In this document: in pieces, positions 1-64,000 of the stretch | Position numbering within the stretch: position 1 is the first letter of the stretch | How the letters are laid out: each line of letters starts with the position of its first letter | Assembly: GCA_015061805.1 (NCBI GenBank) | Contig: SUVV01000004.1 | Coordinates: 62,001 to 126,000, forward strand | DNA length: 64,000 nucleotides | Source of the DNA: Lentisphaerota bacterium | Lineage (GTDB): Bacteria; Verrucomicrobiota; Lentisphaeria; Victivallales; Victivallaceae | Reading direction: 5' to 3' | Made by a program: the position numbers and the translations under genes | Notes under the pieces: generated by a model | Told to the model about the DNA's origin: nothing | Database searches by the model: none | Seen by the model: only the letters and a program-made list of their open reading frames with translations

Positions 1-398
1 CTGTCATTGATGGCAATATTGACCGTATCGCCCGGTTTCAACTCCTTTTTCGGCACATTTGCCACCGCTTTATTGACAGCCGCCGGCCGTTTGCGGTTTT
101 TCATTGCCCCGAGCAGGCGGCGGACTTCACCGATGCGGCGTTCACATTCGCTGATACGTTCGGCGATCACCCGCTGGTTCCAGTCGGGACGGGCGGAACG
201 GACATCGAGATAATGTTTTTTCGACTTTTCAAACAGCGAAAGCGCTTCGGTATAATTGCCGCGCTCGTACTGGCGTTCCGCCTGTTCGCAACTGGTGTAG
301 CCCGAACGCCATGAATCCCATGGCGACGGAGCGGCATTCAATGAGAGCACCATACTGCAAAGCAGCAGGGAAAGTGCCGATTTCAAAAACTTCTTCAT
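1..398 (-). CDS. Secreted hypothetical protein, N-terminal part (runs off left edge)
   Basis: Only the first 132 codons are present; the gene continues beyond base 1. It starts at an ATG sharing four bases (ATGA) with the hflX stop, so it is translationally coupled to hflX. Residues 1-22 form a clear signal peptide (Lys-rich start, Leu-rich core, ending LNA before APSPW). The following charged region, rich in Glu, Arg and Tyr, reads like a short helical repeat (EQAERQYERGNYTEALSLFE) of the TPR kind, then a basic stretch and the motif KPGDTV. I do not recognise the family. An envelope protein is likely from the signal peptide; function unknown. Confidence 0.7.
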   Translation of the reverse strand, partial: MKKFLKSALSLLLCSMVLSLNAAPSPWDSWRSGYTSCEQAERQYERGNYTEALSLFEKSKKHYLDVRSARPDWNQRVIAERISECERRIGEVRRLLGAMKNRKRPAAVNKAVANVPKKELKPGDTVNIAIND

Positions 399-1687
399 TG
401 GAGAAACTCCCGGAAACGGTGTTGATGTTTGGCTTCAATTGCAAAGACCAGGCGGCAGGAACCGTCCGGCATATATTCCTCTTCGTAAATCTGCCCGGAA
501 CTGTGCACCAGCGCGATCAGATCGTGACGGTACGGCGGCAGAAGCGCCCGGAACAGTTCCCGGCTCTTACCGGCGAACAGCGCAAGTTTTGCCCGCAGTT
601 CATCCAATCCGCTGCCGGAGGCACTGGAAACAAACAATGCATCCGGAAACAATCCGCGCAAACGGGCAAGTTTCAACGCATCGTGTTCCGGGTCGACAAG
701 GTCATTTTTGTTGAATATGATCTGGATACGCTTTTCCTCAGCGCCCAGTTCTTTAAGAACCCCCAGAGTGGTCTCCAGTTCCATATCGATATCGTCGCTG
801 GAAACATCCAGTACCAGCAGGAGCATATCCGCAAGCACCGCCTCTTCAAGAGTGGATTTGAATGCCTCCACCAACTGATGCGGCAGTTTCCGGACAAATC
901 CCACCGTGTCGGTCAGAACCATCTCCAGACCATTGCCGAGCGAAACCTTTCGCGCAGTTGGATCAAGGGTGGCAAACAATTGATCTTTGACCAGAATATC
1001 CGCACCGGTCAACGCCCGGAGCAGAGAAGATTTGCCGACATTGGTGTAACCGACGATCGCCCCCTGAAATACCGGACGGCGCATTCTGGATTTGCGCTGG
1101 GTATCCCGCTGGCGCCGAACCAGAGCAAGTTCTTCCTGAAGCTGCTGGATCCGGCGGCGGAGCAGCCGGCGGTCGGTTTCGATCTGGGCTTCCCCCTGTC
1201 CGCGGTTGGAAACACCGCCGCCGCGCTGACGCGAAAGGTGAGTCCAGCGCCGGGTCAAGCGGGGCAGAGAATACTCCAAACGGGCAAGTTCCACCTGCAG
1301 AACCGCTTCGCGGGTGCTGGCACGGTCGGCAAAAATATCCAGAATGACCTCTTCCCTGCCGATAACGGCTCCCCCGAACAAACGTTCCCAGTTGCGTTGT
1401 TGAGAGGGGGTAAGATCGGTATCGAAGACGATGACATCGGCTTCGCACTCCCGGGCAAGTTGAGCGATCTCTTCAGCTTTTCCGCTGCCGATACGGTAAC
1501 GGATATGAGCGCCGGAACGCACTTTGACGATCTCCGGCACCAGAGGGATCATATTGAGATTGCCTACCAATTCGGCAAGTTCATCAAGCTGGTTGGCGAT
1601 GACCTTTTCATCCTCATCCTGATGCAGAAGTCCGACCAGAAATGCCCGCAATATGCGGGATTGTTTTTCTTCTTCCAAATCTATCAA
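395..1687 (-). CDS. hflX: Ribosome-associated GTPase HflX
   Basis: HflX is a translation-factor-class GTPase that binds the 50S subunit and splits stalled 70S ribosomes. The G1 loop GYTNVGKSS is near residue 220, followed by the switch segment DQLFATLDPT, the G3 motif DTVGF and G4 NKND. An N-terminal HflX domain and an Arg-rich coiled-coil linker precede the GTPase domain, and total length (about 430 residues) is normal. A TTG start is proposed because GGAG lies 7 bases upstream of it; the in-frame GTG at 1714 has no Shine-Dalgarno sequence. It follows the HNH gene on the same strand. Confidence 0.93.
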   Translation of the reverse strand: MIDLEEEKQSRILRAFLVGLLHQDEDEKVIANQLDELAELVGNLNMIPLVPEIVKVRSGAHIRYRIGSGKAEEIAQLARECEADVIVFDTDLTPSQQRNWERLFGGAVIGREEVILDIFADRASTREAVLQVELARLEYSLPRLTRRWTHLSRQRGGGVSNRGQGEAQIETDRRLLRRRIQQLQEELALVRRQRDTQRKSRMRRPVFQGAIVGYTNVGKSSLLRALTGADILVKDQLFATLDPTARKVSLGNGLEMVLTDTVGFVRKLPHQLVEAFKSTLEEAVLADMLLLVLDVSSDDIDMELETTLGVLKELGAEEKRIQIIFNKNDLVDPEHDALKLARLRGLFPDALFVSSASGSGLDELRAKLALFAGKSRELFRALLPPYRHDLIALVHSSGQIYEEEYMPDGSCRLVFAIEAKHQHRFREFLQ

Positions 1688-1769
1688 GGTTTTTCTCCGG
1701 GCTTTTATAAACACTACTTATGTATAAAATAGCCCGTACAGAAGATTTTTTCAAGCATTGAAAAGAAAA

Positions 1770-2057
1770 TCATTCACTATCCCGGAGTATCATCTCAACG
1801 GGAGTCAGATATTTCTTCTCCATATTGCACTTGCGGCAGCACACCACCATATTGCCCCGGGTACTGCGGCCGCCCCGGGAAAGCGGCACGATATGATCAA
1901 GTGTCAACTCCGCTTTAGGGAACTTCTGCTTGCAATAGTAACATATCCCCTGCGCGAAAAGGTTCTGAAAATAACTGGTCTTACGCAATTCCCGGGCTTT
2001 GGCGCGTTCACGTTTGATGTGCGCTTCATCGCGCTCGATTTCGATCCAATCGTCCAT
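1770..2057 (-). CDS. Small HNH endonuclease-domain protein
   Basis: A 95-residue protein consisting of one HNH nuclease fold. Visible elements are the zinc pairs C39-x2-C42 and C74-x2-C77, the catalytic DH at 54-55 and an Asn near residue 69. A charged helix occupies the first 30 residues. Proteins of this size and layout are usually stand-alone HNH nucleases of unknown target. Three bases separate it from the response regulator stop upstream and about 80 bases from hflX downstream, so it is probably co-transcribed. No phage or restriction genes are nearby, so a restriction role cannot be assumed. Confidence 0.85.
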   Translation of the reverse strand: MDDWIEIERDEAHIKRERAKARELRKTSYFQNLFAQGICYYCKQKFPKAELTLDHIVPLSRGGRSTRGNMVVCCRKCNMEKKYLTPVEMILRDSE

Positions 2058-2060
2058 ATT

Positions 2061-2471
2061 TTATTCCGCCGGAACTTTGGCTTCGTCCAGAATCCGGCGT
2101 ATCTCTTTGATAAGCACCGGGAGCCGATGGGGTTTGGGCAGAAATCCGCAGGCACCCTGCGCCAGCAGATCTTCCACCTCGTGTTCAGAAACAAATCCAC
2201 TGGACAACAGGACTTTCACGTTGGGGTCGATCTCTTTAAGTTGATAAAACGCCTTGTGACCGCCGCATTTCGGCATGATCATATCCAGCAGCACCAGATC
2301 GATCTCGCTCGGATTGCTGCGATAGATCTCGACTGCATCCAGACCGTTTTCTGCAAGCAGCACACAATAGCCGAGTTTCTGCAGAACATCGATCAGGAAG
2401 TCCCATATCGTTTCGTGATCATCAACGATCAGAATCGTCTCCGATCCGCCTTTTAATTCCATATCATCCAT
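2061..2471 (-). CDS. Single-domain response regulator (CheY-like receiver)
   Basis: A 136-residue receiver domain with no output domain. The acidic pair is D17-D18, the phosphoacceptor D63 (LLDMIMP), the switch Ser S90 and the conserved Lys K113 in LPKP. Such proteins signal by protein contact or belong to phosphorelays; no histidine kinase is encoded nearby, so the partner is unknown. The start ATG has GGGTGG nine bases upstream. It is the first gene of the leftward run with the HNH gene and hflX. Confidence 0.9.
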   Translation of the reverse strand: MDDMELKGGSETILIVDDHETIWDFLIDVLQKLGYCVLLAENGLDAVEIYRSNPSEIDLVLLDMIMPKCGGHKAFYQLKEIDPNVKVLLSSGFVSEHEVEDLLAQGACGFLPKPHRLPVLIKEIRRILDEAKVPAE

Positions 2472-2516
2472 TATGAATATCCACCCTTTTCCGGTTGCCG
2501 TAATGTAACAGTCTAC

Positions 2517-2544
2517 AGTATAGTCAAAATCGCAGGAAAAGCAA
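2517..2544 (-). promoter_or_regulatory. Promoter for response regulator-HNH-hflX
   Basis: On the minus strand, TTGCTT (2544-2539), a 16-base spacer and TATACT (2522-2517) lie about 45 bases upstream of the response regulator start. Predicted from motif match only. Confidence 0.55.
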
Positions 2545-2636
2545 GAGAAAAACCATTTATTTTCGCACTTTTTTTGCCAAAATCCACTCGCTGCTCCGGA
2601 CAGCAGGCAATTTTTGCCGTTTTTTCCGGATTCGGT

Positions 2637-2665
2637 TTGAAAAATTAATTAGCCCGTGCTAATTT
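2637..2665 (+). promoter_or_regulatory. feo promoter with overlapping palindromic operator
   Basis: TTGAAA (2637-2642), a 17-base spacer and TAATTT (2660-2665) form the promoter. A perfect inverted repeat AATTAGC-CCGT-GCTAATT (2647-2664) covers the spacer and most of the -10. The TTAG...CTAA arms resemble the general shape of DtxR/MntR-family sites; which regulator binds is inference. Its position would block RNA polymerase, as expected for iron-dependent repression. Confidence 0.6.
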
Positions 2666-2703
2666 ATACACATAACAAGTCATCACACAAAACAATTGCA
2701 ACT

Positions 2704-2925
2704 ATGAGAACGCTTAAACATGTTTCCGTTGGTGAAACGGTAAAGATTCACCGCATAAATGGCGCCGGAGCGCTCCAGCGCCGCATAATGGATCTCGGTC
2801 TGCTCAAAGGATGCGAGATTTTCGTCCGCAAAGTGGCGCCCCTGGGAGACCCCATGGTAATAAATGTAAGGGGCTACGAACTTTCACTGCGCAAATCCGA
2901 AGCCGACGTGATCGTGATCGAATAA
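2704..2925 (+). CDS. feoA: FeoA, ferrous iron transport accessory protein
   Basis: A 73-residue SH3-like cytoplasmic protein that supports the FeoB ferrous iron permease. It has the family pattern, including RRIMDLGLLKG in the middle and the GDPMVINVRGYELSLRKSEA block near the end. The ATG at 2704 gives the normal FeoA length; an in-frame GTG at 2656 lies inside the operator and would overlap the promoter, so it was not used. It is the first gene of the feo operon, 26 bases before feoB. Confidence 0.93.
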   Translation: MRTLKHVSVGETVKIHRINGAGALQRRIMDLGLLKGCEIFVRKVAPLGDPMVINVRGYELSLRKSEADVIVIE

Positions 2926-2951
2926 ATTTTCACCCCGGGGAAAATTCTGCC

Positions 2952-5093
2952 ATGTCCATAAAAATTTCACTCGCCGGGAATCCCAACAGCGGTAAAACCA
3001 CCATGTTCAATGCGCTCACCGGAAGCAGCCAGCGGGTCGGCAACTGGCCGGGAGTCACAGTTGAGCGCAAAGAGGGAAAACTCAAAAATGATCCGGAAAT
3101 CATCATTCAGGATCTGCCGGGCATCTATTCGCTTTCGCCATACACTCTGGAGGAGGTCGTCACCCGCGATTACCTCATCAGCGGTCAGCCGGATGTGATC
3201 GTCAACATCGTCGATGCCGCCAATCTGGAGCGCAATCTCTATCTCACGACCCAGCTTGCCGAACTCAACATCCCGATCATCGTCACGCTCAATATGATCG
3301 ATGCCGCCGCCAAAAGCGGGATCACTATTGATGTTGAAAAACTGGAAAAAGAGTTGAAATGTCCGGTCATTTCCACCAGCGCGGTGCGGGGCAACGGCTG
3401 TGATGCGGCGGCGGAACTGGCGATAAAAACCGCCGCGACCGAAGTTTCTCCCCGGAAAATTTTCAGCGAAAAAACGGCGGCGGCGATCTCGGAGATCGAA
3501 GTTCTGCTCTCACATGTCCCGGCAAACAACCGCTACTGGTACGCAGTAAAACTTTTTGAACGGGACGGCAAAATCGCTTCTGCGTTGAACCTCGCCCCGG
3601 AAACGATGACAAAAATCGACAGAATCATCTCCGACCGGGAAAAAGCGGAAAATGAAAGCAGTGAAGCCATCATCGCTTCGGAACGCTACAACTGGATCGA
3701 CAATGTGATCAAAGCGGCAGTCGATGCCCCTGCCGGCAAGCCGGATAATATTTCCACAAAGATCGACTCGATCGTGACCAACCGTTTTCTGGCGATACCC
3801 CTGTTTGCGGCGGTGATGTTCATGGTCTATTACATCTCGATCACCACCATCGGCACCATCGGTACCGACTGGGTAAACGATGTGCTTTTCGGGGAATGGA
3901 TACCGACGTGGGTAAATTCCGCACTGGCCGGAGCCGGAACGGCGCCGTGGCTTCAGTCGCTGATCGTCGACGGAATCATCAGCGGAGTTGGAGCGGTATT
4001 GGGCTTCCTGCCGCAGATGATGGTGCTTTTCTGCTGTCTTGCCATACTGGAAGACTGCGGTTACATGGCACGGGTAGCCTTTATCATGGACCGGTTGCTG
4101 CGCTTTTTCGGACTTTCCGGCAAATCTTTTATTCCGATGCTGATCGGCACCGGATGCAGTGTCCCGGGAATCATGGCTTCACGCACGATCGAAAACGAAA
4201 GCGACCGCCGGATGACCGTCCTCACGACCAGTTTTATTCCCTGCGGCGCCAAACTGCCGGTGATTGCACTGATATCGGGAGCCTTGTTCAATGATGCGGC
4301 ATGGGTGGTGACTTCGGTCTACTTCGCCGGGATCGCGGCAGTCGTGATCTCCGGTATAATCCTGAAAAAGACCCGGCTGTTTGCCGGAGAAGCTTCTCCC
4401 TTTATCATGGAACTGCCGCACTATCACCGGCCGCTGGTCAAAAGCGTACTGCGAACCACCATCCAGCGGGGCTGGTCATTTGTCAAAAAAGCGGCGACGA
4501 TCATTCTGCTGTCGACGGTGGTGATCTGGTTCCTGCAGAACTTCAACTGGAAACTGGAAATGGTCAACCCCGATCAGTCGATACTGGCGGCATTGGGCAG
4601 TTTCATTGCGCCGCTTTTCTCACCGCTGGGCTGGGGCAACTGGCGGGCAACGGTGGCAACCATCACCGGATTGATCGCCAAAGAAAATGTGGTGAGTACC
4701 CTCGGAGTGCTGTACGGTGTGGAAGAGACCGCCCGGACTGCACTGGAATACCGGATCCGGCAGGAGTATTCCAGCATTGCCGGATACAGTTTTCTGCTGT
4801 TCAATCTGCTTTGCGCGCCCTGTTTTGCAGCTATCGGAGCGATCCGCCGGGAGATGATGTCCGCGCGCTGGACGATTTTCGCGCTGCTTTACTTGACCGT
4901 ATTCGCCTTTACGGCATCGTTTCTGGTCTACCAGTTCGGCATACTGATCAGCACCGGGCTCTGGAACTGGCAAACTCTGGTTCCGGCATTCATTTTGAGC
5001 GGAATAATTCTGGTGCTGCTTTTCCGCAGAAATCCCTATTGCGGCAAAGACGGCAAAAGTGCGCTTGATCTGAATGAAAAAAGGTTGAAGTGA
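2952..5093 (+). CDS. feoB: FeoB, ferrous iron transporter with G-protein domain
   Basis: An inner-membrane Fe(II) permease of 713 residues. The N-terminal G domain shows G1 GNPNSGKT (residues 9-16), the NWPGVTVE segment, G3 DLPG and G4 NMID. A helical linker follows, then the membrane part beginning near residue 275 with the two Gate regions; the conserved LIGTGCSVPG and FIPCGAKLPV motifs are present with their cysteines. A longer in-frame reading from 2811 overlaps feoA and was rejected in favour of the ATG before SIKISLAG. It is followed after two bases by a small cysteine-rich membrane protein. Confidence 0.96.
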   Translation: MSIKISLAGNPNSGKTTMFNALTGSSQRVGNWPGVTVERKEGKLKNDPEIIIQDLPGIYSLSPYTLEEVVTRDYLISGQPDVIVNIVDAANLERNLYLTTQLAELNIPIIVTLNMIDAAAKSGITIDVEKLEKELKCPVISTSAVRGNGCDAAAELAIKTAATEVSPRKIFSEKTAAAISEIEVLLSHVPANNRYWYAVKLFERDGKIASALNLAPETMTKIDRIISDREKAENESSEAIIASERYNWIDNVIKAAVDAPAGKPDNISTKIDSIVTNRFLAIPLFAAVMFMVYYISITTIGTIGTDWVNDVLFGEWIPTWVNSALAGAGTAPWLQSLIVDGIISGVGAVLGFLPQMMVLFCCLAILEDCGYMARVAFIMDRLLRFFGLSGKSFIPMLIGTGCSVPGIMASRTIENESDRRMTVLTTSFIPCGAKLPVIALISGALFNDAAWVVTSVYFAGIAAVVISGIILKKTRLFAGEASPFIMELPHYHRPLVKSVLRTTIQRGWSFVKKAATIILLSTVVIWFLQNFNWKLEMVNPDQSILAALGSFIAPLFSPLGWGNWRATVATITGLIAKENVVSTLGVLYGVEETARTALEYRIRQEYSSIAGYSFLLFNLLCAPCFAAIGAIRREMMSARWTIFALLYLTVFAFTASFLVYQFGILISTGLWNWQTLVPAFILSGIILVLLFRRNPYCGKDGKSALDLNEKRLK

Positions 5094-5095
5094 CC

Positions 5096-5239
5096 ATGTG
5101 TGGAAATATCATCGCCGGAAGCATTGTACTGATATTGGTTTCCATTGCCATATTCAGCATTTACAAAAACCGCAAGCAGGGCAAATGCTGCGGCTGCGAC
5201 AGCAGTTGCTGCAATAAAAACAATCGCTGCAACCGATAA
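5096..5239 (+). CDS. FeoB-associated Cys-rich membrane protein
   Basis: A 47-residue protein starting two bases after the feoB stop. Residues 4-23 form one hydrophobic segment (IIAGSIVLILVSIAIFSIY), followed by a short basic stretch and a Cys-rich tail with cysteines at 31, 32, 34, 38, 39 and 45. This matches the FeoB-associated cysteine-rich membrane protein family, thought to act in metal handling next to FeoB. The role is known only by association. The function assignment rests on position and layout. Confidence 0.85.
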   Translation: MCGNIIAGSIVLILVSIAIFSIYKNRKQGKCCGCDSSCCNKNNRCNR

Positions 5240-5628
5240 AATCGTTGTTATGAACAAGTCTGCGAGGCGGTTGCCGCCGAGCGCGCAGGCTGGACAGAGC
5301 GAACCGCCGGTCAGCAGCCGGCGGACGCGCTGAAAAAATTCAGCGCGGGCGGCAGGAAGCCGAGCAGTAAGCCGCGAGTGAAGCCGATGAGCATCGGCTG
5401 AACGCAGGCGTTATAATCAAAGAGAACAGCCAACCCACCTTGTACGCGCAAGTCAACTGACAAAGAGGGGAGTCCGGCGGGGAGAAAGCCGGAACGGCTG
5501 TCGCCCTCCGGCTGGACACAACGTTTACAAACTCCGCCTTGCGCAACAACAAACCTACTCCCCAAAACATTGCGGTCATTATATCGACAATCCAGCAAGG
5601 GTTACTTCTTAAAAAACGTTTTTAATTC
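5240..5628. other. Gene-free interval with three strong hairpins
   Basis: No convincing gene. Three perfect inverted repeats lie close together: CCGCCGG with a 7-base loop (5304-5324), CGCGCTGAA with an AAAA loop (5326-5347), and AGCCGATG with an AG loop (5382-5399). They may end feo transcription, but none has a clean T-run. The rest is GC-rich sequence unlike the AT-rich promoters elsewhere, perhaps a decayed repeat. A 95-codon minus-strand frame here has no Shine-Dalgarno sequence or recognisable features. Confidence 0.5.
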
Positions 5629-5657
5629 TTGAAAAAATCATTGAGTTATGCTATATT
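5629..5657 (+). promoter_or_regulatory. ileS promoter
   Basis: TTGAAA (5629-5634), 17-base spacer, TATATT (5652-5657) extended by ATA. It predicts a leader of about 45 bases before the ileS ATG. Confidence 0.75.
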
Positions 5658-5707
5658 ATACGCGATTTTAATGTATATCAATCATTTTTTTCGGAGTAAT
5701 AAGAAAC

Positions 5708-8700
5708 ATGGCATTCAAGAATATTTCCAATCAGGTCGATTTCCCGGCTATGGAAGAGGAAGTCCTGAAGTTCTGGCAGGAGAACCGGACTTTTGAAAAA
5801 TCACTCGAACAGCGCAAAGATAATGACGAATTCGTCTTCTACGACGGTCCCCCGTTCGCAACCGGTCTGCCCCACTACGGACACCTGCTCGCCGGTACCA
5901 TCAAGGACGTCGTCCCCCGCTATCAGGCAATGCTCGGCAAATATGTCGAACGCCGCTTCGGATGGGATACCCACGGCCTCCCCATTGAAGCGCTCGCCCA
6001 GGATGCCCTCGGCATCTCCGGAACCTACGAAATCAAAGAGTTCGGTGTCGATAAATTCAACGAACAGTGCCGTTCAATGGTTCTCCGCTACGTCGGTGAA
6101 TGGCGCAAGACCGTTACCCGCATGGGACGCTGGGTCGACTTCGACAACGACTACAAGACCATGGAACCGCGCTTCATGGAGACCATCTGGTGGATCTTCA
6201 AACAGCTCTGGGAACAGAACCGGGTCTACAAATCCTACCGCATCATGCCCTACAGTTGGAAACTTTCCACTCCGCTGTCCAACTTTGAAGCCGGAAGCAA
6301 CTACAAAGATGTGCAGGACCCTGCCGTCACCGTCCGTACCCCGGTTCTTTCCGGCAGCGATCCGGCATGGGGCAAAACCTATCTGCTCATCTGGACGACC
6401 ACCCCGTGGACTCTTCCGGAAAACCTCGCCATCTGCGCCGGTCCGGACATCGACTATGTGATCGTCCGCGACCTCACCGACGAAGAAAAGGTCTGCTACG
6501 TCATGGCGGAAGCCCGCGTTCCGGCTCTCTTCAAAAAGCCCGAACAGTACGAAACCGTTGCCAAACTCAAAGGCAGCGACCTCAAAGGCTGGACTTACGA
6601 ACCGCTTTTCCCCTACTATGCCGAACACGCCGCCGACGGAGCTTTCCGGGTGCTCAACGACGCCTACGTCAGCACCGATGACGGTGTCGGTCTTGTGCAT
6701 CAGGCTCCGGCATACGGTGAAGACGACTTCCGGGTCTGCAAGGAAGCGGGAATCAACATCATTGCCGATCCGCTGGATGCTTCCTGCAACTTCACGGACA
6801 AGATCCCCGAATACGCCGGACGCTTCTGCAAAGATTGCGACAAAGATATCATCAAACGGCTCAAAGAAGAGGGCAAACTCGTCCATCAGGCGACCATCAC
6901 TCACAGTTATCCCTTCTGCGACCGCACCGACACCCCGCTGATCTACCGCGCCATCGAAGCGTGGTACGTCCGGGTCGAAGACCTCCACGAACGCCTTGCC
7001 AACAACAATTCCGGTGTCCACTGGCAGCCTGAATATGTCGGCAGCAAGCGCTTCGGCAACTGGCTGCTCAACGCCCGCGACTGGAATATCAGCCGCAACC
7101 GCTTCTGGGGTTCCTGTATCCCGGTGTGGATCAACGATGAAGACCCCGAAGACCGCATCTGCGTCGGCAGTGTCGCCGAACTGGAAGAACTTTCCGGAGA
7201 AAAGGTCACCGACTTGCACAAGCACTTCGTCGACAAGATCGTCATCCGCAAGGACGGCAAAACCTATCACCGCACCCCCGAAGTCCTCGACTGCTGGTTT
7301 GAATCCGGTGCCATGCCCTACGCCCAGCAGCACTATCCTTTTGAAAACAAGGAACGTTTTGAGAAGAACTTCCCGGCCGACTTCATCGCCGAAGGTCTCG
7401 ATCAGACCCGCGGCTGGTTCTACACCCTGCTCGTTCTCGGCACCTGCCTCTTTGACAAGTCCCCCTACCGCAACGTGGTGGTCAACGGTCTGATCCTCGC
7501 TGAAGACGGTCAGAAAATGTCCAAACGCAAAAAGAACTATCCCGACCCGCTGCTGGTAGTCAACCGTTACGGCGCCGATGCCCTGCGTCTTTTCATGCTC
7601 GGCAGTCAGGTCGTCCGCGCGGAAGACTTGAGATTTTCTGAAGCCGGTGTCAAGGAGATCCTCCGCAACGTGATGATCCCGATGTGGAACGCATTGAGTT
7701 TCTTCACCACCTACGCCAATGTCGACGGTTACACCCCCGCCCCGGGCGAAGTCAAGGCTCCGGTCACCCCCTCCAATGTGCTTGACCGCTGGATCCTCTC
7801 CTCCGCAAGCCAGATGGTCGAAGAGATCCGCCGCGAAATGGATGAATACAACCTCCAGAAAGCCGCCACCCGTTTCACCCGCTTCATCGATGACCTCACC
7901 AATTGGTATATCCGCCGGAGCCGACGCCGCTTCTGGAAAAGCACCAGCGATTCCGACAAACAGGAAGCCTACGCCACGCTGCACTATGTGCTGCTGCTGT
8001 TTGCAAAAACCGCCGCACCCTTCATCCCCTTCACCACCGAAGAGATCTACCGTACCCTCCGCACCGCGGAAATGCCGGAATCCGTCCACCTCTGCGACTA
8101 TCCCACCCCGGATGACTGCCGCGACGAATATCTGGAAAAACAGATGGAATACACCATGTGTGCCGTTTCCCAGGGCCGCTTCCTGCGTACCGCCAACAAC
8201 CTCAAAGTCCGCCAGCCGCTCGCCCGCGCCATCATCGCCCTGCCCGATGCCGAAGCACGCGACATGGTTAAGGATACCGCGTGGATCATCGCAGACGAAC
8301 TCAACGTCAAAACGGTCGACTTCTGCGATGATGAGGAACAGTTGATCAAACGCAGCTGCAAAGCGAACTTCAAGGCTCTCGGCGCCCGGCTCGGCAAAGA
8401 GATGAAAACCGCCGCCGCCCGGATCGCCCAGCTCACCGGAGCAGAAATCGGTCAGATCCTCAATGGCAATCCGCTGAAACTGGAACTCACCGACGGCAGA
8501 GTTGAAAGCATCACCGCCGATGACCTCGTTATCAACCGCGAAGAACGCCCCGGTCTGGTTGCTTCCAGCGAAAACGGAGTCACCATCGCCCTCGAAACCG
8601 CCCTCACCGCCGAACTCGAAGCCGAAGGTATGGCGCGTGAACTGGTCAGCAAGATCCAGAACCTGCGTAAAGAACAGAAGTTCGACGTCACCGACCGCAT

Positions 8701-8863
8701 TGAGATCACCTATTCCGCCCCGGCTGAAACTGCTGTCATGCTGGAGAATTTCAAAGAGTACATCTCCAACGAAGTCCTGGCTGTCAAGTTCGTCCCCGGC
8801 AACGGAGAAATCGAACTCGATGTCAACGGAGTCAATGTGGCGGTCACCGTCACCAAAGCCTGA
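5708..8863 (+). CDS. ileS: Isoleucyl-tRNA synthetase, eukaryote-like (type 2)
   Basis: Charges tRNA-Ile with isoleucine. The HIGH motif is HYGH at residues 56-59 and the KMSKR motif is at about 603-607. The editing (CP1) domain lies between them, with the WTTTPWTLP motif, and an anticodon-binding domain follows. Length (1051), the opening NISNQVDFPAMEEEVLKFW, the segment MPYSWKLSTPLSNFEAG and the lack of a C-terminal zinc finger indicate the eukaryote-like IleRS2 class rather than the common bacterial IleRS1. IleRS2 enzymes are known for low sensitivity to mupirocin; that this one is tolerant is inference. It has its own promoter and is followed five bases later by apbE. Confidence 0.96.
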   Translation: MAFKNISNQVDFPAMEEEVLKFWQENRTFEKSLEQRKDNDEFVFYDGPPFATGLPHYGHLLAGTIKDVVPRYQAMLGKYVERRFGWDTHGLPIEALAQDALGISGTYEIKEFGVDKFNEQCRSMVLRYVGEWRKTVTRMGRWVDFDNDYKTMEPRFMETIWWIFKQLWEQNRVYKSYRIMPYSWKLSTPLSNFEAGSNYKDVQDPAVTVRTPVLSGSDPAWGKTYLLIWTTTPWTLPENLAICAGPDIDYVIVRDLTDEEKVCYVMAEARVPALFKKPEQYETVAKLKGSDLKGWTYEPLFPYYAEHAADGAFRVLNDAYVSTDDGVGLVHQAPAYGEDDFRVCKEAGINIIADPLDASCNFTDKIPEYAGRFCKDCDKDIIKRLKEEGKLVHQATITHSYPFCDRTDTPLIYRAIEAWYVRVEDLHERLANNNSGVHWQPEYVGSKRFGNWLLNARDWNISRNRFWGSCIPVWINDEDPEDRICVGSVAELEELSGEKVTDLHKHFVDKIVIRKDGKTYHRTPEVLDCWFESGAMPYAQQHYPFENKERFEKNFPADFIAEGLDQTRGWFYTLLVLGTCLFDKSPYRNVVVNGLILAEDGQKMSKRKKNYPDPLLVVNRYGADALRLFMLGSQVVRAEDLRFSEAGVKEILRNVMIPMWNALSFFTTYANVDGYTPAPGEVKAPVTPSNVLDRWILSSASQMVEEIRREMDEYNLQKAATRFTRFIDDLTNWYIRRSRRRFWKSTSDSDKQEAYATLHYVLLLFAKTAAPFIPFTTEEIYRTLRTAEMPESVHLCDYPTPDDCRDEYLEKQMEYTMCAVSQGRFLRTANNLKVRQPLARAIIALPDAEARDMVKDTAWIIADELNVKTVDFCDDEEQLIKRSCKANFKALGARLGKEMKTAAARIAQLTGAEIGQILNGNPLKLELTDGRVESITADDLVINREERPGLVASSENGVTIALETALTAELEAEGMARELVSKIQNLRKEQKFDVTDRIEITYSAPAETAVMLENFKEYISNEVLAVKFVPGNGEIELDVNGVNVAVTVTKA

Positions 8864-8868
8864 TATCA

Positions 8869-9858
8869 ATGCAAAAGCGCACTGCCGCAGGATTAACTAT
8901 CGCCGCCCTGCTGGGAATCATCCCGGCAGCGGCGTTTTTTTATTTCTCCAACCGGAATGAAGTTTCCGGGTACCGTCAGCAGTTCCGGACGATGGGAACG
9001 GTCGCAAACTTCACCTTGTACACGACCAGTCAGGAAAAATTCGCCAAAGCTTGCCGCCTCGGAAAAGCAGAGTTCCGGAAGGTGATTAAACTTGCCGATC
9101 TGCGAAATCCGGAAAGCGAATTATCCAAATTGAATTCACAGGCAGATAAAGCACCATTCCCCTGCTCTATGGAGATGTGGGAACTGCTGATGCGGGCGGA
9201 AACTGCCTGGAAAGAAAGTTCCGGCAACTTCGATATCACCGTCAAACCGCTGATGGTGCTCTGGGGCTTTTACCGGAAACGGAATAAACTGCCGACCGAT
9301 GCCGAGATCAAGGCAGCAATGAAATGTACCGGATTCAACAAACTGCAGTTCGACCGGGAAAAACGCACAGTTAAATTCACCGTTCCCGGCATGGCTCTGG
9401 ATCTGGGCGGCATTGCCAAAGGGTATGCCCTTGACCGGGCGGCCGAAAAGATCATAACTTGCGGAGTAAACAGCGGCGTTTTGGATCTGGGCGGCAATTT
9501 GAAGTTACTGCCGCAACCGCCGCCGGAAAAAAATTTTTATTCCGTCGGCATCCGAAATCCGGGAAATCCGGCTGAACTGCTGAAAATCACCTTGCAACTC
9601 CCCGGAAACAGCGCGGTATCTACCTCCGGAGATTATGAACGTTTTGTCACCATCGAAAACCGCCGTTTCGGACATATCGTCAACCCGCATTCCGGATTGC
9701 CGGAAGCACGAACGGCAGTGACCGTTACCACCAAATCAGCATTGGATGCGGATATATTTTCCACCAGCGCCTATCTGGGAGGAGAACGATGTGCCAACAC
9801 CCTTGAACAGCACTATCCGGAGAGTAAGTTTTACTTCACGCCGCCGGCGGAAAAATGA
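8869..9858 (+). CDS. apbE: FAD:protein FMN transferase (ApbE)
   Basis: ApbE attaches FMN from FAD to Thr or Ser residues of envelope proteins such as Nqr/Rnf subunits. The first 26 residues form an N-terminal membrane anchor or signal. Family motifs visible are FRTMGT near residue 40, the ALDLGGIAKGYALDRA block and the later HIVNPHSGLP and ALDADIFSTSAYLGG segments with the metal-binding Asp. Length (329) is normal. It follows ileS by five bases with no promoter, so it is probably read through from ileS. Its 3' end overlaps the convergent hydrolase gene by 28 bases. Confidence 0.92.
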   Translation: MQKRTAAGLTIAALLGIIPAAAFFYFSNRNEVSGYRQQFRTMGTVANFTLYTTSQEKFAKACRLGKAEFRKVIKLADLRNPESELSKLNSQADKAPFPCSMEMWELLMRAETAWKESSGNFDITVKPLMVLWGFYRKRNKLPTDAEIKAAMKCTGFNKLQFDREKRTVKFTVPGMALDLGGIAKGYALDRAAEKIITCGVNSGVLDLGGNLKLLPQPPPEKNFYSVGIRNPGNPAELLKITLQLPGNSAVSTSGDYERFVTIENRRFGHIVNPHSGLPEARTAVTVTTKSALDADIFSTSAYLGGERCANTLEQHYPESKFYFTPPAEK

Positions 9859-10694
9859 GTGATCACACTTTCAAAAGCGGTTTCCGCGCTCTTCCGGTCA
9901 CCGGAGAAACGCACCCGTTTCCGGGGATCGGTCAAGCGGTATACGCCATTGAAAATATGCTTTTGCAACTGCCATGAATGAAAATCCCGTTCAACTTGCC
10001 AGAACATCCCGGTTTCATCATAGAAAAATGGCGGGCGGCCATTTTTCAGAAAATCGTCCCCGCCCCGCTCATCGATCAGGCGGTCGAGTTCCTCCAGATA
10101 ACGGTAGGCAAAATGGTGATAGAAACTGAATGACTGCACCAGATGGGATTCAATCATCCGGGGATGAAAATATTTCCATCCGGCAGTGCCGAGCGGAACA
10201 CCTGATTCCGAGAGCGGATAGAGAGTGCGCAGTATGCCGTCTCCGGCAAACGCCACATTGTAACAATAGGTGTGAACCGCGTTCAGAGCGCGGAAAATCC
10301 GGGGATCATCGTGAGCAACCGGAGTACCGAGCAAAGCGGCGGAGTGAATGACAATACCGCGTTTTTCCAATTCGCAAAGCAGTTCCAGAACAATGGCGGC
10401 ACCGAGGGAGTGACCGGCAAGCACCAGTTGAGAACGCTGTTTTTCAGGCATCCGGAGAACCTCAGCCAGAAGTTCCGGAACAAATCCGGCGGCATTCTGA
10501 CGGGCTTTATTGAGAGAAACCAGACTGTCCCATGATTTGACAGTAATGGTGCTCCCGGGCCAGATATCGTGCATGATCCGGACACATCCGGCACGATTGG
10601 AATCTCCGGTACGCCAGCCCGGAACAAAAAAAACCTCCAGCGCCGGAAGTGATACCGTAAAAGCAAAAAAGAGTAATATGCAAAATTTTTTCAT
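9831..10694 (-). CDS. Secreted alpha/beta-fold hydrolase (lipase/esterase-like)
   Basis: A 287-residue protein with a signal peptide (residues 1-18, MKKFCILLFFAFTVSLPA). The nucleophile elbow GHSLG lies in LVLAGHSLGAAIVLELL, followed by LLGTPVAHDD, a pattern of lipases and PGAP1-like serine hydrolases. A final His (near SHLVQSFSFYHHF) could complete the triad, but I cannot assign it firmly. The substrate is unknown. The start at 10694 was chosen over the upstream ATG at 10778 because the signal peptide begins there and the promoter lies between the two. It has its own promoter and is convergent with apbE. Confidence 0.8.
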   Translation of the reverse strand: MKKFCILLFFAFTVSLPALEVFFVPGWRTGDSNRAGCVRIMHDIWPGSTITVKSWDSLVSLNKARQNAAGFVPELLAEVLRMPEKQRSQLVLAGHSLGAAIVLELLCELEKRGIVIHSAALLGTPVAHDDPRIFRALNAVHTYCYNVAFAGDGILRTLYPLSESGVPLGTAGWKYFHPRMIESHLVQSFSFYHHFAYRYLEELDRLIDERGGDDFLKNGRPPFFYDETGMFWQVERDFHSWQLQKHIFNGVYRLTDPRKRVRFSGDRKSAETAFESVITHFSAGGVK

Positions 10695-10703
10695 AATGCA
10701 AAG

Positions 10704-10732
10704 AGTATACTCTGCAAAACCGGAAAAGTCAA
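10704..10732 (-). promoter_or_regulatory. Promoter of the secreted hydrolase gene
   Basis: On the minus strand TTGACT (10732-10727), 17-base spacer, TATACT (10709-10704), ten bases before the ATG. The leader would be nearly absent, so the transcript may be almost leaderless. Confidence 0.65.
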
Positions 10733-10784
10733 GCACAACGCAGGAGATTATTGCAAAAAACGATGCTGAAAGTAACAATGCGAT

Positions 10785-10985
10785 TTGCTGATTGGCACCT
10801 TGAGGTGGGAAGTTTTGGGAGGTTTGGGAAGTTTTGGGAGATGTTGAGAGGAGTTAAATTACGGGCGACGCGCCCTTTGCGGGCGGTTGGAGCAATTTGT
10901 ATAATAACACTTGTGGAGCCGGAGGCGAAGTGAACTCCCGTTCAAGAGTTCACCCCGACTGCGCGGGCGAGCGAATGCCGCCCTC
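10785..10985 (+). repeat. Dispersed intergenic repeat, copy 1
   Basis: A copy of the family that forms the tandem array at 20801-21220 and also occurs at 15085-15208. Shared blocks are a G-rich part with repeated TTTTGGGAG, the core GTTAAATTACG (10855-10865) followed by a GCGACGCGCCC stretch, and GGTTGGAGCAATTTGT. It ends in a hairpin GTGAACTC with an 8-base loop (10930-10953) just downstream of the DUF4838 gene. The shared blocks are seen directly; the role is unknown. Confidence 0.75.
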
Positions 10986-11002
10986 GTTTACCTGAAGCCG
11001 CC

Positions 11003-13894
11003 TTAATATAATTCGCTGCTTTCGACCGGGCGGATGGTCACCGGCTTCCAAATTCCGCTGGAGCCTTTATCCGAGTGGATTTTGATCTGAAGCAAATTCT
11101 TGCCGCCGGCATTGATAAGTTTCGACGGGATTTGAATAATGAACGGTTCTTTGTAGAGGACGCCGACGCTGACGTTTTCAGATTTCACAGTATGTTCACC
11201 GACATATTTTCCGTTGAAGTAAACCCATGCTTCTTTGTCAACTGCACCGACCAGCACATCGATATTCCGTCCCTGCCAGTCTTTCCGGACATCGAAAACG
11301 GCGGTGTACCAGCCGTAACCGAGATAGGGACCGACCGCAGTTTCTTCAAGCCGGGCGGGGACATCGACCTTGCTCCACTTGGCAGCGGAGAAGGTCTTGG
11401 GATTGCCCTCCGCTTTGGAAAGGCCCTTGTTTTTGACATCTTTCCGGAAATACCACTGCGGTTTGAAATCGATCCATCCGGTACCGATCTCCAGTTTTTT
11501 GCGGGGTTCAACTGTTTCGGGGTTGGCTTTGGTGTAATCGACCCGGAAACGATGCAGGACATCGGTCGGTCCGGAAGTTCCCGGTTTCCGGGTAAATTCC
11601 GCCTTGAGATAGAATTTGTCTTTACCTTTGACAAACTGGCTCAAATCGATAACCGTTTGACCGGCATTACGTTTGACTTCAGTGAACTCTTTGTTATCGA
11701 AAGAGATACTGATAACGTTGTTGGTTTTGCGGATATATGCCCGGATATCCAGTTTTGCAGTGAGAAAATGGTTATTCTTTCCGGCAGAATATTCGCGGAC
11801 AAGCATTCCGGAAGATTTATCCTTGCCGTAAGAGAAACCCCACTTTGCAGCACGCAGGCCGGAAAATACCAGCCATTCCTTGCGGTTGAAGTTCTTTTTG
11901 GCAATGCCGGGGTTGGAAGAATATTGAAATTCACCTTTGATAAAGTTGTCCAGTCCTTTGTAACTGCGCCGTTCCATACCGGCGGCGGCATCCAGACTGA
12001 TAAAGGCGGTATGTTCGTGGGCTCTGCGGAAAGCCAGAATCTGATCCATGACCTTCCGCGCTTCGGTGAATCGGTTATTGAGATAAAGTCCGCCGAAACG
12101 GGCGCACAGCCGGGCATGATCCAACGCGATACGGATAAATTTCACCCGTTCGCCATAATCTTTGCGGGAGTTTTTGACCTTTTCCGCCGCAGCATCGAGG
12201 AACTTGGCAGCTTCGGCGAAAACTCTGTCCGGGTATGCCGCAGCAGTACCGGTAACGTTGCCGTGGTTGATACCGCCGCCGGGAACAGTTTTAGTATGTT
12301 CCGCGATGAATTCCCAATATTTTTTCACATCTTCAGCCGCCGGACCGAAGGCGGAATAATATTCGTCAAGCACCGCCTCCACCGTCAGATCGGGGCGGAC
12401 ACCCAAACGCATGTGCCCGTAAAGCATGGGGCCTTTAGTTGCCCAGTTGCCGCGCAGGGAGTCATAATCAAACCCGACCATCTTTCTTTCAGCGGCAAAG
12501 CGGATGAATTCCAGACTCTGCCTGATATCGACCGTCGGCATAGCGTAACCGTTGAGCAGATAATTCGGGCGGTAACTCATTTCCACTCCGGCATCATACC
12601 ATCCCTGCCACGCCCGTTTGAGCAGGGCAAATTCAGCTTCGGTGACCGGGAAGTAACTGGGGAATCCGGACCCCCACGGCACAAATTTGCCGTAAAGCCA
12701 GGGCAGTTTTTCCGCAGGATACGGCGGATAGAGGTAATCCATATACATCAGGATCGAAACCTTGACATCGATACCTTTGCGCTTGCGGATCAGTTCACGG
12801 ATCGCCTTGGCATATTTGATGTAACGGTTGGTGGTGGAGTAACCTTTGAGTTCCGGCGGCTGAGGCTTATCCCACTCTTTGCACTTGGGGCAGCGGCAGA
12901 ATCCGCGATAATCGGCTTCGCCGAGTCCGATATATTCGCCGCCTTTCCAGTTGGCAACGATATATTCGTGAAGTTTGGGATTGGAAACGCACAGACGCGG
13001 TCCGCGGGTCTGAGTGGAAGAGATGGGAAAACCGCGACTGCCGTCATCATTCATGGCAAAGAAGTCGAGATTTTTATGTTTGTGTTTATTCCACCACTTG
13101 ATATGGGAGGCGGCGGCAGGAAGTTCACGGGAATCGCCTTCCTGACAGATGAGCAGATATTTTTGCAGTTCAGCGCTGTATTTCTGACGGACGGCGGGAG
13201 AAAATCCAAATTTTGAATTGGGACTCTTTTTTCTGCCCCAGGCGTGATACTTGCCCAGATTGAAGTAGGGAACCCAAACCGCATTGGTGCGGTAATGACG
13301 GTTTTTGAATGCCGGTGCGCCGTCAAGTTTGAAATTGGAATCGATCACCAGATCTTTCTGTCCGGGGATATAGGTTCCGAGTTCTCCCGGCCAGAGCCAG
13401 CGGACATTGAGAAAATCAGAGACAAAACGGTAAACACCGTAGACAGTGCCGCGCCGGGTAAGGCGGACAATACCGCTGGAATAAACAGCAGTGAGGGAAC
13501 TTTTCAAATCAACGACATCAGAGGGAGTATAGAAGAGTTTCTTATTATCTTCACCGCCGACGATATAGAGTGCATTACCTTTTTCCTGAATGGTGAAAGC
13601 TTCGCCGGGAAATTTATCCTGCGTCAATCCGGCTTGTCTGGCGGCGGCGGTGTTACCGATATAGATGGCATTTTTCACCGGCTTGGCATCGGATTCTTTG
13701 ATGACCGGGAGTTTGGCACCGGTGGCTTTTTCAATATAACAGGCCAATTCATTTGCAGCATATTTTGCAGAGATGACCGCGTTGTCGGCAATCACGATCA
13801 CCGAGGAACTCCTGCCGTTTTTCACCAGCGGCAAAGCAGCGAAGCCCGCCAGAGAAAAACAGATTAAAAGTACTGCAGAAAAAAATCGTTTCAT
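11003..13894 (-). CDS. Secreted DUF4838-type putative glycoside hydrolase
   Basis: A 963-residue exported protein (signal peptide 1-19). An N-terminal GH20b/GH67-like domain covers about residues 20-160 (ANELACYIEKATGAKLPV, TVYGVYRFVSDFLNVRWLWPGELG). A TIM-barrel-like DUF4838 region follows, with GEADYRGFCRCPKCKEWD in the middle, and a C-terminal beta-sandwich ends with TAVFDVRKDWQGRNIDVLVGAVDKEAWVYFNGKYVGEH-like sequence typical of sugar-binding jelly rolls. Enzymatic action on glycans is inferred from the fold; the substrate is unknown. AAGGTGTG lies eight bases before the ATG. It is 28 bases downstream of the prepilin gene and co-directional with it. Confidence 0.85.
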   Translation of the reverse strand: MKRFFSAVLLICFSLAGFAALPLVKNGRSSSVIVIADNAVISAKYAANELACYIEKATGAKLPVIKESDAKPVKNAIYIGNTAAARQAGLTQDKFPGEAFTIQEKGNALYIVGGEDNKKLFYTPSDVVDLKSSLTAVYSSGIVRLTRRGTVYGVYRFVSDFLNVRWLWPGELGTYIPGQKDLVIDSNFKLDGAPAFKNRHYRTNAVWVPYFNLGKYHAWGRKKSPNSKFGFSPAVRQKYSAELQKYLLICQEGDSRELPAAASHIKWWNKHKHKNLDFFAMNDDGSRGFPISSTQTRGPRLCVSNPKLHEYIVANWKGGEYIGLGEADYRGFCRCPKCKEWDKPQPPELKGYSTTNRYIKYAKAIRELIRKRKGIDVKVSILMYMDYLYPPYPAEKLPWLYGKFVPWGSGFPSYFPVTEAEFALLKRAWQGWYDAGVEMSYRPNYLLNGYAMPTVDIRQSLEFIRFAAERKMVGFDYDSLRGNWATKGPMLYGHMRLGVRPDLTVEAVLDEYYSAFGPAAEDVKKYWEFIAEHTKTVPGGGINHGNVTGTAAAYPDRVFAEAAKFLDAAAEKVKNSRKDYGERVKFIRIALDHARLCARFGGLYLNNRFTEARKVMDQILAFRRAHEHTAFISLDAAAGMERRSYKGLDNFIKGEFQYSSNPGIAKKNFNRKEWLVFSGLRAAKWGFSYGKDKSSGMLVREYSAGKNNHFLTAKLDIRAYIRKTNNVISISFDNKEFTEVKRNAGQTVIDLSQFVKGKDKFYLKAEFTRKPGTSGPTDVLHRFRVDYTKANPETVEPRKKLEIGTGWIDFKPQWYFRKDVKNKGLSKAEGNPKTFSAAKWSKVDVPARLEETAVGPYLGYGWYTAVFDVRKDWQGRNIDVLVGAVDKEAWVYFNGKYVGEHTVKSENVSVGVLYKEPFIIQIPSKLINAGGKNLLQIKIHSDKGSSGIWKPVTIRPVESSELY

Positions 13895-13922
13895 AAAAAA
13901 ACACACCTTCTATTGGAATTGA

Positions 13923-14927
13923 TTACTTGATTTTAATACTCTTTTGTGTGCCTTGTCTCGGCAAAATATAGGCAGTGATCTGGTCACCGCGTTTTTTCAC
14001 TTTTGCCGCGATCAAGTCTTTGGCACATTCGCCGTCATTAAGAGCGCCGACATGACCATCGCCAAAAGCAACATTGCAGCGTTTATTGTGTTTTAACCAG
14101 AATTTCCCACGGCTGCTGTAGCTGCTTTCGGCAGGTTTGAGAATTCTGTAGTCATACGTTTTCTTGGAAGTGGAACTGTACAGTCCGGTATCCGCCAGCA
14201 GAATATGCTTGGAACCGACATGTCTCAAAATGTAATAACCGGGAGGACCTCCTACATAAAACTCACCGTTTTTCCAATACGATGCATTACCGGACATCAA
14301 GCCGTAGGCGTTGGAGTTGTCATCTCTCCATCCGATCGGCGACGGGCAGCGTATATATTTGGTCCTCATGAATTCCGTACTGGCTCTTTTCTTCCAGTAC
14401 CCCTGATTCACCATGTAATCCCACCAGGGATAGTTGGAGTTGCTGGTAGGTTTGGTCACCCAGAGTTCATTGTTGTCATCCGCATACAAACGTATCACCT
14501 GATAGGTCGTTTTCAAGCGGTTTTGACATTCGGTAGTCATACCGCGCTCACGGGCTTTTTGTAATGCAGGCAACAGCATCGCCGCCAGAATAGCAATGAT
14601 AGCGATGACAACCAGCAGCTCAATCAGCGTGAACGCTGATTGAATGAAGCACGGCTTTGCCGTATGAAGCATTTGCCTGCGGCAAATATGAAGCGCACTG
14701 TCTGTGCATGAAGCGCTTGCTTTGCAAGCATTATGGGGTACCCCCAAAGCCGGTTTCTGCGGCGCTTTCCTCCGTACTTTTCCGTACCTATCCGTACACA
14801 TCCGTACCAACGCGCCGCCCCCTGCGGCTTGCATACCGGTACGGTTATACAGAACTTTTACATGATTACGGCAATATTGTGCGATGACAACCAACAGTTC
14901 GATCAGAGTAAAACGCTTTTTACACAT
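13923..14927 (-). CDS. Prepilin-like protein interrupted by a 279-bp in-frame unit
   Basis: The product begins MCKKR then [11 protein letters not shown], the leader-peptidase site and start of a type IV pilin helix. It then departs into about 80 unrelated, Cys- and Arg-rich residues and resumes with a second [21 protein letters not shown], followed by a normal pseudopilin body ending with an H-X9-DG motif ([10 protein letters not shown]). The two FTLIELL-coding stretches (14602-14633 and 14881-14912) are 279 bases apart, 27 of 32 bases identical, so the frame is kept. The first ATG has GGAGG four bases upstream. The insert would break the membrane helix, so normal function is doubtful. It precedes the DUF4838 gene in one operon. 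Confidence 0.75.
14621..14744. repeat. Array of short hairpins separated by ATGAAGC inside the prepilin gene
   Basis: Five small palindromes in a row: CAATCAGCG/TGAA loop (14621-14642), ACGGC/TTT (14651-14663), ATTTGCC/TGC (14671-14687), GCAC/TGTCT (14695-14707) and GCTTGC/TTT (14715-14729). ATGAAGC separates neighbouring palindromes (AATGAAGC after the first). The palindrome GGGGTACCCC (14735-14744) follows. The first hairpin uses prepilin coding sequence as one arm. A further run of four GTACGGA-type 10-base repeats lies at about 14770-14808. The same grammar occurs at 38909-38991. Confidence 0.85.
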
Positions 14928-14940
14928 AGTGCCTCCCCAC

Positions 14941-15000
14941 TGTTTATAAACAATAAAATGTGTTTATAAATAATATGTGCCAAACCGCGTTTTTTGCCAA
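14941..15000 (-). promoter_or_regulatory. Promoter and TGTTTATAAA direct repeats of the prepilin operon
   Basis: On the minus strand TGCCAA on the plus (15000-14995, read TTGGCA), 17-base spacer and CATATT (14977-14972). Two copies of TGTTTATAAA, at 14941-14950 and 14961-14970, are exactly 20 bases apart, on the same helix face, just downstream of the -10. The first is part of the perfect palindrome TGTTTATAAACA. A repressor site over the start point is a reasonable guess; the protein is unknown. Confidence 0.5.
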
Positions 15001-15084
15001 TAGCAAAGTTGCTATAAAATAGTGACAAGTTGACAAAATTAAAAATTTTTGGATTTTGAAAGCCATGTCAGCTTGTGGTTTGCA

Positions 15085-15208
15085 AATGACGTGGACTTAC
15101 GGACTGGCACTTGGGGCTGAGAATACTATGGGAGCGTTAAATTACGGGCGACGCGCCCATCACGGACAATTGGAGCAATTTGTATAATAACACTTGTGGA
15201 GTCGGGGG
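15085..15208 (+). repeat. Dispersed intergenic repeat, copy 2
   Basis: Same family as 10785-10985. The core GTTAAATTACGGGCGACGCG and the tail TTGGAGCAATTTGTATAATA match copy 1 closely. It lies between the prepilin operon promoter and the end of the RND pump gene and runs into the terminator-like hairpin. Confidence 0.75.
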
Positions 15209-15232
15209 CAATATTCCCCCGACTCCACAAGT
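15192..15232 (-). terminator. 17-bp perfect stem-loop after the RND pump gene
   Basis: Arms ACTTGTGGAGTCGGGGG (15192-15208) and its exact complement (15216-15232) with a 7-base loop, 12 bases beyond the RND stop codon. There is no U-run, so intrinsic termination is uncertain; it may act as an mRNA 3' end stabiliser. Confidence 0.5.
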
Positions 15233-15244
15233 TCAGCAAGCGAA

Positions 15245-18200
15245 TTACTTAGCCGCAGTTTTATTCTTCACAAACGTAAAGTAAAGTGCGGGGATGACAT
15301 AGAGAGTCAGCAGAGATGCAACGACCAGACCGCCGACCACACCGACACCGCAGCTGGAACGCAATTCCGAACCCAGACCGGAACCGAATGCCATCGGCAA
15401 CATACCGGCAACTGAAGCGATACTGGTCATGACGATCGGACGGAACTTGGACTGCACCGCTTCTTTCATCGCCTGATGCGGCAGCATACCGGAAGCGATC
15501 AGCACCGAACACTCATCGATGATCAGAATAGCGTTATTCACCACGATACCGATCATCATAACACCGCCGAGCAGTCCCATCATGGACATCGGCATCTTGA
15601 ATGCCCACAGCGTGACATACATACCGAGGAAGCCCAACGGCACGGTGAACATGATGAGGAAAGGTTTCGTCCAGGATTCCATGATCGCGGCGATCAGCAA
15701 GTAGGTAAGGACTGCGGCGAGGATGATCACCTGTCCGAACTCTTTGGCGGTTTCATTCATCATTTCCACGTTACCGCTCATGCGGACATTGTAGCCCGGA
15801 GGAAGCGCGTTGCGGGCAGTTTCGCCGATCGCGTCGGAAACTTCACCCAGCGCCTTGCCGGGAGCGGTATTGGCAAAGAGCCACATGGTACGGACTTTGT
15901 CATAGCGGTTGATGATGACCGGACGGGCGTCTTCGGTAATGCGGGCGAAAACTTCAGTACCGAGCGGATTATCGCCTTTGGCAGCGGGCGAAGTCTGCTT
16001 GAGCTGTGATTCGCCGTATTCTTTCCGGTTTTTCACCCGGATATCGAAAACGCGGGCACCGGCGCGGTAGTCGCCGACTTCGATACCGTCCAGCGAACCG
16101 AGCATGTAGTTATAGAGATTTTCAGCAGAAAGTCCCATATTCCGCAAAATGGTGCGGTCGGGAGAAACGTTGATGTTGAGTTTGCGTTCACGGCGGCTGG
16201 AGTCCACGTCGCGGGTAAGTCCCAGAAGCGGGATCTTTTCCATAACCGCCATTTCAGCGGCTTCGAGGACTTCGAGGTCGGGTCCGTTGATAACACACCG
16301 GATCTCCGCACCGCTGCCGCCGAAGGTCGCGGGGATGGAGAGAGTGACCAGACAGTTATCGAGGTAGGAAAGTTCTTTTCTCAACACATCCTGCAGATCG
16401 TAGATCGATTCTTTACGTTCAAATTTGCTGGAAGTCTTGATGTTGATCTGACCGAGATAAACTGCCGCCGACACCTGACCGCGGCTGCTGTTGGAGGTAC
16501 CGATTTGAATATTCATACCGCGGACAAAATCATATTTTTTGATATGATCGGCGGCCTCCATGACCAGACGTTCGGTAGTTTCCAGATTGTAGTTGGTGGG
16601 GAATTCAAACTTGATACGGATTTCGCCCTGGTCACAGAACGGCAGGAATGACAGCCCCACCTGCGGAATGATGAAGAAGTAAACCGCCGCACTCGCCGCA
16701 ATAACACAGATCAGCAGAGTTTTGGGATAACGGGCAGTCCATTCGATCGTCCGGTTGAAGCCCCGGCAGAGCCGGTCGTAACCGGCATCCCACGGAATGA
16801 ACATTTTCTGGAGCAGAGTTTTCCTGCCCGCAGTTTCTCCGGAAGTTTCAGCGCCGCGCTTGAGCAGCACGCAGGAGAGGATCGGAGTCAAAGTAAAACT
16901 GATAAACAGTGACACCAATGTTGCCGCCACCATCACTCCGGCAAAGGGAACCATCAAACTGCCGATACGGGTGGTCATCATCATCACCGGGACGAATACC
17001 ACCACGTTGGTAAGGGCACTTGCCGATACCGCAGCGATAACTTCACCGGTACCGTTTTCGGCGGCGGTCTTGATATCTTCCTTTTTATCAAGATGTTTGA
17101 AGATGTTTTCGATAACCACGATCGAGTTGGTCACGAGAACACCTACCGAACATCCCAGTGAAAGCAGTGTCATGATATTGAAGGAATATCCAAGATACGC
17201 CATCAATGCAAAGGTCACGATGATGGAGATCGGCATGGACACCATAACGATAAAGGTTGAGCGCAGATCGTGCAGGAAGAGGAAAAGCAGTACCGCAGTC
17301 AGCAGCACACCGGTAAGAATACTGCCCCAGGCATCATCCACCGAAGCCTGAATAAATTCACCGGAGTCACGGAACCAGACCAGTTCCATACCGGTCGGCA
17401 GTTCACCGTTCTTCTGCATTTGTTCAAATCGTTTGCGGATGCCGCTGATAACTTCGATAGCGTTGGCTTCCCCCTTTTTGACGATGTTGAAACGGGCGGC
17501 GGGCTTGCCGTCAACGTAGGCTTTACTGCGGACTTCGCGGCTCATGAGTTTGACATCGGCGATATCGCGCAGATAGATGCGCTTATTCTGGTAGGTTCCG
17601 ATCTCCATGGCTTTGATCTCTTCAAAACTCTTGAAATCGCCGTCAAAGGTGACGTTCTTTTCGCTCTTGTCGATCTGAATACGGCCGAGCGGCTTACGGA
17701 CATTGTTCGCTTTGAGTTTGGAAACGATATCATTGATGGAAATATTCATCGCCGTAAGTTTGACCCGGTCGATCAGGACATGTATCTGCATTTCGTTGGC
17801 ACCGTAGACCCGGACTTCACCGACACCGGGAACACTGGCGAAACGGTCGGCGATCACATCGTCGGCAAAGTCGTACAGATCATCCTGCGTACGGTCACCC
17901 ACCAGAAACGCCTGCACCACAGTCGTCGCGTTGGTATCGATCTTACGGATCGTCGGTTCTTTGGCTCCATCGGGGAAATCTTCGCGGATACGGTTGAGCG
18001 CTTCGCGGATATCGGTGGCGGCAACGTCAACGTCGATACCCATATTGAATTCCAACTGGATCTGCGCCTGGTCTTCGATAGCGGTACTGGTGACGTGGCG
18101 GATACCGTCCAGAGAGGAAACGGCGTCTTCGATCCGCTTGACCACTTCGATTTCGATCTCCGATGGACTGGCACCCTGATATTCGCACCGGACAAGGATC

Positions 18201-18331
18201 GTCGGGATCTCCATGTTGGGGAGCAGGTCGATACTGATCTTGGAATAGAGCGTCGCACCGATCATTATCAAAACGATTATAAATGCCGTCATCGCGATCG
18301 GACGGCGAACTGACCATCTGCTTAAAAACAT
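15245..18331 (-). CDS. RND efflux transporter (HAE1/AcrB-like) with altered proton-relay residues
   Basis: Inner-membrane RND permease of 1028 residues: first helix (11-30), a large periplasmic porter loop, a second helix group from about 340, and the duplicated second half with the same layout. It opens with RWSVRRPIAMTAFIIVLIMIGA. In TM4 the usual Asp-Asp pair (D407-D408 in AcrB) is replaced by T401-N402 (GVLVTNSIVVIEN), and the TM10 Lys equivalent (K940 in AcrB) is N932 (IGIVVNNAIL). Proton coupling must therefore differ from AcrB, if it pumps by that route at all. It follows the adaptor gene by 22 bases. No outer-membrane channel gene is present in the window. Confidence 0.92.
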   Translation of the reverse strand: MFLSRWSVRRPIAMTAFIIVLIMIGATLYSKISIDLLPNMEIPTILVRCEYQGASPSEIEIEVVKRIEDAVSSLDGIRHVTSTAIEDQAQIQLEFNMGIDVDVAATDIREALNRIREDFPDGAKEPTIRKIDTNATTVVQAFLVGDRTQDDLYDFADDVIADRFASVPGVGEVRVYGANEMQIHVLIDRVKLTAMNISINDIVSKLKANNVRKPLGRIQIDKSEKNVTFDGDFKSFEEIKAMEIGTYQNKRIYLRDIADVKLMSREVRSKAYVDGKPAARFNIVKKGEANAIEVISGIRKRFEQMQKNGELPTGMELVWFRDSGEFIQASVDDAWGSILTGVLLTAVLLFLFLHDLRSTFIVMVSMPISIIVTFALMAYLGYSFNIMTLLSLGCSVGVLVTNSIVVIENIFKHLDKKEDIKTAAENGTGEVIAAVSASALTNVVVFVPVMMMTTRIGSLMVPFAGVMVAATLVSLFISFTLTPILSCVLLKRGAETSGETAGRKTLLQKMFIPWDAGYDRLCRGFNRTIEWTARYPKTLLICVIAASAAVYFFIIPQVGLSFLPFCDQGEIRIKFEFPTNYNLETTERLVMEAADHIKKYDFVRGMNIQIGTSNSSRGQVSAAVYLGQINIKTSSKFERKESIYDLQDVLRKELSYLDNCLVTLSIPATFGGSGAEIRCVINGPDLEVLEAAEMAVMEKIPLLGLTRDVDSSRRERKLNINVSPDRTILRNMGLSAENLYNYMLGSLDGIEVGDYRAGARVFDIRVKNRKEYGESQLKQTSPAAKGDNPLGTEVFARITEDARPVIINRYDKVRTMWLFANTAPGKALGEVSDAIGETARNALPPGYNVRMSGNVEMMNETAKEFGQVIILAAVLTYLLIAAIMESWTKPFLIMFTVPLGFLGMYVTLWAFKMPMSMMGLLGGVMMIGIVVNNAILIIDECSVLIASGMLPHQAMKEAVQSKFRPIVMTSIASVAGMLPMAFGSGLGSELRSSCGVGVVGGLVVASLLTLYVIPALYFTFVKNKTAAK

Positions 18332-18353
18332 TTTCTATATCCTCCGGCCAGTG

Positions 18354-19532
18354 TCAGCGTTTGATGAATTTGAGCAAAGAGCCGTTATTGATAAAGGTCT
18401 GTCCGGTAGTGACAAACTTTTTACCGAGAACCTCTGCGGCATTGACGATTTCACAGGCATTGCCGTCAACGATGCCGGGGGTGACTTCGACGCTTTCGGC
18501 GCGGTTGTCCTTACCGACGGTGAAAACGATGTACCGGTTATTGGCACGCAGCAGAACCGCATCGCTGGGCAGACCGTAAGCGACTTTTTCACTCAAGATG
18601 ATATTGAGTTCGCAAAGCATACCGCTGACCACGCTGATATTCTGCGGGACGACAGCTTTGATCTTGAAAGTACGGGTGGTGGAATCGATTCCGGGTGCCT
18701 TGTAAGTGACCACGCAACGTTGGAGATTGCCCTTGCTGTCAGCGAATTCGACGGCGGTTTTGCCGACATTGATACGATCGTAATAAACGGAACTGATGTA
18801 GCAGACGATCTCAAAGCTGCCGGGATTTTCCAGTTTCATGATATTTTTACCGACGGTGACATATTCATTTTCTTCGACGAAAGTTTCAAACACAACGCAA
18901 TCGAACGGAGCGCGGATGACGGAGTCATCAAGATTCTTTTTAGCGATAGCGAGATTGCTCTGGGACTGTTTGAGTTGAGCCTTGGCGTTTATGATATCAG
19001 CTTGAGCATTCCGAACATCCATTTCCGCCTTTTTGAACGCGGTTTCAGTGGTTTCAAAATTAGCCTGGCTGATCGCTCTGGAATCGCGCAGCGTAAGCGC
19101 ACGGTCATAATCAAGTTTCGCCTGACGCTGATTGATCTCTGCTGTTTTCAGCGCGAAATTGGCACTCTGAAGCGCCGCTTCCTTGACCTTGATCTCATCT
19201 TCTTTGACCACTACCTGATTTTTCAAAACCTGCCGGTCAATGCCGAACAGGACATCTCCGGCTTTGCGGCGGTCGCCTTCACTCACTTTAAGCAGTTCAA
19301 GCGTGCCGCTGATCTTGGCAGAGATCATGGCGTATTCTTTGGGAGAAATGATACCCTGAAGCGGGATGCGTTCACGGAAAGTGCGCTGTTCCAACTCCTG
19401 AACGGTCACTCTGGTTTCCCGTTCCTTAAACTCTTTTTTGGCTTTCTTGGCGCATCCGCCAACGGTCAGCAGCAAAGTTCCGGCGACTGCACTCAACAGA
19501 CAAGTTTTCAATCCGAGCATAATTTTCCCCAT
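18354..19532 (-). CDS. RND periplasmic adaptor (membrane fusion) lipoprotein
   Basis: A 392-residue adaptor linking the RND pump to an outer-membrane channel. A lipoprotein signal ends LLLTVGGC with Cys27 as the lipidation site. Then come the first beta-barrel/lipoyl half (SAKISGTLELLKVSEGDRRKAGDVL), a long alpha-helical hairpin (about 105-215, regular Ala/Lys/Gln heptads), the second lipoyl half (IRAPFDCVVFETFVEENEYVTVG) and the membrane-proximal domain. A start at 19520 (MLGLK) is also possible and has GGGGA just upstream. It is the first gene of the pump operon and is divergent from the LysR gene. Confidence 0.92.
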   Translation of the reverse strand: MGKIMLGLKTCLLSAVAGTLLLTVGGCAKKAKKEFKERETRVTVQELEQRTFRERIPLQGIISPKEYAMISAKISGTLELLKVSEGDRRKAGDVLFGIDRQVLKNQVVVKEDEIKVKEAALQSANFALKTAEINQRQAKLDYDRALTLRDSRAISQANFETTETAFKKAEMDVRNAQADIINAKAQLKQSQSNLAIAKKNLDDSVIRAPFDCVVFETFVEENEYVTVGKNIMKLENPGSFEIVCYISSVYYDRINVGKTAVEFADSKGNLQRCVVTYKAPGIDSTTRTFKIKAVVPQNISVVSGMLCELNIILSEKVAYGLPSDAVLLRANNRYIVFTVGKDNRAESVEVTPGIVDGNACEIVNAAEVLGKKFVTTGQTFINNGSLLKFIKR

Positions 19533-19559
19533 GTTTGATGTGTTTAATTACAGTTTTTA

Positions 19560-19614
19560 TTGATATAACCAAAAAATTATGTATAAATGTACTTGCAAAG
19601 CCTGCAACTTGCAA
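19560..19614. promoter_or_regulatory. LysR/RND divergent control region
   Basis: Rightward promoter TTGATA (19560-19565), 16 bases, TATAAA (19582-19587) for the LysR gene. A leftward candidate on the minus strand is TTGCAG, 16 bases, TATACA, for the pump operon. Two copies of the self-complementary TTGCAA (19593-19598 and 19609-19614), centres 16 bases apart, overlap these and are the best candidate LysR site. Assignment of the site is inference. Confidence 0.45.
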
Positions 19615-19660
19615 TATATTAAAAAAAGAAAGTTAATAACTAAAAGCAAATCAAATTACC

Positions 19661-20560
19661 ATGCCTACTCTGAAACAACTTCAAAATTTCATCGTCCTCG
19701 CCCGGGAACTTCACTTCGCCAAAGCCGCCCAACTGCTTGGGATTTCCCAATCCGCGTTGAGCAACGAAATCAAAAAACTGGAAACTTCCGTCGGCTGCCA
19801 ACTGCTCGACCGTTCCGACCGCTGGATGATAAAACTGACCGAAGCCGGTTCCATCTATCTGCGGCAGATCAAAGAGCTTCCGGAACTTATGGCCGAAGCC
19901 GGACAAATGGCGCGCAAAGCCGCACGAGGCGATATCGGAACCTTGTCCATCGGAGTTGCCGGACTTATCTACGACTTCGTGGATATCGGTCGACTCTGCA
20001 AAGATATGCTGCAGAAATATCCGGATGTAAAACTCCGTATCTACGATACTCTGGTCTCTCCGGCAGCAGCATCGCTGGTGCGCTCCGGAAAATGCGATAT
20101 CAGTTTTTTTGCCGCGAGCAACATCTCCAACAACATGGAAAATCTCCTCTACAAAAAAATCGTTGATATCCCGTTGGCATTCGCCATCCCGGCAAATAAT
20201 CCGCTTGCCCACAAAGAAAACCTCACCATTCAGGATCTGAAATACTCTCACTTCATCTTCCCCCCCCCGGAAGAAGCTCCACGTCTGCGCAGTCACTTTG
20301 AGCGCTTCTTTTATCAAAACTGCCAGAGCGCACCGCTGATCGTCCACGAAGCCGCCGGGGCCAACGGTTCTCTGCAGTTGGCAGCCGCCGGTCTGGGAAT
20401 CGCACTGATACCGCAAATGCCGATGCATCGCAAACTGAAAAATCTGATACTGCGCCACATCCCGATCGGAATCGAACGATACACCATCGCCGCCTGGGAC
20501 GAAAACAACTCATCCCAGGTACTGCGCAACTTCATCTCGCTTTTGAATAGTGTTTCGTGA
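19661..20560 (+). CDS. LysR-family transcriptional regulator
   Basis: A 299-residue regulator. The winged helix-turn-helix occupies residues 4-62 (LKQLQNFIVLARELHFAKAAQLLGISQSALSNEIKKLE), followed by the linker helix and a two-lobed effector domain from about residue 92 (GTLSIGVAGLIYDF). Its divergent position suggests it controls the RND pump operon; the effector is unknown. Confidence 0.92.
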   Translation: MPTLKQLQNFIVLARELHFAKAAQLLGISQSALSNEIKKLETSVGCQLLDRSDRWMIKLTEAGSIYLRQIKELPELMAEAGQMARKAARGDIGTLSIGVAGLIYDFVDIGRLCKDMLQKYPDVKLRIYDTLVSPAAASLVRSGKCDISFFAASNISNNMENLLYKKIVDIPLAFAIPANNPLAHKENLTIQDLKYSHFIFPPPEEAPRLRSHFERFFYQNCQSAPLIVHEAAGANGSLQLAAAGLGIALIPQMPMHRKLKNLILRHIPIGIERYTIAAWDENNSSQVLRNFISLLNSVS

Positions 20561-20598
20561 GGATCTGGGGGGCGGCACGCGCTCACGGGCGCTGGCTT

Positions 20599-20752
20599 GG
20601 AAAGTTGAGGGGAACTCGTGAACAAAAGTTCACTTCGCCCTCAACTTTCCGGCGCCATCATCCCGCGATCATCGTGCCGGTTGGAGCAACGAAAGTTTCG
20701 GAACAACGCCACTGGAGCGGCGCCTGTCGTTGGGCTGAACGCCCAACAGGCG
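20599..20752. repeat. Cruciform-forming inverted repeats downstream of the LysR gene
   Basis: An outer 13-base inverted repeat GGAAAGTTGAGGG (20599-20611) and its complement (20638-20650) encloses an inner hairpin GTGAAC-AAAA-GTTCAC (20618-20633). A second hairpin at 20721-20752 has GTTGGGC arms within CGCCTGT...ACAGGCG. The AGTTCACTTCGCC segment also appears, reversed, at 10930-10953. No gene is seen between 20561 and 21339. Confidence 0.7.
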
Positions 20753-20800
20753 TAAGGTAGTTGATAATAGCGCCGCTATCGCGGCTTATAGACAAGACAC

Positions 20801-21220
20801 TCCGCACCAACCGCTCGCGAAGGGCGCGTTGCACGTAATTTAACGCCCTCCCACAATCTCTCAAAATCTCCCACAGCCTCTCAATACTCCCACCCCAAAG
20901 CGCCAGTCAGCAAGCCCGCTCTATTTACAAACCTCAAACCGCGCGGCTCCAACCGCCCGCGAAGGGCGCGTTGCACGTAATTTAACGCCCTCCCAAAACT
21001 CTCACAATCTCCCACAGCCTCTCAATACTCCCACCCCCAAGTGCCAGTCAGCAAGCCCACTTGGTTTACAAACCTCAAACCGCGCGGCTCCAACTGCCCG
21101 CAAAGGGCGCGTTGCACGTAATTTAACGCCCTCCCAAAACTCTCACAATCTCCCACGGTCTCCCAATCCTCCCACCCCAAAGCGCCAGTCAGCAAGCCCA
21201 CTTGGTTTACAAACCTCAAG
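20801..21220 (-). repeat. Tandem array of three ~141-bp repeats (dispersed family)
   Basis: Three successive units with anchors (GGGCGCGTTGCACGTAATTT) at 20822, 20964 and 21105, so periods are 142 and 141 bases. Units differ at scattered positions. Read on the minus strand each unit carries GTTTGTAAACC, TTGCTGACTGGC, a run of GGGAG boxes, GTTAAATTACG and a GCGCCC-GGGC hairpin. Copies in opposite orientation are at 10785 and 15085. Units are too long and contain no spacer pattern, so this is not CRISPR. Confidence 0.9.
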
Positions 21221-21267
21221 CCTCCCCACCCCGACCGCTTTTTTCCGGATATTTCAAATACAGACAG

Positions 21268-21296
21268 TTGTATAATCTCCGGAGAAAGTGTATATT
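21268..21296 (+). promoter_or_regulatory. Promoter of the rhomboid-queA operon
   Basis: TTGTAT (21268-21273), 17-base spacer, TATATT (21291-21296) extended by ATT. Confidence 0.65.
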
Positions 21297-21339
21297 ATTG
21301 TTTGGATAATTTAACAATCAACCAGCAATGAGGTTTTTT

Positions 21340-22191
21340 ATGGGTTTGCAAAACCGTGAATATATGCGTTCACCTTACCCGGAGCCGGGTAATGACGGAC
21401 AGCCGATGCTCATCACATTGATCATCATCAATGTTGTCAATTATATCCTTTTTTCCAATGGCGAACTTGCCCTGGTGATGGATGGCAGTTTCAGCATACT
21501 GCACATTCTGCAGATCATTACCGCCGGATTTGCCCACGCTGATTTCTGGCATTTGATTTTCAATATGTGGGGACTGTATATTTTCGGCAAACTGGTGACT
21601 CCCTACGTTACCAGAACGCAGTTCCTTGCCCTCTACCTTGCCGGTGCCGTGACCGGAAACCTGCTCTACTATTTCTCCAATTTCGGCACACCGGGCATAC
21701 TGCTCGGTTCCTCCGGTGCGTTGTTCGCGGTGATGATCGCCGCCGCCATGCTGGAGCCGAACCGCCGTTTTGTCATGCTGTTTCTGCCGTTTTCTCCGAT
21801 CAAGACCTCGACTCTGGTGATCTGTTACACCATTCTTGAAATCCTGATGATGATTGGGAAAAACAATTCCGGCATCGCTCATCTCGCGCATCTCGGCGGT
21901 TTTATCGGCGGCTATATTCTGATCAAGATCATCTACCGTTCCCGTCTGCCGTGGGATCCGTTCCGTTTCATCAAATTCTCCGGCATGCCGAAATTTACGC
22001 CGCCTCCGGCTTCGCAGCCGCGTCCGGAATCCACCGGCAGCCGCCCGGCGAATGATGTCAACGCTCCGGTCACCCAGCGCGAACTTGATGCGCTGCTGGA
22101 TAAACTTTCCCGGGACGGGATCAACAGTTTGAGCGAATATGAACTGGAACGGCTCAAAAAAGCGCGCCGCCAGATGCGGGGAGAGGAGTGA
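21340..22191 (+). CDS. Rhomboid-family intramembrane serine protease
   Basis: Cleaves membrane proteins within the bilayer. Six membrane segments are seen from about residue 25 to 200. The catalytic Ser is S125 in GSSGALFA and the His is H184 in AHLAHLGGFIGG. The HADFWHLIFNMWGLYIFG motif with the conserved His and Asn is in the first half. The C-terminus carries a short charged helical region (QRELDALLDKLSRDG...ELERLKKARRQMR) often found on bacterial rhomboids. The start at 21340 has GAGG six bases upstream; an in-frame ATG at 21328 is the alternative. First gene of a run leading into queA. Confidence 0.9.
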   Translation: MGLQNREYMRSPYPEPGNDGQPMLITLIIINVVNYILFSNGELALVMDGSFSILHILQIITAGFAHADFWHLIFNMWGLYIFGKLVTPYVTRTQFLALYLAGAVTGNLLYYFSNFGTPGILLGSSGALFAVMIAAAMLEPNRRFVMLFLPFSPIKTSTLVICYTILEILMMIGKNNSGIAHLAHLGGFIGGYILIKIIYRSRLPWDPFRFIKFSGMPKFTPPPASQPRPESTGSRPANDVNAPVTQRELDALLDKLSRDGINSLSEYELERLKKARRQMRGEE

Positions 22192-22197
22192 ATCATC

Positions 22198-23262
22198 ATG
22201 CTTCCGACTTCACTTTTCGACTACGAACTGCCGCCGGAACTCATCGCCCGTTATCCGGCAGAACGCCGGGACGGTTCCCGGATGATGGTGCTGGACCGGA
22301 TCACCGGAGAAACGGAGATCCATCCCTTTTCCGATATCCTGAACTATCTTTCTCCGGGTGATGCCATTATCTGCAACAACACCAAGGTCTGCCGCGGCAG
22401 GATGTTCGCCAGAAAAGGCGGCAATGCCGACGGTGCCAAATTTGAAATTCTGCTGGTTGAACCGCATAATGGCATCCCCGGCGAATGGAACTGCATGGTG
22501 AAACCCGGAAAACGTGCCAAAGACGGCGTTCATGCAGTTCTGCTGGAGCAGGACGGGTCACTCAACGCAGAAGGTATCGGTTTCACCTTTATCAACCGCA
22601 ACGGCGATGACACCTTTCATATCCGCTTTGACCACAGCGACGATGCGGCGATCCAGGAACGTTTCGGACACATCCCGCTTCCGCCCTATTTGAACCGGGA
22701 TGCCGAAAAAGAGGATAACGAACGTTATCAGACCGTGTACGCTTCCCGGCCGGGAGCGGTGGCGGCCCCCACTGCCGGACTGCACTTCACTCCGGAAATA
22801 TTGACCGGAGCCGTAAACAAAGGTGTTGCTGTTGCCGAACTGACGCTTCATGTCGGCCCCGGCACCTTCAAGCCGGTCAGTGCCGAATACGCCGAAGAAC
22901 ACAAAATGCACTTTGAGGAATTCATCCTGCCGGCAGATGTCGCCGACCTCGCCAACACCACCCGGAAGCGGGGCAGCAAGGTACTGGCCGTCGGCACCAC
23001 AACGGTCCGGGTTCTGGAAAGCTGCTGTGACAGCACCGGTTTCCTCACTCCCCGCAGCGGCAGGACAGATATATTCCTCCATCCTCCTTACAAAGCTGTT
23101 TCGGCAGATATGCTCTTGACCAACTTCCACCTGCCCTGCAGTACTCTGCTGATGCTGGTCAGTTGTTTCTGCGAAAGAGAGATGGTGATTGCCGCGTACC
23201 GTAAAGCGGTGGAAAATAAAATGCGTTTCTACAGTTACGGCGACTGCATGCTGTTGAAATAA
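22198..23262 (+). CDS. queA: QueA, S-adenosylmethionine:tRNA ribosyltransferase-isomerase
   Basis: Transfers and isomerises the ribosyl part of SAM onto 7-aminomethyl-7-deazaguanine in tRNA to make epoxyqueuosine. The 354-residue sequence has the family's start (LFDYELPPELIARYPAERRDGSRMMVLDR), the NNTKV motif, PPYL, the YQTVYA(S)RPGAVAAPTAGLHFT block and the C-terminal TNFHLPCSTLLMLVS. Six bases after the rhomboid stop. No preQ1 riboswitch is seen upstream. Confidence 0.96.
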   Translation: MLPTSLFDYELPPELIARYPAERRDGSRMMVLDRITGETEIHPFSDILNYLSPGDAIICNNTKVCRGRMFARKGGNADGAKFEILLVEPHNGIPGEWNCMVKPGKRAKDGVHAVLLEQDGSLNAEGIGFTFINRNGDDTFHIRFDHSDDAAIQERFGHIPLPPYLNRDAEKEDNERYQTVYASRPGAVAAPTAGLHFTPEILTGAVNKGVAVAELTLHVGPGTFKPVSAEYAEEHKMHFEEFILPADVADLANTTRKRGSKVLAVGTTTVRVLESCCDSTGFLTPRSGRTDIFLHPPYKAVSADMLLTNFHLPCSTLLMLVSCFCEREMVIAAYRKAVENKMRFYSYGDCMLLK

Positions 23263-23280
23263 TTTCAGGAATTGTCAACG

Positions 23281-23910
23281 ATGTTCATCAAGACCCTTTT
23301 CAATGATCCCCGGCTGTTTTTCTCCCAATTGCTTATCGTAGTGGTGTCGGTTTGTGTTCATGAATACTGCCACGCGCTTGCAGCGTACAAACTGGGTGAC
23401 ACCACCGCCGCCGACCGGGGACACCTGACCTTGAATCCATTCAAACAAATGGGGATCGTTTCTCTGCTGATGCTCTGCTTCCTCGGCATCGCCTGGGGAC
23501 AGATACCGGTCGATCCGGCAAATCTGCGCGGGAAACATTCACGGGCGCTGGTTTCGGCATCGGGCCCGGCGGCGAATCTGGCACTTTCGCTGTTGTTCAG
23601 TATACTTGCGGTCGCAGGTGCCATCGGTGAGATCAACCCCTTCGCCGGAAACATGCTGTTTTTCGGAGCAATAATCAATATGGTGCTGGCGCTTTTCAAT
23701 CTGCTCCCGATCCCCGGACTGGACGGCTGGAATATCCTCCGCACCTACTGGAGAAAAGACCTTGCCAATGCCGCTGAATGGGTAAAAGGAACATTTCTGG
23801 TACTGATAATGCTCGTATTCACCTGTTTTGATTACATCTATGATGCAGCAGGTGTCATCGTCATCAATTTCTGCCGCCTTCTGCTGCGAGTCTACGGAGG
23901 GTTGAAGTGA
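23281..23910 (+). CDS. Site-2-type (M50) membrane metalloprotease
   Basis: A 209-residue membrane protein. The zinc motif H27-E28-Y-C-H31 lies in the first helix, and the third ligand region is in NLLPIPGLDGWNIL with its Asp. Between them is the SASGPAANLALSLLF segment typical of the short M50 group without PDZ domain. The ATG at 23281 has AGGA ten bases upstream; a TTG three codons earlier is possible. The substrate is unknown. Follows queA by 18 bases. Confidence 0.9.
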   Translation: MFIKTLFNDPRLFFSQLLIVVVSVCVHEYCHALAAYKLGDTTAADRGHLTLNPFKQMGIVSLLMLCFLGIAWGQIPVDPANLRGKHSRALVSASGPAANLALSLLFSILAVAGAIGEINPFAGNMLFFGAIINMVLALFNLLPIPGLDGWNILRTYWRKDLANAAEWVKGTFLVLIMLVFTCFDYIYDAAGVIVINFCRLLLRVYGGLK

Positions 23911-24275
23911 TCCACGTTGCCGCCGCCGTCTGTATCCGGCATGGCAAAGTACTGCTTGCCAGCCGCCCGGAAGATAAACCGCCTGCCGGATGGGAATTCC
24001 CCGGCGGCAAACTGGAACCCGGAGAAACACCGCAATCTGCCGCTGTCCGGGAACTCCGCGAAGAGTTGGACTGGGAGGTCATTCCATTGGATATCATCTA
24101 CCGGATCAAACGTCCCGGCATAATACTCTATTTTGTCCGGGTCATCCCCGGAAATTCCGCCGCTCCCCGTCCCTGCGAAAATCAGCAGGTCAAATGGGTC
24201 GATCTGACTCCGCAATTTCCGGAAGATATGTTGGAAAACGACCGGGAATTCTGGAATTTTCTGACTTCACGATAA
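23907..24275 (+). CDS. NUDIX hydrolase (MutT-like)
   Basis: A 122-residue nucleoside-diphosphate-X hydrolase, close to MutT (8-oxo-dGTP cleansing) in size. The NUDIX box GGKLEPGETPQSAAVRELRE-EL is complete at about residues 32-56. It starts with GTG overlapping the M50 stop (GTGA), so it is translationally coupled. The substrate is not certain. Confidence 0.9.
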   Translation: MIHVAAAVCIRHGKVLLASRPEDKPPAGWEFPGGKLEPGETPQSAAVRELREELDWEVIPLDIIYRIKRPGIILYFVRVIPGNSAAPRPCENQQVKWVDLTPQFPEDMLENDREFWNFLTSR

Positions 24276-24329
24276 AATATTTCTCCATCCGCAAACGTTA
24301 TAAGACCAGAACAGGAAAGCAGAAAGATA

Positions 24330-24905
24330 ATGGAACATGAAAAAAGTGACGGAGAACTCATCAGCGCATATCTTGCCGGTGATGAAAAAAGTTTTGAAGA
24401 ACTTTATTTCCGCTACCGGAAACTTCTCTACGGATATCTGAATAATCTGATGCAGGGTGATCCCGCCGGGGCAGATGAGGTATTTTCCGATTGCTGGGTC
24501 AAGGTGATCGACAAACTGCCGGGCTACCGGGATGAAGGGAAATTCAGCGCATGGCTGTTCCGGATGGCAAAGAATATCTTTATCGACCGGGTGCGGCAGA
24601 GCCATCCGGGAAGATTCGTGCCGGCAGACGATGAAAATACTCCGGAATTGATGGACGCTAAAACCCGTTCACCCGACACCGGTATCGGAGCCGCTGATAT
24701 CGGCAGGGCGATCAGCGATGCGCTGGGAAAACTGCCGCCGGAGCAGAAAGAGGTATTTATTCTCCGGGAACAGGAGTTGTCGTTCAAGGAGATCGCGGAA
24801 CTGCAGGAGTGTTCCCTGAACACAGTATTGAGCCGCATGCGGTATGCTATAAAGAGTTTACGGATGATGTTATCCGAAGTTGACCGAGGAGGACTGATAA
24901 AATGA
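24330..24905 (+). CDS. ECF-family RNA polymerase sigma factor
   Basis: A 191-residue sigma-70 family factor with region 2 (SFEELYFRYRKLLYGYLNNLM...KFSAWLFRMAKNIFIDRVRQ) and region 4 (LGKLPPEQKEVFILREQELSFKEIAELQECSLNTVLSRMRYAIKSL). The stop overlaps the start of the next gene (ATGA), a common sigma/anti-sigma arrangement. The stimulus is unknown. Confidence 0.93.
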   Translation: MEHEKSDGELISAYLAGDEKSFEELYFRYRKLLYGYLNNLMQGDPAGADEVFSDCWVKVIDKLPGYRDEGKFSAWLFRMAKNIFIDRVRQSHPGRFVPADDENTPELMDAKTRSPDTGIGAADIGRAISDALGKLPPEQKEVFILREQELSFKEIAELQECSLNTVLSRMRYAIKSLRMMLSEVDRGGLIK

Positions 24906-25237
24906 AAAAACATCTTGGAGTTACAAAATTTCTGGAAAAAGATGTCCCTCAACATCTCGATTCTGTGATCCTTATCCATGCGGCGATCAGTAACCGCCGC
25001 CGCCGGAGCAGAAAGATTTTCCGATTTGCCGCCGCCGCAACCTTGCTGATATCGCTCGCCGGGATCGGTTCATCATGGCTGTTTGAACGCAATGAAATGC
25101 GCCAGGTGACACGCAGTGTCAACTATTCCAGAGCCGAACTGCTTGCCATGAACGATTTCACCTCGCTTGAGCAGGAAAATTACGCAGTCGGTTCCATGAC
25201 CAGCGCCGAAGAAAGCATGTTTGACACCTATATCTGA
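24902..25237 (+). CDS. Single-pass membrane protein, probable anti-sigma factor
   Basis: A 111-residue protein with an N-terminal cytoplasmic part of about 40 residues, a basic stop (RRRRSRK), one membrane helix (residues 43-61, RFAAAATLLISLAGIGSSW) and a 50-residue outer part. The topology and translational coupling to the ECF gene suggest it holds that sigma factor at the membrane. No HCC zinc motif is present. The anti-sigma role is inferred from position. Confidence 0.7.
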   Translation: MKKHLGVTKFLEKDVPQHLDSVILIHAAISNRRRRSRKIFRFAAAATLLISLAGIGSSWLFERNEMRQVTRSVNYSRAELLAMNDFTSLEQENYAVGSMTSAEESMFDTYI

Positions 25238-25251
25238 AGGGAAATGAATAT

Positions 25252-25803
25252 ATGAAACATCTTATTCTGTTTTTCGCAGTTGTAACTTTAATTTTCTCTG
25301 CCTCTGCAGAAAAAACCGCCGCTCCCCGGAAACCGGGAAAATTCCAGCGGAATCAGGCAGTCTGGAGAGCATTTTCCATGCTTCCGCAGGACGAGCAGAA
25401 AGAGTTGATGAAACTTCAGCAGAATGAGCCGGAAAAATTCCGCGCCGTCATGCAGGAAAAAGCCGCAAAAATCCAGGCGGAAATGCAATCTAAACGCCGG
25501 AAGGTCGCCGCTCTCGCCGCCAAAGTCCGGAATTCCAAGGATGAAAAAGAGAAAACTGCGCTCCGGGCTGAACTGCGGGCCATGCTCAAAGAATCCTTTG
25601 ATTCCCGCATCAAACACCTGAAACGCAATATCGAAATCAACAAAAAGCGTATCGCTAAAATGGAAGAGGAGTTGAAAAAGCGCGAAAGCAACTCCGATGC
25701 CATTATCGAGGCCATCACCGATGCGGTCATCTCCGGAAAGAAACCGGAAAACAAACGCCGTCCCGGCATGCATCGTCACGCACCGCGTATGCTCTCTAAA
25801 TAA
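25252..25803 (+). CDS. Secreted coiled-coil protein (Spy/CpxP-like arrangement)
   Basis: A 183-residue protein with a signal peptide (residues 1-19, ending SASA). The mature part is almost wholly charged helix (Lys/Glu/Arg heptads, about 35-160), with a basic, His-containing tail (RRPGMHRHAPRM). It resembles in layout periplasmic helical chaperone/sensor proteins such as Spy, CpxP or ZraP, although no LTxxQ motif is visible. Fifteen bases after the anti-sigma-like gene; a strong terminator follows. It may act in the same envelope response, by position only. Confidence 0.75.
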   Translation: MKHLILFFAVVTLIFSASAEKTAAPRKPGKFQRNQAVWRAFSMLPQDEQKELMKLQQNEPEKFRAVMQEKAAKIQAEMQSKRRKVAALAAKVRNSKDEKEKTALRAELRAMLKESFDSRIKHLKRNIEINKKRIAKMEEELKKRESNSDAIIEAITDAVISGKKPENKRRPGMHRHAPRMLSK

Positions 25804-25814
25804 ACTTCCGTATC

Positions 25815-26618
25815 TTACAACTCAACCGTCCGGAAAGTGAATTTCCGGGCGGTTTTTTCATATTCGATCTCCATCATCGTTCCGTTACGGGTGACAGAAC
25901 CGGAGATACATTCACCGCGTCCGGATTCATCCACCCGGAGCGAAGGTTTGTGAACATGGCCGCAAAGCACCAGATCAAGCTGTTTGCTTTCCAACAGTGA
26001 AATGACCGGTTTCTGACCGAAGAGCCGGTGACGGATGCGGAGGATCGGATGATCTTCATACATGGGATAGTGAGTTACCAGTATTTTCGGCACATCCGGA
26101 GAATTTGCACATTTTTCCGCAATAAAATCCCGGTTTTCCGATTTCAGAAATCCCCAGGAACAGAGCAGATTGGACGGCGCGCTGGTGTTGACGATCAGAA
26201 ATTCAACTCCGTCAAAAACAACACTGGACGGCAGAGTATCAAAGGTGTAACGGCCGCAGGAAAGATATTCGACCGCATGTTTCACCGCTGCCACACATTG
26301 AGGACGGGTAACGTAACAATCGTGATTGCCCGGAGTGTAGAGCAACGGAATATCGGAATCACGCAGCGGTTTGAGGATTTCCAGGACCCGGGCGAATTCT
26401 CCCGGCTGACCGGCGCTGGTGAGATCTCCGGTGCAGACCGCGACATCCGGTCTGGTATCAAGAATGTATTCCACTGCACTCTGCAATTTGGAAAGGTCAT
26501 GCCGGAAGCGCCGCCGGAAACGGTAATTGAACACCCCAACCCAGCGCTTGTCAAAATATGCCATCCAATCCTCGGCACCTCCGCCGCCGTGAGGATCAGA
26601 AAAATGTATGATCTTCAT
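25815..26618 (-). CDS. Calcineurin-like metallophosphoesterase
   Basis: A 267-residue cytoplasmic phosphoesterase with all metal-binding motifs: DPH (8-10), GDLTS, GNHDC, THYPMYED and GHVHKP. This is the layout of the Icc/cAMP phosphodiesterase-like group; the substrate cannot be told. No signal peptide. It is convergent with the ECF operon and monocistronic. Confidence 0.9.
   Translation of the reverse strand: MKIIHFSDPHGGGGAEDWMAYFDKRWVGVFNYRFRRRFRHDLSKLQSAVEYILDTRPDVAVCTGDLTSAGQPGEFARVLEILKPLRDSDIPLLYTPGNHDCYVTRPQCVAAVKHAVEYLSCGRYTFDTLPSSVVFDGVEFLIVNTSAPSNLLCSWGFLKSENRDFIAEKCANSPDVPKILVTHYPMYEDHPILRIRHRLFGQKPVISLLESKQLDLVLCGHVHKPSLRVDESGRGECISGSVTRNGTMMEIEYEKTARKFTFRTVEL
25824..25858 (+). 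terminator. Intrinsic terminator of the ECF operon
   Basis: Arms AACCGTCCGGAAA (25824-25836) and TTTCCGGGCGGTT (25842-25854), 5-base loop, followed by a T-run to 25858. It lies inside the 3' end of the convergent metallophosphoesterase gene. Confidence 0.85.
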
Positions 26619-26684
26619 AAGACTCCATATTGTTGGTCATCGGCTAAATATAACCGATAAAACACGGATTGTCAAGTTTTTGAT

Positions 26685-26713
26685 TTGCAATTTGCTGTTT
26701 TATGATGTATATT
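26685..26713 (+). promoter_or_regulatory. argD-argF-mntP promoter
   Basis: TTGCAA (26685-26690), 17-base spacer, TATATT (26708-26713). It predicts a leader of about 65 bases. No arginine-repressor box was recognised. Confidence 0.65.
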
Positions 26714-26786
26714 AATCTTTTCCAAAGTATGATCCGGAAAGACCGGATCGGGCAACTAAAATATTTGATGGAGTTAAACTTGTAAA

Positions 26787-27992
26787 ATGGGCAAACTTTT
26801 TGACGAGACAAATGAGAAATTTTCCCGGTATGTGGTTCCTACCTATGCCCCGGGCAAACTGTTTGTGCGCGGCGAAGGTGCCAGACTCTGGGATGATGAA
26901 GGTGCGGAATATCTCGATTTCGCTTCCGGTATCTCCGTCTGCAACCTCGGACACTGCAACGATCGCGTCAGCCGCGCTATCGAAGAGCAGTGCCGACGAT
27001 TGGTCCATATCTCCAATCTCTATATGAATGAACTCATGCCCCGCCTCGCAGAGAAACTGGTGACCGCTTCCGGCATCGATGATGCCATGGTCTTCTTTGC
27101 CAACTCCGGCGCCGAAGCCAACGAAGGCATGATCAAACTCGCCCGTAAATACGGCAACCAGACCGGCAGAAACACCATTGTCAGTATGGACAACAGTTTC
27201 CACGGCAGAACTCTGGCGACCCTTGCGGCGACCGGCAGAGCCAAGTACCGCAAAGGATTTGAACCGGATATGCCCGGATTCAAACAGGTCCCATTCAACG
27301 ATTTTGAAGCGTTGGAAAAGGCGGTCACTCCTGATGTTTGCGCTGTCATGCTGGAGATGGTTCAGGGCGAAGGCGGCATCTATCCCGCCGATGTCGAGTA
27401 CCTGAAAAAAGTCCGCGAACTCTGCGATAAAAAAGATATCCTCATGCTCTGCGACGAAGTTCAGTGCGGCATGGGCCGTTTGGGAACCCGTTTTGCTTTC
27501 CAAAGTTTCGGAGTTGTCCCGGATGCGATCTCCATGGCAAAGGCGATTGCCAACGGTATGCCGATGGGCGGATTCATGGCGCGTAAAAAATTCGCGGAAC
27601 TGCTGGTCGTCGGTACTCATGCCAGCACCTTCGGCGGTACTCCGCTTGCCTGTGCCGCCGCGCTTGCCGTGCAGGAGGCTTTCGATAAAGACGGCATTCT
27701 GGAAAACACCGTTGAAGTCGGCAATTACATCATGGAAAAACTTGCCGGATTCGTCGGCAAATATGATTTCGTCAAGGGTGTCCGGGGCAAAGGTCTGATG
27801 ATCGGACTGGTGCTCGACCGCCCCGCCGGTCCCCTCGCCGGAATACTGATGAAAAAACAATTGATCGTCCTGACTGCCGGAGAAACAGTTCTCCGCCTGC
27901 TCCCGCCACTGACTGTAACCAAAGCCGATGCCGATATCGCCATTGCCAGGATCGGCGAAGCACTTGAAGAATTCGCAAAGGAACAAAAATGA
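26787..27992 (+). CDS. argD: Acetylornithine aminotransferase
   Basis: PLP enzyme of arginine synthesis converting N-acetylglutamate semialdehyde to N-acetylornithine. The class-III aminotransferase pattern is complete: FFANSGAEANEGMIKLAR, SFHGRT, the LMLCDEVQCGMGR Asp, the PLP Lys in AISMAKAIANGMPMGG and HASTFGGTPLACAAA. Length 401. The stop overlaps the argF start (ATGA). Confidence 0.95.
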   Translation: MGKLFDETNEKFSRYVVPTYAPGKLFVRGEGARLWDDEGAEYLDFASGISVCNLGHCNDRVSRAIEEQCRRLVHISNLYMNELMPRLAEKLVTASGIDDAMVFFANSGAEANEGMIKLARKYGNQTGRNTIVSMDNSFHGRTLATLAATGRAKYRKGFEPDMPGFKQVPFNDFEALEKAVTPDVCAVMLEMVQGEGGIYPADVEYLKKVRELCDKKDILMLCDEVQCGMGRLGTRFAFQSFGVVPDAISMAKAIANGMPMGGFMARKKFAELLVVGTHASTFGGTPLACAAALAVQEAFDKDGILENTVEVGNYIMEKLAGFVGKYDFVKGVRGKGLMIGLVLDRPAGPLAGILMKKQLIVLTAGETVLRLLPPLTVTKADADIAIARIGEALEEFAKEQK

Positions 27993-28894
27993 AAAAAGAT
28001 CTGCTTACACTTCAGGATATCACCAGAGATGATCTGGAAAAAATCTTCGAACTTTCGCTCAAACTCAAAAATGAACGCGGCAAAGTCGCTTTCAAACCAC
28101 TCGCCGAAAAAAGCGTCGGTCTGGTCTTTGCCAAGTCTTCCACCCGTACCCGCATCTCCTTTGAGGTCGGGGTCAGCGAACTCGGCGGCAACCCCCTCTA
28201 TCTCGATCAGGGCAAAATGCAGGTCGGCCGCGGCGAAACTGTCGCCGATACCGCCAACGTTCTGAGCCGTTACCTGCACGGTATCGTCATCCGTACCTTT
28301 GAACACAGCGAAGTCGAAGAACTCGCCAGAGTCGCCAAATGTCCGGTAATCAACGCTCTTACCAATGACTTCCATCCCTGCCAGCTGCTGGCTGATTTGC
28401 TGACTATCAAGGAATATTCCGGCAAAGTCGACAAATCCATCCGCATGGCATTCTATGGTGACGGCAGAAGCAACATGGCCAACTCCTGTATCCTCGCCGC
28501 CAAACTTACCGGTATGGAACTGGTCATCGCCGCACCCGAACAGGAGGCTCCGCGTACCGACCTTATCGGCGATGCAAAGAATATCATCTGGGAATCCGAT
28601 CCGGTCAAGGCCGCGGAAGGTGTCGATTACTTCTACACCGACGTCTGGGTCAGCATGGGATTTGAAGAAGAACGCGCCCGCCGCATGGAAATCTTCCGTC
28701 CCTATCAGGTCACTTCCGCACTCTTTGACAAGGCGAAAAAGGATGCTAAATTCCTCCACTGCCTGCCCGCGCACCGCGGCGAAGAGGTCGCTGCCGATGT
28801 GATGGATGACCCGAAACGCTCCATCGTCTTTGATGAGGCGGAAAACCGTCTCCACGTCCAGAAAGCGGTCATGACGATGCTGATGGGAGAATAA
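27989..28894 (+). CDS. argF: Ornithine carbamoyltransferase
   Basis: Makes citrulline from ornithine and carbamoyl phosphate. Motifs are STRTR near residue 50 (carbamoyl-phosphate binding), HPCQLLADLLT, the ornithine-loop region DVWVSMGFEEE and HCLPAHRG with the catalytic Cys. Length 301 is normal. Translationally coupled to argD; mntP follows after five bases. Confidence 0.96.
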   Translation: MKKDLLTLQDITRDDLEKIFELSLKLKNERGKVAFKPLAEKSVGLVFAKSSTRTRISFEVGVSELGGNPLYLDQGKMQVGRGETVADTANVLSRYLHGIVIRTFEHSEVEELARVAKCPVINALTNDFHPCQLLADLLTIKEYSGKVDKSIRMAFYGDGRSNMANSCILAAKLTGMELVIAAPEQEAPRTDLIGDAKNIIWESDPVKAAEGVDYFYTDVWVSMGFEEERARRMEIFRPYQVTSALFDKAKKDAKFLHCLPAHRGEEVAADVMDDPKRSIVFDEAENRLHVQKAVMTMLMGE

Positions 28895-28899
28895 CTTCC

Positions 28900-29478
28900 A
28901 TGGCGTTGCTTGAGATTCTGCTGATCTCATTCGGTGTATCGATTGATGCATTTGCCGTATCGACCAGTGGAAGTTTGTGCAAACCGTTTCTTCCGCGCCG
29001 GATTCAAGCTTTGAATGCGGCGCTTTTCTTTGGTATTTTCCAATTCATCATGCCGGTCATCGGCTTTTTCCTTGCCGGACTGGCGATGGATCTGGTTCGC
29101 AGTATCGACCACTATGTGGCATTTGCCCTGCTGGGATTTGTCGGCGGCAAAATGATTTACGAAGCCGTTGCCGGAGACGATGATGATCTCTGCTGCAAAA
29201 CCGGCAGCGACTTTTTTGCTGTAAAAAACCTTTTTGTCCCGGCAACAGCGACCAGTCTGGATGCCCTCGCCGTAGGTGCCGGATTTGCCTTTTCCGGCAG
29301 AACACTGTGGCTTCCGGCAGCAAGCATGGGAATTATTACGGCGGCAGTTTCGGCTTTCGGCGTTATGCTGGGCAGCCGTCTGCGGAATCTGATTCCGCAG
29401 AAATATCTGACTGCCGCAGGCGGCGCCGCTATCATTATCATCGGCGCAAAAATCCTGATCACCGACCTCTTCTTTTAA
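28900..29478 (+). CDS. mntP: MntP-type manganese efflux pump
   Basis: A six-helix membrane protein of 192 residues. The two inverted halves each carry the conserved membrane Asp: SIDAFAVS near residue 16 and TSLDALAVGAGFAFS near 125. This is the MntP/YebN family that exports Mn(II). It is at the end of the arginine operon with no separate promoter or yybP-type riboswitch seen; the link with arginine synthesis is probably only positional. Confidence 0.9.
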   Translation: MALLEILLISFGVSIDAFAVSTSGSLCKPFLPRRIQALNAALFFGIFQFIMPVIGFFLAGLAMDLVRSIDHYVAFALLGFVGGKMIYEAVAGDDDDLCCKTGSDFFAVKNLFVPATATSLDALAVGAGFAFSGRTLWLPAASMGIITAAVSAFGVMLGSRLRNLIPQKYLTAAGGAAIIIIGAKILITDLFF

Positions 29479-29484
29479 GATTGT

Positions 29485-29644
29485 ATTGTGGGGAGGGGAA
29501 AAACCTTTTTTCACGAGAAAAAATGTTTTTCCCCTCCCCACACCCCACCCCTTTTCGAAAAAAGCGGGGTATGTTGCCGCTCCGTTGTCGCGGCAAGACT
29601 ATAAATTTATCATATCATTACTCGCGTAAGCGAGCGCTTCATGC
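29485..29644. repeat. Hairpin-rich interspersed repeat, copy 1
   Basis: Starts six bases after mntP. A perfect 17-base inverted repeat GTGGGGAGGGGAAAAAC (29488-29504) pairs with 29525-29541. Then come CACCCCACCCCTTTTCG, an AAAATTTATCAT-type AT stretch, CTCGC-loop-GCGAG and the GCTTCAT tail ending at the metW stop. Copies at 38722 and 39003 share these blocks. It fills the convergent space between mntP and metW and may end both transcripts. Confidence 0.85.
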
Positions 29645-30262
29645 CTACTTTGCTTCGAGGATAAAGACGCACACCGTAGCAAAAATATTGGGCATCAACC
29701 GGGTCAACCGGGGATAACGTCCGGGGATCGGATACTCTTCCAGAATGGTGATCTCCAACTGCCTGCACAATTCACGGAAATCGTTGAGCGTGCAAAAATG
29801 GATATTGGGCGTATCATACCACTGGAAAGGCATCTGGGTACTGCGCGGCATTTTGCCGCCGAATGCGACCTGCGCACGACAGCGCCAATGACCGAAGTTG
29901 ATAACACTTACCGCCGCGCGCTTACCGACCTTGACGATCTCTTTGAGCAACAGATCCGGACGGCGGGTCTCCTGAAGCGTATGACTCAATACCGCAAGAT
30001 CAAATGATTTCGGCGGAATATAGTTCAACTCATCATTGAGGTCACGCTGGATCACCGGAACTCCGTTACCGATACAGCGGACAATGGAATCCTGATCGAT
30101 TTCAACGCCCAGCACCTGAGCTTTGTGATCGTTTTTCAGTTTACGCAGAAAAAGTCCATCACCACAGCCGAGGTCGAGAACCTTATCGCCCGGATTTACA
30201 AAGCGGGCGATCACATCGAGATCATGACGCCGCTGGGGATCGAGAAATTGACGTTTATTCAT
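29645..30262 (-). CDS. metW: MetW, methionine biosynthesis methyltransferase-like protein
   Basis: A 205-residue SAM-methyltransferase-fold protein that partners MetX in many bacteria. The SAM motif is KVLDLGCGDGLFLR near residue 28. The family blocks VIQRDLN, FDLAVLSHTLQETRRPD and VINFGHWRCRAQVAFGGKMP are present. The start at 30262 was chosen because the longer reading from 30409 overlaps metX and lacks similarity. It overlaps the metX 3' end by eight bases. Confidence 0.93.
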   Translation of the reverse strand: MNKRQFLDPQRRHDLDVIARFVNPGDKVLDLGCGDGLFLRKLKNDHKAQVLGVEIDQDSIVRCIGNGVPVIQRDLNDELNYIPPKSFDLAVLSHTLQETRRPDLLLKEIVKVGKRAAVSVINFGHWRCRAQVAFGGKMPRSTQMPFQWYDTPNIHFCTLNDFRELCRQLEITILEEYPIPGRYPRLTRLMPNIFATVCVFILEAK

Positions 30263-31406
30263 GGTTTCGTGCCTCCTGACGGTAGTGGAGAAAATCCCGG
30301 ACCATTCTGCCGAGAGTATCGACTTCAAGCAGGAAGGCATCGTGACCGTATCCGGACTTGATTTCACAGAAAGAGACCTCTTTCCCATTGTGGAGCAGAG
30401 CGTCAACAATCTTGCGGGACTGTTCTGTCGGGAAAAGCCAGTCGCTGGAGAAAGAGACCACCAGCGCAGCGGATTTCACTCGGGCAAAGGTGGCGTTCAA
30501 ATCGCCGCCGTGTTTGGCGGTGACATCGAAATAGTCGGTTGCCCGGGTGATATAGAGATAACTGTTGGCATCGAAGCGTTCGACGAAGCGCTGCCCCTGA
30601 TACTGCAGATAACTTTCCACAGCGAAATCAAAGTCAAATTTGAAATCGAATTCCGCTTTATCCTGAAGAGTTCTGCCGAACTTCCTGCCGAGAGATTCTT
30701 CGGACAAGTAGGTTATATGAGCCAGCATCCGCGCCGCCGCCAGACCGTGATCCGGCGGCATATCCGGAGTATAATCGCCGTTTTTCCAATTGGGGTCGGC
30801 TTTGATCGCTTCCCGGGCTACCCAGTCAAAGGCGATATTCTGCGGAGTAAAACTGCTGGCAGTCGCAATCGGAATGAAACAATCCATCGCATCCGGATAA
30901 TCCACCGCCCACTGAAGAACCTGCATACCGCCCATCGAACCGCCGAGAACCGCCAGCAATTTCTTAATACCGAGGTGTTCGACCAGACGTTTCTGGGCGC
31001 GAACCATATCCGCAACGGTAATGACCGGGAAATTGGTATTATAAGGTTTTCCGGTGTCAGGGTCAATGGACTGCGGCCCGGTAGAACCGGAACAACCACC
31101 GATAATATTGGAACAGATCACAAAATATTTATTGGTATCAACCGCTTTTCCGGGACCGATCATCTCATCCCACCACCCCGGCTTTTTATCTTCCGGGGTA
31201 TGGCGGCCGCAGACATGGGCATCACCGGTCAGAGCATGAGTCACCAGAACTGCGTTGGAAGCATCGGCATTGAGAGTTCCGGCAGTTTCATAACGGATGT
31301 TGACATTTTTGAGTTCCCGGCCGCAATCAAGAGGAAGCGGCGACTCCAGTTTGTAATCTTTCGGGACTGTAATAAAAACCCCGGAGTTGTTCAGGTCAGT
31401 TTCGAT
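30255..31406 (-). CDS. metX: Homoserine O-acetyltransferase with an apparent ATC start
   Basis: Acylates homoserine for methionine synthesis. Alpha/beta hydrolase fold with nucleophile S157 (GGSMGG), catalytic Asp in FSSDWLF and His in GYGHDAFL. Conserved N-terminal sequence (RYETAGTLNADASNAVLVTHALTG) lies upstream of the first ATG/GTG/TTG-type codon, GTG at 31244. An in-frame TGA lies four codons before the ATC at 31406 and no standard start lies between it and 31244. GAGGTGAT, matching the anti-Shine-Dalgarno sequence over eight bases, is three bases before that ATC. The resulting 383 residues are the normal length. Operon with metW. Confidence 0.9.
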   Translation of the reverse strand: METDLNNSGVFITVPKDYKLESPLPLDCGRELKNVNIRYETAGTLNADASNAVLVTHALTGDAHVCGRHTPEDKKPGWWDEMIGPGKAVDTNKYFVICSNIIGGCSGSTGPQSIDPDTGKPYNTNFPVITVADMVRAQKRLVEHLGIKKLLAVLGGSMGGMQVLQWAVDYPDAMDCFIPIATASSFTPQNIAFDWVAREAIKADPNWKNGDYTPDMPPDHGLAAARMLAHITYLSEESLGRKFGRTLQDKAEFDFKFDFDFAVESYLQYQGQRFVERFDANSYLYITRATDYFDVTAKHGGDLNATFARVKSAALVVSFSSDWLFPTEQSRKIVDALLHNGKEVSFCEIKSGYGHDAFLLEVDTLGRMVRDFLHYRQEARNHE

Positions 31407-31444
31407 TTTATCACCTCATGTTTAATATATCATATCAGAAATAT

Positions 31445-31472
31445 AATATAGCACACAAAATTGCCTTTTCAA
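31445..31472 (-). promoter_or_regulatory. metX-metW promoter
   Basis: On the minus strand TTGAAA (31472-31467), 16-base spacer, TATATT (31450-31445) followed by ATATTT. The predicted leader is only about 30 bases, so no SAM riboswitch fits. Confidence 0.7.
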
Positions 31473-31542
31473 GTATCTCAAGCACGGCGATCCCGGAAGA
31501 CGGGAAAAGATAACTTCGCGGTAGACAGCAAGTTATATACAA

Positions 31543-31577
31543 AACGGGACTGCCGCAAAAATTCGCAGCAGCCCCGC
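31543..31577 (-). terminator. Intrinsic terminator after the SGNH hydrolase gene
   Basis: On the minus strand GGGGCTGCTGC pairs (with G-U pairs) with GCGGCAGTCCC and is followed by GTTTTG. It lies 17 bases beyond the stop codon. Confidence 0.65.
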
Positions 31578-31593
31578 ACTGTCATGAGTTGGA

Positions 31594-32427
31594 TTATTTT
31601 CCGTATTTTTCAAAATAGGGAAGCAGAGATTCGCCCCAGATGGCGTAGGACTTGGACACTCTGGGATGGAGCAGGTCGGGCATCACGCTCTTTTCCAGGA
31701 TACCTTCGGGGGTAAGGAATTTCTGACGGATGTCAACCCAGATGACATCTTTGCCGTCGCAGAGTTTGGCGATTTCGGCATTGGCCTTGTCGTTCTTGAT
31801 GCGGCGGGCATCGGAGTTGTCTTTGCCGCGCGGGAAGATGGCATAAAGCAGGATCTTGGCTTCCGGATAACGCTTACGGACTTCTTCGACGATGCTCTTG
31901 ACACCGGCGGCAGTTGCCTGATAACGGTCACGGTTGTTGGTTCCGATCATAATGGTGACCAACTGCGGCTTGATAAGTTCAAGAATACCGCTTTTTTGGA
32001 TGATCCAGAGGGTGTGCTGGGTACGGTCGCCGCCGCATCCGACATTGAGAACGCCATAGGGATCAAGATATTTTTTCTTGGCAGCGGCAGCGGGTTTGTA
32101 TTCCCACTGATGGGTGATGGAATCGCCGAGCATAAGGATTTTGATTTTATCTTTATTGGCTTCAGCATACGCTTTCTTTTCCAGATGGCGTTTGGCATGG
32201 CGCTTATACTGAACGGGGGTAGTGGCAACCTTGATTTCCTGTTCCAGAGTCCTTTTTTTGGCCGGTTGCTTTGCGGCTTTTTTCGCTTTGGCTTTTTTCG
32301 CTTTTTTCGCAGGCTTCGCAGCGGTTTCGGCTTTGGCAGTAGCGCCGGTGGCAGCGTCATCCGCAAAGACCGGAGAAACACCGATCAGTGCAGCCAGCAT
32401 CAGGGTGAAGATGTTTGACAATTTCAT
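31594..32427 (-). CDS. Secreted SGNH/GDSL-family hydrolase with Lys/Ala-rich linker
   Basis: A 277-residue exported esterase-like protein. Signal peptide 1-22 (ending PVFA). A low-complexity Lys/Ala segment follows (about 30-60, with repeated KKAKKA), perhaps binding an acidic polymer or the cell surface. The SGNH domain has S103 in GDSIT, Gly in VLNVGCGGDRTQ, Asn in GTNNRD and the final DLLHP with catalytic Asp/His. The order matches PAF-acetylhydrolase-like or carbohydrate esterases; the substrate is unknown. ATG at 32427 chosen for its GGAAA ribosome site and signal peptide. Confidence 0.88.
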   Translation of the reverse strand: MKLSNIFTLMLAALIGVSPVFADDAATGATAKAETAAKPAKKAKKAKAKKAAKQPAKKRTLEQEIKVATTPVQYKRHAKRHLEKKAYAEANKDKIKILMLGDSITHQWEYKPAAAAKKKYLDPYGVLNVGCGGDRTQHTLWIIQKSGILELIKPQLVTIMIGTNNRDRYQATAAGVKSIVEEVRKRYPEAKILLYAIFPRGKDNSDARRIKNDKANAEIAKLCDGKDVIWVDIRQKFLTPEGILEKSVMPDLLHPRVSKSYAIWGESLLPYFEKYGK

Positions 32428-32487
32428 TTTTGATTTCCTTTCGTTTAGACAAACACACCTTTTTCTTGAAAATCGGTAAACTTCTCT

Positions 32488-32516
32488 AATATACCATGAA
32501 TGCAATAATTTTGCAA
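32488..32516 (-). promoter_or_regulatory. Promoter of the SGNH hydrolase gene
   Basis: On the minus strand TTGCAA (32516-32511), 17-base spacer, TATATT (32493-32488). Confidence 0.65.
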
Positions 32517-32545
32517 ATCAGGAAAAAAACAAATATTGAACCGCA

Positions 32546-32596
32546 CAAAAAAAAGAAAGAGACCGCGGCAAAACCGGAAGTCTTGCAGCGATCTCT
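32546..32596 (-). terminator. Intrinsic terminator of fba
   Basis: On the minus strand the arms AGAGATCGCTGCAA and TTGCCGCGGTCTCT (32596-32583 and 32571-32558) are followed by TTCTTTTTTTTG. Strong stem and U-run, 26 bases after the fba stop. Confidence 0.85.
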
Positions 32597-32622
32597 GAAA
32601 GTACGTTCAGTACTGACCGTAA

Positions 32623-33600
32623 TTATTTGTCAAAGGCGTGACCGGCGGAACCCAACACTTCTTTGTTCTTACGGATGTACAGTTCTTTCAAACTGGTACG
32701 GGCGGGGCCCAGATATTTGCGGGGATCGAATTCGCCCGGCTTTTCAGTGAAGACTTTGCGGATGGCAGCGGTCATCGCCAGACGGCCGTCGGAGTCGATA
32801 TTGATTTTGCAGACAGCGCTCTTGGCAGCGGCGCGGAGCTGATCTTCGCCGATACCGATGGCATCTTTGAGTTTACCGCCGTTTTCGTTGATGATCTTGA
32901 CCAGATCCTGGGGAACGCTGGAGGAACCATGCAGAACGATGGGGAATCCGGGGATGCGCTTTTCAATTTCAGCGAGGATGTCCAGACGGATTTTGGGATC
33001 GTCGCCGGGCTTGAATTTGTAAGCACCATGGCTGGTACCGATCGCGATGGCAAGAGAATCAACACCGGTACGTTTGACGAAGTCTTCGACCTCTTCCGGA
33101 CGGGTGTAGGTGTGGGTTTCGGCTTTGACATCATCTTCAACACCGGCGAGAACACCGAGTTCACCTTCGACGGTGACATCGTGAGCGTGGGCGTATTCAA
33201 CGACCTTGCGGGTTTCGGCGATGTTTTCTTCATAGGGGAGATGGGATCCGTCGATCATGACGCTGGAGAAACCGAAATCGATGCAGCTTTTGCAGGTTTC
33301 AAAATCGGGACCGTGGTCGAGGTGAAGGACGATGGGGATGAGTTTGCCGTTGTTGATTTCTTTGGCATATTCGACAGCACCCTGAGCCATGTAGCGCAGC
33401 AGGGTCTGGTTGGCGTATTCACGGGCGCCTTTGGAAACCTGAAGAATCAGCGGGGATTCGGTTTCAACGCAGGCCTGAATGATCGCCTGAAGCTGTTCCA
33501 TGTTGTTGAAGTTGTAGGCGGGGATAGCGTAACCGCCCTTGACTGCCTTGGCGAAAAGTTCGCGGGTGTTCACCAATCCGAGGGATTTGTAATCGACCAT
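32623..33600 (-). CDS. fba: Class II fructose-bisphosphate aldolase
   Basis: Zinc-dependent glycolytic/gluconeogenic aldolase, 325 residues. Metal and substrate motifs: LHLDHGPDFETCKS near residue 93, VEGELGVLAGVEDD, GTSHGAYKF and VLHGSSSVP, then NIDSDGRLAM. AAGGAG lies eight bases before the ATG. Monocistronic, with a clear promoter and terminator. Confidence 0.96.
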   Translation of the reverse strand: MVDYKSLGLVNTRELFAKAVKGGYAIPAYNFNNMEQLQAIIQACVETESPLILQVSKGAREYANQTLLRYMAQGAVEYAKEINNGKLIPIVLHLDHGPDFETCKSCIDFGFSSVMIDGSHLPYEENIAETRKVVEYAHAHDVTVEGELGVLAGVEDDVKAETHTYTRPEEVEDFVKRTGVDSLAIAIGTSHGAYKFKPGDDPKIRLDILAEIEKRIPGFPIVLHGSSSVPQDLVKIINENGGKLKDAIGIGEDQLRAAAKSAVCKINIDSDGRLAMTAAIRKVFTEKPGEFDPRKYLGPARTSLKELYIRKNKEVLGSAGHAFDK

Positions 33601-33653
33601 TTTTTTACTCCTTGATTTTTAGTTCCGGTTATTACCGAATTTCCATATTATAT

Positions 33654-33682
33654 AATATAGCCCGCAAAGGCGGTTAATTCAA
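33654..33682 (-). promoter_or_regulatory. fba promoter
   Basis: On the minus strand TTGAAT (33682-33677), 17-base spacer, TATATT (33659-33654) extended by ATATAA. Confidence 0.75.
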
Positions 33683-33764
33683 GTCATCCCCGGCAAACTA
33701 AATGCAATTAATATCTTTCCGGAGGATGTCAAGCTGCATGGCAACTTTTCCTCATATTGCCCGA

Positions 33765-33793
33765 TTGAAAAATGGATTTTCGACCGCTATATT
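33765..33793 (+). promoter_or_regulatory. Promoter of the amber-interrupted gene
   Basis: TTGAAA (33765-33770), 17-base spacer, TATATT (33788-33793). The intact promoter and GGAGG ribosome site suggest the gene decayed recently or is still expressed. Confidence 0.65.
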
Positions 33794-33823
33794 AAATCAA
33801 GATCATTTTCCCGGAGGATCACC

Positions 33824-34954
33824 ATGCCAGCAAGAATACATCATCAAACCATCACCCGACAAGCACTCCGCAGTGCCGGTATCTCCGGATCTGCGGCTCT
33901 CATCGAAGATTACAGCAGTTTTCCGGATTATTACCACACCCGGTATCAGGAAGTCAAACCTTATTTATTCATCCACGATGATCTGGAGTTCCACTATCCG
34001 CCCCATACTCCGGTCGATGAATTTTACCGTTACTGGAACTATGAGCCGGAATCCGGTACCCGCATGGTATCAACCGCCGCAAACCGCAACCGGAGTTTCA
34101 GCGAAGCCGGATTCAAATTCTATTAGGACAACATCCTGCATCATCTCGGCAGAAGTCAGTTTGATGAAGCATATAAATTCCTCGGCTGTCTGCTGCACTA
34201 TCTGCAGGATTCGACCTTCGGCATCCATGCGCTCGAAGGGCCGGACGGCACCGACATCTACACCATTGACCGCATGTCCGGAAAAGATTTTGCCAAATAT
34301 GTATGCGCCATTGCATTGGATGAAAGTTTCTCATCGCTCACAGTATCTCCGGAAATTTTCGCCTCTCATCCTGACGAATTTCCGGCACTGCTTTACCGCC
34401 GTTACTGTGACTGCACCGCAATTTCCCGGCAGGCGCTGTTTGACACCGCCCTGGATTTCATCATCGGCAAAAGTAAAAACATGGTATTGGACAATCAGAG
34501 AATGATGTTCAACTCATCGGTACAACTTTCGGCGGACACCATCGCCACCATTTTTGCGCTTGCCGGCAACACCACCCCGACGGTAAATGAACGCAGCTTG
34601 AGCGAATTCGCTCCTTTTCACTACCCCATCGGCGGCGGGGGCGGCTTCCAGTTGAAACGTTTTTCTGAAAGCCGGAACTGCATCAAATTCGGCATCAATG
34701 TCGAAGCAAGACTGCTGTACCATCTGCCGGAGAATTTCTATTCCCGATTCAGCGCCGCGATCAGCGGTGAGGAGATCGCCGGAGCCGTATTGAAAATCAT
34801 CAACGATGGGAACGTGGTCAGAGAAATTGAACTCTCTGGTTCCCCAAAATTGCAGATCGACCTGACCTGCCCCCGCAATGAGTTCGGTTTCATCGTCAAA
34901 GCAAGAAAAGGTATCGGCAGTTTGAGCATTGCCGACGGCACCTTTTTCAGGTGA
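33824..34954 (+). pseudogene. Zinc-dependent phospholipase C/S1-P1 nuclease-like gene with an in-frame TAG
   Basis: One reading frame of 377 codons is interrupted only by TAG at 34124-34126 (after SEAGFKFY). Upstream is RIHHQTITRQALRSAG; downstream, still in frame, KFLGCLLHYLQDSTFGIHALEGPDGTD resembles the helical, His/Asp-rich metal site of zinc-dependent phospholipase C-like enzymes. The last 130 residues look like a beta-sandwich domain. No other stop or frameshift is seen. A single C-to-T or similar change would restore Gln or Tyr. Without readthrough the product would be a 100-residue fragment. The family match is moderate. Confidence 0.7.
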
Positions 34955-35021
34955 TGCGGCGACTCCGGCAAACGGCAAATGCGCCTGCCGGTTTAATTAA
35001 AGCCGCAGAGGTTATTGCGAC

Positions 35022-35050
35022 TTGAAATACGCCGCAGGCGGTGCTATATT
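35022..35050 (+). promoter_or_regulatory. Promoter of the scaffold/GGGtGRT operon
   Basis: TTGAAA (35022-35027), 17-base spacer, TATATT (35045-35050) extended by ATA; nearly the same as the ileS promoter. Confidence 0.75.
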
Positions 35051-35107
35051 ATAAGGTAGTTTTAGCGTTTTCAACGTTCAACCAATAATCAACAGGAGAA
35101 ACGGAGA

Positions 35108-35812
35108 ATGAGTTGTCCGTATCAGTGCTCACACGAAGTTGAGCAGATGTGCCGTGTCGCCAAGGGCGTCAAACACGGTCCCGCCCCGATTCCGGAAGAA
35201 GGGAAATGGGTAAAATCCAAACAGATCAGCGATATTTCCGGTCTTACCCACGGTATCGGCTGGTGCGCTCCCCAGCAGGGCTGCTGCAAACTTACCCTCA
35301 ATGTCAAAGACGGCGTGATCCAGGAAGCTCTGGTCGAAACTCTCGGCTGCTCCGGTATGACTCACAGTGCCGCTATGGCTTCTGAAATCCTCCCCGGCAA
35401 GACCATCCTCGAAGCCCTGAACTCCGACCTGGTCTGCGACGCGATCAACGTCGCCATGCGTGAACTTTTCAAACAGATCGTCTACGGCCGCACCCAGACT
35501 GCTTTCAGCGAAAACGGTCTGCCCATCGGCGCCGGTCTGGAAGACCTCGGCAAAGGTCTGCGTTCGCAGGTCGGTACCATGTTCTCCACTCTGGAAAAAG
35601 GACCCCGTTATCTGGAAATGGCCGAAGGCTATGTCCTCGAAATCGGTCTGGATGCCAATGACGAGATCATCGGTTACAAGTTTGTCCATCTCGGCAAGAT
35701 GATGGAAGCCATCCGCAATGGCGCCGCCCCCGAGGAAGCCTTTGAAAAGAACGTCAAGTCCTATGGCCGCTTCGACGAGGCTGTCAAAACTATTGACCCG
35801 CGCAAACAGTAA
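35108..35812 (+). CDS. Iron-sulfur cluster assembly scaffold-like protein (NifU-N fold)
   Basis: A 234-residue cytoplasmic protein. A NifU/IscU-like core runs from about residue 50 (GIGWCAPQQGCCKLTLNVKDGVIQEALVETLGCSGMTHSAAMASEIL), with Cys residues in the expected places, then a helical region and an extra C-terminal part (about 150-234). An early Cys cluster (CPYQC) precedes it. This protein is commonly paired with the GGGtGRT protein, which follows here after 24 bases. Cluster assembly is inferred from the fold; the actual client is unknown. Confidence 0.85.
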   Translation: MSCPYQCSHEVEQMCRVAKGVKHGPAPIPEEGKWVKSKQISDISGLTHGIGWCAPQQGCCKLTLNVKDGVIQEALVETLGCSGMTHSAAMASEILPGKTILEALNSDLVCDAINVAMRELFKQIVYGRTQTAFSENGLPIGAGLEDLGKGLRSQVGTMFSTLEKGPRYLEMAEGYVLEIGLDANDEIIGYKFVHLGKMMEAIRNGAAPEEAFEKNVKSYGRFDEAVKTIDPRKQ

Positions 35813-35836
35813 CATATAAATTCAGGAGTTCATACA

Positions 35837-36835
35837 ATGAGCGTTAAATTTGAAGGTTACGAGCGCCGGATCGCCAAAATCGAAAAAGCGCTTGCCGAAT
35901 ACGGTATCGAAAGTCTCGAAGCTGCCCGCGATCTCTGCCTCTCCAAAGGCGTCGATGTGGAAGCTATCGTCAAGGGCGTTCAGCCCATCGCATTTGAAAA
36001 CGCCGTCTGGGCTTACACCCTCGGTGCCGCCATCGCGTTCAAAGCCGGTGCCAAAGATGCCGCCGAAGCCGCCGAAAAGATCGGTATCGGTCTGCAGGCT
36101 TTCTGTATCCCCGGTTCTGTCGCTGACAACCGCGCCGTCGGTCTCGGCCACGGCAACCTCGCCGCCATGCTGCTGCGCGAAGAAACCAAGTGCTTCTGCT
36201 TCCTCGCCGGTCACGAATCCTTTGCCGCCGCTGAAGGCGCCATCGGTATCGCCAAGACCGCCAACAAAGTCCGTAAAGAAGCTCTCCGCGTCATCCTCAA
36301 CGGTCTGGGCAAAGATGCGGCTTACATCATCAGCCGTATCAATGGCTTCACCTACGTTGAAACCGAATATGACTACTTCACCGGCGAACTCAAGATCGTT
36401 GAAGAAAAAGCTTTCTCCGATGGTCCCAAAGCCGCAGTCAAATGCTACGGTTCCGATGATGTCAGCGAAGGTGTCGCTATCATGATCCACGAAGGCGTTG
36501 ACGTTTCCATCACCGGAAACTCCACCAACCCGACCCGCTTCCAGCACCCCGTCGCCGGTACCTACAAAAAGTGGGCTACCGAAAACGGCCGCAAATACTT
36601 CAGCGTTGCCTCCGGCGGCGGTACCGGACGTACCCTGCACCCGGACAACATGGCTGCCGGTCCTGCCAGCTACGGCATGACTGACACCATGGGTCGTATG
36701 CACGGCGATGCCCAGTTCGCCGGTTCTTCCAGCGTCCCGGCTCACGTCGAGATGATGGGTCTGATCGGTATGGGCAACAACCCGATGGTCGGAGCCTCCG
36801 TCGCTGTCGCGGTGGCGGTTTCCCAGGCGAAGTAA
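35837..36835 (+). CDS. GGGtGRT protein
   Basis: A 332-residue protein named after its motif, seen here as SGGGTGRTLHPDN near residue 258. Gly/Ala-rich helices, conserved CFCFLAGHESFAAAEGAIGIAKTANKVRKEALR and MGRMHGDAQFAGSSSVPAHVEMMGLIGMGNNPM blocks. There is no signal peptide or membrane segment. No reaction is established for the family that I know of. The constant partner is the NifU-like protein encoded just upstream, implying a two-component system linked to Fe-S chemistry. A strong terminator follows. Confidence 0.9.
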   Translation: MSVKFEGYERRIAKIEKALAEYGIESLEAARDLCLSKGVDVEAIVKGVQPIAFENAVWAYTLGAAIAFKAGAKDAAEAAEKIGIGLQAFCIPGSVADNRAVGLGHGNLAAMLLREETKCFCFLAGHESFAAAEGAIGIAKTANKVRKEALRVILNGLGKDAAYIISRINGFTYVETEYDYFTGELKIVEEKAFSDGPKAAVKCYGSDDVSEGVAIMIHEGVDVSITGNSTNPTRFQHPVAGTYKKWATENGRKYFSVASGGGTGRTLHPDNMAAGPASYGMTDTMGRMHGDAQFAGSSSVPAHVEMMGLIGMGNNPMVGASVAVAVAVSQAK

Positions 36836-36856
36836 TCGTCTGAAATCGAGTGTTTC

Positions 36857-36898
36857 AAACGGAGGGAGCGTTTTCAAACAGCGTTTCCTCCGTTTTTT
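36857..36898 (+). terminator. Terminator after the GGGtGRT gene
   Basis: Arms AAACGGAGGGAGCG (36857-36870) and CGTTTCCTCCGTTT (36882-36895), then a T-run to 36898. Confidence 0.85.
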
Positions 36899-36915
36899 AA
36901 TCCCGGTAAAAATAT

Positions 36916-37419
36916 ATGGCTATTGAAATCGAACGCAAATTCCTGGTCGCTTCCGATGCGTGGCGCCGCGATGTGGTATCTTCCACAGCGATGAGTCAGG
37001 GATATCTCGGCGGCGGAGCATCCACGATCCGGGTGCGGAAAACCGGAAACGGAGCATTTCTCACCATCAAAGGGCGCGCCGAAGGTCTGGTGCGTGCCGA
37101 ATTTGAATATCCGATCCCGGTCGAAGATGCCGAAGCAATGCTCGCTTCCATGACCGTCGGAACCATTGTCAAAAAAATCCGCTTCCTCGTCCCGGCCGGA
37201 AACGGACTCGTCTGGGAAATCGACGAATATCTCGATGACAATGCACCGCTTTTTACCGCCGAAATCGAATTGCCGGCCCCCGATACTCCATTTGAAAAAC
37301 CCGCATGGTTGGGCGCTGAAGTATCCGACAATAAAAATTACACCAACCGTTCGCTCAGCCGCGCCCCCTACTCCACCTGGGTCAACGGCGCGCCGCCGGA
37401 AAAGCAAGAGGATAATTGA
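36916..37419 (+). CDS. CYTH-domain protein (triphosphatase-like)
   Basis: A 167-residue single CYTH domain. The signature ExExK is E4-I-E6-R-K8, followed by the Arg/Lys/Glu-rich tunnel strands (TIRVRKTGNGAFLTIKGR, RAEFEYPIP, KKIRF, WEIDEYLDDNAPLFTAEIELP). Members hydrolyse inorganic or nucleoside triphosphates with Mg; this size matches bacterial short tripolyphosphatases. Eighteen bases after the terminator and three bases before rarA. Confidence 0.9.
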   Translation: MAIEIERKFLVASDAWRRDVVSSTAMSQGYLGGGASTIRVRKTGNGAFLTIKGRAEGLVRAEFEYPIPVEDAEAMLASMTVGTIVKKIRFLVPAGNGLVWEIDEYLDDNAPLFTAEIELPAPDTPFEKPAWLGAEVSDNKNYTNRSLSRAPYSTWVNGAPPEKQEDN

Positions 37420-37422
37420 AAT

Positions 37423-38721
37423 ATGGAACAGAATTCTCTTTTCGGTGACACCGTCACCCGGCCGCTTGCCGATCGGATGCGCCCGACAGCCATTGAAGAG
37501 ATCGTCGGACAGGACGAACTGCTCGGAGACGGTGCCCCGCTGCGACGGATGATCGACTCCGGAAAACTTTCCAGTTTCATCCTCTGGGGACCGCCGGGAT
37601 GCGGAAAAACCACTCTGGCAAGAATCCTTGCCAATCGTACCAATTTACGTTTCACGGCACTGTCTGCCGTATTCTCCGGAGTGGCAGACCTCCGGAAAGC
37701 CTTCGACGAAGCCGCAAGTTATCAGCGTTACGGCGAAGGAACTCTGCTCTTTGTTGACGAAATTCACCGCTTCAACCGCGCCCAGCAGGATGGCTTCCTG
37801 CCCTTTGTGGAAAACGGCACGGTAGTACTGGTGGGCGCCACCACCGAAAATCCATCCTTTGAACTCAACAGCGCGCTTTTGAGCCGATGCAAAGTATTCG
37901 TGCTGAAGCCGCTTTCAGCCGAAGCCCTCGAGCAGCTCATCCTCCGGGCAGAAGCCTTGCAATCCCGCAAACTCCCCGTCACCCCGGAAGCACGCAAATG
38001 TCTGATCGACCTTGCTGACGGCGACGGCAGATACTTCATCAATCTTATGGAAACCGTCTATGATCTGACCGGAATGAATGAGATCCTTGATGAAACGGCT
38101 CTGCTCAAAATCGTGCAGAAACGTTCCCCCATGTATGATAAAGACCGCGAGGGACACTACAATCTGATCAGCGCACTGCATAAATCACTTCGCGGTTCCG
38201 ACACCGATGCCGCGCTCTACTGGGCGGCACGGATGCTGACCGCCGGTGAAGACCCGGCATATCTGCTCCGACGCCTCACCCGATTTGCTTCCGAAGATGT
38301 CGGTCTTGCCGACCCGATGGCTCTGCAGCTTGCCATTGCCGCCTGGGAAAGTTACGACCGTTTGGGCTCCCCTGAAGGAGAACTTGCCATCGCCCAACTC
38401 ATCATCTATCTCGGAACCGCCCCAAAATCCAATGCCGCCGAAACCGCATGGTACGCGGCAAAAAAAGCGGCAAAAGAATACTCTTCGCTGACGCCGCCGG
38501 CACATATTCTCAATGCACCAACCAAAATGATGAAAAATCTCGGTTACGGCAAGGGCTATATCTATGACCATGATACCCCGGAAGGTTTTTCCGGGCAGAA
38601 TTATTTCCCGGAAGCCATGGGCAGAAAACAGTTCTATACTCCGGTCGAACGCGGCTTCGAACGCGAAATCAAACGCCGCCTCGAATACTGGTCAAATCTC
38701 CGCGAAAAGAAACAGTCATGA
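37423..38721 (+). CDS. rarA: Replication-associated recombination ATPase RarA (MgsA)
   Basis: A 432-residue AAA+ ATPase related to clamp loaders, acting at stalled forks. Motifs: RPTAIEEIVGQDELLG at the start, Walker A GPPGCGKTT near residue 50, Walker B LLFVDEIHRFN, sensor GATTENPSF, SALLSRC arginine finger, and the C-terminal tetramerisation region with YGKGYIYDHDTPEGFSGQNYFPE. The stop is immediately followed by a hairpin-rich repeat. Confidence 0.95.
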   Translation: MEQNSLFGDTVTRPLADRMRPTAIEEIVGQDELLGDGAPLRRMIDSGKLSSFILWGPPGCGKTTLARILANRTNLRFTALSAVFSGVADLRKAFDEAASYQRYGEGTLLFVDEIHRFNRAQQDGFLPFVENGTVVLVGATTENPSFELNSALLSRCKVFVLKPLSAEALEQLILRAEALQSRKLPVTPEARKCLIDLADGDGRYFINLMETVYDLTGMNEILDETALLKIVQKRSPMYDKDREGHYNLISALHKSLRGSDTDAALYWAARMLTAGEDPAYLLRRLTRFASEDVGLADPMALQLAIAAWESYDRLGSPEGELAIAQLIIYLGTAPKSNAAETAWYAAKKAAKEYSSLTPPAHILNAPTKMMKNLGYGKGYIYDHDTPEGFSGQNYFPEAMGRKQFYTPVERGFEREIKRRLEYWSNLREKKQS

Positions 38722-39149
38722 TATTGTGGGGAGGGGAAAAACCTCTTTTCACGAGAAAAGAGGCCGAACGTCGGCCTCGGTATATTCCCTCCCCACACCC
38801 CACCCCTTTTCGAGAAAAGCGAGGTATTTTGCTCCCGACTTGTCCCGCCACAGCTCCTTGAGCGACGGCGGATGGTCGCAAAGCGAAAAATAATTTATCA
38901 CATCCATACTCGCGCAAGCGAGCGCTTCACGTTTGCCAAAGGCAAACTCTTCACATTGCAAAGCAATTCTTCACGACGGATGAAATCCGTCTCTTCACAT
39001 CCACCACCCCACCCCTTTTCGAGAAAAGCAGGGATATGTTTTGCTCCAGTTTGTCGCAAAACGAAAAATAATTTATCACATCCATACTCGCGCAAAGCGA
39101 GCGCTTCACGTTTGCCGCAGCCGGACTTCTGTCGCGGCACGCAGTCAAC
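38722..39149. repeat. Hairpin-rich interspersed repeats, copies 2 and 3, with mini-hairpin array
   Basis: No gene. Copy 2 begins directly after the rarA stop: GTGGGGAGGG (38726-38735) pairs with 38787-38796 around nested hairpins (38742-38763 and 38760-38778). CACCCCACCCCTTTTCG and AATTTATCACATCCATA follow. Then a row of four palindromes, CTCGC/GCAA (38909-38922), GTTTGCC/AAA (38931-38947), ATTGC/AAA (38955-38967) and GACGGAT/GAA (38975-38991), is spaced by CTTCAC-ending spacers. Copy 3 (39003-39115) repeats the CACCCC..., AATTTATCAC... and CTCGC parts. Confidence 0.88.
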
Positions 39150-40862
39150 TCAATCCACGCCCAGAAGCGACAGATTCAGTTTGAAGTTTTTATCAATGTG
39201 GTAACGGATCCACTCATCAGTAAAAGGCGTGACCCGGCGGTTGGCATCTTTGGCGCTGACCTCATAGATATCCACCAGTTCCAGCATCGCTTTTTCGGTG
39301 ACATCATTGGGTTCGTTGTCATTGTGGGACAATTCAAAATCGATGATCGCCCGGAGGATGAAAAGCCGCCAGCGCCAGCATTTCTTTGCCCATTCGGGAA
39401 GTGAAGCATCGATATTTTGAGCGATTTCCAACATTTTATCGGTATCTTTCCAAACCTTTCCGGCCTTTGCCCAGACCGGTTTGTTTTTGAGTTTGCAGAG
39501 AATTTTACCATCACCGTTTTCCGCCCAGACCAGACCGCAGTGGTTTTCTTCCATAAGCACAAGCAGACGCTTGAACTCATTGAGCATTTCCGGCTTGATA
39601 CCCAGTTCATAATTGGCGTATTCGCGGATGGCTTCGGCGGTATCGTTGTGACCGTTATTGAAAAATCCGGCGTAGACCGCCTTGGTGAAGTCTTCAAAAA
39701 TGCCCTCGGAATACAACACGCCCCCGTCGGAAAGATGAGCCACTTCACCGTAGAGTCCGGCGAAACGTTCCGGCAGGGGAGTTGCGCCATAGCCGCCCCA
39801 GGGATGGCGGCCGAACATACTGATTTCCGGGAAGGTGATCATTTTCGTTTTCCCGGGCAGACCGTGCTGCAGGGGATACTCCGGGAAATTGGCGTGAGCG
39901 TCGATCATCAGGTAGTCGATAAAGTCCGCTTTGCCGGAATTGATCCGATCATAGATCATATCCCATTCATTGTCATGTTTCTTGCCGACCAGCCAGCAGC
40001 TCCAGATGATTTTGGCATTGGGCCACAATTTCCGGACGATGGGCAGAATCCTTTCTGCAAGTTTGAACATGCCGTTTGCTGCATAAGGGACACACTTTTC
40101 GCAGCCGCAGCCGCCCTGATCGTAGGGCCAGAACTGGAAAAGGCCGACGTCAACATCTTTGAATGTTTCCGCAGCATCGATAAAATTCTGCACCAGATAG
40201 TCCAATCCCTGCGGATGGGAAACGCAGATTTCCGTACCGAAAAAGGACAGTCCGGTCGGCTTTGCCCGCCACTCTGCCGGAGAATCAGCAAAACCGTGGT
40301 TGACAATACCGTAACGGATTTTCATGCCGAGCGAGTTGGCATATTTCATCAATGCCAGCCGGCGCTGTTCATCCGCGACATCTTCCGGAGAACCCTTGAT
40401 CTTCGCTGCCGAACCTTTGGCAAAGGTGACATAATTGTATCCGAGCAGCGCCATATCTTCGAGGTAGACCTCCATTTTGCGCTGCTGCCATACTTCAAAG
40501 ACGTTGTAGAAGTGACTGGCGAAATAGACACAGCGGATGGATTTTTCCGGACGGAAAATTCCGCGCCACTTGCCGGGAGTAAAAATACCGTCGGCATAAA
40601 CACCATCCCGGAGCAATTTGCCTGCGGCATAGAGAAATGCCGCAGGACTGCCGTAATCCAGTACCAGAGTTTTGGCATCGACGCTGCCGGAGAGACGGAA
40701 CTCTTCTGCAGTGCAACGTTCGTTGCGCCGAACTTCGATCACATAATCCGGATCGACTTTGACCTGACGATCCGCCAGACGGGCGGCAAAAATATCCAGC
40801 GCTTTGATTTCCAACGGTTCCAAATCATGCGAAAACCGGAAAAGCATTTGTTCATTCTTCAT
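39150..40862 (-). CDS. GH20/GH67-like putative glycosidase, cytoplasmic paralogue
   Basis: A 570-residue protein lacking a signal peptide. An N-terminal alpha/beta domain (about 1-110, LVLDYGSPAAFLYAAGKLLRDG) like the non-catalytic domain of GH20/GH67 enzymes is followed by a barrel-like region (IRCVYFASHFYNVFEVW, LLGYNYVTFAKG, LFQFWPYDQGGCGCEKC, MITFPEISMFGRHPWGGYG). It is a close paralogue of the next gene upstream, with long identical runs. The ATG at 40862 has GAGAGG upstream; a longer open reading to 41258 only overlaps that gene out of frame. Glycosidase activity is inferred. Last gene of the AraC-led run. Confidence 0.82.
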   Translation of the reverse strand: MKNEQMLFRFSHDLEPLEIKALDIFAARLADRQVKVDPDYVIEVRRNERCTAEEFRLSGSVDAKTLVLDYGSPAAFLYAAGKLLRDGVYADGIFTPGKWRGIFRPEKSIRCVYFASHFYNVFEVWQQRKMEVYLEDMALLGYNYVTFAKGSAAKIKGSPEDVADEQRRLALMKYANSLGMKIRYGIVNHGFADSPAEWRAKPTGLSFFGTEICVSHPQGLDYLVQNFIDAAETFKDVDVGLFQFWPYDQGGCGCEKCVPYAANGMFKLAERILPIVRKLWPNAKIIWSCWLVGKKHDNEWDMIYDRINSGKADFIDYLMIDAHANFPEYPLQHGLPGKTKMITFPEISMFGRHPWGGYGATPLPERFAGLYGEVAHLSDGGVLYSEGIFEDFTKAVYAGFFNNGHNDTAEAIREYANYELGIKPEMLNEFKRLLVLMEENHCGLVWAENGDGKILCKLKNKPVWAKAGKVWKDTDKMLEIAQNIDASLPEWAKKCWRWRLFILRAIIDFELSHNDNEPNDVTEKAMLELVDIYEVSAKDANRRVTPFTDEWIRYHIDKNFKLNLSLLGVD

Positions 40863-40890
40863 TGATACACCTCTCTTTCTGTGTGGCAAA

Positions 40891-42687
40891 TCAATCGACA
40901 CCGAGCAATTCAAGATTGAGCTTGAAATTCTTGTCGATATGATGGCGGATCCAATCATTGGTAAACGGCGTAACCCGGCGATTGGCGGTAACGGGACTGA
41001 TTTCGTAAATTTTGACAAGTTCGAGCATCGCTTTTTCGCTATTGGCATTGGGTTCACCACCGTTATGGGACAATTCGTAATCGATGACCGCGCGCAGATA
41101 GAAAATTCTCCAGCGCCAGCACTTCTTTGCCCATGCCGGGAGCGAAGCATCGATCTTTTTGGCAAGTTCAAGCATCTCATCGGTGTTCTTCCAAACCTTG
41201 CCGACTTTAGCCCAGACCGGTTTGTTTTTGAGTTTTTTAAGTACTTTGCCATCACCATTTTCCGCCCAGACCAAACCCGGATGGTTTTCTTCCATAAGTT
41301 CGAGCAGACGGAGGAAATCGCCCATCATTTCCGGTTTGAGACCCAATTCGTAATTGGCATATTCGCGAATGGCTTCAGTTGTATCGTTGTTGCCGTTGTT
41401 GAAGAATCCGGCGTAGACTGCCTTGGTGAAGTCTTCATGGATACCTTCAGAGTAGAGGACACCGCCTTCGGAAAGGTGGGCGACTTCGCCGTAAAGTCCG
41501 GAGAAACGTTTCGGCAGCGGAGTTGCGCCGTAGCCGCCCCACGGATGACGTCCCCACATGGTGATCTCCGGGAAGGTGATCATCTTGGTTTTGCCGGGCA
41601 GACCATGCTTGAGCGGATATTCGGGGAAACTGCCGTGTTCGTCGATCATCAGATAGTCGATGAAGTCAGCTTTGCCGGAGTTGATGCGTTCGTAGAGCAT
41701 ATCCCATTCCCGGGGGGCTTTGTGGCCGAATTCCCAGCAGGACCAGACGATCTTGGCGTTGGGCCAGGTCTTTTTGACCAACGGAACAACCTTTTCGGCG
41801 AGTTTGAACATACCGTTGACACCGTAGGGGTAGCAATCTTTGCAGCCACAGCCGCCCTGATCGTAGGGCCAGAACTGGAAGATACCGATGTCGAAATCTT
41901 TTTCGCGTTCAAGTTTGGCTTTGAAACGTTCGAGGATATACTCCATACCTTTGGGGTTGGAAATACAGATTTCAGTACCCAAAAAGGAGTGTCCGGTCGG
42001 AGTGGCTTTGATTTCAGCAGGGGCATTTCTGGAACCGAAGTTGCTGGCACTGCTGCGGTTTTTCAAGCCGAGGAAGTTACTGTATTTCATAAGATGCAGC
42101 CGGCGGTCGACAGACTCCTGAGTACCGGAGGAGCCGCCAGCCAGGGTGACATAGTTGTAGCCGAGCAAAGCGATGTCTTCAATGTGTTTTTCCATCTTAT
42201 CGACCGACCAGACCTCGTAAACGTTGTAGAAGTGGCTGGCAAGATAGACACAGCGCAGAGACTTCACCGGACGGAAAACTCCGCGCCATTTGCCGGGAGT
42301 GAAGGTTCCGTTGGCGTAGACGCCGTCGCGGAGCAGTTTGCCTGCGGCATAAAGGAAACTTTTGGGAGTGCTGTAATCCAGTACCAGAGTTTTGGCATCA
42401 ACGCTGCCGGAGAGACGGAACTCTTCTTCGGTGCAGTTGGCATTGCGCCGGACCTGAATGGAATATCCCGGAGCAACCGTCACGTCACGAACCGCCAGAC
42501 GGTTGGCAAAGATCTCCATAGTCCGGACTTCCAACGGTTCCGGCTTGACCTCGAACTTGAAAAAGTTCTGAACCTGCGTCAATACCGCCGCCTCTTTGGG
42601 ACATTGGGGCGTTTTCACCGGATTTGCAGCGATCAAGGTTGTCATCATCAATCCTCCTAACAATGCACAAGCACCTTTTTTCAACAT
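40891..42687 (-). CDS. GH20/GH67-like putative glycosidase, secreted paralogue
   Basis: A 598-residue protein with a signal peptide (residues 1-21, MLKKGACALLGGLMMTTLIAA). From about residue 35 it matches the downstream paralogue throughout, including IFQFWPYDQGGCGCKDC, GLPGKTKMITFPEITMWGRHPWGGYG and the C-terminal KNFKLNLELLGVD. The cysteine pair in GCGC-x2-C may bind metal or form a disulfide. AGGA precedes the ATG. Located 34 bases after the AraC gene, so probably its target. Substrate unknown. Confidence 0.84.
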   Translation of the reverse strand: MLKKGACALLGGLMMTTLIAANPVKTPQCPKEAAVLTQVQNFFKFEVKPEPLEVRTMEIFANRLAVRDVTVAPGYSIQVRRNANCTEEEFRLSGSVDAKTLVLDYSTPKSFLYAAGKLLRDGVYANGTFTPGKWRGVFRPVKSLRCVYLASHFYNVYEVWSVDKMEKHIEDIALLGYNYVTLAGGSSGTQESVDRRLHLMKYSNFLGLKNRSSASNFGSRNAPAEIKATPTGHSFLGTEICISNPKGMEYILERFKAKLEREKDFDIGIFQFWPYDQGGCGCKDCYPYGVNGMFKLAEKVVPLVKKTWPNAKIVWSCWEFGHKAPREWDMLYERINSGKADFIDYLMIDEHGSFPEYPLKHGLPGKTKMITFPEITMWGRHPWGGYGATPLPKRFSGLYGEVAHLSEGGVLYSEGIHEDFTKAVYAGFFNNGNNDTTEAIREYANYELGLKPEMMGDFLRLLELMEENHPGLVWAENGDGKVLKKLKNKPVWAKVGKVWKNTDEMLELAKKIDASLPAWAKKCWRWRIFYLRAVIDYELSHNGGEPNANSEKAMLELVKIYEISPVTANRRVTPFTNDWIRHHIDKNFKLNLELLGVD

Positions 42688-42721
42688 CTTTTTTTCCTTT
42701 TGTTTTACTTTTATATTGAAA

Positions 42722-43585
42722 TTATTTTTGACGGATCTTTTTTCGCAATTCGGCGGGACCTGGACACTTCGCCCGCCGCAACGCCCGGTACAAGCCATTG
42801 GCAGAAGCAAAACCGCACTTATTCGCCACTTCGTGGACACTCAAATCGGTGGAACGCAGTAATTCGGTACTGTAAATCAACCGGCGGGAAAGTTCATACG
42901 CCCCGATGGGACGCCCCATTTTGGCATAAAATGTCTGACGGATAGCCGAACCGGAAACGTGCATGACGTGCGCCAACTCCTTCAACGTCACCCGGTGATC
43001 GCGGTTGGCAGCGAGGTATTCCACTATCTTGCCGACCAGGGAATTATGGTCATTATCAACTGAAAGCCCGATATTTTCCTGAATATTCAAATGCTGTAGC
43101 CGGTGCAGAAAGCAGGAAAAAAACAAGGTCGCTTCCCCGGCAGCTTCCGCATTGCCGTCCAGCCATTTGAGAAATGCGGATACGGCATTGTTCAATAATT
43201 TCTGATCCTGAACTGTCGGATGGAAAATAAATTTACATACCCGGCGCAACCGGAGTTCTTTCGCCGGCAGTTCAAATGCCGCACACAAAGCCACCTGCTG
43301 CAAAACAGTTCCGGAAGATTCCACAAAGTGGCGTGCCCCCGGCGGGATCAATATGGCATCGCCGGGAGTCATGTTGAACTTGGTGCCGTCAACATTGAAA
43401 CAACGTTCGCCATCAAGCTGATAACGGAAAATATATCTGCCATGTACCCACGGTTTACCAGTGGGTTTGCCGGAACCTCTGGAGTAAAACCGCAACCCCT
43501 GCGGGATCAACGGCTCACTCATAATGCCGACACCTGCCGCCGAAAACTGCGGCATTTCAGCACAATATTGCAAAAGTTTTTTCAT
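42722..43585 (-). CDS. AraC-family regulator (glycan operon)
   Basis: A 287-residue regulator. An N-terminal cupin effector domain (HGRYIFRYQLDGERCFNVDGTKFNMTPGDAILIPPGARH) is followed by a C-terminal double helix-turn-helix (LKELAHVMHVSGSAIRQTFYAKMGRPIGAYELSRRL, STDLSVHEVANKCGFASANGLYRALRR). The ATG at 43585 was preferred to the one at 43627 for its upstream GGAG. It leads the two paralogous glycosidase-like genes on the same strand and probably controls them in response to a sugar. Confidence 0.9.
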   Translation of the reverse strand: MKKLLQYCAEMPQFSAAGVGIMSEPLIPQGLRFYSRGSGKPTGKPWVHGRYIFRYQLDGERCFNVDGTKFNMTPGDAILIPPGARHFVESSGTVLQQVALCAAFELPAKELRLRRVCKFIFHPTVQDQKLLNNAVSAFLKWLDGNAEAAGEATLFFSCFLHRLQHLNIQENIGLSVDNDHNSLVGKIVEYLAANRDHRVTLKELAHVMHVSGSAIRQTFYAKMGRPIGAYELSRRLIYSTELLRSTDLSVHEVANKCGFASANGLYRALRRAKCPGPAELRKKIRQK

Positions 43586-43666
43586 CCGGACAGATTCTCC
43601 ATTTTCGCCGGGAAACGCCAAAATCATTCATGAAATCGGAAATTTCCCACCATGTAATCTGTCAAT

Positions 43667-43741
43667 ACTATATCACCGGTTTTCTGCAATACAAACCGAC
43701 ATGGTGCATTTTTGACAACTGGTGCGTATATTTTGTCAAAA
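43667..43741 (-). promoter_or_regulatory. AraC gene promoter with upstream inverted repeat
   Basis: On the minus strand TTGTAT (43694-43689), 16 bases, TATAGT (43672-43667). A perfect 9-base inverted repeat TTTTGACAA (43710-43718) / TTGTCAAAA (43733-43741) with a 14-base spacer lies directly upstream of the -35, a position suited to an activator. Autoregulation by the AraC protein is inference. Confidence 0.45.
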
Positions 43742-43757
43742 GTGACACCGATCCGGC

Positions 43758-45044
43758 TCAATCTTCGCGGCAGAATTTTCCGCGGGTTTCCGGAATGAAG
43801 TGAACCACCACTGCCCCGATCAGCACCGGAATCAGCAGAAAGCAGAAAAGTTTCAAATACGCATCCACCGAATGGATTACCACCCCGTCAACCGTTTTCG
43901 GGTTGCCGAAATGATCCAGAAACCATCCAACTACCGGCGACAGCAGTACCACACCGAGATAATTAGTCATGTTGTAAAATCCGGCACTACGGGTCATCGT
44001 ACCGGGACTGCCCAACTCCTGCGCGGTAAGCGAAAAGGAGATCAAGGTTCCGGATGCAATTGCAAAACTGATGAAACATCCGGCAAAGACCCACGACGGC
44101 AACCGGAAATAAAGCGCACAGCACATTACGATCATGTTGACAACCTCCAGAGATGAGGCGAAAATCATCAGCGGTTTTCTCCGGTTGCCGCAGAGCCGGG
44201 TCAAGGTGGCTGAACTCATCAAAACCGTCATGCAGACCAGCGTCAATGCAAAAATGACTGCCGCAGCACCGCTGGAACTCATACCGGCGGCATCGTGCAG
44301 AAGTTTCTTGCCAACGACCGTCTGAATAACAAAATAAACGGAGAAATTCAACGTCCCGCAGAATACATCCAGCCACAACGGCAAATTGGCAAGCATCCGG
44401 CAGGTTTCCTTCCATCCGGAGGTCTTGACCACTCCTGCCGGAGCCGAAGCACGGCCTTCTCCGGATGCATAAGAGATCAGAAACCAGATGTAAAATATCA
44501 GCGACAATATTCCGGCACAGAGCAGTACATTGCGCCAGGGGAACGCCGCCGTAAGCCGTTCAAATGGCAGAGTTCCGAAGAGTCCCCCGCCGTAGCCGCA
44601 AACAAAGACCACCCCGATCATCACCGAATAATTTTCTCTGCCGAAAAGGCGGTCGGATTCCCGGAGCAAACTCAAATACATGGTTCCTGCACCGATACCT
44701 GCCACCATCCGGGCAATGTAGATCAGCACCGGAACTTTCAACAGCGGAAATGCCACCACTCCGGCACAGAACACCGCACCGCCCAGCATCACCACCTTAC
44801 GGGCGCCGAAACGGTCGACCAGATAGCCGATGAACAACTGGGACAATGAATAAACATAAATAAACGATGCCCCGATGTAAGAGACCTGAAGCGCAGTGAT
44901 CTGCAGGTCATGCTGCAACTGATTGAAAATAGTTCCGGGGATAGCGGTTCGCTGAAAATAACTCGTAGAATAGAGCAATGTCAGGGGAATGAAAAGTAAA
45001 AAAGCGCGTTTGCGCTGCCAAATATCCTGAAAAAATCGTGACAT
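43758..45044 (-). CDS. Major facilitator superfamily transporter
   Basis: A 428-residue, 12-helix MFS permease. The loop 2-3 motif is GYLVDRFGARKV near residue 73, and helix 5 carries GYGGGLFG. Related in shape to organic-anion/sugar-phosphate-like MFS carriers. It sits between the AraC-glycosidase group and rsmG with its own promoter, so uptake of a sugar released by neighbouring enzymes is plausible but unproven. Confidence 0.88.
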   Translation of the reverse strand: MSRFFQDIWQRKRAFLLFIPLTLLYSTSYFQRTAIPGTIFNQLQHDLQITALQVSYIGASFIYVYSLSQLFIGYLVDRFGARKVVMLGGAVFCAGVVAFPLLKVPVLIYIARMVAGIGAGTMYLSLLRESDRLFGRENYSVMIGVVFVCGYGGGLFGTLPFERLTAAFPWRNVLLCAGILSLIFYIWFLISYASGEGRASAPAGVVKTSGWKETCRMLANLPLWLDVFCGTLNFSVYFVIQTVVGKKLLHDAAGMSSSGAAAVIFALTLVCMTVLMSSATLTRLCGNRRKPLMIFASSLEVVNMIVMCCALYFRLPSWVFAGCFISFAIASGTLISFSLTAQELGSPGTMTRSAGFYNMTNYLGVVLLSPVVGWFLDHFGNPKTVDGVVIHSVDAYLKLFCFLLIPVLIGAVVVHFIPETRGKFCRED

Positions 45045-45102
45045 TCAATAAATTTACTGGAAAACCAGCACCTTTCCATATATATTATGTTGACAGTTGT
45101 TT

Positions 45103-45131
45103 AATATAATACTTCAAACCATTTTTGTCAA
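45103..45131 (-). promoter_or_regulatory. MFS transporter promoter
   Basis: On the minus strand TTGACA (45131-45126), 17-base spacer, TATATT (45108-45103). The -35 lies ten bases from the divergent rsmG start, so the two genes' control regions overlap. Confidence 0.7.
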
Positions 45132-45140
45132 AGGATATAA

Positions 45141-45794
45141 ATGTCATTTGAATTTGCCGCATTCGCCGCTTCCGCCGGAGTTGCCGAACCCGGAAGATTC
45201 GCCGATAAGTGCGAAGAACTCCGGCTCCTGCTGGAAAAGATCAATCAGGAAGTAAACCTCACCCGGATCACCGGAAAAGATGATTTCACCTTCAAACACG
45301 CCGCCGATTCCCTGCTGCTCACCGTAGGTTTCCCGGAACTTGTCCCGCAGAAACTGCGTATCGCCGATATCGGTTGCGGTGCAGGTTTTCCGTCACTCAT
45401 TCTGGCGCTGGCGTTTCCCCACTGGCAGATAACCGCAATCGATTCGATCGGCAAAAAGATCAACTTTGTCAAACTTGCCGCAGAAACGCTGCATCTGGAC
45501 AATCTGACCGCCATTCAGGGTCGGGCAATCGAATTGAACCGCAAAGCGGAATTCCGGAATAAATTCGATATCGTCACCGCACGGGCGGTGGCACCCTCAC
45601 CGAAACTTTTCCATGAAACGGATAAATTCACCGTTAAATCCGGGAAATGGATTTTCTACAAAACTCCGGGACAGGCGGCGGAAGAACTGCCGGAACTGCA
45701 GAAAAGCAAAAGTGTCAACTGGGAAATTTCTCCTGAAATTTCCCTTCCCGGAGATGCCGGGACCCGCCTCTTTATCACCGGAAAAAGAAAATAA
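45141..45794 (+). CDS. rsmG: RsmG, 16S rRNA m7G527 methyltransferase
   Basis: A 217-residue SAM-dependent enzyme methylating G527 of 16S rRNA (GidB). NLTRITGKDDFTFKHAADSLLL, the SAM loop IADIGCGAGFPSLILAL, TAIDSIGKKINFVKL and IVTARAVAPSPKL are the family blocks. A loss-of-function change would be expected to give low-level streptomycin resistance, as known for the family. Its stop overlaps the next start by one base. Confidence 0.95.
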   Translation: MSFEFAAFAASAGVAEPGRFADKCEELRLLLEKINQEVNLTRITGKDDFTFKHAADSLLLTVGFPELVPQKLRIADIGCGAGFPSLILALAFPHWQITAIDSIGKKINFVKLAAETLHLDNLTAIQGRAIELNRKAEFRNKFDIVTARAVAPSPKLFHETDKFTVKSGKWIFYKTPGQAAEELPELQKSKSVNWEISPEISLPGDAGTRLFITGKRK

Positions 45795-46447
45795 TGAAAA
45801 AAGTTTTACCGCCGCAAATCCAGACGCTTGCAAAATTAGCAGCATTGGCAATATCTTTTTTACCGACACTGTGGGTCATTAAGGACATCAAAATCAATTT
45901 TGCAGCACAATCCCAACTCGGAATTGTCGGAGATGGATTCCTGCTGTTGAGTTCATTGTATTTATTCGGGATGACCGCTTCCTATCTCTATACCGGAAAT
46001 ATAGCGACCAGTTTAACAGATTTTTTATTCTATCCGCGCCGCCATCTCAAAGCGCCTCCGGTGATAACCACCCGGCAGAAAGGTTTGATCGCCCACAAAG
46101 AGTACATCCTTGCCGAAGCGGAACTTTGCGAAATGCGCCTTGAGCATCCGGAATCCCCGGATGTGGCACTGATGCTCGCCGAATTACATGCCGGCAACTA
46201 TTTCCGTTCTCCGGAAACTGCCATCGCGGATATTCTCTATTTCTGCAAACACCGCCGCCTGCGCTGGGATAAACATAATCTGCAAATCGCCATCCGCTGT
46301 TCCGATTACTACCGGACTATTGGAAATTATGACGAAGCGTTTGAATTTCTGGCATCAGAGGCGAATAAAAAATTCATCTACACCCAGCGGGAACGCCGCA
46401 CGATCATTGAACGCGCCAATGCCATTGCCGAAAAGTACGATCTGTAA
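45794..46447 (+). CDS. Two-helix membrane protein with TPR-like cytoplasmic part
   Basis: A 217-residue protein I do not recognise. Two hydrophobic segments (about 12-30 and 45-66) are followed by a basic stretch (FYPRRHLKAPP) and a helical region of about 130 residues with TPR-like pairs (AHKEYILAEAELCEMRLEHPESPDVALMLAELH, NYDEAFEFLASEA). Translationally coupled to rsmG (TAATG) but with no evident functional tie. Convergent with the sialidase-like gene after three bases. Confidence 0.75.
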   Translation: MKKVLPPQIQTLAKLAALAISFLPTLWVIKDIKINFAAQSQLGIVGDGFLLLSSLYLFGMTASYLYTGNIATSLTDFLFYPRRHLKAPPVITTRQKGLIAHKEYILAEAELCEMRLEHPESPDVALMLAELHAGNYFRSPETAIADILYFCKHRRLRWDKHNLQIAIRCSDYYRTIGNYDEAFEFLASEANKKFIYTQRERRTIIERANAIAEKYDL

Positions 46448-46450
46448 ACA

Positions 46451-47590
46451 TCAGCCGAAATAACGCTTGATGAATTCCGTATCTTCCGCTTTCTGCTTTT
46501 CAAATTCGGCGTTGTCCCACGGCGTCGACGGCGCCTTGCTGATGATCTGGTTGCAGAAAGAGGAGTGTTCAACCAGTTTTCCAGCCATGATATCCTTTTC
46601 CGTAAAGCGCGACACCACGATCTCCCGGAAACTGTATCTGCCCCGGTCATGAACGAGATAAATGTTGCCGTTTTCATCCTCAACCGCATCCGGATAAGAG
46701 GAATCACCGGGGTCGATCACCATGGAAGCACACCACGATCTGCCGTCATCTTCTGAGAGAAACGCCGTCATCTTGAAGCGTTCTTTCTTTGACCGATCCT
46801 GTCCCCGGCTGTCGTTTTTCACCAGCAGTACCCGGCCTGATTTCAAACGGCGCAGGAAAAAGCGTGCGGAGGGATCGGCAATATCGGTCAAACGGGATTC
46901 GCCCCAACTATTGCCGCCGTCAAAGGATTCTGCTTCGGCAAGAAAACCGACACCGACACCAGTTCTGGCGAGGAACCAGAGCGAACCGTCACGCCGTTCC
47001 AGAATCATCGGTTCATCAAAGTTGCGCGCACAGCATCGTTTGGCACCGACCTTGCGTTCCCAGGTTTTACCTTTGTCGGCAGAAACCGAATAGTGGTAAT
47101 CGCCTTCGCGGAAATCGTAGGCGCACAGCATCCAGCGGCCGTCAGAAAGCACCGTCGGACGGCAGCGCAGAAATCCCGGAGAGACAAATGCCGGTTCCGA
47201 GAATTCCAATACATCGGCATCCGGATTTTCACAGATAACCGCAAAAGTTGATAAATGGCGCTCATCGGCGAATTTATAGTGACAGTCCCGCAGAGTCCAA
47301 AATATCCACATCCGTCCGTCCGGGTCGGTGAACAGCTGAATATCAATACAGCAGGTGACATCTTCTTTCAAACTGGGGATGACCAGCACCGGAGCGCTCC
47401 AGGAGCGTCCGTTATCATCACTTTTGACCAGAACATTGTAGTTTCTCAAAGAGGGTTCACGGGTTCCTCCTGAATACCATCCGGCATACAATCTGCCCCC
47501 GGCAGTCCGGGCGATGGTGGGACATCCCTGCCAGAAACGGCGGCTTTCATCGAACTGCACACCGGGAACGGTATTCAAAACATTCTGCAC
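46451..47590 (-). CDS. Sialidase-like (BNR/Asp-box) beta-propeller protein
   Basis: A 379-residue six-bladed propeller protein with four Asp boxes: SDDNGRSW, SADKGKTW, SFDGGNSW and SEDDGRSW. Near the N-terminus CPTIARTAGGRL corresponds to the F/YRIP-like region of exo-sialidases. There is no signal peptide. A GTG start at 47590 is proposed because AAGGA lies nine bases before it; a TTG two codons earlier is possible. Twelve bases after the GH39-like gene, so the same operon. Activity on sialic acid or another sugar acid is not proven. Confidence 0.82.
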   Translation of the reverse strand: MQNVLNTVPGVQFDESRRFWQGCPTIARTAGGRLYAGWYSGGTREPSLRNYNVLVKSDDNGRSWSAPVLVIPSLKEDVTCCIDIQLFTDPDGRMWIFWTLRDCHYKFADERHLSTFAVICENPDADVLEFSEPAFVSPGFLRCRPTVLSDGRWMLCAYDFREGDYHYSVSADKGKTWERKVGAKRCCARNFDEPMILERRDGSLWFLARTGVGVGFLAEAESFDGGNSWGESRLTDIADPSARFFLRRLKSGRVLLVKNDSRGQDRSKKERFKMTAFLSEDDGRSWCASMVIDPGDSSYPDAVEDENGNIYLVHDRGRYSFREIVVSRFTEKDIMAGKLVEHSSFCNQIISKAPSTPWDNAEFEKQKAEDTEFIKRYFG

Positions 47591-47602
47591 TGTCAAAATT
47601 CC

Positions 47603-49441
47603 TTATTTCGCCGATTTTTTCAAATAGACAACCGTATTGGCTTCCATTTTGAAACTCACCGAACCGTCGAAATTGAAGGAAAGTTTCTTTTCCGCCAGAT
47701 TATTATCTTTATCCAACAGATAGAGTTTGGCACCCTTCAACGATACTCCGGCGGGTTTAACCACGATTTTCACCGGGCCGGGCAGTTTGTCTTCTTCAGT
47801 ATAACGGCTGAACAATATTCCGGCATTGCCCTTACCGTCGGTCGCTCCGACAGCCGAAATCTCCGGATTTTCCGGATAGTCAAGTTTGAACTGTTTACCT
47901 AACGCCGCCAGTTCCGACCAGACACAGAATACATGATAGGTCTTCAGAGGCCGCATGGTATAGAAGTCGAACAGACCGTTGAATCCGGTTCCCGGACGGG
48001 CATCGTAGTACATCAGCATATCCACGGGGGCATTCTGCGAAAGATTCATCACCGCAGCAGAGAATGCGGCACCTTTGATACCGATGATCGTTTCAATACT
48101 GTAAACAAACGCCGAAGTCCAGTTGCGGACATAGTTCCATTCATTGAGAATACTTTCCGTATTTTTGTAGCCGAATTCATCAAGCAGCCGCCGGACCTGC
48201 CGGGCTTTGGCGACCACCGCACTCGGGTGAGCAGTATAAATGTGCCATGAAAAGAAGTCGATGGGAACACGCTCACCTGCTGTCATCGCCTTCAGAAAAC
48301 TTCTTGCCCATTCCAGATTTCCGCAGAGCGCAGGACCGCCGATCTTGAGTTGGGGGAAATTCTTTTTGAGATGAAAAGCGGTCAGACGATACATTTCAAA
48401 AAATTCTTCATCGGTTCCGCCCCAGGTCTTTTTATTGGCTTTTCCGCTGCTCAAATCGGGTTCGTTCCAAATCTCCCAATACCGGATATCCCACTTGTAA
48501 CCGTTTGCCCAGCCTTCGGTGTAGTGGCGGATGATGTGTTCGCAAATGATTGCCCATTTTTTGAAATCCGCCGGTTTTTTGGTTCCGTATTTGACAATAC
48601 TGTGTTCGATACGGCTGCCCAAACGGTAAAAGATTTTAGTTCCGCCCTTGAGAATATTTTTATGGTAGATGTCGGTCAGGGTGAAATCGTAAGATTTGGG
48701 ATCATAAGGATCTTTGGAGAAATCCGGAAATATCTGGTGAACATCGACAATGTGTGCCGAACCGTAACCGGAAATCGAAGCATCATGGTTGCGGGAATAG
48801 GGGATTTTCGCCTTCTGCCACGCGGTCATATTGGATTTGGTCTGGGATGAAGCCGCCGCTTTCGGTCCGTTGTTGACCGCATTCATCGGCTTGATGATAC
48901 CGGAGACAGCCGAAATATCGGCTTTCACTTCCAGCGGCTTGGAAAAATCATAAGTTTTTTTCACCCCTTCGCCACAGAAAAAGAGCGAAGTGGCTTTACC
49001 GCGGACAACTTCGATCGTCAGCAGATTTTCTCCGGCTTTACCTGATGCTTCAACCTGATAGGTGTAAAACAGCGGCTTGCCGCCGTATTTACTGGAATCA
49101 AATATCATTTTGCCATTTAAAAATGCTTTAAACTGCCAGTCTGCACCGATCAGAAGAAAGAGTTTCCGGTCATTTTTGAGAGTGAATTTATTGTAGACCA
49201 GCGACTTGGTCTTCTTTTTGCGTTTTATTCCGTCGATTTTGTCCAATTCGACAAAATCATTGCCGACGGCAAATTTTTTGGCATCCGCCGGAATACGGTT
49301 GTAATTTGCGGAATTTACCTTACGGGAAAGATAAAATTCTTTGGCAAGATTTCCGCCGACAAAGACATCCGGATTATCCTGCCACGCAGCACATCCGCCC
49401 AACAGTAACGCTGAAACCGCCCACAACCACAACTTTTTCAT
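47603..49441 (-). CDS. GH39-like glycoside hydrolase lipoprotein
   Basis: A 612-residue lipoprotein: signal peptide ending LLLGGC, lipidation at the Cys of GGCAAW. Residues about 60-180 look like a jelly-roll domain. The catalytic barrel follows, with the GH39/clan-A acid/base Glu in EIWNEPD (about E327) and nucleophile Glu in SILNEWNY (about E434), and FSWHIY. A C-terminal beta domain ends the protein. Xylosidase or iduronidase-like specificity is possible; the exact sugar is unknown. ATG at 49441 has GGAG six bases upstream. Leads the operon with the sialidase-like gene. Confidence 0.85.
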   Translation of the reverse strand: MKKLWLWAVSALLLGGCAAWQDNPDVFVGGNLAKEFYLSRKVNSANYNRIPADAKKFAVGNDFVELDKIDGIKRKKKTKSLVYNKFTLKNDRKLFLLIGADWQFKAFLNGKMIFDSSKYGGKPLFYTYQVEASGKAGENLLTIEVVRGKATSLFFCGEGVKKTYDFSKPLEVKADISAVSGIIKPMNAVNNGPKAAASSQTKSNMTAWQKAKIPYSRNHDASISGYGSAHIVDVHQIFPDFSKDPYDPKSYDFTLTDIYHKNILKGGTKIFYRLGSRIEHSIVKYGTKKPADFKKWAIICEHIIRHYTEGWANGYKWDIRYWEIWNEPDLSSGKANKKTWGGTDEEFFEMYRLTAFHLKKNFPQLKIGGPALCGNLEWARSFLKAMTAGERVPIDFFSWHIYTAHPSAVVAKARQVRRLLDEFGYKNTESILNEWNYVRNWTSAFVYSIETIIGIKGAAFSAAVMNLSQNAPVDMLMYYDARPGTGFNGLFDFYTMRPLKTYHVFCVWSELAALGKQFKLDYPENPEISAVGATDGKGNAGILFSRYTEEDKLPGPVKIVVKPAGVSLKGAKLYLLDKDNNLAEKKLSFNFDGSVSFKMEANTVVYLKKSAK

Positions 49442-49480
49442 AACCAACTCCTTTTTTTATTCCGGGAAGACACTGTTGTT

Positions 49481-49509
49481 AAGATACACCACTTTTTTTA
49501 CTTTTACAA
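49481..49509 (-). promoter_or_regulatory. Promoter of the GH39-sialidase operon
   Basis: On the minus strand TTGTAA (49509-49504), 17-base spacer, TATCTT (49486-49481). Confidence 0.55.
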
Positions 49510-49521
49510 GTAATAGCAGCA

Positions 49522-49565
49522 TAAAAAAAGAAACTGCTGCCGGACAAACGATCCGGCAGCAGTTT
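49522..49565 (-). terminator. Terminator of the Gfo/Idh gene
   Basis: A perfect 14-base stem AAACTGCTGCCGGA (49531-49544) with 49552-49565, followed on the minus strand by CTTTTTTT. It separates the oxidoreductase from the downstream GH39 operon. Confidence 0.9.
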
Positions 49566-49578
49566 CCGGTGACACAGG

Positions 49579-50601
49579 TCAGAAACGGGCAATACATCCC
49601 TTTTCTTCGGCTTCGTAGAGTTTCCAAATGATTTCCAGACCTTCAAGGCTCTCCTCCGGGGAAGTTTCGGGAGCGGTGCCGTTTTCCACGCAGTCGAGGA
49701 AATGGCGCATCTCTTCCACCGTCGGCTTGGCAGGAGAACCGGTCATATCGATCAGAACGGTTTCATTCTGACCTTCCGGCATATCGGGGATATGTTCATC
49801 GGTATTGGTGCGGAGATAGAGTTTGTTTTCAAAGAGTTTGAAATCGAGCATGGCTTTTTCACAGTGGGCATGGAAACTGTATCCCATCCGGGTTCCCCGG
49901 GCGCCCCAGGTGCCGAAGTGGTACGCCAAAGCGCCATTGGGGAATGACAATGTGACATTGCTGGTACCTTCCCGATCCATCCACGGAGTACCGAGATTGG
50001 TGGAGACGTGTGTTCCGGAGATGGGTTTGCCCATCATCCAGAGGATGAGGTCGATGTAGTGACAGCCGTGGCTGAAAAGTTGTCCACCGCCGAGAGTTTT
50101 CCGGTCATGCACCCACGGTTTATCTTCGGAAATGGTCAACTGTTCGGTCCAGATCGACAGCTGGAAACATTCGCCGTAGACCTTCTCTTTGATCAGACGG
50201 CGCATCTCCCGCAGAATCGGATGGAATCTCATGCAGTAAGCGACCATCAATATCCGGTTGTTGCGCTTGGCGGCTTCGATCATGGCAAGGCACTCTTCAC
50301 GGGTGTTGGCGAGCGGTTTTTCTGCGAGGACATGCTTTCCGGCATTGAGGCAGTCGATGGTGACTTCGGCGTGAAGTTGATGGGGAAGCACCTGCAGAAC
50401 CAAATCACCGAAGGGGAGCGCTTCTTTGTAATCGGTGAAAACCGGCGGATGATTGGGCAGCAGATCGGAAACCGCCTGAGCCTTGGAAATATCCAAATCG
50501 ACGACAGCAGTGATGTCGACCCGGTCAAAAAGTGCTTCAAAGCGGGAAGCATGCTGTTTTGCCATGCCGCCGCAACCGATAAGAATAAGTTTATGTTTCA
50601 T
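49579..50601 (-). CDS. Gfo/Idh/MocA-family oxidoreductase
   Basis: A 340-residue NAD(P)-dependent sugar or cyclitol dehydrogenase-like protein. Rossmann motif GCGGMAKQH at residues 8-16, the AEKPLA motif with catalytic Lys, then KPWVHDRKTLGGGQLFSHGCHYIDLILWMMG with the conserved Asp/His. AAAGGAG precedes the ATG; the longer frame to 50781 crosses the promoter and was rejected. Divergent from an AraC regulator with overlapping promoters, so probably controlled by it. Confidence 0.92.
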   Translation of the reverse strand: MKHKLILIGCGGMAKQHASRFEALFDRVDITAVVDLDISKAQAVSDLLPNHPPVFTDYKEALPFGDLVLQVLPHQLHAEVTIDCLNAGKHVLAEKPLANTREECLAMIEAAKRNNRILMVAYCMRFHPILREMRRLIKEKVYGECFQLSIWTEQLTISEDKPWVHDRKTLGGGQLFSHGCHYIDLILWMMGKPISGTHVSTNLGTPWMDREGTSNVTLSFPNGALAYHFGTWGARGTRMGYSFHAHCEKAMLDFKLFENKLYLRTNTDEHIPDMPEGQNETVLIDMTGSPAKPTVEEMRHFLDCVENGTAPETSPEESLEGLEIIWKLYEAEEKGCIARF

Positions 50602-50631
50602 GGATATCTCCTTTCGGGTTATTACGGTTAT

Positions 50632-50679
50632 AATATAATTGGGAATATTCTTGAAAACAAACTTTCCGGGTAGTATATT
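50632..50679. promoter_or_regulatory. Divergent overlapping promoters (Gfo/Idh and AraC)
   Basis: Rightward: TTGAAA (50651-50656), 17 bases, TATATT (50674-50679) extended by ATA. Leftward on the minus strand: TTGTTT (50660-50655), 17 bases, TATATT (50637-50632). The two -35 boxes share two bases, so polymerases would exclude each other. Confidence 0.7.
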
Positions 50680-50720
50680 ATAGCGGCAGAGTTGAATATT
50701 ATTACTGTTAAATATAAAAA

Positions 50721-51509
50721 ATGGCGAAAAATGTAGAACTTTTTGACTGGAAACTGGATTTCCGCAATCCGGTAACGTCAATGGTGGTCAGCTGCGGCAC
50801 CGCGAGTGCACCCCGTCCGCCGGACATGCACAGCGCCATTCACCTCGGCATCATATTGGAGGGGGAAAACCGCGGCAGATTCGGCAGGGATGAGTTATCA
50901 TTTTCCGCAGGAGGATTTTATATCACAGCACCGTGGGAACCTCATCAAACCATCAAAAGCACTCCGGGAAAAATCCTGCTGATCACGCTCAATTGCTGGA
51001 GTCTGGAAGATTTTTTCTGCAGTTGCAAAGAAAATCTCAACACTCTGTTCCGCACCCCCTCCGCTGCCCGGATGGCATACACAAGCCGGTTGAAACTGCC
51101 GGATGAGTGTCTGAATAAAATCATTGATTTCGCACTTGAATCCCCCTCTCCCCGGCAGAAACTGCGCCTGTGGCACGCGGTATTGGAATTGTTTATGGCG
51201 ATCATACCGGAACAGACCGGAGATCTGCCGGTGAATGAAGATTACCGCCGCTTGCTTCCGGTACTGGAAAAACTCGGAAACCGGATGGTCACACTTTCCG
51301 AAGCTGCAAGCTTCTGCAACTTGAGCAGCAGCCGTTTTTCGATATTATTCCGGGAGTTCTCCGGGTTGAGTTTCGGCAGATACGAAAGAAATTTCCGCTT
51401 GAATGGAGCGCTTGCCGCCATCCGGAGAGGAGCAACGCTCAAAGAAGCCGCCGCAGAGTGGGATTTCTGCGACAAGAGCCACCTTGCACGACTGCTGAAA
51501 GAGTTTTAA
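50721..51509 (+). CDS. AraC-family regulator divergent from Gfo/Idh
   Basis: A 262-residue regulator with an N-terminal cupin-type sensor (HLGIILEGENRGRFGRDELSFSAGGFYITAPWEPHQ) and a C-terminal helix-turn-helix pair (VTLSEAASFCNLSSSRFSILFREFSGLSFGRYERNFRL, ATLKEAAAEWDFCDKSHLARLLKEF). The last DNA-binding helix ends abruptly at the stop, giving a slightly short C-terminus. Likely controls the oxidoreductase across the shared promoter. Confidence 0.88.
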   Translation: MAKNVELFDWKLDFRNPVTSMVVSCGTASAPRPPDMHSAIHLGIILEGENRGRFGRDELSFSAGGFYITAPWEPHQTIKSTPGKILLITLNCWSLEDFFCSCKENLNTLFRTPSAARMAYTSRLKLPDECLNKIIDFALESPSPRQKLRLWHAVLELFMAIIPEQTGDLPVNEDYRRLLPVLEKLGNRMVTLSEAASFCNLSSSRFSILFREFSGLSFGRYERNFRLNGALAAIRRGATLKEAAAEWDFCDKSHLARLLKEF

Positions 51510-51511
51510 GA

Positions 51512-52126
51512 TCACTGCGCACCCGGCAGAAACAATCTTTTCAGCTCTCCGGTAAAAGCGTTTTTCCATGCCGGTTCAATGATTTCAGCGGAGAAAGTGT
51601 ACTGCATGGTGCGGGAATTGGAAAAATAAAAACAGGAAACGGCAAGAAGCATAAACAGCCAGTTTTCAAACTTCACATCCTTTATCAATCCCTGCCCGAC
51701 CGCGACTTCAAATATTTTACGCAGAGCGGAATTTTCTTCATGCCGCACTCCGGCAAGCGCTTCGACTGAAGTGGAACTCTGCAAATTCGCCCAGGCCAAC
51801 AGCCGCCACAACGCCGGATTTTCCTGATGCACCCGGAAAAATTCCTCCAATACGATGCCGGTCAGATTTTCCGGCTCCTCCGCCGCGCGCCTTACCGCTG
51901 CGGATGACAGCAGTTTCACCCGGGAAAAAACCTCCAGCAGTGCCGCATCAAAGAGTTTCTGCTTAGATCCGAAATAGGCATATATCCGCTGTTTATTCAC
52001 CCCGGCACTCCCGGCGATATCGTCGATGACCGTCCCGGTAAAGCCGCCGGAAGAAAACTTTTCGATCGCAGTTTCCAATATCCGGAGCCGGGTCTTTTCA
52101 GCGCGGAGTTGTAATTTCTGAGCCAT
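51512..52126 (-). CDS. TetR-family regulator
   Basis: A 204-residue repressor. N-terminal helix-turn-helix (RLRILETAIEKFSSGGFTGTVIDDIAGSAGVNKQRIYAYFGSKQKLFDAAL) and a helical ligand domain. Unusually it is the last gene of the operon with the DapA-like and epimerase-like genes, one base after the DapA-like stop. It probably represses that operon through the dyad at 54263-54280. Convergent with the AraC gene two bases away. Confidence 0.92.
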   Translation of the reverse strand: MAQKLQLRAEKTRLRILETAIEKFSSGGFTGTVIDDIAGSAGVNKQRIYAYFGSKQKLFDAALLEVFSRVKLLSSAAVRRAAEEPENLTGIVLEEFFRVHQENPALWRLLAWANLQSSTSVEALAGVRHEENSALRKIFEVAVGQGLIKDVKFENWLFMLLAVSCFYFSNSRTMQYTFSAEIIEPAWKNAFTGELKRLFLPGAQ

Positions 52127-52127
52127 A

Positions 52128-53189
52128 TCAGTCAGCCAGCCACATTGCCAGATTGGCTTTTACGAAATCGTCATCGTGCAGATGCGGATAACTGTCATGG
52201 ACCCGGGTGATCTCTTCACGCTGTCCGGGAGAGAGTGTCTCCTCCGGATTCAAACACCAGATGCCCGGCAACAATCCCTGCCGGTGAAGCACCTCATGAA
52301 TGCCCGGAATGCATCCGGCAAAACTGTGAGCCGGATCAAAAAATGCGGCATTACAATCAGTGATTTCAATGTTGCGGGTCAGTAATTCATGGGGGATATC
52401 TTTGCCGGAATCAATGAGAGCGTGGATTTCCTCAAGCAGTTCGACCGCCTTACGTGTCCAACAGCACCAGTGACCGAGCAGACCGCCTTTTATCCGGAGG
52501 CGTTTTCCACCGAAACGGTATTCAGTGAGCAAATCGGCGGCGATATTGTCATCGTTTCCGGTATACAAGGTGATCTCACGGCCGCTTCCGGCGACGGCAC
52601 GCACCACATCCAGAGTGCAGTAGCGGTTGAAAGGCGCCATTTTGATACCGATGACATTCTCGATCTGCGCGAACTCTCTCCAGAATTCGTAAGGCAGAAT
52701 TCTGCCGCCGACACTGGGTTGCAGATAAAATCCGATCACCGGAATGATCGCAGCGATTCTGCGGCAATGTTCCAGCATGGCATCGATACTTTCTCCGGCG
52801 AACGCGCTCAAACTCAACAGCGCGGCATCATAGCCGCATCCGGCTTCAAATTCAGCTTCATAAAGCGCCTGATCGGTTTTGCCGCAAACGCCGCCGACTT
52901 TGAGAATATCAGTTCCGCGATGAGCGCACCATTCATCGATAAATCCGGCGGTCTGCTTCAACACCGGTTCAAACAGTCCGATCTCTTTTTTGCGGATCTC
53001 AAACTGAGTGGAGTGAACACCGACGGCGATGCCGCCAACGCCGCTGTCGATATAATAGCGGCAGAGCGCACGCTGATACTGCGGCGCGAAATGGCGGTTT
53101 TCATCCAGAGCCAGCGGCTGAGCGGGGATGACACAACCTTTGCGGAATTTTTTCAGCACTTCAGGAGCGATATCGGAAATCTTTTTCAT
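52128..53189 (-). CDS. DapA/NanA-superfamily aldolase-like protein
   Basis: A 353-residue class I aldolase-fold protein related to dihydrodipicolinate synthase and N-acetylneuraminate lyase. The Schiff-base Lys is K183 in VIGIKMAPFN, preceded by VIGFYLQPSVGG, where the usual YN(I/V)P Tyr region would be. The N-terminus (RKGCVIPAQPLALDENRHFAPQYQRALCRYYIDSGVGGIAVGVHSTQ) follows the family. About 50 residues longer than DapA at the C-terminus. Likely a sugar-acid or keto-acid lyase; lysine synthesis is less likely here. Confidence 0.85.
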   Translation of the reverse strand: MKKISDIAPEVLKKFRKGCVIPAQPLALDENRHFAPQYQRALCRYYIDSGVGGIAVGVHSTQFEIRKKEIGLFEPVLKQTAGFIDEWCAHRGTDILKVGGVCGKTDQALYEAEFEAGCGYDAALLSLSAFAGESIDAMLEHCRRIAAIIPVIGFYLQPSVGGRILPYEFWREFAQIENVIGIKMAPFNRYCTLDVVRAVAGSGREITLYTGNDDNIAADLLTEYRFGGKRLRIKGGLLGHWCCWTRKAVELLEEIHALIDSGKDIPHELLTRNIEITDCNAAFFDPAHSFAGCIPGIHEVLHRQGLLPGIWCLNPEETLSPGQREEITRVHDSYPHLHDDDFVKANLAMWLAD

Positions 53190-53200
53190 GATACACCAAC

Positions 53201-54235
53201 TTAAAATTTGCCGTTGTTGACTTCAAAATGGGTCGGTTTACCGATGGAAATACCGCCATTGACAAACCATTGCGCCTGCCATTCGATCATTTGAGTAAGG
53301 GAAACGACCGGATAACCGAGGAGTTTGCACATCTTGCCGGAATTGTTCAAATACCCGGTTTCCCCCGGAACACCTTTGAATGAAACCGGCTTATTCATGA
53401 TACGTCCCATGATCGTTGCCGCATGTTCCACCGAAGCGGTTTCGGGACCGGTAACATTGAGAATGGCACAGGGGGATTCACAGAATTCCAGCGCCCGGAG
53501 CGCGTTGCTGTTGGCATCGCCCTGCCAGATGCAGTTGAAAAATCCGACCGTATTATTGACCGGTTCTCCGGCAGCGATATTGGAAGCGATATCATGCAGT
53601 ACGCCATAGCGCAGATCAATGGAGTAGTTCAGACGGAACAGCAGAACTTTGGTACCATTCTTTTTGGAATAATACTGGAATATCCGTTCCCGTCCCAGAC
53701 AGGACTGGGAATATTCTCCGACCGGAGCCGGGATAGTTTCTTCGGTACTGCCGCAGGAAGTGATATGCTCCAACGGATAAACACAACCGGTGGAAAAAGC
53801 GACGATGGAACTCGCTTTGAAGTGTTCGCAGACATATTCCGGAGCGAGAATATTCATCGCCCAGGTCAACTCTTCACTGCCGTCGGTACCGAATTTACGA
53901 CCTGCCATAAAGATCACATTGTCAACTTTTTCCAGACGGCTGACCTGCTCGCGGTCAAGAAGATCACAGGTGACGGTTTCAACGCCGTGGTGTTCCAGTT
54001 TTTCGCGTTCGGCGGGATTGCTGAAGCGGGCAACGCCGATGACCCGTTTAGCGACTCCGGCTTCCCGGATGGCATTCACCGCCAGCATCGCCATTGTGAC
54101 CCCCATTTTCCCGGCAACACCGAGAATCATGATATCACCTTTAAGCCGCCGCATCATATCGACCAGCGCAGGATTGGGAATACACAGCAGTTTTTCCAAC
54201 TGCTCCACATCTTTAATGGATTCCGGAAAAAGCAT
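53201..54235 (-). CDS. NAD(P)-dependent epimerase-like protein (extended SDR) lacking the catalytic Lys
   Basis: A 344-residue Rossmann protein. The glycine motif is ILGVAGKMGVTMAM, followed by ARFSNPAEREKL and VIFMAGRKFGTDGSEELTWAMNILAPEYV. The catalytic YxxxK position reads Y175-S-Q-S-C179, so the Lys is replaced by Cys, although the STGCVYP strand is kept. It may not act as a normal dehydrogenase. ATG at 54235 chosen with AAGGA upstream; the TTG six codons earlier lacks spacing. First gene of the operon, 11 bases before the DapA-like gene. Confidence 0.82.
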   Translation of the reverse strand: MLFPESIKDVEQLEKLLCIPNPALVDMMRRLKGDIMILGVAGKMGVTMAMLAVNAIREAGVAKRVIGVARFSNPAEREKLEHHGVETVTCDLLDREQVSRLEKVDNVIFMAGRKFGTDGSEELTWAMNILAPEYVCEHFKASSIVAFSTGCVYPLEHITSCGSTEETIPAPVGEYSQSCLGRERIFQYYSKKNGTKVLLFRLNYSIDLRYGVLHDIASNIAAGEPVNNTVGFFNCIWQGDANSNALRALEFCESPCAILNVTGPETASVEHAATIMGRIMNKPVSFKGVPGETGYLNNSGKMCKLLGYPVVSLTQMIEWQAQWFVNGGISIGKPTHFEVNNGKF

Positions 54236-54262
54236 AAGATAAGTTCCTTGCAAATTTAATTA

Positions 54263-54318
54263 AAACCAACCGGTTGTTTTCTTTTTTATAAAATACACCC
54301 TTCCGGCAGTAAATGCAA
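54263..54318 (-). promoter_or_regulatory. Promoter and dyad operator of the epimerase-DapA-TetR operon
   Basis: On the minus strand TTGCAT (54318-54313), 17-base spacer, TATTTT (54295-54290). A dyad centred on CAACCGGTTG (54267-54276), with matching A/T flanks to 54263-54280, lies at about +3 to +20. Binding by the operon's own TetR protein is inference. No gene is seen between 54319 and 54445. Confidence 0.5.
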
Positions 54319-54445
54319 CAGGAATTTTCAAAAAAAGCGGTATTTATCCTGCGCTCCACGTTGGTCTGTACAGCAAACCGGCACACGCCTCCCGCCCCGA
54401 TGGTCGGCGCACTACAAAAAACGCTGCAGGGCGGATGGATCCGCC

Positions 54446-55231
54446 TCAAATCTCAATAAATGAACGGTGGATATCTTTGTCGGAGTATTTGTCTTCTGCC
54501 CCCGGCAGAAGTTCTGCTTCGGTATAATTTGAACGGATTTCGAGCAGATCTATGCGCATTTCCTCCGGAAACACTTCAAACTTTATCCGCCACGTCCGGC
54601 ATCCCAGTTCGTAAATATTTTCTGAAATTTTGAACAATCTTCTCCGGGAAGAATCCAATGGAGTATGCCGCAACTGCACCTGGCAGAAGTTATACATATC
54701 CGGTGCGCCGTGACGAAGCAAAAAATCCGCCTGCTCCGAAAAACGGCAACTGCAGTGCAATTCCCACTCCGGCAGTTGGAGCTGATCACACCATCCCGCC
54801 GCCGCATCCGGGAAAGCATCTGCCGCCGGGATGTACGGCTTGATATCCAGAACAGGCGTACCATCGAGCAAATCATGTCCGCTGATGAACAATTTACGGT
54901 TATCGACGATCTTTTCCAATTTGACACAACTCATGCCGATCGGGTTGGGACGGTAAGGTGAACGGGTGGCAAACAAACTGTATTTGCGCGGTTTGGGGGT
55001 GTATGGCGGGGCGACATGGACTTTCCATGCGGCATCGAGATTGCGGTGAAAAACAAAGACGACCCATATCCGGTCAAATCCGGCAAGGTCACAGAGCGTT
55101 TCTCCGGAAAATTCCGGTTTGAGTTCAATAACCGCTCCGGCTCCGGAAAAAACTCCCTGCCGGGGTGCTTCGAACTTGAATTTCCCGTCACAACGGACGA
55201 CACCTATGGAATCAAAAGAAAACTCAGCCAT
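54446..55231 (-). CDS. trmO: TrmO (TsaA), tRNA t6A37 N6-methyltransferase
   Basis: A 261-residue SAM-dependent enzyme methylating threonylcarbamoyl-adenosine at tRNA position 37. The beta-barrel TsaA domain opens FDSIGVVRCDGKFKFEAPRQGVF and holds the signature LFATRSPYRPNPIGMS near residue 85, then DLLDGTPVLDIKPYIP. A C-terminal domain follows, as in E. coli TrmO. It starts about 12 bases past the secretin terminator, so expression may depend on readthrough or an unseen promoter. Confidence 0.93.
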   Translation of the reverse strand: MAEFSFDSIGVVRCDGKFKFEAPRQGVFSGAGAVIELKPEFSGETLCDLAGFDRIWVVFVFHRNLDAAWKVHVAPPYTPKPRKYSLFATRSPYRPNPIGMSCVKLEKIVDNRKLFISGHDLLDGTPVLDIKPYIPAADAFPDAAAGWCDQLQLPEWELHCSCRFSEQADFLLRHGAPDMYNFCQVQLRHTPLDSSRRRLFKISENIYELGCRTWRIKFEVFPEEMRIDLLEIRSNYTEAELLPGAEDKYSDKDIHRSFIEI

Positions 55232-55242
55232 AATCTGCAGAT

Positions 55243-55272
55243 AAAAAATTACCCCGGAATCTTCCGGGGTAA
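55243..55272 (-). terminator. Terminator of the pilus/secretin operon
   Basis: On the minus strand TTACCCCGGAA (55272-55262) pairs with 55259-55249 around a 2-base loop and is followed by TTTTTT. It lies 12 bases after the second secretin stop. Confidence 0.9.
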
Positions 55273-55284
55273 AAGTATCAGGTT

Positions 55285-57552
55285 TTACTGATTGCGCGGG
55301 AACTCCGGCAAGCCGTTATCGTTGGCGCGGGCGTTGCGCGCGTGCTTGGCGGTACCGTCAGCCTTGATGATCCGGCAGGTCATGAAGACCATCAGATTGG
55401 TCTTTTCCGAGGTGGTGTATTTGGACTGGAAAAGCCGTCCGATAACCGGGATATCGCCGAGAATCGGAATCTTGTCATTCACACTCTTGTTCAAATCGGA
55501 AACCACACCGCCGATGAAAACCGTTTCACCGTCACGAACCGTAACTTCGGTCTTGATCGAACGGTTGGTGAACACCGGCTTTTTGGTATATTCGGCATCA
55601 TCGCTGCTTTCGCTGCCGGAAGTGGTGCTGGCACGACCGTCATAGATCAACCATTCCTTAAACTGCTTGATCGGAATATTGATGGGCACTTTGATACGGT
55701 CGCCGATGACCTCCGGCTGAACCTCAAACTTGATACCGAGGAATTCCGGGTCATCGAAATTCGGGAACACCGCACCGTCGTAACGGAACATATCGGTTCT
55801 TTCGCTGTCGATCGTTTCATAATCATCAGCGTAGGTATGCTCTTCGGACATATTGATCTCAGCCATGTGACCGGACAAGGTGGTCACGCGCGGCGCATAG
55901 AGGATGCTGGAGTTATCAGCCCAATCCAACGCGTAGAGAGCGACATTGAGATTGTTTTTGGAATCGCTCCAGTTGAAATAATAGTTGGCATCAGCGGTTC
56001 CACCGACTTCCGAAGCACCGCTGAAACGGGTACCGCCGCTTTCCTTGCTGTAATGGTAGTGACGCAGCAGCTGATTGTTGGCATTGGAAGAGAAATCGAG
56101 ACTCTTATCACCGTTTCCGGTGCGGCTGTACTGCCAGTTGAAAGCGAGTTCATCAAGGTCATTCTGGTTGACTTCAAGGAACTTGAACATGATCTGAACC
56201 ATATCCGGTTCATCATTGCTGAGTTCTTCGAGGACAACTTTGATCTTTTCCAGCATATCCGGGGTGTGTCTGGCAACAACGTAGTTACCCAGAACTTTTG
56301 CCGAAGTACCGAGATTTTCATCCAGCGGGATACCGTTGGCTTTGAGAGTTTCGGTCAGGTTTTTGCTGATGTGAGCAGGCAAAGTGATATCGATGATCTC
56401 AACTTTGATCTTTTCCAGCGGGATACCGGCGGCCGCGACAAAGACGGCATTGCGGTCGATACGGTAGGTCAGGAAGTGCTGATTATTCTGCAGATCTTCC
56501 AGAATTTCGTAAACGCTGGCATCGCGTTTCATGTACTCTTCAATGCGGCGGGCATTCTGGGAATCTTCGGCATTGGCATGATCTTTGATCACGAAGTTGA
56601 TACCGGTACGTCCGGCGGAGTGACGGCGGCAGCTGTTGCTCAAAGTTTCCATCACTTCAGCGAAGGTCTGATCGACAAAACTGATCTGGGGGATACGCAC
56701 CGATTTGAGCCGTTTTTCAATGGCGCTTTCCTGAACCTTGGCAACCGGACCATCCAACTGGTTCTGCAGTTCAGTGCTGTTTTCGACCGAGACCACCGGG
56801 ATCGCACCTGCCCATTTGTTGGTTCCGATCATGTGAGACTTGGTGGCGTTGGCACGCAGTTTTGCGGCATCCTGAATATAGGTGTTGACCGACAGCAGAT
56901 TGTGCATGGCGACATCGTTGTAGGGATCGATCAGAAGGACCTCTTCAAAAGCGCGCTTGGCTTTGACGTACTCCTGACGGCGGGCGAGACTGCGGCCCTG
57001 TTCGATAAGCAATTCCACCTTCTGATTGTTCGCTTCCAGACTGGGAACGAGATTTCCGATGGACCGGCCTTCGCGGGTAACGGCAGCAGTACGGCGCTTT
57101 TCATAAAAAGCGATTTTCGCTTCCAGTTCAGCCTTCTTTTCCGGGCAGAATTCGAGCGCCTCTTTGCAGAGTTTGATCGCCTGTTCAAAGTCGCCGATGG
57201 TCACGGAGTCATCCGCTTTGCGCATGGCTTCGACAGCCTTCTGGAAGTAGCAATATTCGATACGTTTTTTACAGAAATCATAACGGTTCTTAAAAGTTTC
57301 ACCGGGATACTTCTGCAAATTTCCGGCGACGCGGTTGTATATCGCGATCGCTTCGTCATATTTTCCGGCGAGAACCATTTTGTTGGCTTCGCCGACCTCT
57401 TTGTCGCTGTCTTTGAGAATTTCCTGACGTCCGACATTGACCAGACGCACAGTCAAATCAGGACTGGCACCGCTGACGGCAGTTTCCGCGGCGATGACCG
57501 ACATGCCCAGCATGATACCGGGAACGAGAAAAGTAATCTTGTTTTTCATCAT
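55285..57552 (-). CDS. Secretin, second paralogue (GspD/PilQ-like outer-membrane channel)
   Basis: A 755-residue exported protein: signal peptide (1-22), TPR-like helices (about 50-230: EANKMVLAGKYDEAIAIYNRV, AKRAFEEVLLIDPYNDVAMHNL), N-domains (LPAHISKNLTETLKANGIPLDE, VLEELSNDEPDMVQIMFKFLEV) and the secretin core with VRDGETVFIGGVVSDLNKSVNDKIPILGDIPVIGRLFQSK. The ATG at 57552 has GGAGG eight bases upstream. It follows the first secretin by 20 bases and ends the operon. Confidence 0.92.
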   Translation of the reverse strand: MMKNKITFLVPGIMLGMSVIAAETAVSGASPDLTVRLVNVGRQEILKDSDKEVGEANKMVLAGKYDEAIAIYNRVAGNLQKYPGETFKNRYDFCKKRIEYCYFQKAVEAMRKADDSVTIGDFEQAIKLCKEALEFCPEKKAELEAKIAFYEKRRTAAVTREGRSIGNLVPSLEANNQKVELLIEQGRSLARRQEYVKAKRAFEEVLLIDPYNDVAMHNLLSVNTYIQDAAKLRANATKSHMIGTNKWAGAIPVVSVENSTELQNQLDGPVAKVQESAIEKRLKSVRIPQISFVDQTFAEVMETLSNSCRRHSAGRTGINFVIKDHANAEDSQNARRIEEYMKRDASVYEILEDLQNNQHFLTYRIDRNAVFVAAAGIPLEKIKVEIIDITLPAHISKNLTETLKANGIPLDENLGTSAKVLGNYVVARHTPDMLEKIKVVLEELSNDEPDMVQIMFKFLEVNQNDLDELAFNWQYSRTGNGDKSLDFSSNANNQLLRHYHYSKESGGTRFSGASEVGGTADANYYFNWSDSKNNLNVALYALDWADNSSILYAPRVTTLSGHMAEINMSEEHTYADDYETIDSERTDMFRYDGAVFPNFDDPEFLGIKFEVQPEVIGDRIKVPINIPIKQFKEWLIYDGRASTTSGSESSDDAEYTKKPVFTNRSIKTEVTVRDGETVFIGGVVSDLNKSVNDKIPILGDIPVIGRLFQSKYTTSEKTNLMVFMTCRIIKADGTAKHARNARANDNGLPEFPRNQ

Positions 57553-57572
57553 TTTCAAATCCTCCGGTATGA

Positions 57573-60152
57573 TTAACGGTTGATATCCGGAATACCGCCG
57601 TTATGCACCGTATCTTTGGGCAACCCCTGATCGTTGACCAGACGGGCGGTGACAAAGATAAGTGTATTTTTGCGGGTTGACATTTCGGACTGGGACTGGA
57701 ACAGTCTGCCGATCAACGGGATATCTCCCAGAATCGGAATTTTGTCCAAACGGGTCTGCATGTTACTGTCGGAAAGACCTCCGAGAACCAGAGTTTCGCC
57801 GTCTTTGACGTTGACTTCCAATTTCAGTTCACGGTGGGAAATAACCGGGGCCCAGACTTCAAAACTGCGGCTCTGTTCAGCATCCACAATCCATTTGTTA
57901 TCGCGCCAAACCCAGATGGTACCATCCACAATGTGCGCGTCTTTACCGATGTAACTGGAAATTTTGGGATTGATTGTAAGACCGATGATACCGTTTTTCT
58001 TGATGGTCGGAGTCACGGTAAAGACCGTACCGATCTCGGTTTCATCATCGAAGTCAGGGTTGGGCGGAGTCCATTCGACCCGCGGACCGGAATCAGTACC
58101 GCTGGTGATATCGATTTCCGGCTCTTCCCAGTCGCTGGCGAAGTAGTAGTTGGTAGTCAGTTTGACCACCGCCTGAGCCTTATTGGCGACCAGGACGCTG
58201 GGAGCGGAAATCATTTCACTGCGTTCATTCTGATCAAGCGCAGTGATCGACAGTGACAAATTGAACTGAATATCCGAACCGAAGGGGGAGTGGGAACCGA
58301 AAAGGTTCGGGAAAATATTCAATCCGTTGACTAAAGAACCGGTTTTCTCAACGAGTGAAGACCCCAACTGGTTGAGAGCATTGCCGAGCATCGCATTGGC
58401 ACCCTGCGCCAGACTCCACTTCTCATTGCCGAGAATGGTGCTGCCGTCGCCGTTGCTGGTACCGAGTGACCAGTTGAAACCGAGGTCTTCCATATCGCTT
58501 TCGCTGATTTCAATGGTCTTGAGTTCGATCTGAACCATTTCAGAAACCGTATTGAGTTTACGGATAAAACGATCCATTTGATTGAGGTTTTCCTGAGTAT
58601 TGAAACAGGTGATCTTACCGTTGCTGTAACTGATGTGGCATCTGGGATCGCTGAAATCGATACCGAAATCGCCGAAGAAACGTTTCAAATCTTCGGAGGA
58701 GATATTGATCGCAGTGACATCGCCCTTGACCAGAGCGCCATCGCCGCCGGCGCCATCGCCGCCGGCTTCACCGCCGGCATCACCGCCGGCTTCAGCTTCG
58801 GGAGCATTTCCTTTGTCACCGGTGATCATGGCGATCGCTTCCGGAGTGACCTGGAAAACTTCACGCTTGACATCATCGCTCAACGCACCGATAACGACAC
58901 GCTCCGGATATACACGGTAGGGCAGATCGGTCAGGAAGGAGATGTAATCAAGGATTTCCCGCAATGAAGCATTGTTGACATTGAGAGTAACAAAGATTTC
59001 TTTATCTTTGGGCATCGCAGCGGCAGCAGCGGCGGCGGGATTGGGTTTATTGGCGCCCCCTTCTTCATCAAGATTTTCGCCTTCCTGCTGAGCGGCAGTA
59101 TTCTGCGCAGCTGCTGCAGCAGTGTTTTCGCGGCGGATCGGGGCAATATAGTCGATGATGACACCGGAACCTTTTCCGTTATCATCAAAACGCTTACTGG
59201 TATTCATCAAATGGGTAACGACGCTGCTGATATTGGTAGCATCATACTTGACTGAAGGAATGACGATGGCATCAAGCTGAGCCTGGATCTTTTCATCACC
59301 GCTGCCGCGGATCTGACCGCTCTCCATGTTGTCGTTACCGGAACTGCGGTAGAAGGTCGGTTCCACCCACTGCCATGCTTCGCTGGCCATCATGCTGCGG
59401 GCATCAGCCTGCGAACGGTGATATCCGGCGGTATAATACTGAGCGTAGATCTGAGTGGCAAGATAAGCGGCTTCCTGATTGAACGGATTGATTTTGTAGA
59501 CATTTTCAATCCGGCGGCGCGCTTCTTCGAACTTGCGGTTTTTCATCAGCACGCGAGCTTCAGCGATTTCCCTTTCGATATTGATTTCGTCGTCTTTGAG
59601 TTTCGGCAAAACGGTATATGCGGAAACTTCGAGCAAACGCTCTTCGCCTTTCTGACGGCTGCGGGCAACGATACGGAGATTTGCCGCTTTGTCATTGAGC
59701 GCCGGACACACGGCGGAAACCTTGGCGGCGATATCTGCGGCATCACCGTAACGGCCCTCATTGAATGCCTGTCTGGCTTCCTGCAGCTTTTTATTGCCGT
59801 AGGTCAGACGGAGCGCATCCAGACGGGTACCGACTTCGTTGAAACGCTTGCGGGCGATCCAGCTGTCGAGGGAACCGATCTCCAGCTCCAAACCGAGATG
59901 AACGTCCTGATAAATCTTGAGTGCGGCTTCGAAGTCTTCGTCCTGTCCGCCCCTTGCCAACTGATCGGCGCGCAACAACTCTTTGTCCTGTTCAGCATAC
60001 CGGGTGTTGACCTCGGTACGGTGAGAATTCACCGTTTCGCTGACCGGAATTTGCGGCTTATTGGCGTTTGCTGATGCCGCAGGTGCAGCGATGCTCTGGG
60101 CGCACATCAGCACCGAACACATCCCCGCGACTGCGATGGTTGGTTTCATCAT
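57573..60152 (-). CDS. Secretin, first paralogue (Amuc_1098-like)
   Basis: An 859-residue exported protein: signal peptide (about 1-23), TPR-type N-terminal helices (to about 240), a low-complexity Ala/Glu/Gly insert (about 345-375), N-domain (LNVNNASLREILDYISFLTDLPYRV), a second Gly/Asp-rich loop (GGDAGGEAGGDGAGGDGA) and the secretin core with VKDGETLVLGGLSDSNMQTRLDKIPILGDIPLIGRLFQSQ. Such channels pass pili or secreted proteins through the outer membrane. Its position matches Amuc_1098 in Akkermansia (known arrangement; similarity not computed). ATG at 60152 has AAGGG nine bases upstream. Confidence 0.92.
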   Translation of the reverse strand: MMKPTIAVAGMCSVLMCAQSIAAPAASANANKPQIPVSETVNSHRTEVNTRYAEQDKELLRADQLARGGQDEDFEAALKIYQDVHLGLELEIGSLDSWIARKRFNEVGTRLDALRLTYGNKKLQEARQAFNEGRYGDAADIAAKVSAVCPALNDKAANLRIVARSRQKGEERLLEVSAYTVLPKLKDDEINIEREIAEARVLMKNRKFEEARRRIENVYKINPFNQEAAYLATQIYAQYYTAGYHRSQADARSMMASEAWQWVEPTFYRSSGNDNMESGQIRGSGDEKIQAQLDAIVIPSVKYDATNISSVVTHLMNTSKRFDDNGKGSGVIIDYIAPIRRENTAAAAAQNTAAQQEGENLDEEGGANKPNPAAAAAAAMPKDKEIFVTLNVNNASLREILDYISFLTDLPYRVYPERVVIGALSDDVKREVFQVTPEAIAMITGDKGNAPEAEAGGDAGGEAGGDGAGGDGALVKGDVTAINISSEDLKRFFGDFGIDFSDPRCHISYSNGKITCFNTQENLNQMDRFIRKLNTVSEMVQIELKTIEISESDMEDLGFNWSLGTSNGDGSTILGNEKWSLAQGANAMLGNALNQLGSSLVEKTGSLVNGLNIFPNLFGSHSPFGSDIQFNLSLSITALDQNERSEMISAPSVLVANKAQAVVKLTTNYYFASDWEEPEIDITSGTDSGPRVEWTPPNPDFDDETEIGTVFTVTPTIKKNGIIGLTINPKISSYIGKDAHIVDGTIWVWRDNKWIVDAEQSRSFEVWAPVISHRELKLEVNVKDGETLVLGGLSDSNMQTRLDKIPILGDIPLIGRLFQSQSEMSTRKNTLIFVTARLVNDQGLPKDTVHNGGIPDINR

Positions 60153-60192
60153 TTCCACAATCCCTTCTGATATTTATAAATTATTATTCAAA

Positions 60193-61512
60193 TCACTCTT
60201 CATCCGGAGTGTTTCCGGCATTCTCTTTAGTTTCAGAAACAGCATCGGCGACAGTCACCTTTCCTTCGGGGGTGATTTCAACCGTTTCCAGTTTGGATTC
60301 ATCCTCGACCACACCGTTGATCTTACCGAGGATCACGTGCTTGGTACGGACATCCGCAGAAATGACCCGGTACTTTTCGCTGTATTTCCTGGAATAGCGG
60401 CTCAAAGAAGTGTTCTGCGCACCGACCAGACGGTTGATTTCAATATCGGAACCGAGGCGGCGGATGATATTCGCAGACCCCGGACGGCCGGTATCCTGAA
60501 AAATCGGACGCAGGTCAGAGGAGTGAACCGTTTCACCGGTCACCATTTTGATCACGTCAGGTTGATGTTTGCTGTCAGGATCAAGCACCTCTTTGAGAAT
60601 AACTTCAAATTTACCGACGTTGCTCGCATTGCCGTCATTTTTGCTTTCAGTTGCAGCAGTTTTGGCAGTGGTGGCATTTTCCACATGGCGGACATCGACA
60701 ATACGATAAAGACGCTTATCGTTTTCATCGACCTGAATTTCATCGCCCAGCACAACGAAGTTACTGGTAATACGGACCTTGCCGCGACGGGTACGGGGAA
60801 GATTGTACTGAATATCCCACTTGGATTTATCAGAAACGTTGTTGGTGTTGACCACCTGAAGTTTGATCGGCAATTCAACAGTACGGATATCGACTACCCG
60901 CAGACGGTGCCAGAGCGGCGGATGATCGGAGGAGTTGTTGGGAGCCGTCTTCTGAGCGATCTCATAGCGGTTGCTGAAACCGTCACCATCGATATCGGTG
61001 GTGGCATCATCCGGATTCTCCGGATTGAGACCGTATTTTTTCTCATCATCGTTGGAAATTCCGTCACCATCAGAATCACCGGCGGTGATGAGCAGAGTCT
61101 GCTGATCGGCGGCGGGAGCAGGCAATTCCTTGCCGCATCTTTCATTGGGGCACTTGCCGCCGAAAGAGGAGAACGGGATGAGAACTTTGCCGGCCCCTTC
61201 ATTTTCGGAACAATAAGGACATGCGGCGAGTTTTTCCGCTTTGATCAGATCGGAAGCGGTTTCAACATGATCGCCCTTGGCGGCGCTTTTCCAAACCATT
61301 GCGGATTTCTCCCACATTTCCTTGATCTTGAAATCATCGGATTCCGGAACGACACAATTGTGGTCAGCCTGACGGGGCGGCAGTTTCAAGTCTTCAGCTT
61401 TGATTTCACTGGTTTCTTCAACTTTCGACAGCACAGAAAGCATCAAGCCGACGAAAAACACAAACAGCGTCAGCAGAATTACTTTGTCATAATAACGTTT
61501 GAGAAAATTCAC
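60193..61512 (-). CDS. Single-pass envelope protein with Cys pairs and calcium-type Asp repeats (Amuc_1099 position)
   Basis: A 439-residue protein: one N-terminal membrane helix (about 10-29), a zinc-ribbon-like segment CPYC ... CPNERC (about 97-125) and two Asp-rich repeats DSDGDGISNDDE and DIDGDGFSNRYE (about 145-185) of the thrombospondin type 3/EF-hand-like kind that bind calcium. A mostly beta C-terminal half follows. It occupies the PilP-like place between the Amuc_1100-like gene and the secretin, so may link inner-membrane complex and channel. Function inferred from position. Confidence 0.8.
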   Translation of the reverse strand: MNFLKRYYDKVILLTLFVFFVGLMLSVLSKVEETSEIKAEDLKLPPRQADHNCVVPESDDFKIKEMWEKSAMVWKSAAKGDHVETASDLIKAEKLAACPYCSENEGAGKVLIPFSSFGGKCPNERCGKELPAPAADQQTLLITAGDSDGDGISNDDEKKYGLNPENPDDATTDIDGDGFSNRYEIAQKTAPNNSSDHPPLWHRLRVVDIRTVELPIKLQVVNTNNVSDKSKWDIQYNLPRTRRGKVRITSNFVVLGDEIQVDENDKRLYRIVDVRHVENATTAKTAATESKNDGNASNVGKFEVILKEVLDPDSKHQPDVIKMVTGETVHSSDLRPIFQDTGRPGSANIIRRLGSDIEINRLVGAQNTSLSRYSRKYSEKYRVISADVRTKHVILGKINGVVEDESKLETVEITPEGKVTVADAVSETKENAGNTPDEE

Positions 61513-61525
61513 AGTTCATTCCCCT

Positions 61526-62968
61526 TTACTGATTCTGTTCAAGTATAATGTAGTCTACATCGATGATTGCACGGAACAATTCTCCGCTGCCGACCAAAAC
61601 CGCACCGTAACCGGGACGTTCGTGAACCGGAAGTGCCTTGATACGCGCCTCTTCCTGCGCGCGAAGTTCATCGGGGTCGACCTGCTGTTCTTTTTCGCTT
61701 CCGGCAACTTCCACGACCTGACGGCGACGACCGCGACGGCCGCGACGGCCGCCATAATTTTCATTGTTTTCGTCCTGATTCGCACCCTCTTTTTTATCCA
61801 GCTGCATCTGCCCCATCAGGAGACCAGCGCCGTTTTCTTCGGCGTACAGGGTGACTGCCCGGACGACATAAGGACGACCGTTTTTGTAAGAATTATCAAG
61901 ATTGGTGCAGAAATCACGGATACTTTTCAAAGTTCCGGAAATTTCCAGGCTGTAGTGATACAGTTTGTAGGAACCGACCGTTTCGCTGTAGGTGCCGAGT
62001 TTGCGGCCCTCTTCCAAAGTTTCGGAGAAGTTGCGCGCCCGGAGATCATGGAAAGTCCGGACTCCGGATTTACAGAGAAGCGAAACAAAATCACCCAGCA
62101 CATCCCAATGGAAAAATATCTCACGGATATCGGCGGGAGCAAAACCTCCGCTCATATTGAATTCTCCACTGTTGTTGGTACTGCCGTTAAGCATGAAATT
62201 TGCAACAGCGGGCATGAATTCAAGTTTACCGGCTTCGGCTTTCTGGATCAACGCCGCACGGTAACTTTCCATGTGGCGGATGAATTCCTGCTCATTGGGG
62301 ATCGCCCGGGGGAAACCCATCGCGGTCAACAGCAGCGCCACGTCATTACTCCGTCCGATCGGCTCATGGGTGAGAGTTTTAGCCTTTTCGACGAACTTGG
62401 CAAGAGCGGAGTTCCAATTCGGGAACTTTCTCCGGAAAACCATAATGAAGAAGTTCTGAGTGGAGAGCAACTGGCGCTGATTTTCGTCCCGGCTTCCGGG
62501 ATTGTTTTCAAACGCTTCCTGAAAAAGCCCGCGGAAATCTTCGACGGAGAGTTTACGGGTTTTAAGATTGCGGATCTGCTCCTGACTCATCTCATCTTCA
62601 TTGGCGGGATGAATCCGGAAACGCTCATGCTGCTCGTCAGTCAGCTGCTTGGCATAGGGCGGCTGCAATTCCTTGATAAACGCTTCGACTGCCGGTTCCA
62701 ACGGAGAACCGAACGCCTTGCGGAGTTCTTTCGCCGCCTTCTGGAAAATAACGATATCGTGTTTAATGCGTCTTTCATTTTCATCTCCGGGAGCAGGTTT
62801 GGCTTTGGTAAGTTTTTCAACCTTTTCCCGGGCGGCTTTGGTGTCACCGATCCGCTGAAGCAAATCGAGCCAGACAATACCTGCGGCAATCAAAAGCGCG
62901 GCGGCGAGAACTCCGGAGCCGACCAGGACTGCCACCAGCATGAAATTCTTTTTGGTAAATTTATTCAC
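61526..62968 (-). CDS. Amuc_1100-family pilus-like protein
   Basis: A 480-residue inner-membrane protein with an N-terminal helix (about 11-34) and a coiled-coil segment (about 35-85), then two ferredoxin-like domains, the second with LYHYSLEISGTLKSIRDFCTNLDNS as in PilO/GspM-type proteins. A basic Gly-Arg run (GGRRGRRGRRR) lies near residue 400. The family is known from Akkermansia Amuc_1100, a surface-exposed protein with TLR2 effects in the host; whether this homologue shares that is unknown. Thirteen bases before the next gene. Confidence 0.88.
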   Translation of the reverse strand: MNKFTKKNFMLVAVLVGSGVLAAALLIAAGIVWLDLLQRIGDTKAAREKVEKLTKAKPAPGDENERRIKHDIVIFQKAAKELRKAFGSPLEPAVEAFIKELQPPYAKQLTDEQHERFRIHPANEDEMSQEQIRNLKTRKLSVEDFRGLFQEAFENNPGSRDENQRQLLSTQNFFIMVFRRKFPNWNSALAKFVEKAKTLTHEPIGRSNDVALLLTAMGFPRAIPNEQEFIRHMESYRAALIQKAEAGKLEFMPAVANFMLNGSTNNSGEFNMSGGFAPADIREIFFHWDVLGDFVSLLCKSGVRTFHDLRARNFSETLEEGRKLGTYSETVGSYKLYHYSLEISGTLKSIRDFCTNLDNSYKNGRPYVVRAVTLYAEENGAGLLMGQMQLDKKEGANQDENNENYGGRRGRRGRRRQVVEVAGSEKEQQVDPDELRAQEEARIKALPVHERPGYGAVLVGSGELFRAIIDVDYIILEQNQ

Positions 62969-62984
62969 GTTTACTCTCTCCTGC

Positions 62985-64000
62985 TTATTTTCTCAACGGT
63001 TCTTTGAGCATCAGGATGATCTCAAAATAGGACAGGTTGTAGTCATTGGCGTCAATGCTGTCCCGGCGGCGGACGTTTTCAACATCAAAGAAACTGTTAT
63101 CAGCATCATTTTTGTTGCTCAACCGGTCAATAAAGGTGTAAATCGCCGCTCCGCGCCCGCTTTCGTCATTGCGGACATAGCCGACCAGACGAACCCGGTT
63201 GATATCCTGATTATTGGAGATCATATCCAGAGTCTGACGTTTGTTGGGATCATTATTTCCGGTATTGACGAACTCTTCACCGCTGCTTTCACTTTCGCTA
63301 CCGGTGGATCTCAATTTACGGTCACTTTCATACTCAATGGCGACCAGCCACATATTCGCCGGCATCTTGGACTGGATTTCAGAAACCATTTTTGCCCATT
63401 TGCCGCGGTCTTTGATAATCTGAACAGCTTCATCGTACTGAGTGCGATAGTTGTTGAGTTCACCGTTTAACTGCTGAATACGTTTGGTTTCGAGTTCAGC
63501 CCTTGCCAGATCTTTGTTAACCTCATCGACCCGGCGTTTTTCAAAGTCGAGCATGAGGAACAGACCAAACAGCCAGATCAGCAAACTGATGATAAGGGTA
63601 ACCGCGCTGGCGTAAAGGTAAGGCTTGCGGCTGTTGAGTTCAATCTGACGTTTGATCGATTTTGGCAGCAGAGAAATATCCAGCGGACAGTGTCCGAGGT
63701 GGCGGATCGCCAATCCGATCAATTCCTGTGACATGGGAGCGGTCGACTGCAGAAGAGATTTATCGACCTGGCTGCCGATACCGATCAACGGATAAGTATT
63801 GAGGTATTCCGCGGGGATACGGAGTTTTTCGTTAAAGAATTCAGTGGTGTAAAGCATGGTCGAACCGCCGCCGGCAAGCAGCACCCGGCTGGGGGCGGAA
63901 CCGCCGTGCTGGGCACGCCAGACACTGACGGAACGGCTGATCTCGCCATGTAAACGGGTCATGACGTTACGGGTGAGTTTGGAAATCTTCGCCGCGAGTT
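62985..64000 (-). CDS. PilM-PilN-like fusion, C-terminal part (runs off right edge)
   Basis: 338 codons are present; the start lies beyond the window. The first ~100 residues are the end of an actin-like ATPase (PilM/FtsA fold), with RVLLAGGGSTM and a helix EISRSVSVW before it. Then comes a membrane helix (YASAVTLIISLLIWLFGLFLMLDF), a coiled coil (KRRVDEVNKDLARAELETKRIQQLNGELNNY) and a PilN-like beta domain. In Pseudomonas-type systems PilM and PilN are separate; here they form one chain, as at the Amuc_1101 place. First visible gene of the pilus operon. Confidence 0.85.
   Translation of the reverse strand, partial: LAAKISKLTRNVMTRLHGEISRSVSVWRAQHGGSAPSRVLLAGGGSTMLYTTEFFNEKLRIPAEYLNTYPLIGIGSQVDKSLLQSTAPMSQELIGLAIRHLGHCPLDISLLPKSIKRQIELNSRKPYLYASAVTLIISLLIWLFGLFLMLDFEKRRVDEVNKDLARAELETKRIQQLNGELNNYRTQYDEAVQIIKDRGKWAKMVSEIQSKMPANMWLVAIEYESDRKLRSTGSESESSGEEFVNTGNNDPNKRQTLDMISNNQDINRVRLVGYVRNDESGRGAAIYTFIDRLSNKNDADNSFFDVENVRRRDSIDANDYNLSYFEIILMLKEPLRK

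Follow-up and report, generated by a model that had tools for sequence, protein, structure and literature searches.

In-frame hairpin repeats land at one spot near the start of pilus-type genes of Lentisphaeria and end with a fresh copy of the motif they interrupt

Why should a prepilin-like gene carry its N-terminal motif twice, with a long hairpin-rich stretch between the two copies? The question is raised by an open reading frame of 334 amino acids with an ATG start at 13923..14927, on the minus strand of the window, by which we mean the whole 64,000-nucleotide stretch of DNA analysed here. Its product is of the prepilin or pseudopilin type. Profile searches matched it to the Pfam model N_methyl (PF07963) with 32.5 bits against a cut-off of 21.2, to TIGR02532 (IV_pilin_GFxxxE) with 33.8 bits against 16.3 and, weakly, to TIGR04294 (H-X9-DG) with 20.0 bits against 19; a Pfam scan of the protein up to E = 10 gave nothing besides N_methyl and no Hint splicing domain. 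By eye, a Shine-Dalgarno-like GGAGG lies upstream of the ATG at 14932..14936 (minus strand). A perfect palindrome, TGTTTATAAACA, at 14941-14975 just upstream of the gene, with a near copy 20 nt further along, is a candidate regulator site, and a strong terminator-like hairpin of 17 pairs (15192-15232) stands between the pilin gene and the next open reading frame upstream.

The 11-residue prepilin motif occurs first at 14880..14912, as located from the sequence, the repeat tool and codon mapping, and again at 14601..14633, as located by codon mapping and the family models, both on the minus strand; we refer to these as the left (host) copy and the right copy. They are direct repeats in the same frame, spaced by 279 nt and 84% identical over 32 nt according to the repeat tool, and have GCGATGACAACCA in common. 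The best stretch of both the N_methyl and the IV_pilin models falls at residues 96-119, which is the right copy, and the full prepilin helix continues only from this copy and not from the left one. Within the right copy FTLIELL is of an element type and VVIA is host-like, running on into the intact N-terminal helix. A preliminary description of this DNA had reported a motif doubled in frame at a distance of 279 nt with hairpin-rich sequence between, and open reading frame, repeat and folding analyses confirm it as real (the fold of 14600-14927 outscores 98 of 100 shuffled versions, z = -2.6). Two of its figures need amendment: the differences between the copies are all silent, as it stated, but when the codons are read over the full 33 nt (27/33 identical) they number six instead of five, and the stretch between the two 11-residue motifs, which is open in frame, comprises 82 residues (246 nt) and not 85.

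Prepilin peptidase cuts off whatever precedes the motif, as is established for this protein class, and a Peptidase_A24 gene is present in the window's own genome, at G000:C22. In prepilins a Gly is expected directly before the cleavage site. The residue before the F is A at the right motif of the window gene (QSA^F) and R at its left motif; it is G in just 3 of 46 uninserted pilin relatives.

By codon mapping the insert extends over 14613..14879 (minus strand), starting behind the left VVIA and taking in the element-type FTLIELL that opens the right copy, its left end being less certain than its right; the repeat unit of 279 nt also counts one 12-nt VVIA, which lies beyond this interval. Read along the minus strand, to which all of the following belong, it contains four GTACGGA units 10 nt apart (14771..14807), seen in the sequence and, by genome search, as a module that is also dispersed in the genome, and then a chain of hairpins. 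Hairpin 1 is GCTTGC-AAA-GCAAGC (14715..14729), hairpin 2 GCAC-AGACA-GTGC (14695..14707), hairpin 3 ATTTGCC-GCA-GGCAAAT (14671..14687) and hairpin 4 ACGGC-AAA-GCCGT (14651..14663), the third and fourth being read from the sequence. Hairpin 5, evident both in the sequence and in alignments, forms the right end, TCAATCAGCG-TTCA-CGCTGATTGA (14620..14643), and its 3' arm is the FTLIE coding sequence.

A protein search with the 334-residue query found matches in 34 of 34 genomes of the genus, mostly at pilin N-termini, and inserts were present on genes with other C-termini in several genomes, including G004, G005, G008, G009, G011, G016, G025 and G027. The window insert is 241/246 and 240/246 nt identical (98%) to those of two genes in G005, the mature parts of which are 47% and 44% identical to that of the window gene and the upstream 300 nt 51% and 44%; the insert of a third G005 gene is identical at 213 of 246 positions. 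The preliminary description had pointed to related genomes as the place to look for this insert at the start of other pilin genes, and it is indeed found there, so that chance can be dismissed as the source of the doubled motif. Nor is the gene product a normal conserved protein, the other possibility it had raised: among the 34 genus genomes the 334-residue protein is not conserved, the N-terminal insert recurs on other proteins, and single-linkage clustering at 50% identity divides the 162 distinct mature regions that follow a right end into 145 clusters.

When up to 2 mismatches were allowed, the pattern of the right-end hairpin gave 203 matches in 18 of the 34 genus genomes, and 0 with the reversed control; the window's own genome has 1 of these matches and G016 has 68. 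A sample of 387 genomes spread over the phylum, searched with up to 1 mismatch, has the pattern in 20, which belong to 5 genera in two families of a single order. At least 106 stretches of the named genome collection carry it; among the 80 matches listed all titles are of Lentisphaeria or Lentisphaerae MAGs, and the sources stated among the matches listed are the gut of sheep, roe deer and yak. An exact match to the repeat was not found in viral_contigs. The window insert itself, used as a query against its own genome, had 35 matches, its own one counted; the 19 others that were fetched are hairpin chains of the same design or GTACGGA repeats, and a scan by expression found the pilin motif at none of these 19 loci. 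Adjacent pilin genes, one with an insert and the other without or with a different one, were seen at L061, L077 and L085.

Many copies, in G016 and in other assemblies, lie about 100 nt from contig ends, which suggests that the repeats interrupt metagenome assembly and that the true copy numbers may be higher. The same tendency, in assemblies that are metagenomic throughout, is what could be said for an assembly chimera of two pilin genes. That explanation is scarcely credible, since the window copy lies well inside a contig of 165 kb and in-contig copies with the frame kept occur in many genomes and in several named assemblies.

The inserts are of several types, mostly with 147 to 285 nt between motif starts, and have a common design, in which chains of small hairpins are joined by GCTTCAC or GCTTCAT. 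The last hairpin across the inserts is TCRATCAGCG-TTCA-CGCTGATYGA, with the FTLIE codons forming the 3' arm; its variable pair, scored in 127 copies, is A-T in 62, G-C in 55, G-T in 9 and A-C in 1. In alignments 100% of cells are paired in 18 type B inserts and 98.8% in 21 type C inserts, falling to 24-43% in both types when the partners slide by 1 to 3 columns. All four inner hairpins of the window insert have a matching slot in type C: that of hairpin 1, matched by eye, is 98.4% paired, and that of hairpin 2 is 98.1% paired, 3 of its 5 pairs showing double changes. Both partners have changed in 4 of 22 pairs of type B and in 7 of 33 pairs of type C, against shuffled means of 1.5 and 4.3, with 3 and 7 of 500 shuffles respectively as high, in a test whose shuffles leave relatedness in and for which the search pattern partly determines hairpin 5. 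The number of pair types is not above that of the shuffles (4 vs 4.4 in type B, 12 vs 11.8 in type C). Types A and B have one slot where hairpins that differ greatly take each other's place, and 19 of the 22 distinct versions have at least 7 perfect pairs. Differences between insert copies are spread over the three codon positions with no third-position excess, and counts of variants in the inserts agree with this. Taken together with the covariation, this suggests that the feature conserved in the inserts looks to be the hairpin structure rather than the peptide.

Conservation of hairpins by compensatory change, in a reading frame that is maintained, would also be expected of a leader that benefits the host, in which a hairpin chain in the 5' coding region controls pilin translation or mRNA stability and is kept for that. 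We consider this improbable, because the inserts are patchy (the 1 match of the own genome against the 68 of G016), a near-identical gene without the insert exists (L024, see below) and different sequences occupy the same joint. Rfam at the gathering score likewise had no match in the five loci searched (L308, L002, L014, L001 and L067), one of which holds the window gene; a cobalamin riboswitch in the 5' region of L308 is for the same reason unsupported.

Related sequences were seen elsewhere in the window and its genome. At 38910-39120 an intergenic-looking hairpin chain of the GCTTCAC type (38925-38990) is followed by the beginning of a second, with the pilin motif absent nearby. A tandem array at 20807-21219 (period 141 bp, 2.9 copies, 93% matches) resembles by eye the arrays in L005, L006 and L008, which also hold the GTACGGA module. 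Short leaders before FTLIELL, such as RHAGVKHAC, are found in the own genome at L317, L318, L324, L328, L329, L339 and L340; by eye they look like small palindromes, the right half of which is like the GCTTCAC spacer. The GCTTCAC spacer of the hairpin chains may be derived from the pilin start itself.

We located the joint between repeat and host by comparing the codons of 91 left copies, 163 right copies and 47 uninserted pilins. The right copies stand apart from the uninserted genes at codon 2 (ACG in 160/163 against 8/47), codon 3 (CTG, 161/163 against 19/47), codon 6 (CTA, 66/163 against 0/47) and codon 7 (TTG, 95/163 against 7/47), and are like them at codon 8 (GTG, 28/163 against 12/47), the uniformity of the right copy and of hairpin 5 being partly imposed by the search pattern. 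The same right end was present in 28 doubled-motif genes found by protein search, with a query that itself contained that end. The left copies are host-like at codon 3 and shifted at codon 2 (ACG in 39/91 against 8/47, p = 0.0024), with a marginal shift at codons 6 and 7 (CTA at codon 6 in 8/91 against 0/47, p = 0.051), perhaps because some of them are right copies of an earlier insert; at codon 8 they have GTG in 64/91 against 12/47. Codon usage thus suggests that the element begins at about codon 8 and ends at about codon 7, carrying FTLIELL along, and the joint seems to lie near the junction of L7 and V8, with FTLIELL contributed by the element and VVIA by the host.

The type to which the window insert belongs (type E, of which 5 copies were analysed) differs at its left end in that VVIA is kept before the insert. 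In 4 of the 5 genes codons 8-10 are common to both motif copies although the genes themselves differ, which looks like a short host duplication, in a sample of five where no single position is significant and 2 of 120 possible pairings match as well. Agreement of codons 8-10 between left and right copies reached no p below 0.05 at any position in types B/C (52) and D (15), and in type A (15) two positions had p values of 0.045 and 0.029, uncorrected; a target-site duplication as the general rule for all types is not supported by the codon agreement in A, B/C and D. The earlier suggestion that the doubling is no simple target duplication consequently holds for codons 1-7 of the right copy, which are of the element type, and may not hold for codons 8-10 in type E, which look host-duplicated.

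The 198 distinct right-end copies in the loci analysed run into a pilin helix in 195 cases, 165 of them directly, 28 after a further insert and 2 (L151 and L208) by eye, this count applying to relatives with the FTLIEL codons that the pattern contains, since others elsewhere would be missed. L151 and L208 were among four right ends that had been scored as lacking the helix, and one further copy is cut. Looser hairpin chains occur between genes. The right motif is exact in 191/198 copies and Glu5 is kept in 198/198, the right side being favoured by the search pattern. Upstream, 142 copies are uncut; the left motif is present in frame in 105 of them, degenerate but in frame in 19 (some of which may be chance resemblance) and not recognisable in 18, so some leaders must have arisen by replacement or later loss. 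Where a left motif is recognisable it is exact in 102 of 122 copies, with Glu5 kept in 116.

Since the left motif was sought in frame, an insert length that is a multiple of three is no evidence of frame maintenance, and the independent test is a search of the other two frames for the left motif. Two copies had an out-of-frame motif besides the in-frame one and no copy had an out-of-frame motif only; none of the 37 copies without a strict left motif has a motif beyond an in-frame stop. Variants that create a stop are 8 in frame 0 against 19.9 expected, and 16 against 14.2 and 21 against 17.7 in the other frames, as scored on inserts that had been chosen as open. These results bear on the possibility that translation restarts inside the insert, giving a leader of normal length and leaving the upstream half as dead sequence. 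In the window insert an ATG does precede the right motif by 39 nt, and by eye a weak AGG stands ahead of that ATG. Types A, B and D, however, have in the sequences examined no Met close to their right end, the upstream part too stays in frame, and stop variants are depleted in frame 0 but not in the other frames, with the bias towards open inserts just mentioned, so that a restart appears quite improbable.

The reading that we prefer, with a probability of roughly 0.7, is that the 279-nt unit is a non-autonomous, hairpin-rich repeat of a family that inserts near the junction of L7 and V8 of F1-T-L-I-E-L-L-V in many unrelated Lentisphaeria prepilin genes and is tolerated by rebuilding the cleavage motif. 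At its 3' end the repeat brings its own FTLIELL codons, which make up the 3' arm of its last hairpin, and the inserted gene reads, with the frame kept, host FTLIELL(V), insert, FTLIELL and host VVIAIIAIL. All that lies upstream of the right copy, the translation of the insert included, would become a long leader removable by prepilin peptidase. We infer that an insertion whose right copy restores the motif for processing and for the helix would be nearly neutral to the mature protein, provided that the insert keeps an open frame. The suggestion, made from the window alone, that an element had landed where such genes are most conserved gains support from the recurrence on unrelated mature parts, from an empty/filled pair and from serial copies.

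The pair consists of L024 (in G027) and L176 (in G020), which align closely where the upstream gene ends, along most of the leader and in the body of the pilin; a single additional insert of type A, 147 nt long and with a doubled motif, is present in L176 and absent from L024, and the leaders also differ by one further upstream indel, which holds GTACGGA units. L249 and L266 have mature parts 97% identical and homologous upstream regions, with different inserts. The mature part of another inserted gene, used as a query, gave 14 matches in 13 of the 34 genomes, homologs that are 43-100% identical and for which orthology is not established in all cases. L308 and L309 are empty, with MHNCTLFKGK directly before FTLIELL, L299 and L300 carry single inserts, L298 carries a double series and L301 and L305 triple series. 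L307 has MHNCTL and an upstream region in common with L308, together with a long repeat-derived leader that is without a left motif, for which reason L307 and L308 were dropped as empty/filled proof of the doubled motif.

Some of these homologs suit a different explanation, leader shuffling, in which homologous crossovers within the FTLIELL codons join the upstream region of one gene, with its intergenic hairpin repeats, to the body of another, the doubled motifs being by-products and no element existing as such. L152 and L260, with a mature part 92% identical, dissimilar upstream flanks and different inserts, are as this explanation would have it, as are L197, L255 and L142, where only the right-end hairpin is present in a short leader, L307 with its long repeat-derived leader and no left motif beside L308 with its short one, and the intergenic chains of the same design in the genome. 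Against it, the same fixed-end insert types turn up in many hosts, in both classes of repeat (see below) the left joint shows at codon 8, and L024 and L176 differ by a single whole insert between closely matching flanks. As a full account we regard shuffling as rather unlikely, but the right-end-only leaders and the different upstream flanks of L152 and L260 suggest that leaders are at times replaced as well. Recombination between two pilin genes, as the preliminary description had it, is thus not needed for the origin of the doubled motif and may be how the repeats spread.

For the inserted repeats of our preferred reading, spread could proceed by recombination through the FTLIELLV common to many pilin paralogs or by a putative hairpin-recognising enzyme. 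We favour, on weaker grounds, the first route, with dozens of paralogs offering FTLIELLV. Y1_Tnp was found in 11 of the 34 genomes, which are incomplete, and was not found in the copy-rich G020 and G027, incomplete genomes also; a Y1 transposase or RAYT was rejected as the mobiliser because it shows no association with the copies among the 34 genomes. The sole match in the own genome, L181 (G000:C29:20906-21220), is a Y1 transposase remnant with three stop codons.

Repeats of other sequence occupy the same joint. The own genome has 43 pilin N-terminal matches, and at 13 of the 30 loci fetched FTLIELL is preceded by a different repeat as leader, with the end ..SREKKFFPSPIKP, ..SREKKFPLSPAH.. 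or the like. Repeats of other sequence were grouped as class P, which was set by a loose expression and lumps at least two kinds of leader; judged by eye, it is unrelated to the repeats of the first family. The right copy of class P has its own codons (codon 4 ATA in 23/31 against 3/47 uninserted, codon 3 TTA in 18/31 against 1/47), and its left copies have GTA in 9/17 and GTG in 8/17 at codon 8. At L121, L123, L124, L126 and L127 a class P repeat lies inside the right copy of the first family, at the same joint. Repeats of different sequence thus follow one insertion rule. Within the other leader repeat of the own genome a further piece, ..LFLSGKRAASEVSRPSRWSGLIESLKNTPLFL.., was seen in frame once or more (L319, L323, L325, L330, L331 and L334), as though yet another repeat had entered and made a duplication of its own.

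In inteins, insertion is into a conserved motif and the protein product is removed after translation. The pilin inserts are alike in that they sit in a conserved motif and their product may be removed after translation; they differ in that no splicing domain was matched and in that removal, if any, would be the leader cut of the host prepilin peptidase and not a splice. A broader view, which we advance tentatively and which may well prove wrong, is of selfish DNA sheltering behind a host peptidase: it would insert only at the prepilin processing motif, carry its own copy of that motif and have its product cut off, being intein-like and self-erasing with no encoded enzyme. Different repeat families would have arrived there independently, and stacking, decay of the outer copy and recurrent gain would make pilin leaders a growing, reversible insertion array.

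Several known kinds of repeat resemble these inserts in part. Rickettsia palindromic elements (RPE), as described in passages of PMC10969869, are repeats of ∼150 bp in several families that often lie in frame in protein genes, including unrelated metabolic genes. On that description the likeness is of an in-frame palindromic repeat within coding genes; the pilin inserts, in contrast, keep to one gene class (195/198 right ends) and one codon joint, their end recreates the host motif, and the copies stack serially. REP elements are, in passages of PMC3733652, dispersed hairpins with a short conserved foot, sometimes inside open reading frames. Dispersal and an occasional position within open reading frames are common to both, but REP repeats of the kind that goes with RAYT tyrosine transposases are tagged by GTAG/CGTC whereas the pilin inserts have GCTTCAC/GCTTCAT spacers between different hairpins, and no consistent Y1 transposase accompanies them in the repeat-bearing genomes. 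MITEs, which according to a passage of PMC10969869 can form in-frame fusions with open reading frames, are similarly small, non-autonomous and multi-copy; the pilin inserts differ in having a fixed target in coding sequence, and a parent insertion sequence was not found. PARCELs are presented in passages of PMC2996958 as palindromic coding repeats thought to move within genomes, built of tandem 25-residue motifs with conserved hydrophobic residues, whereas the pilin insert peptide is without codon-position constraint. Coding palindromes are also described in nematomorph mitochondria, in passages of PMC6649704. None of the passages on RPE, REP, PARCEL and the nematomorph palindromes mentions a fixed insertion joint with a motif-restoring end. 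The open full-text literature gave no description of such prepilin inserts, preprints and most subscription papers being outside its scope. We accordingly place the prepilin inserts with the in-frame palindromic repeats, the fixed joint and the motif-restoring end being what is new.

In these ruminant gut bacteria, in-frame hairpin repeats land at one spot near the start of many different pilus-type genes. Each closes with a new copy of the interrupted signal, which leaves the functional part of the protein intact. In-frame palindromic repeats within genes are known, and here a rule by which cells tolerate them looks readable from the sequence: the protein is probably cleaved at that spot in any case, and the insert supplies the cleavage motif anew. 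Empty, filled and stacked homologs are available for the study of gain and loss, and the annotated N-termini of many Lentisphaeria pilins should be treated with caution, being repeat-derived. The family offers a testable case of a mobile repeat that uses a protein-processing step of its host.
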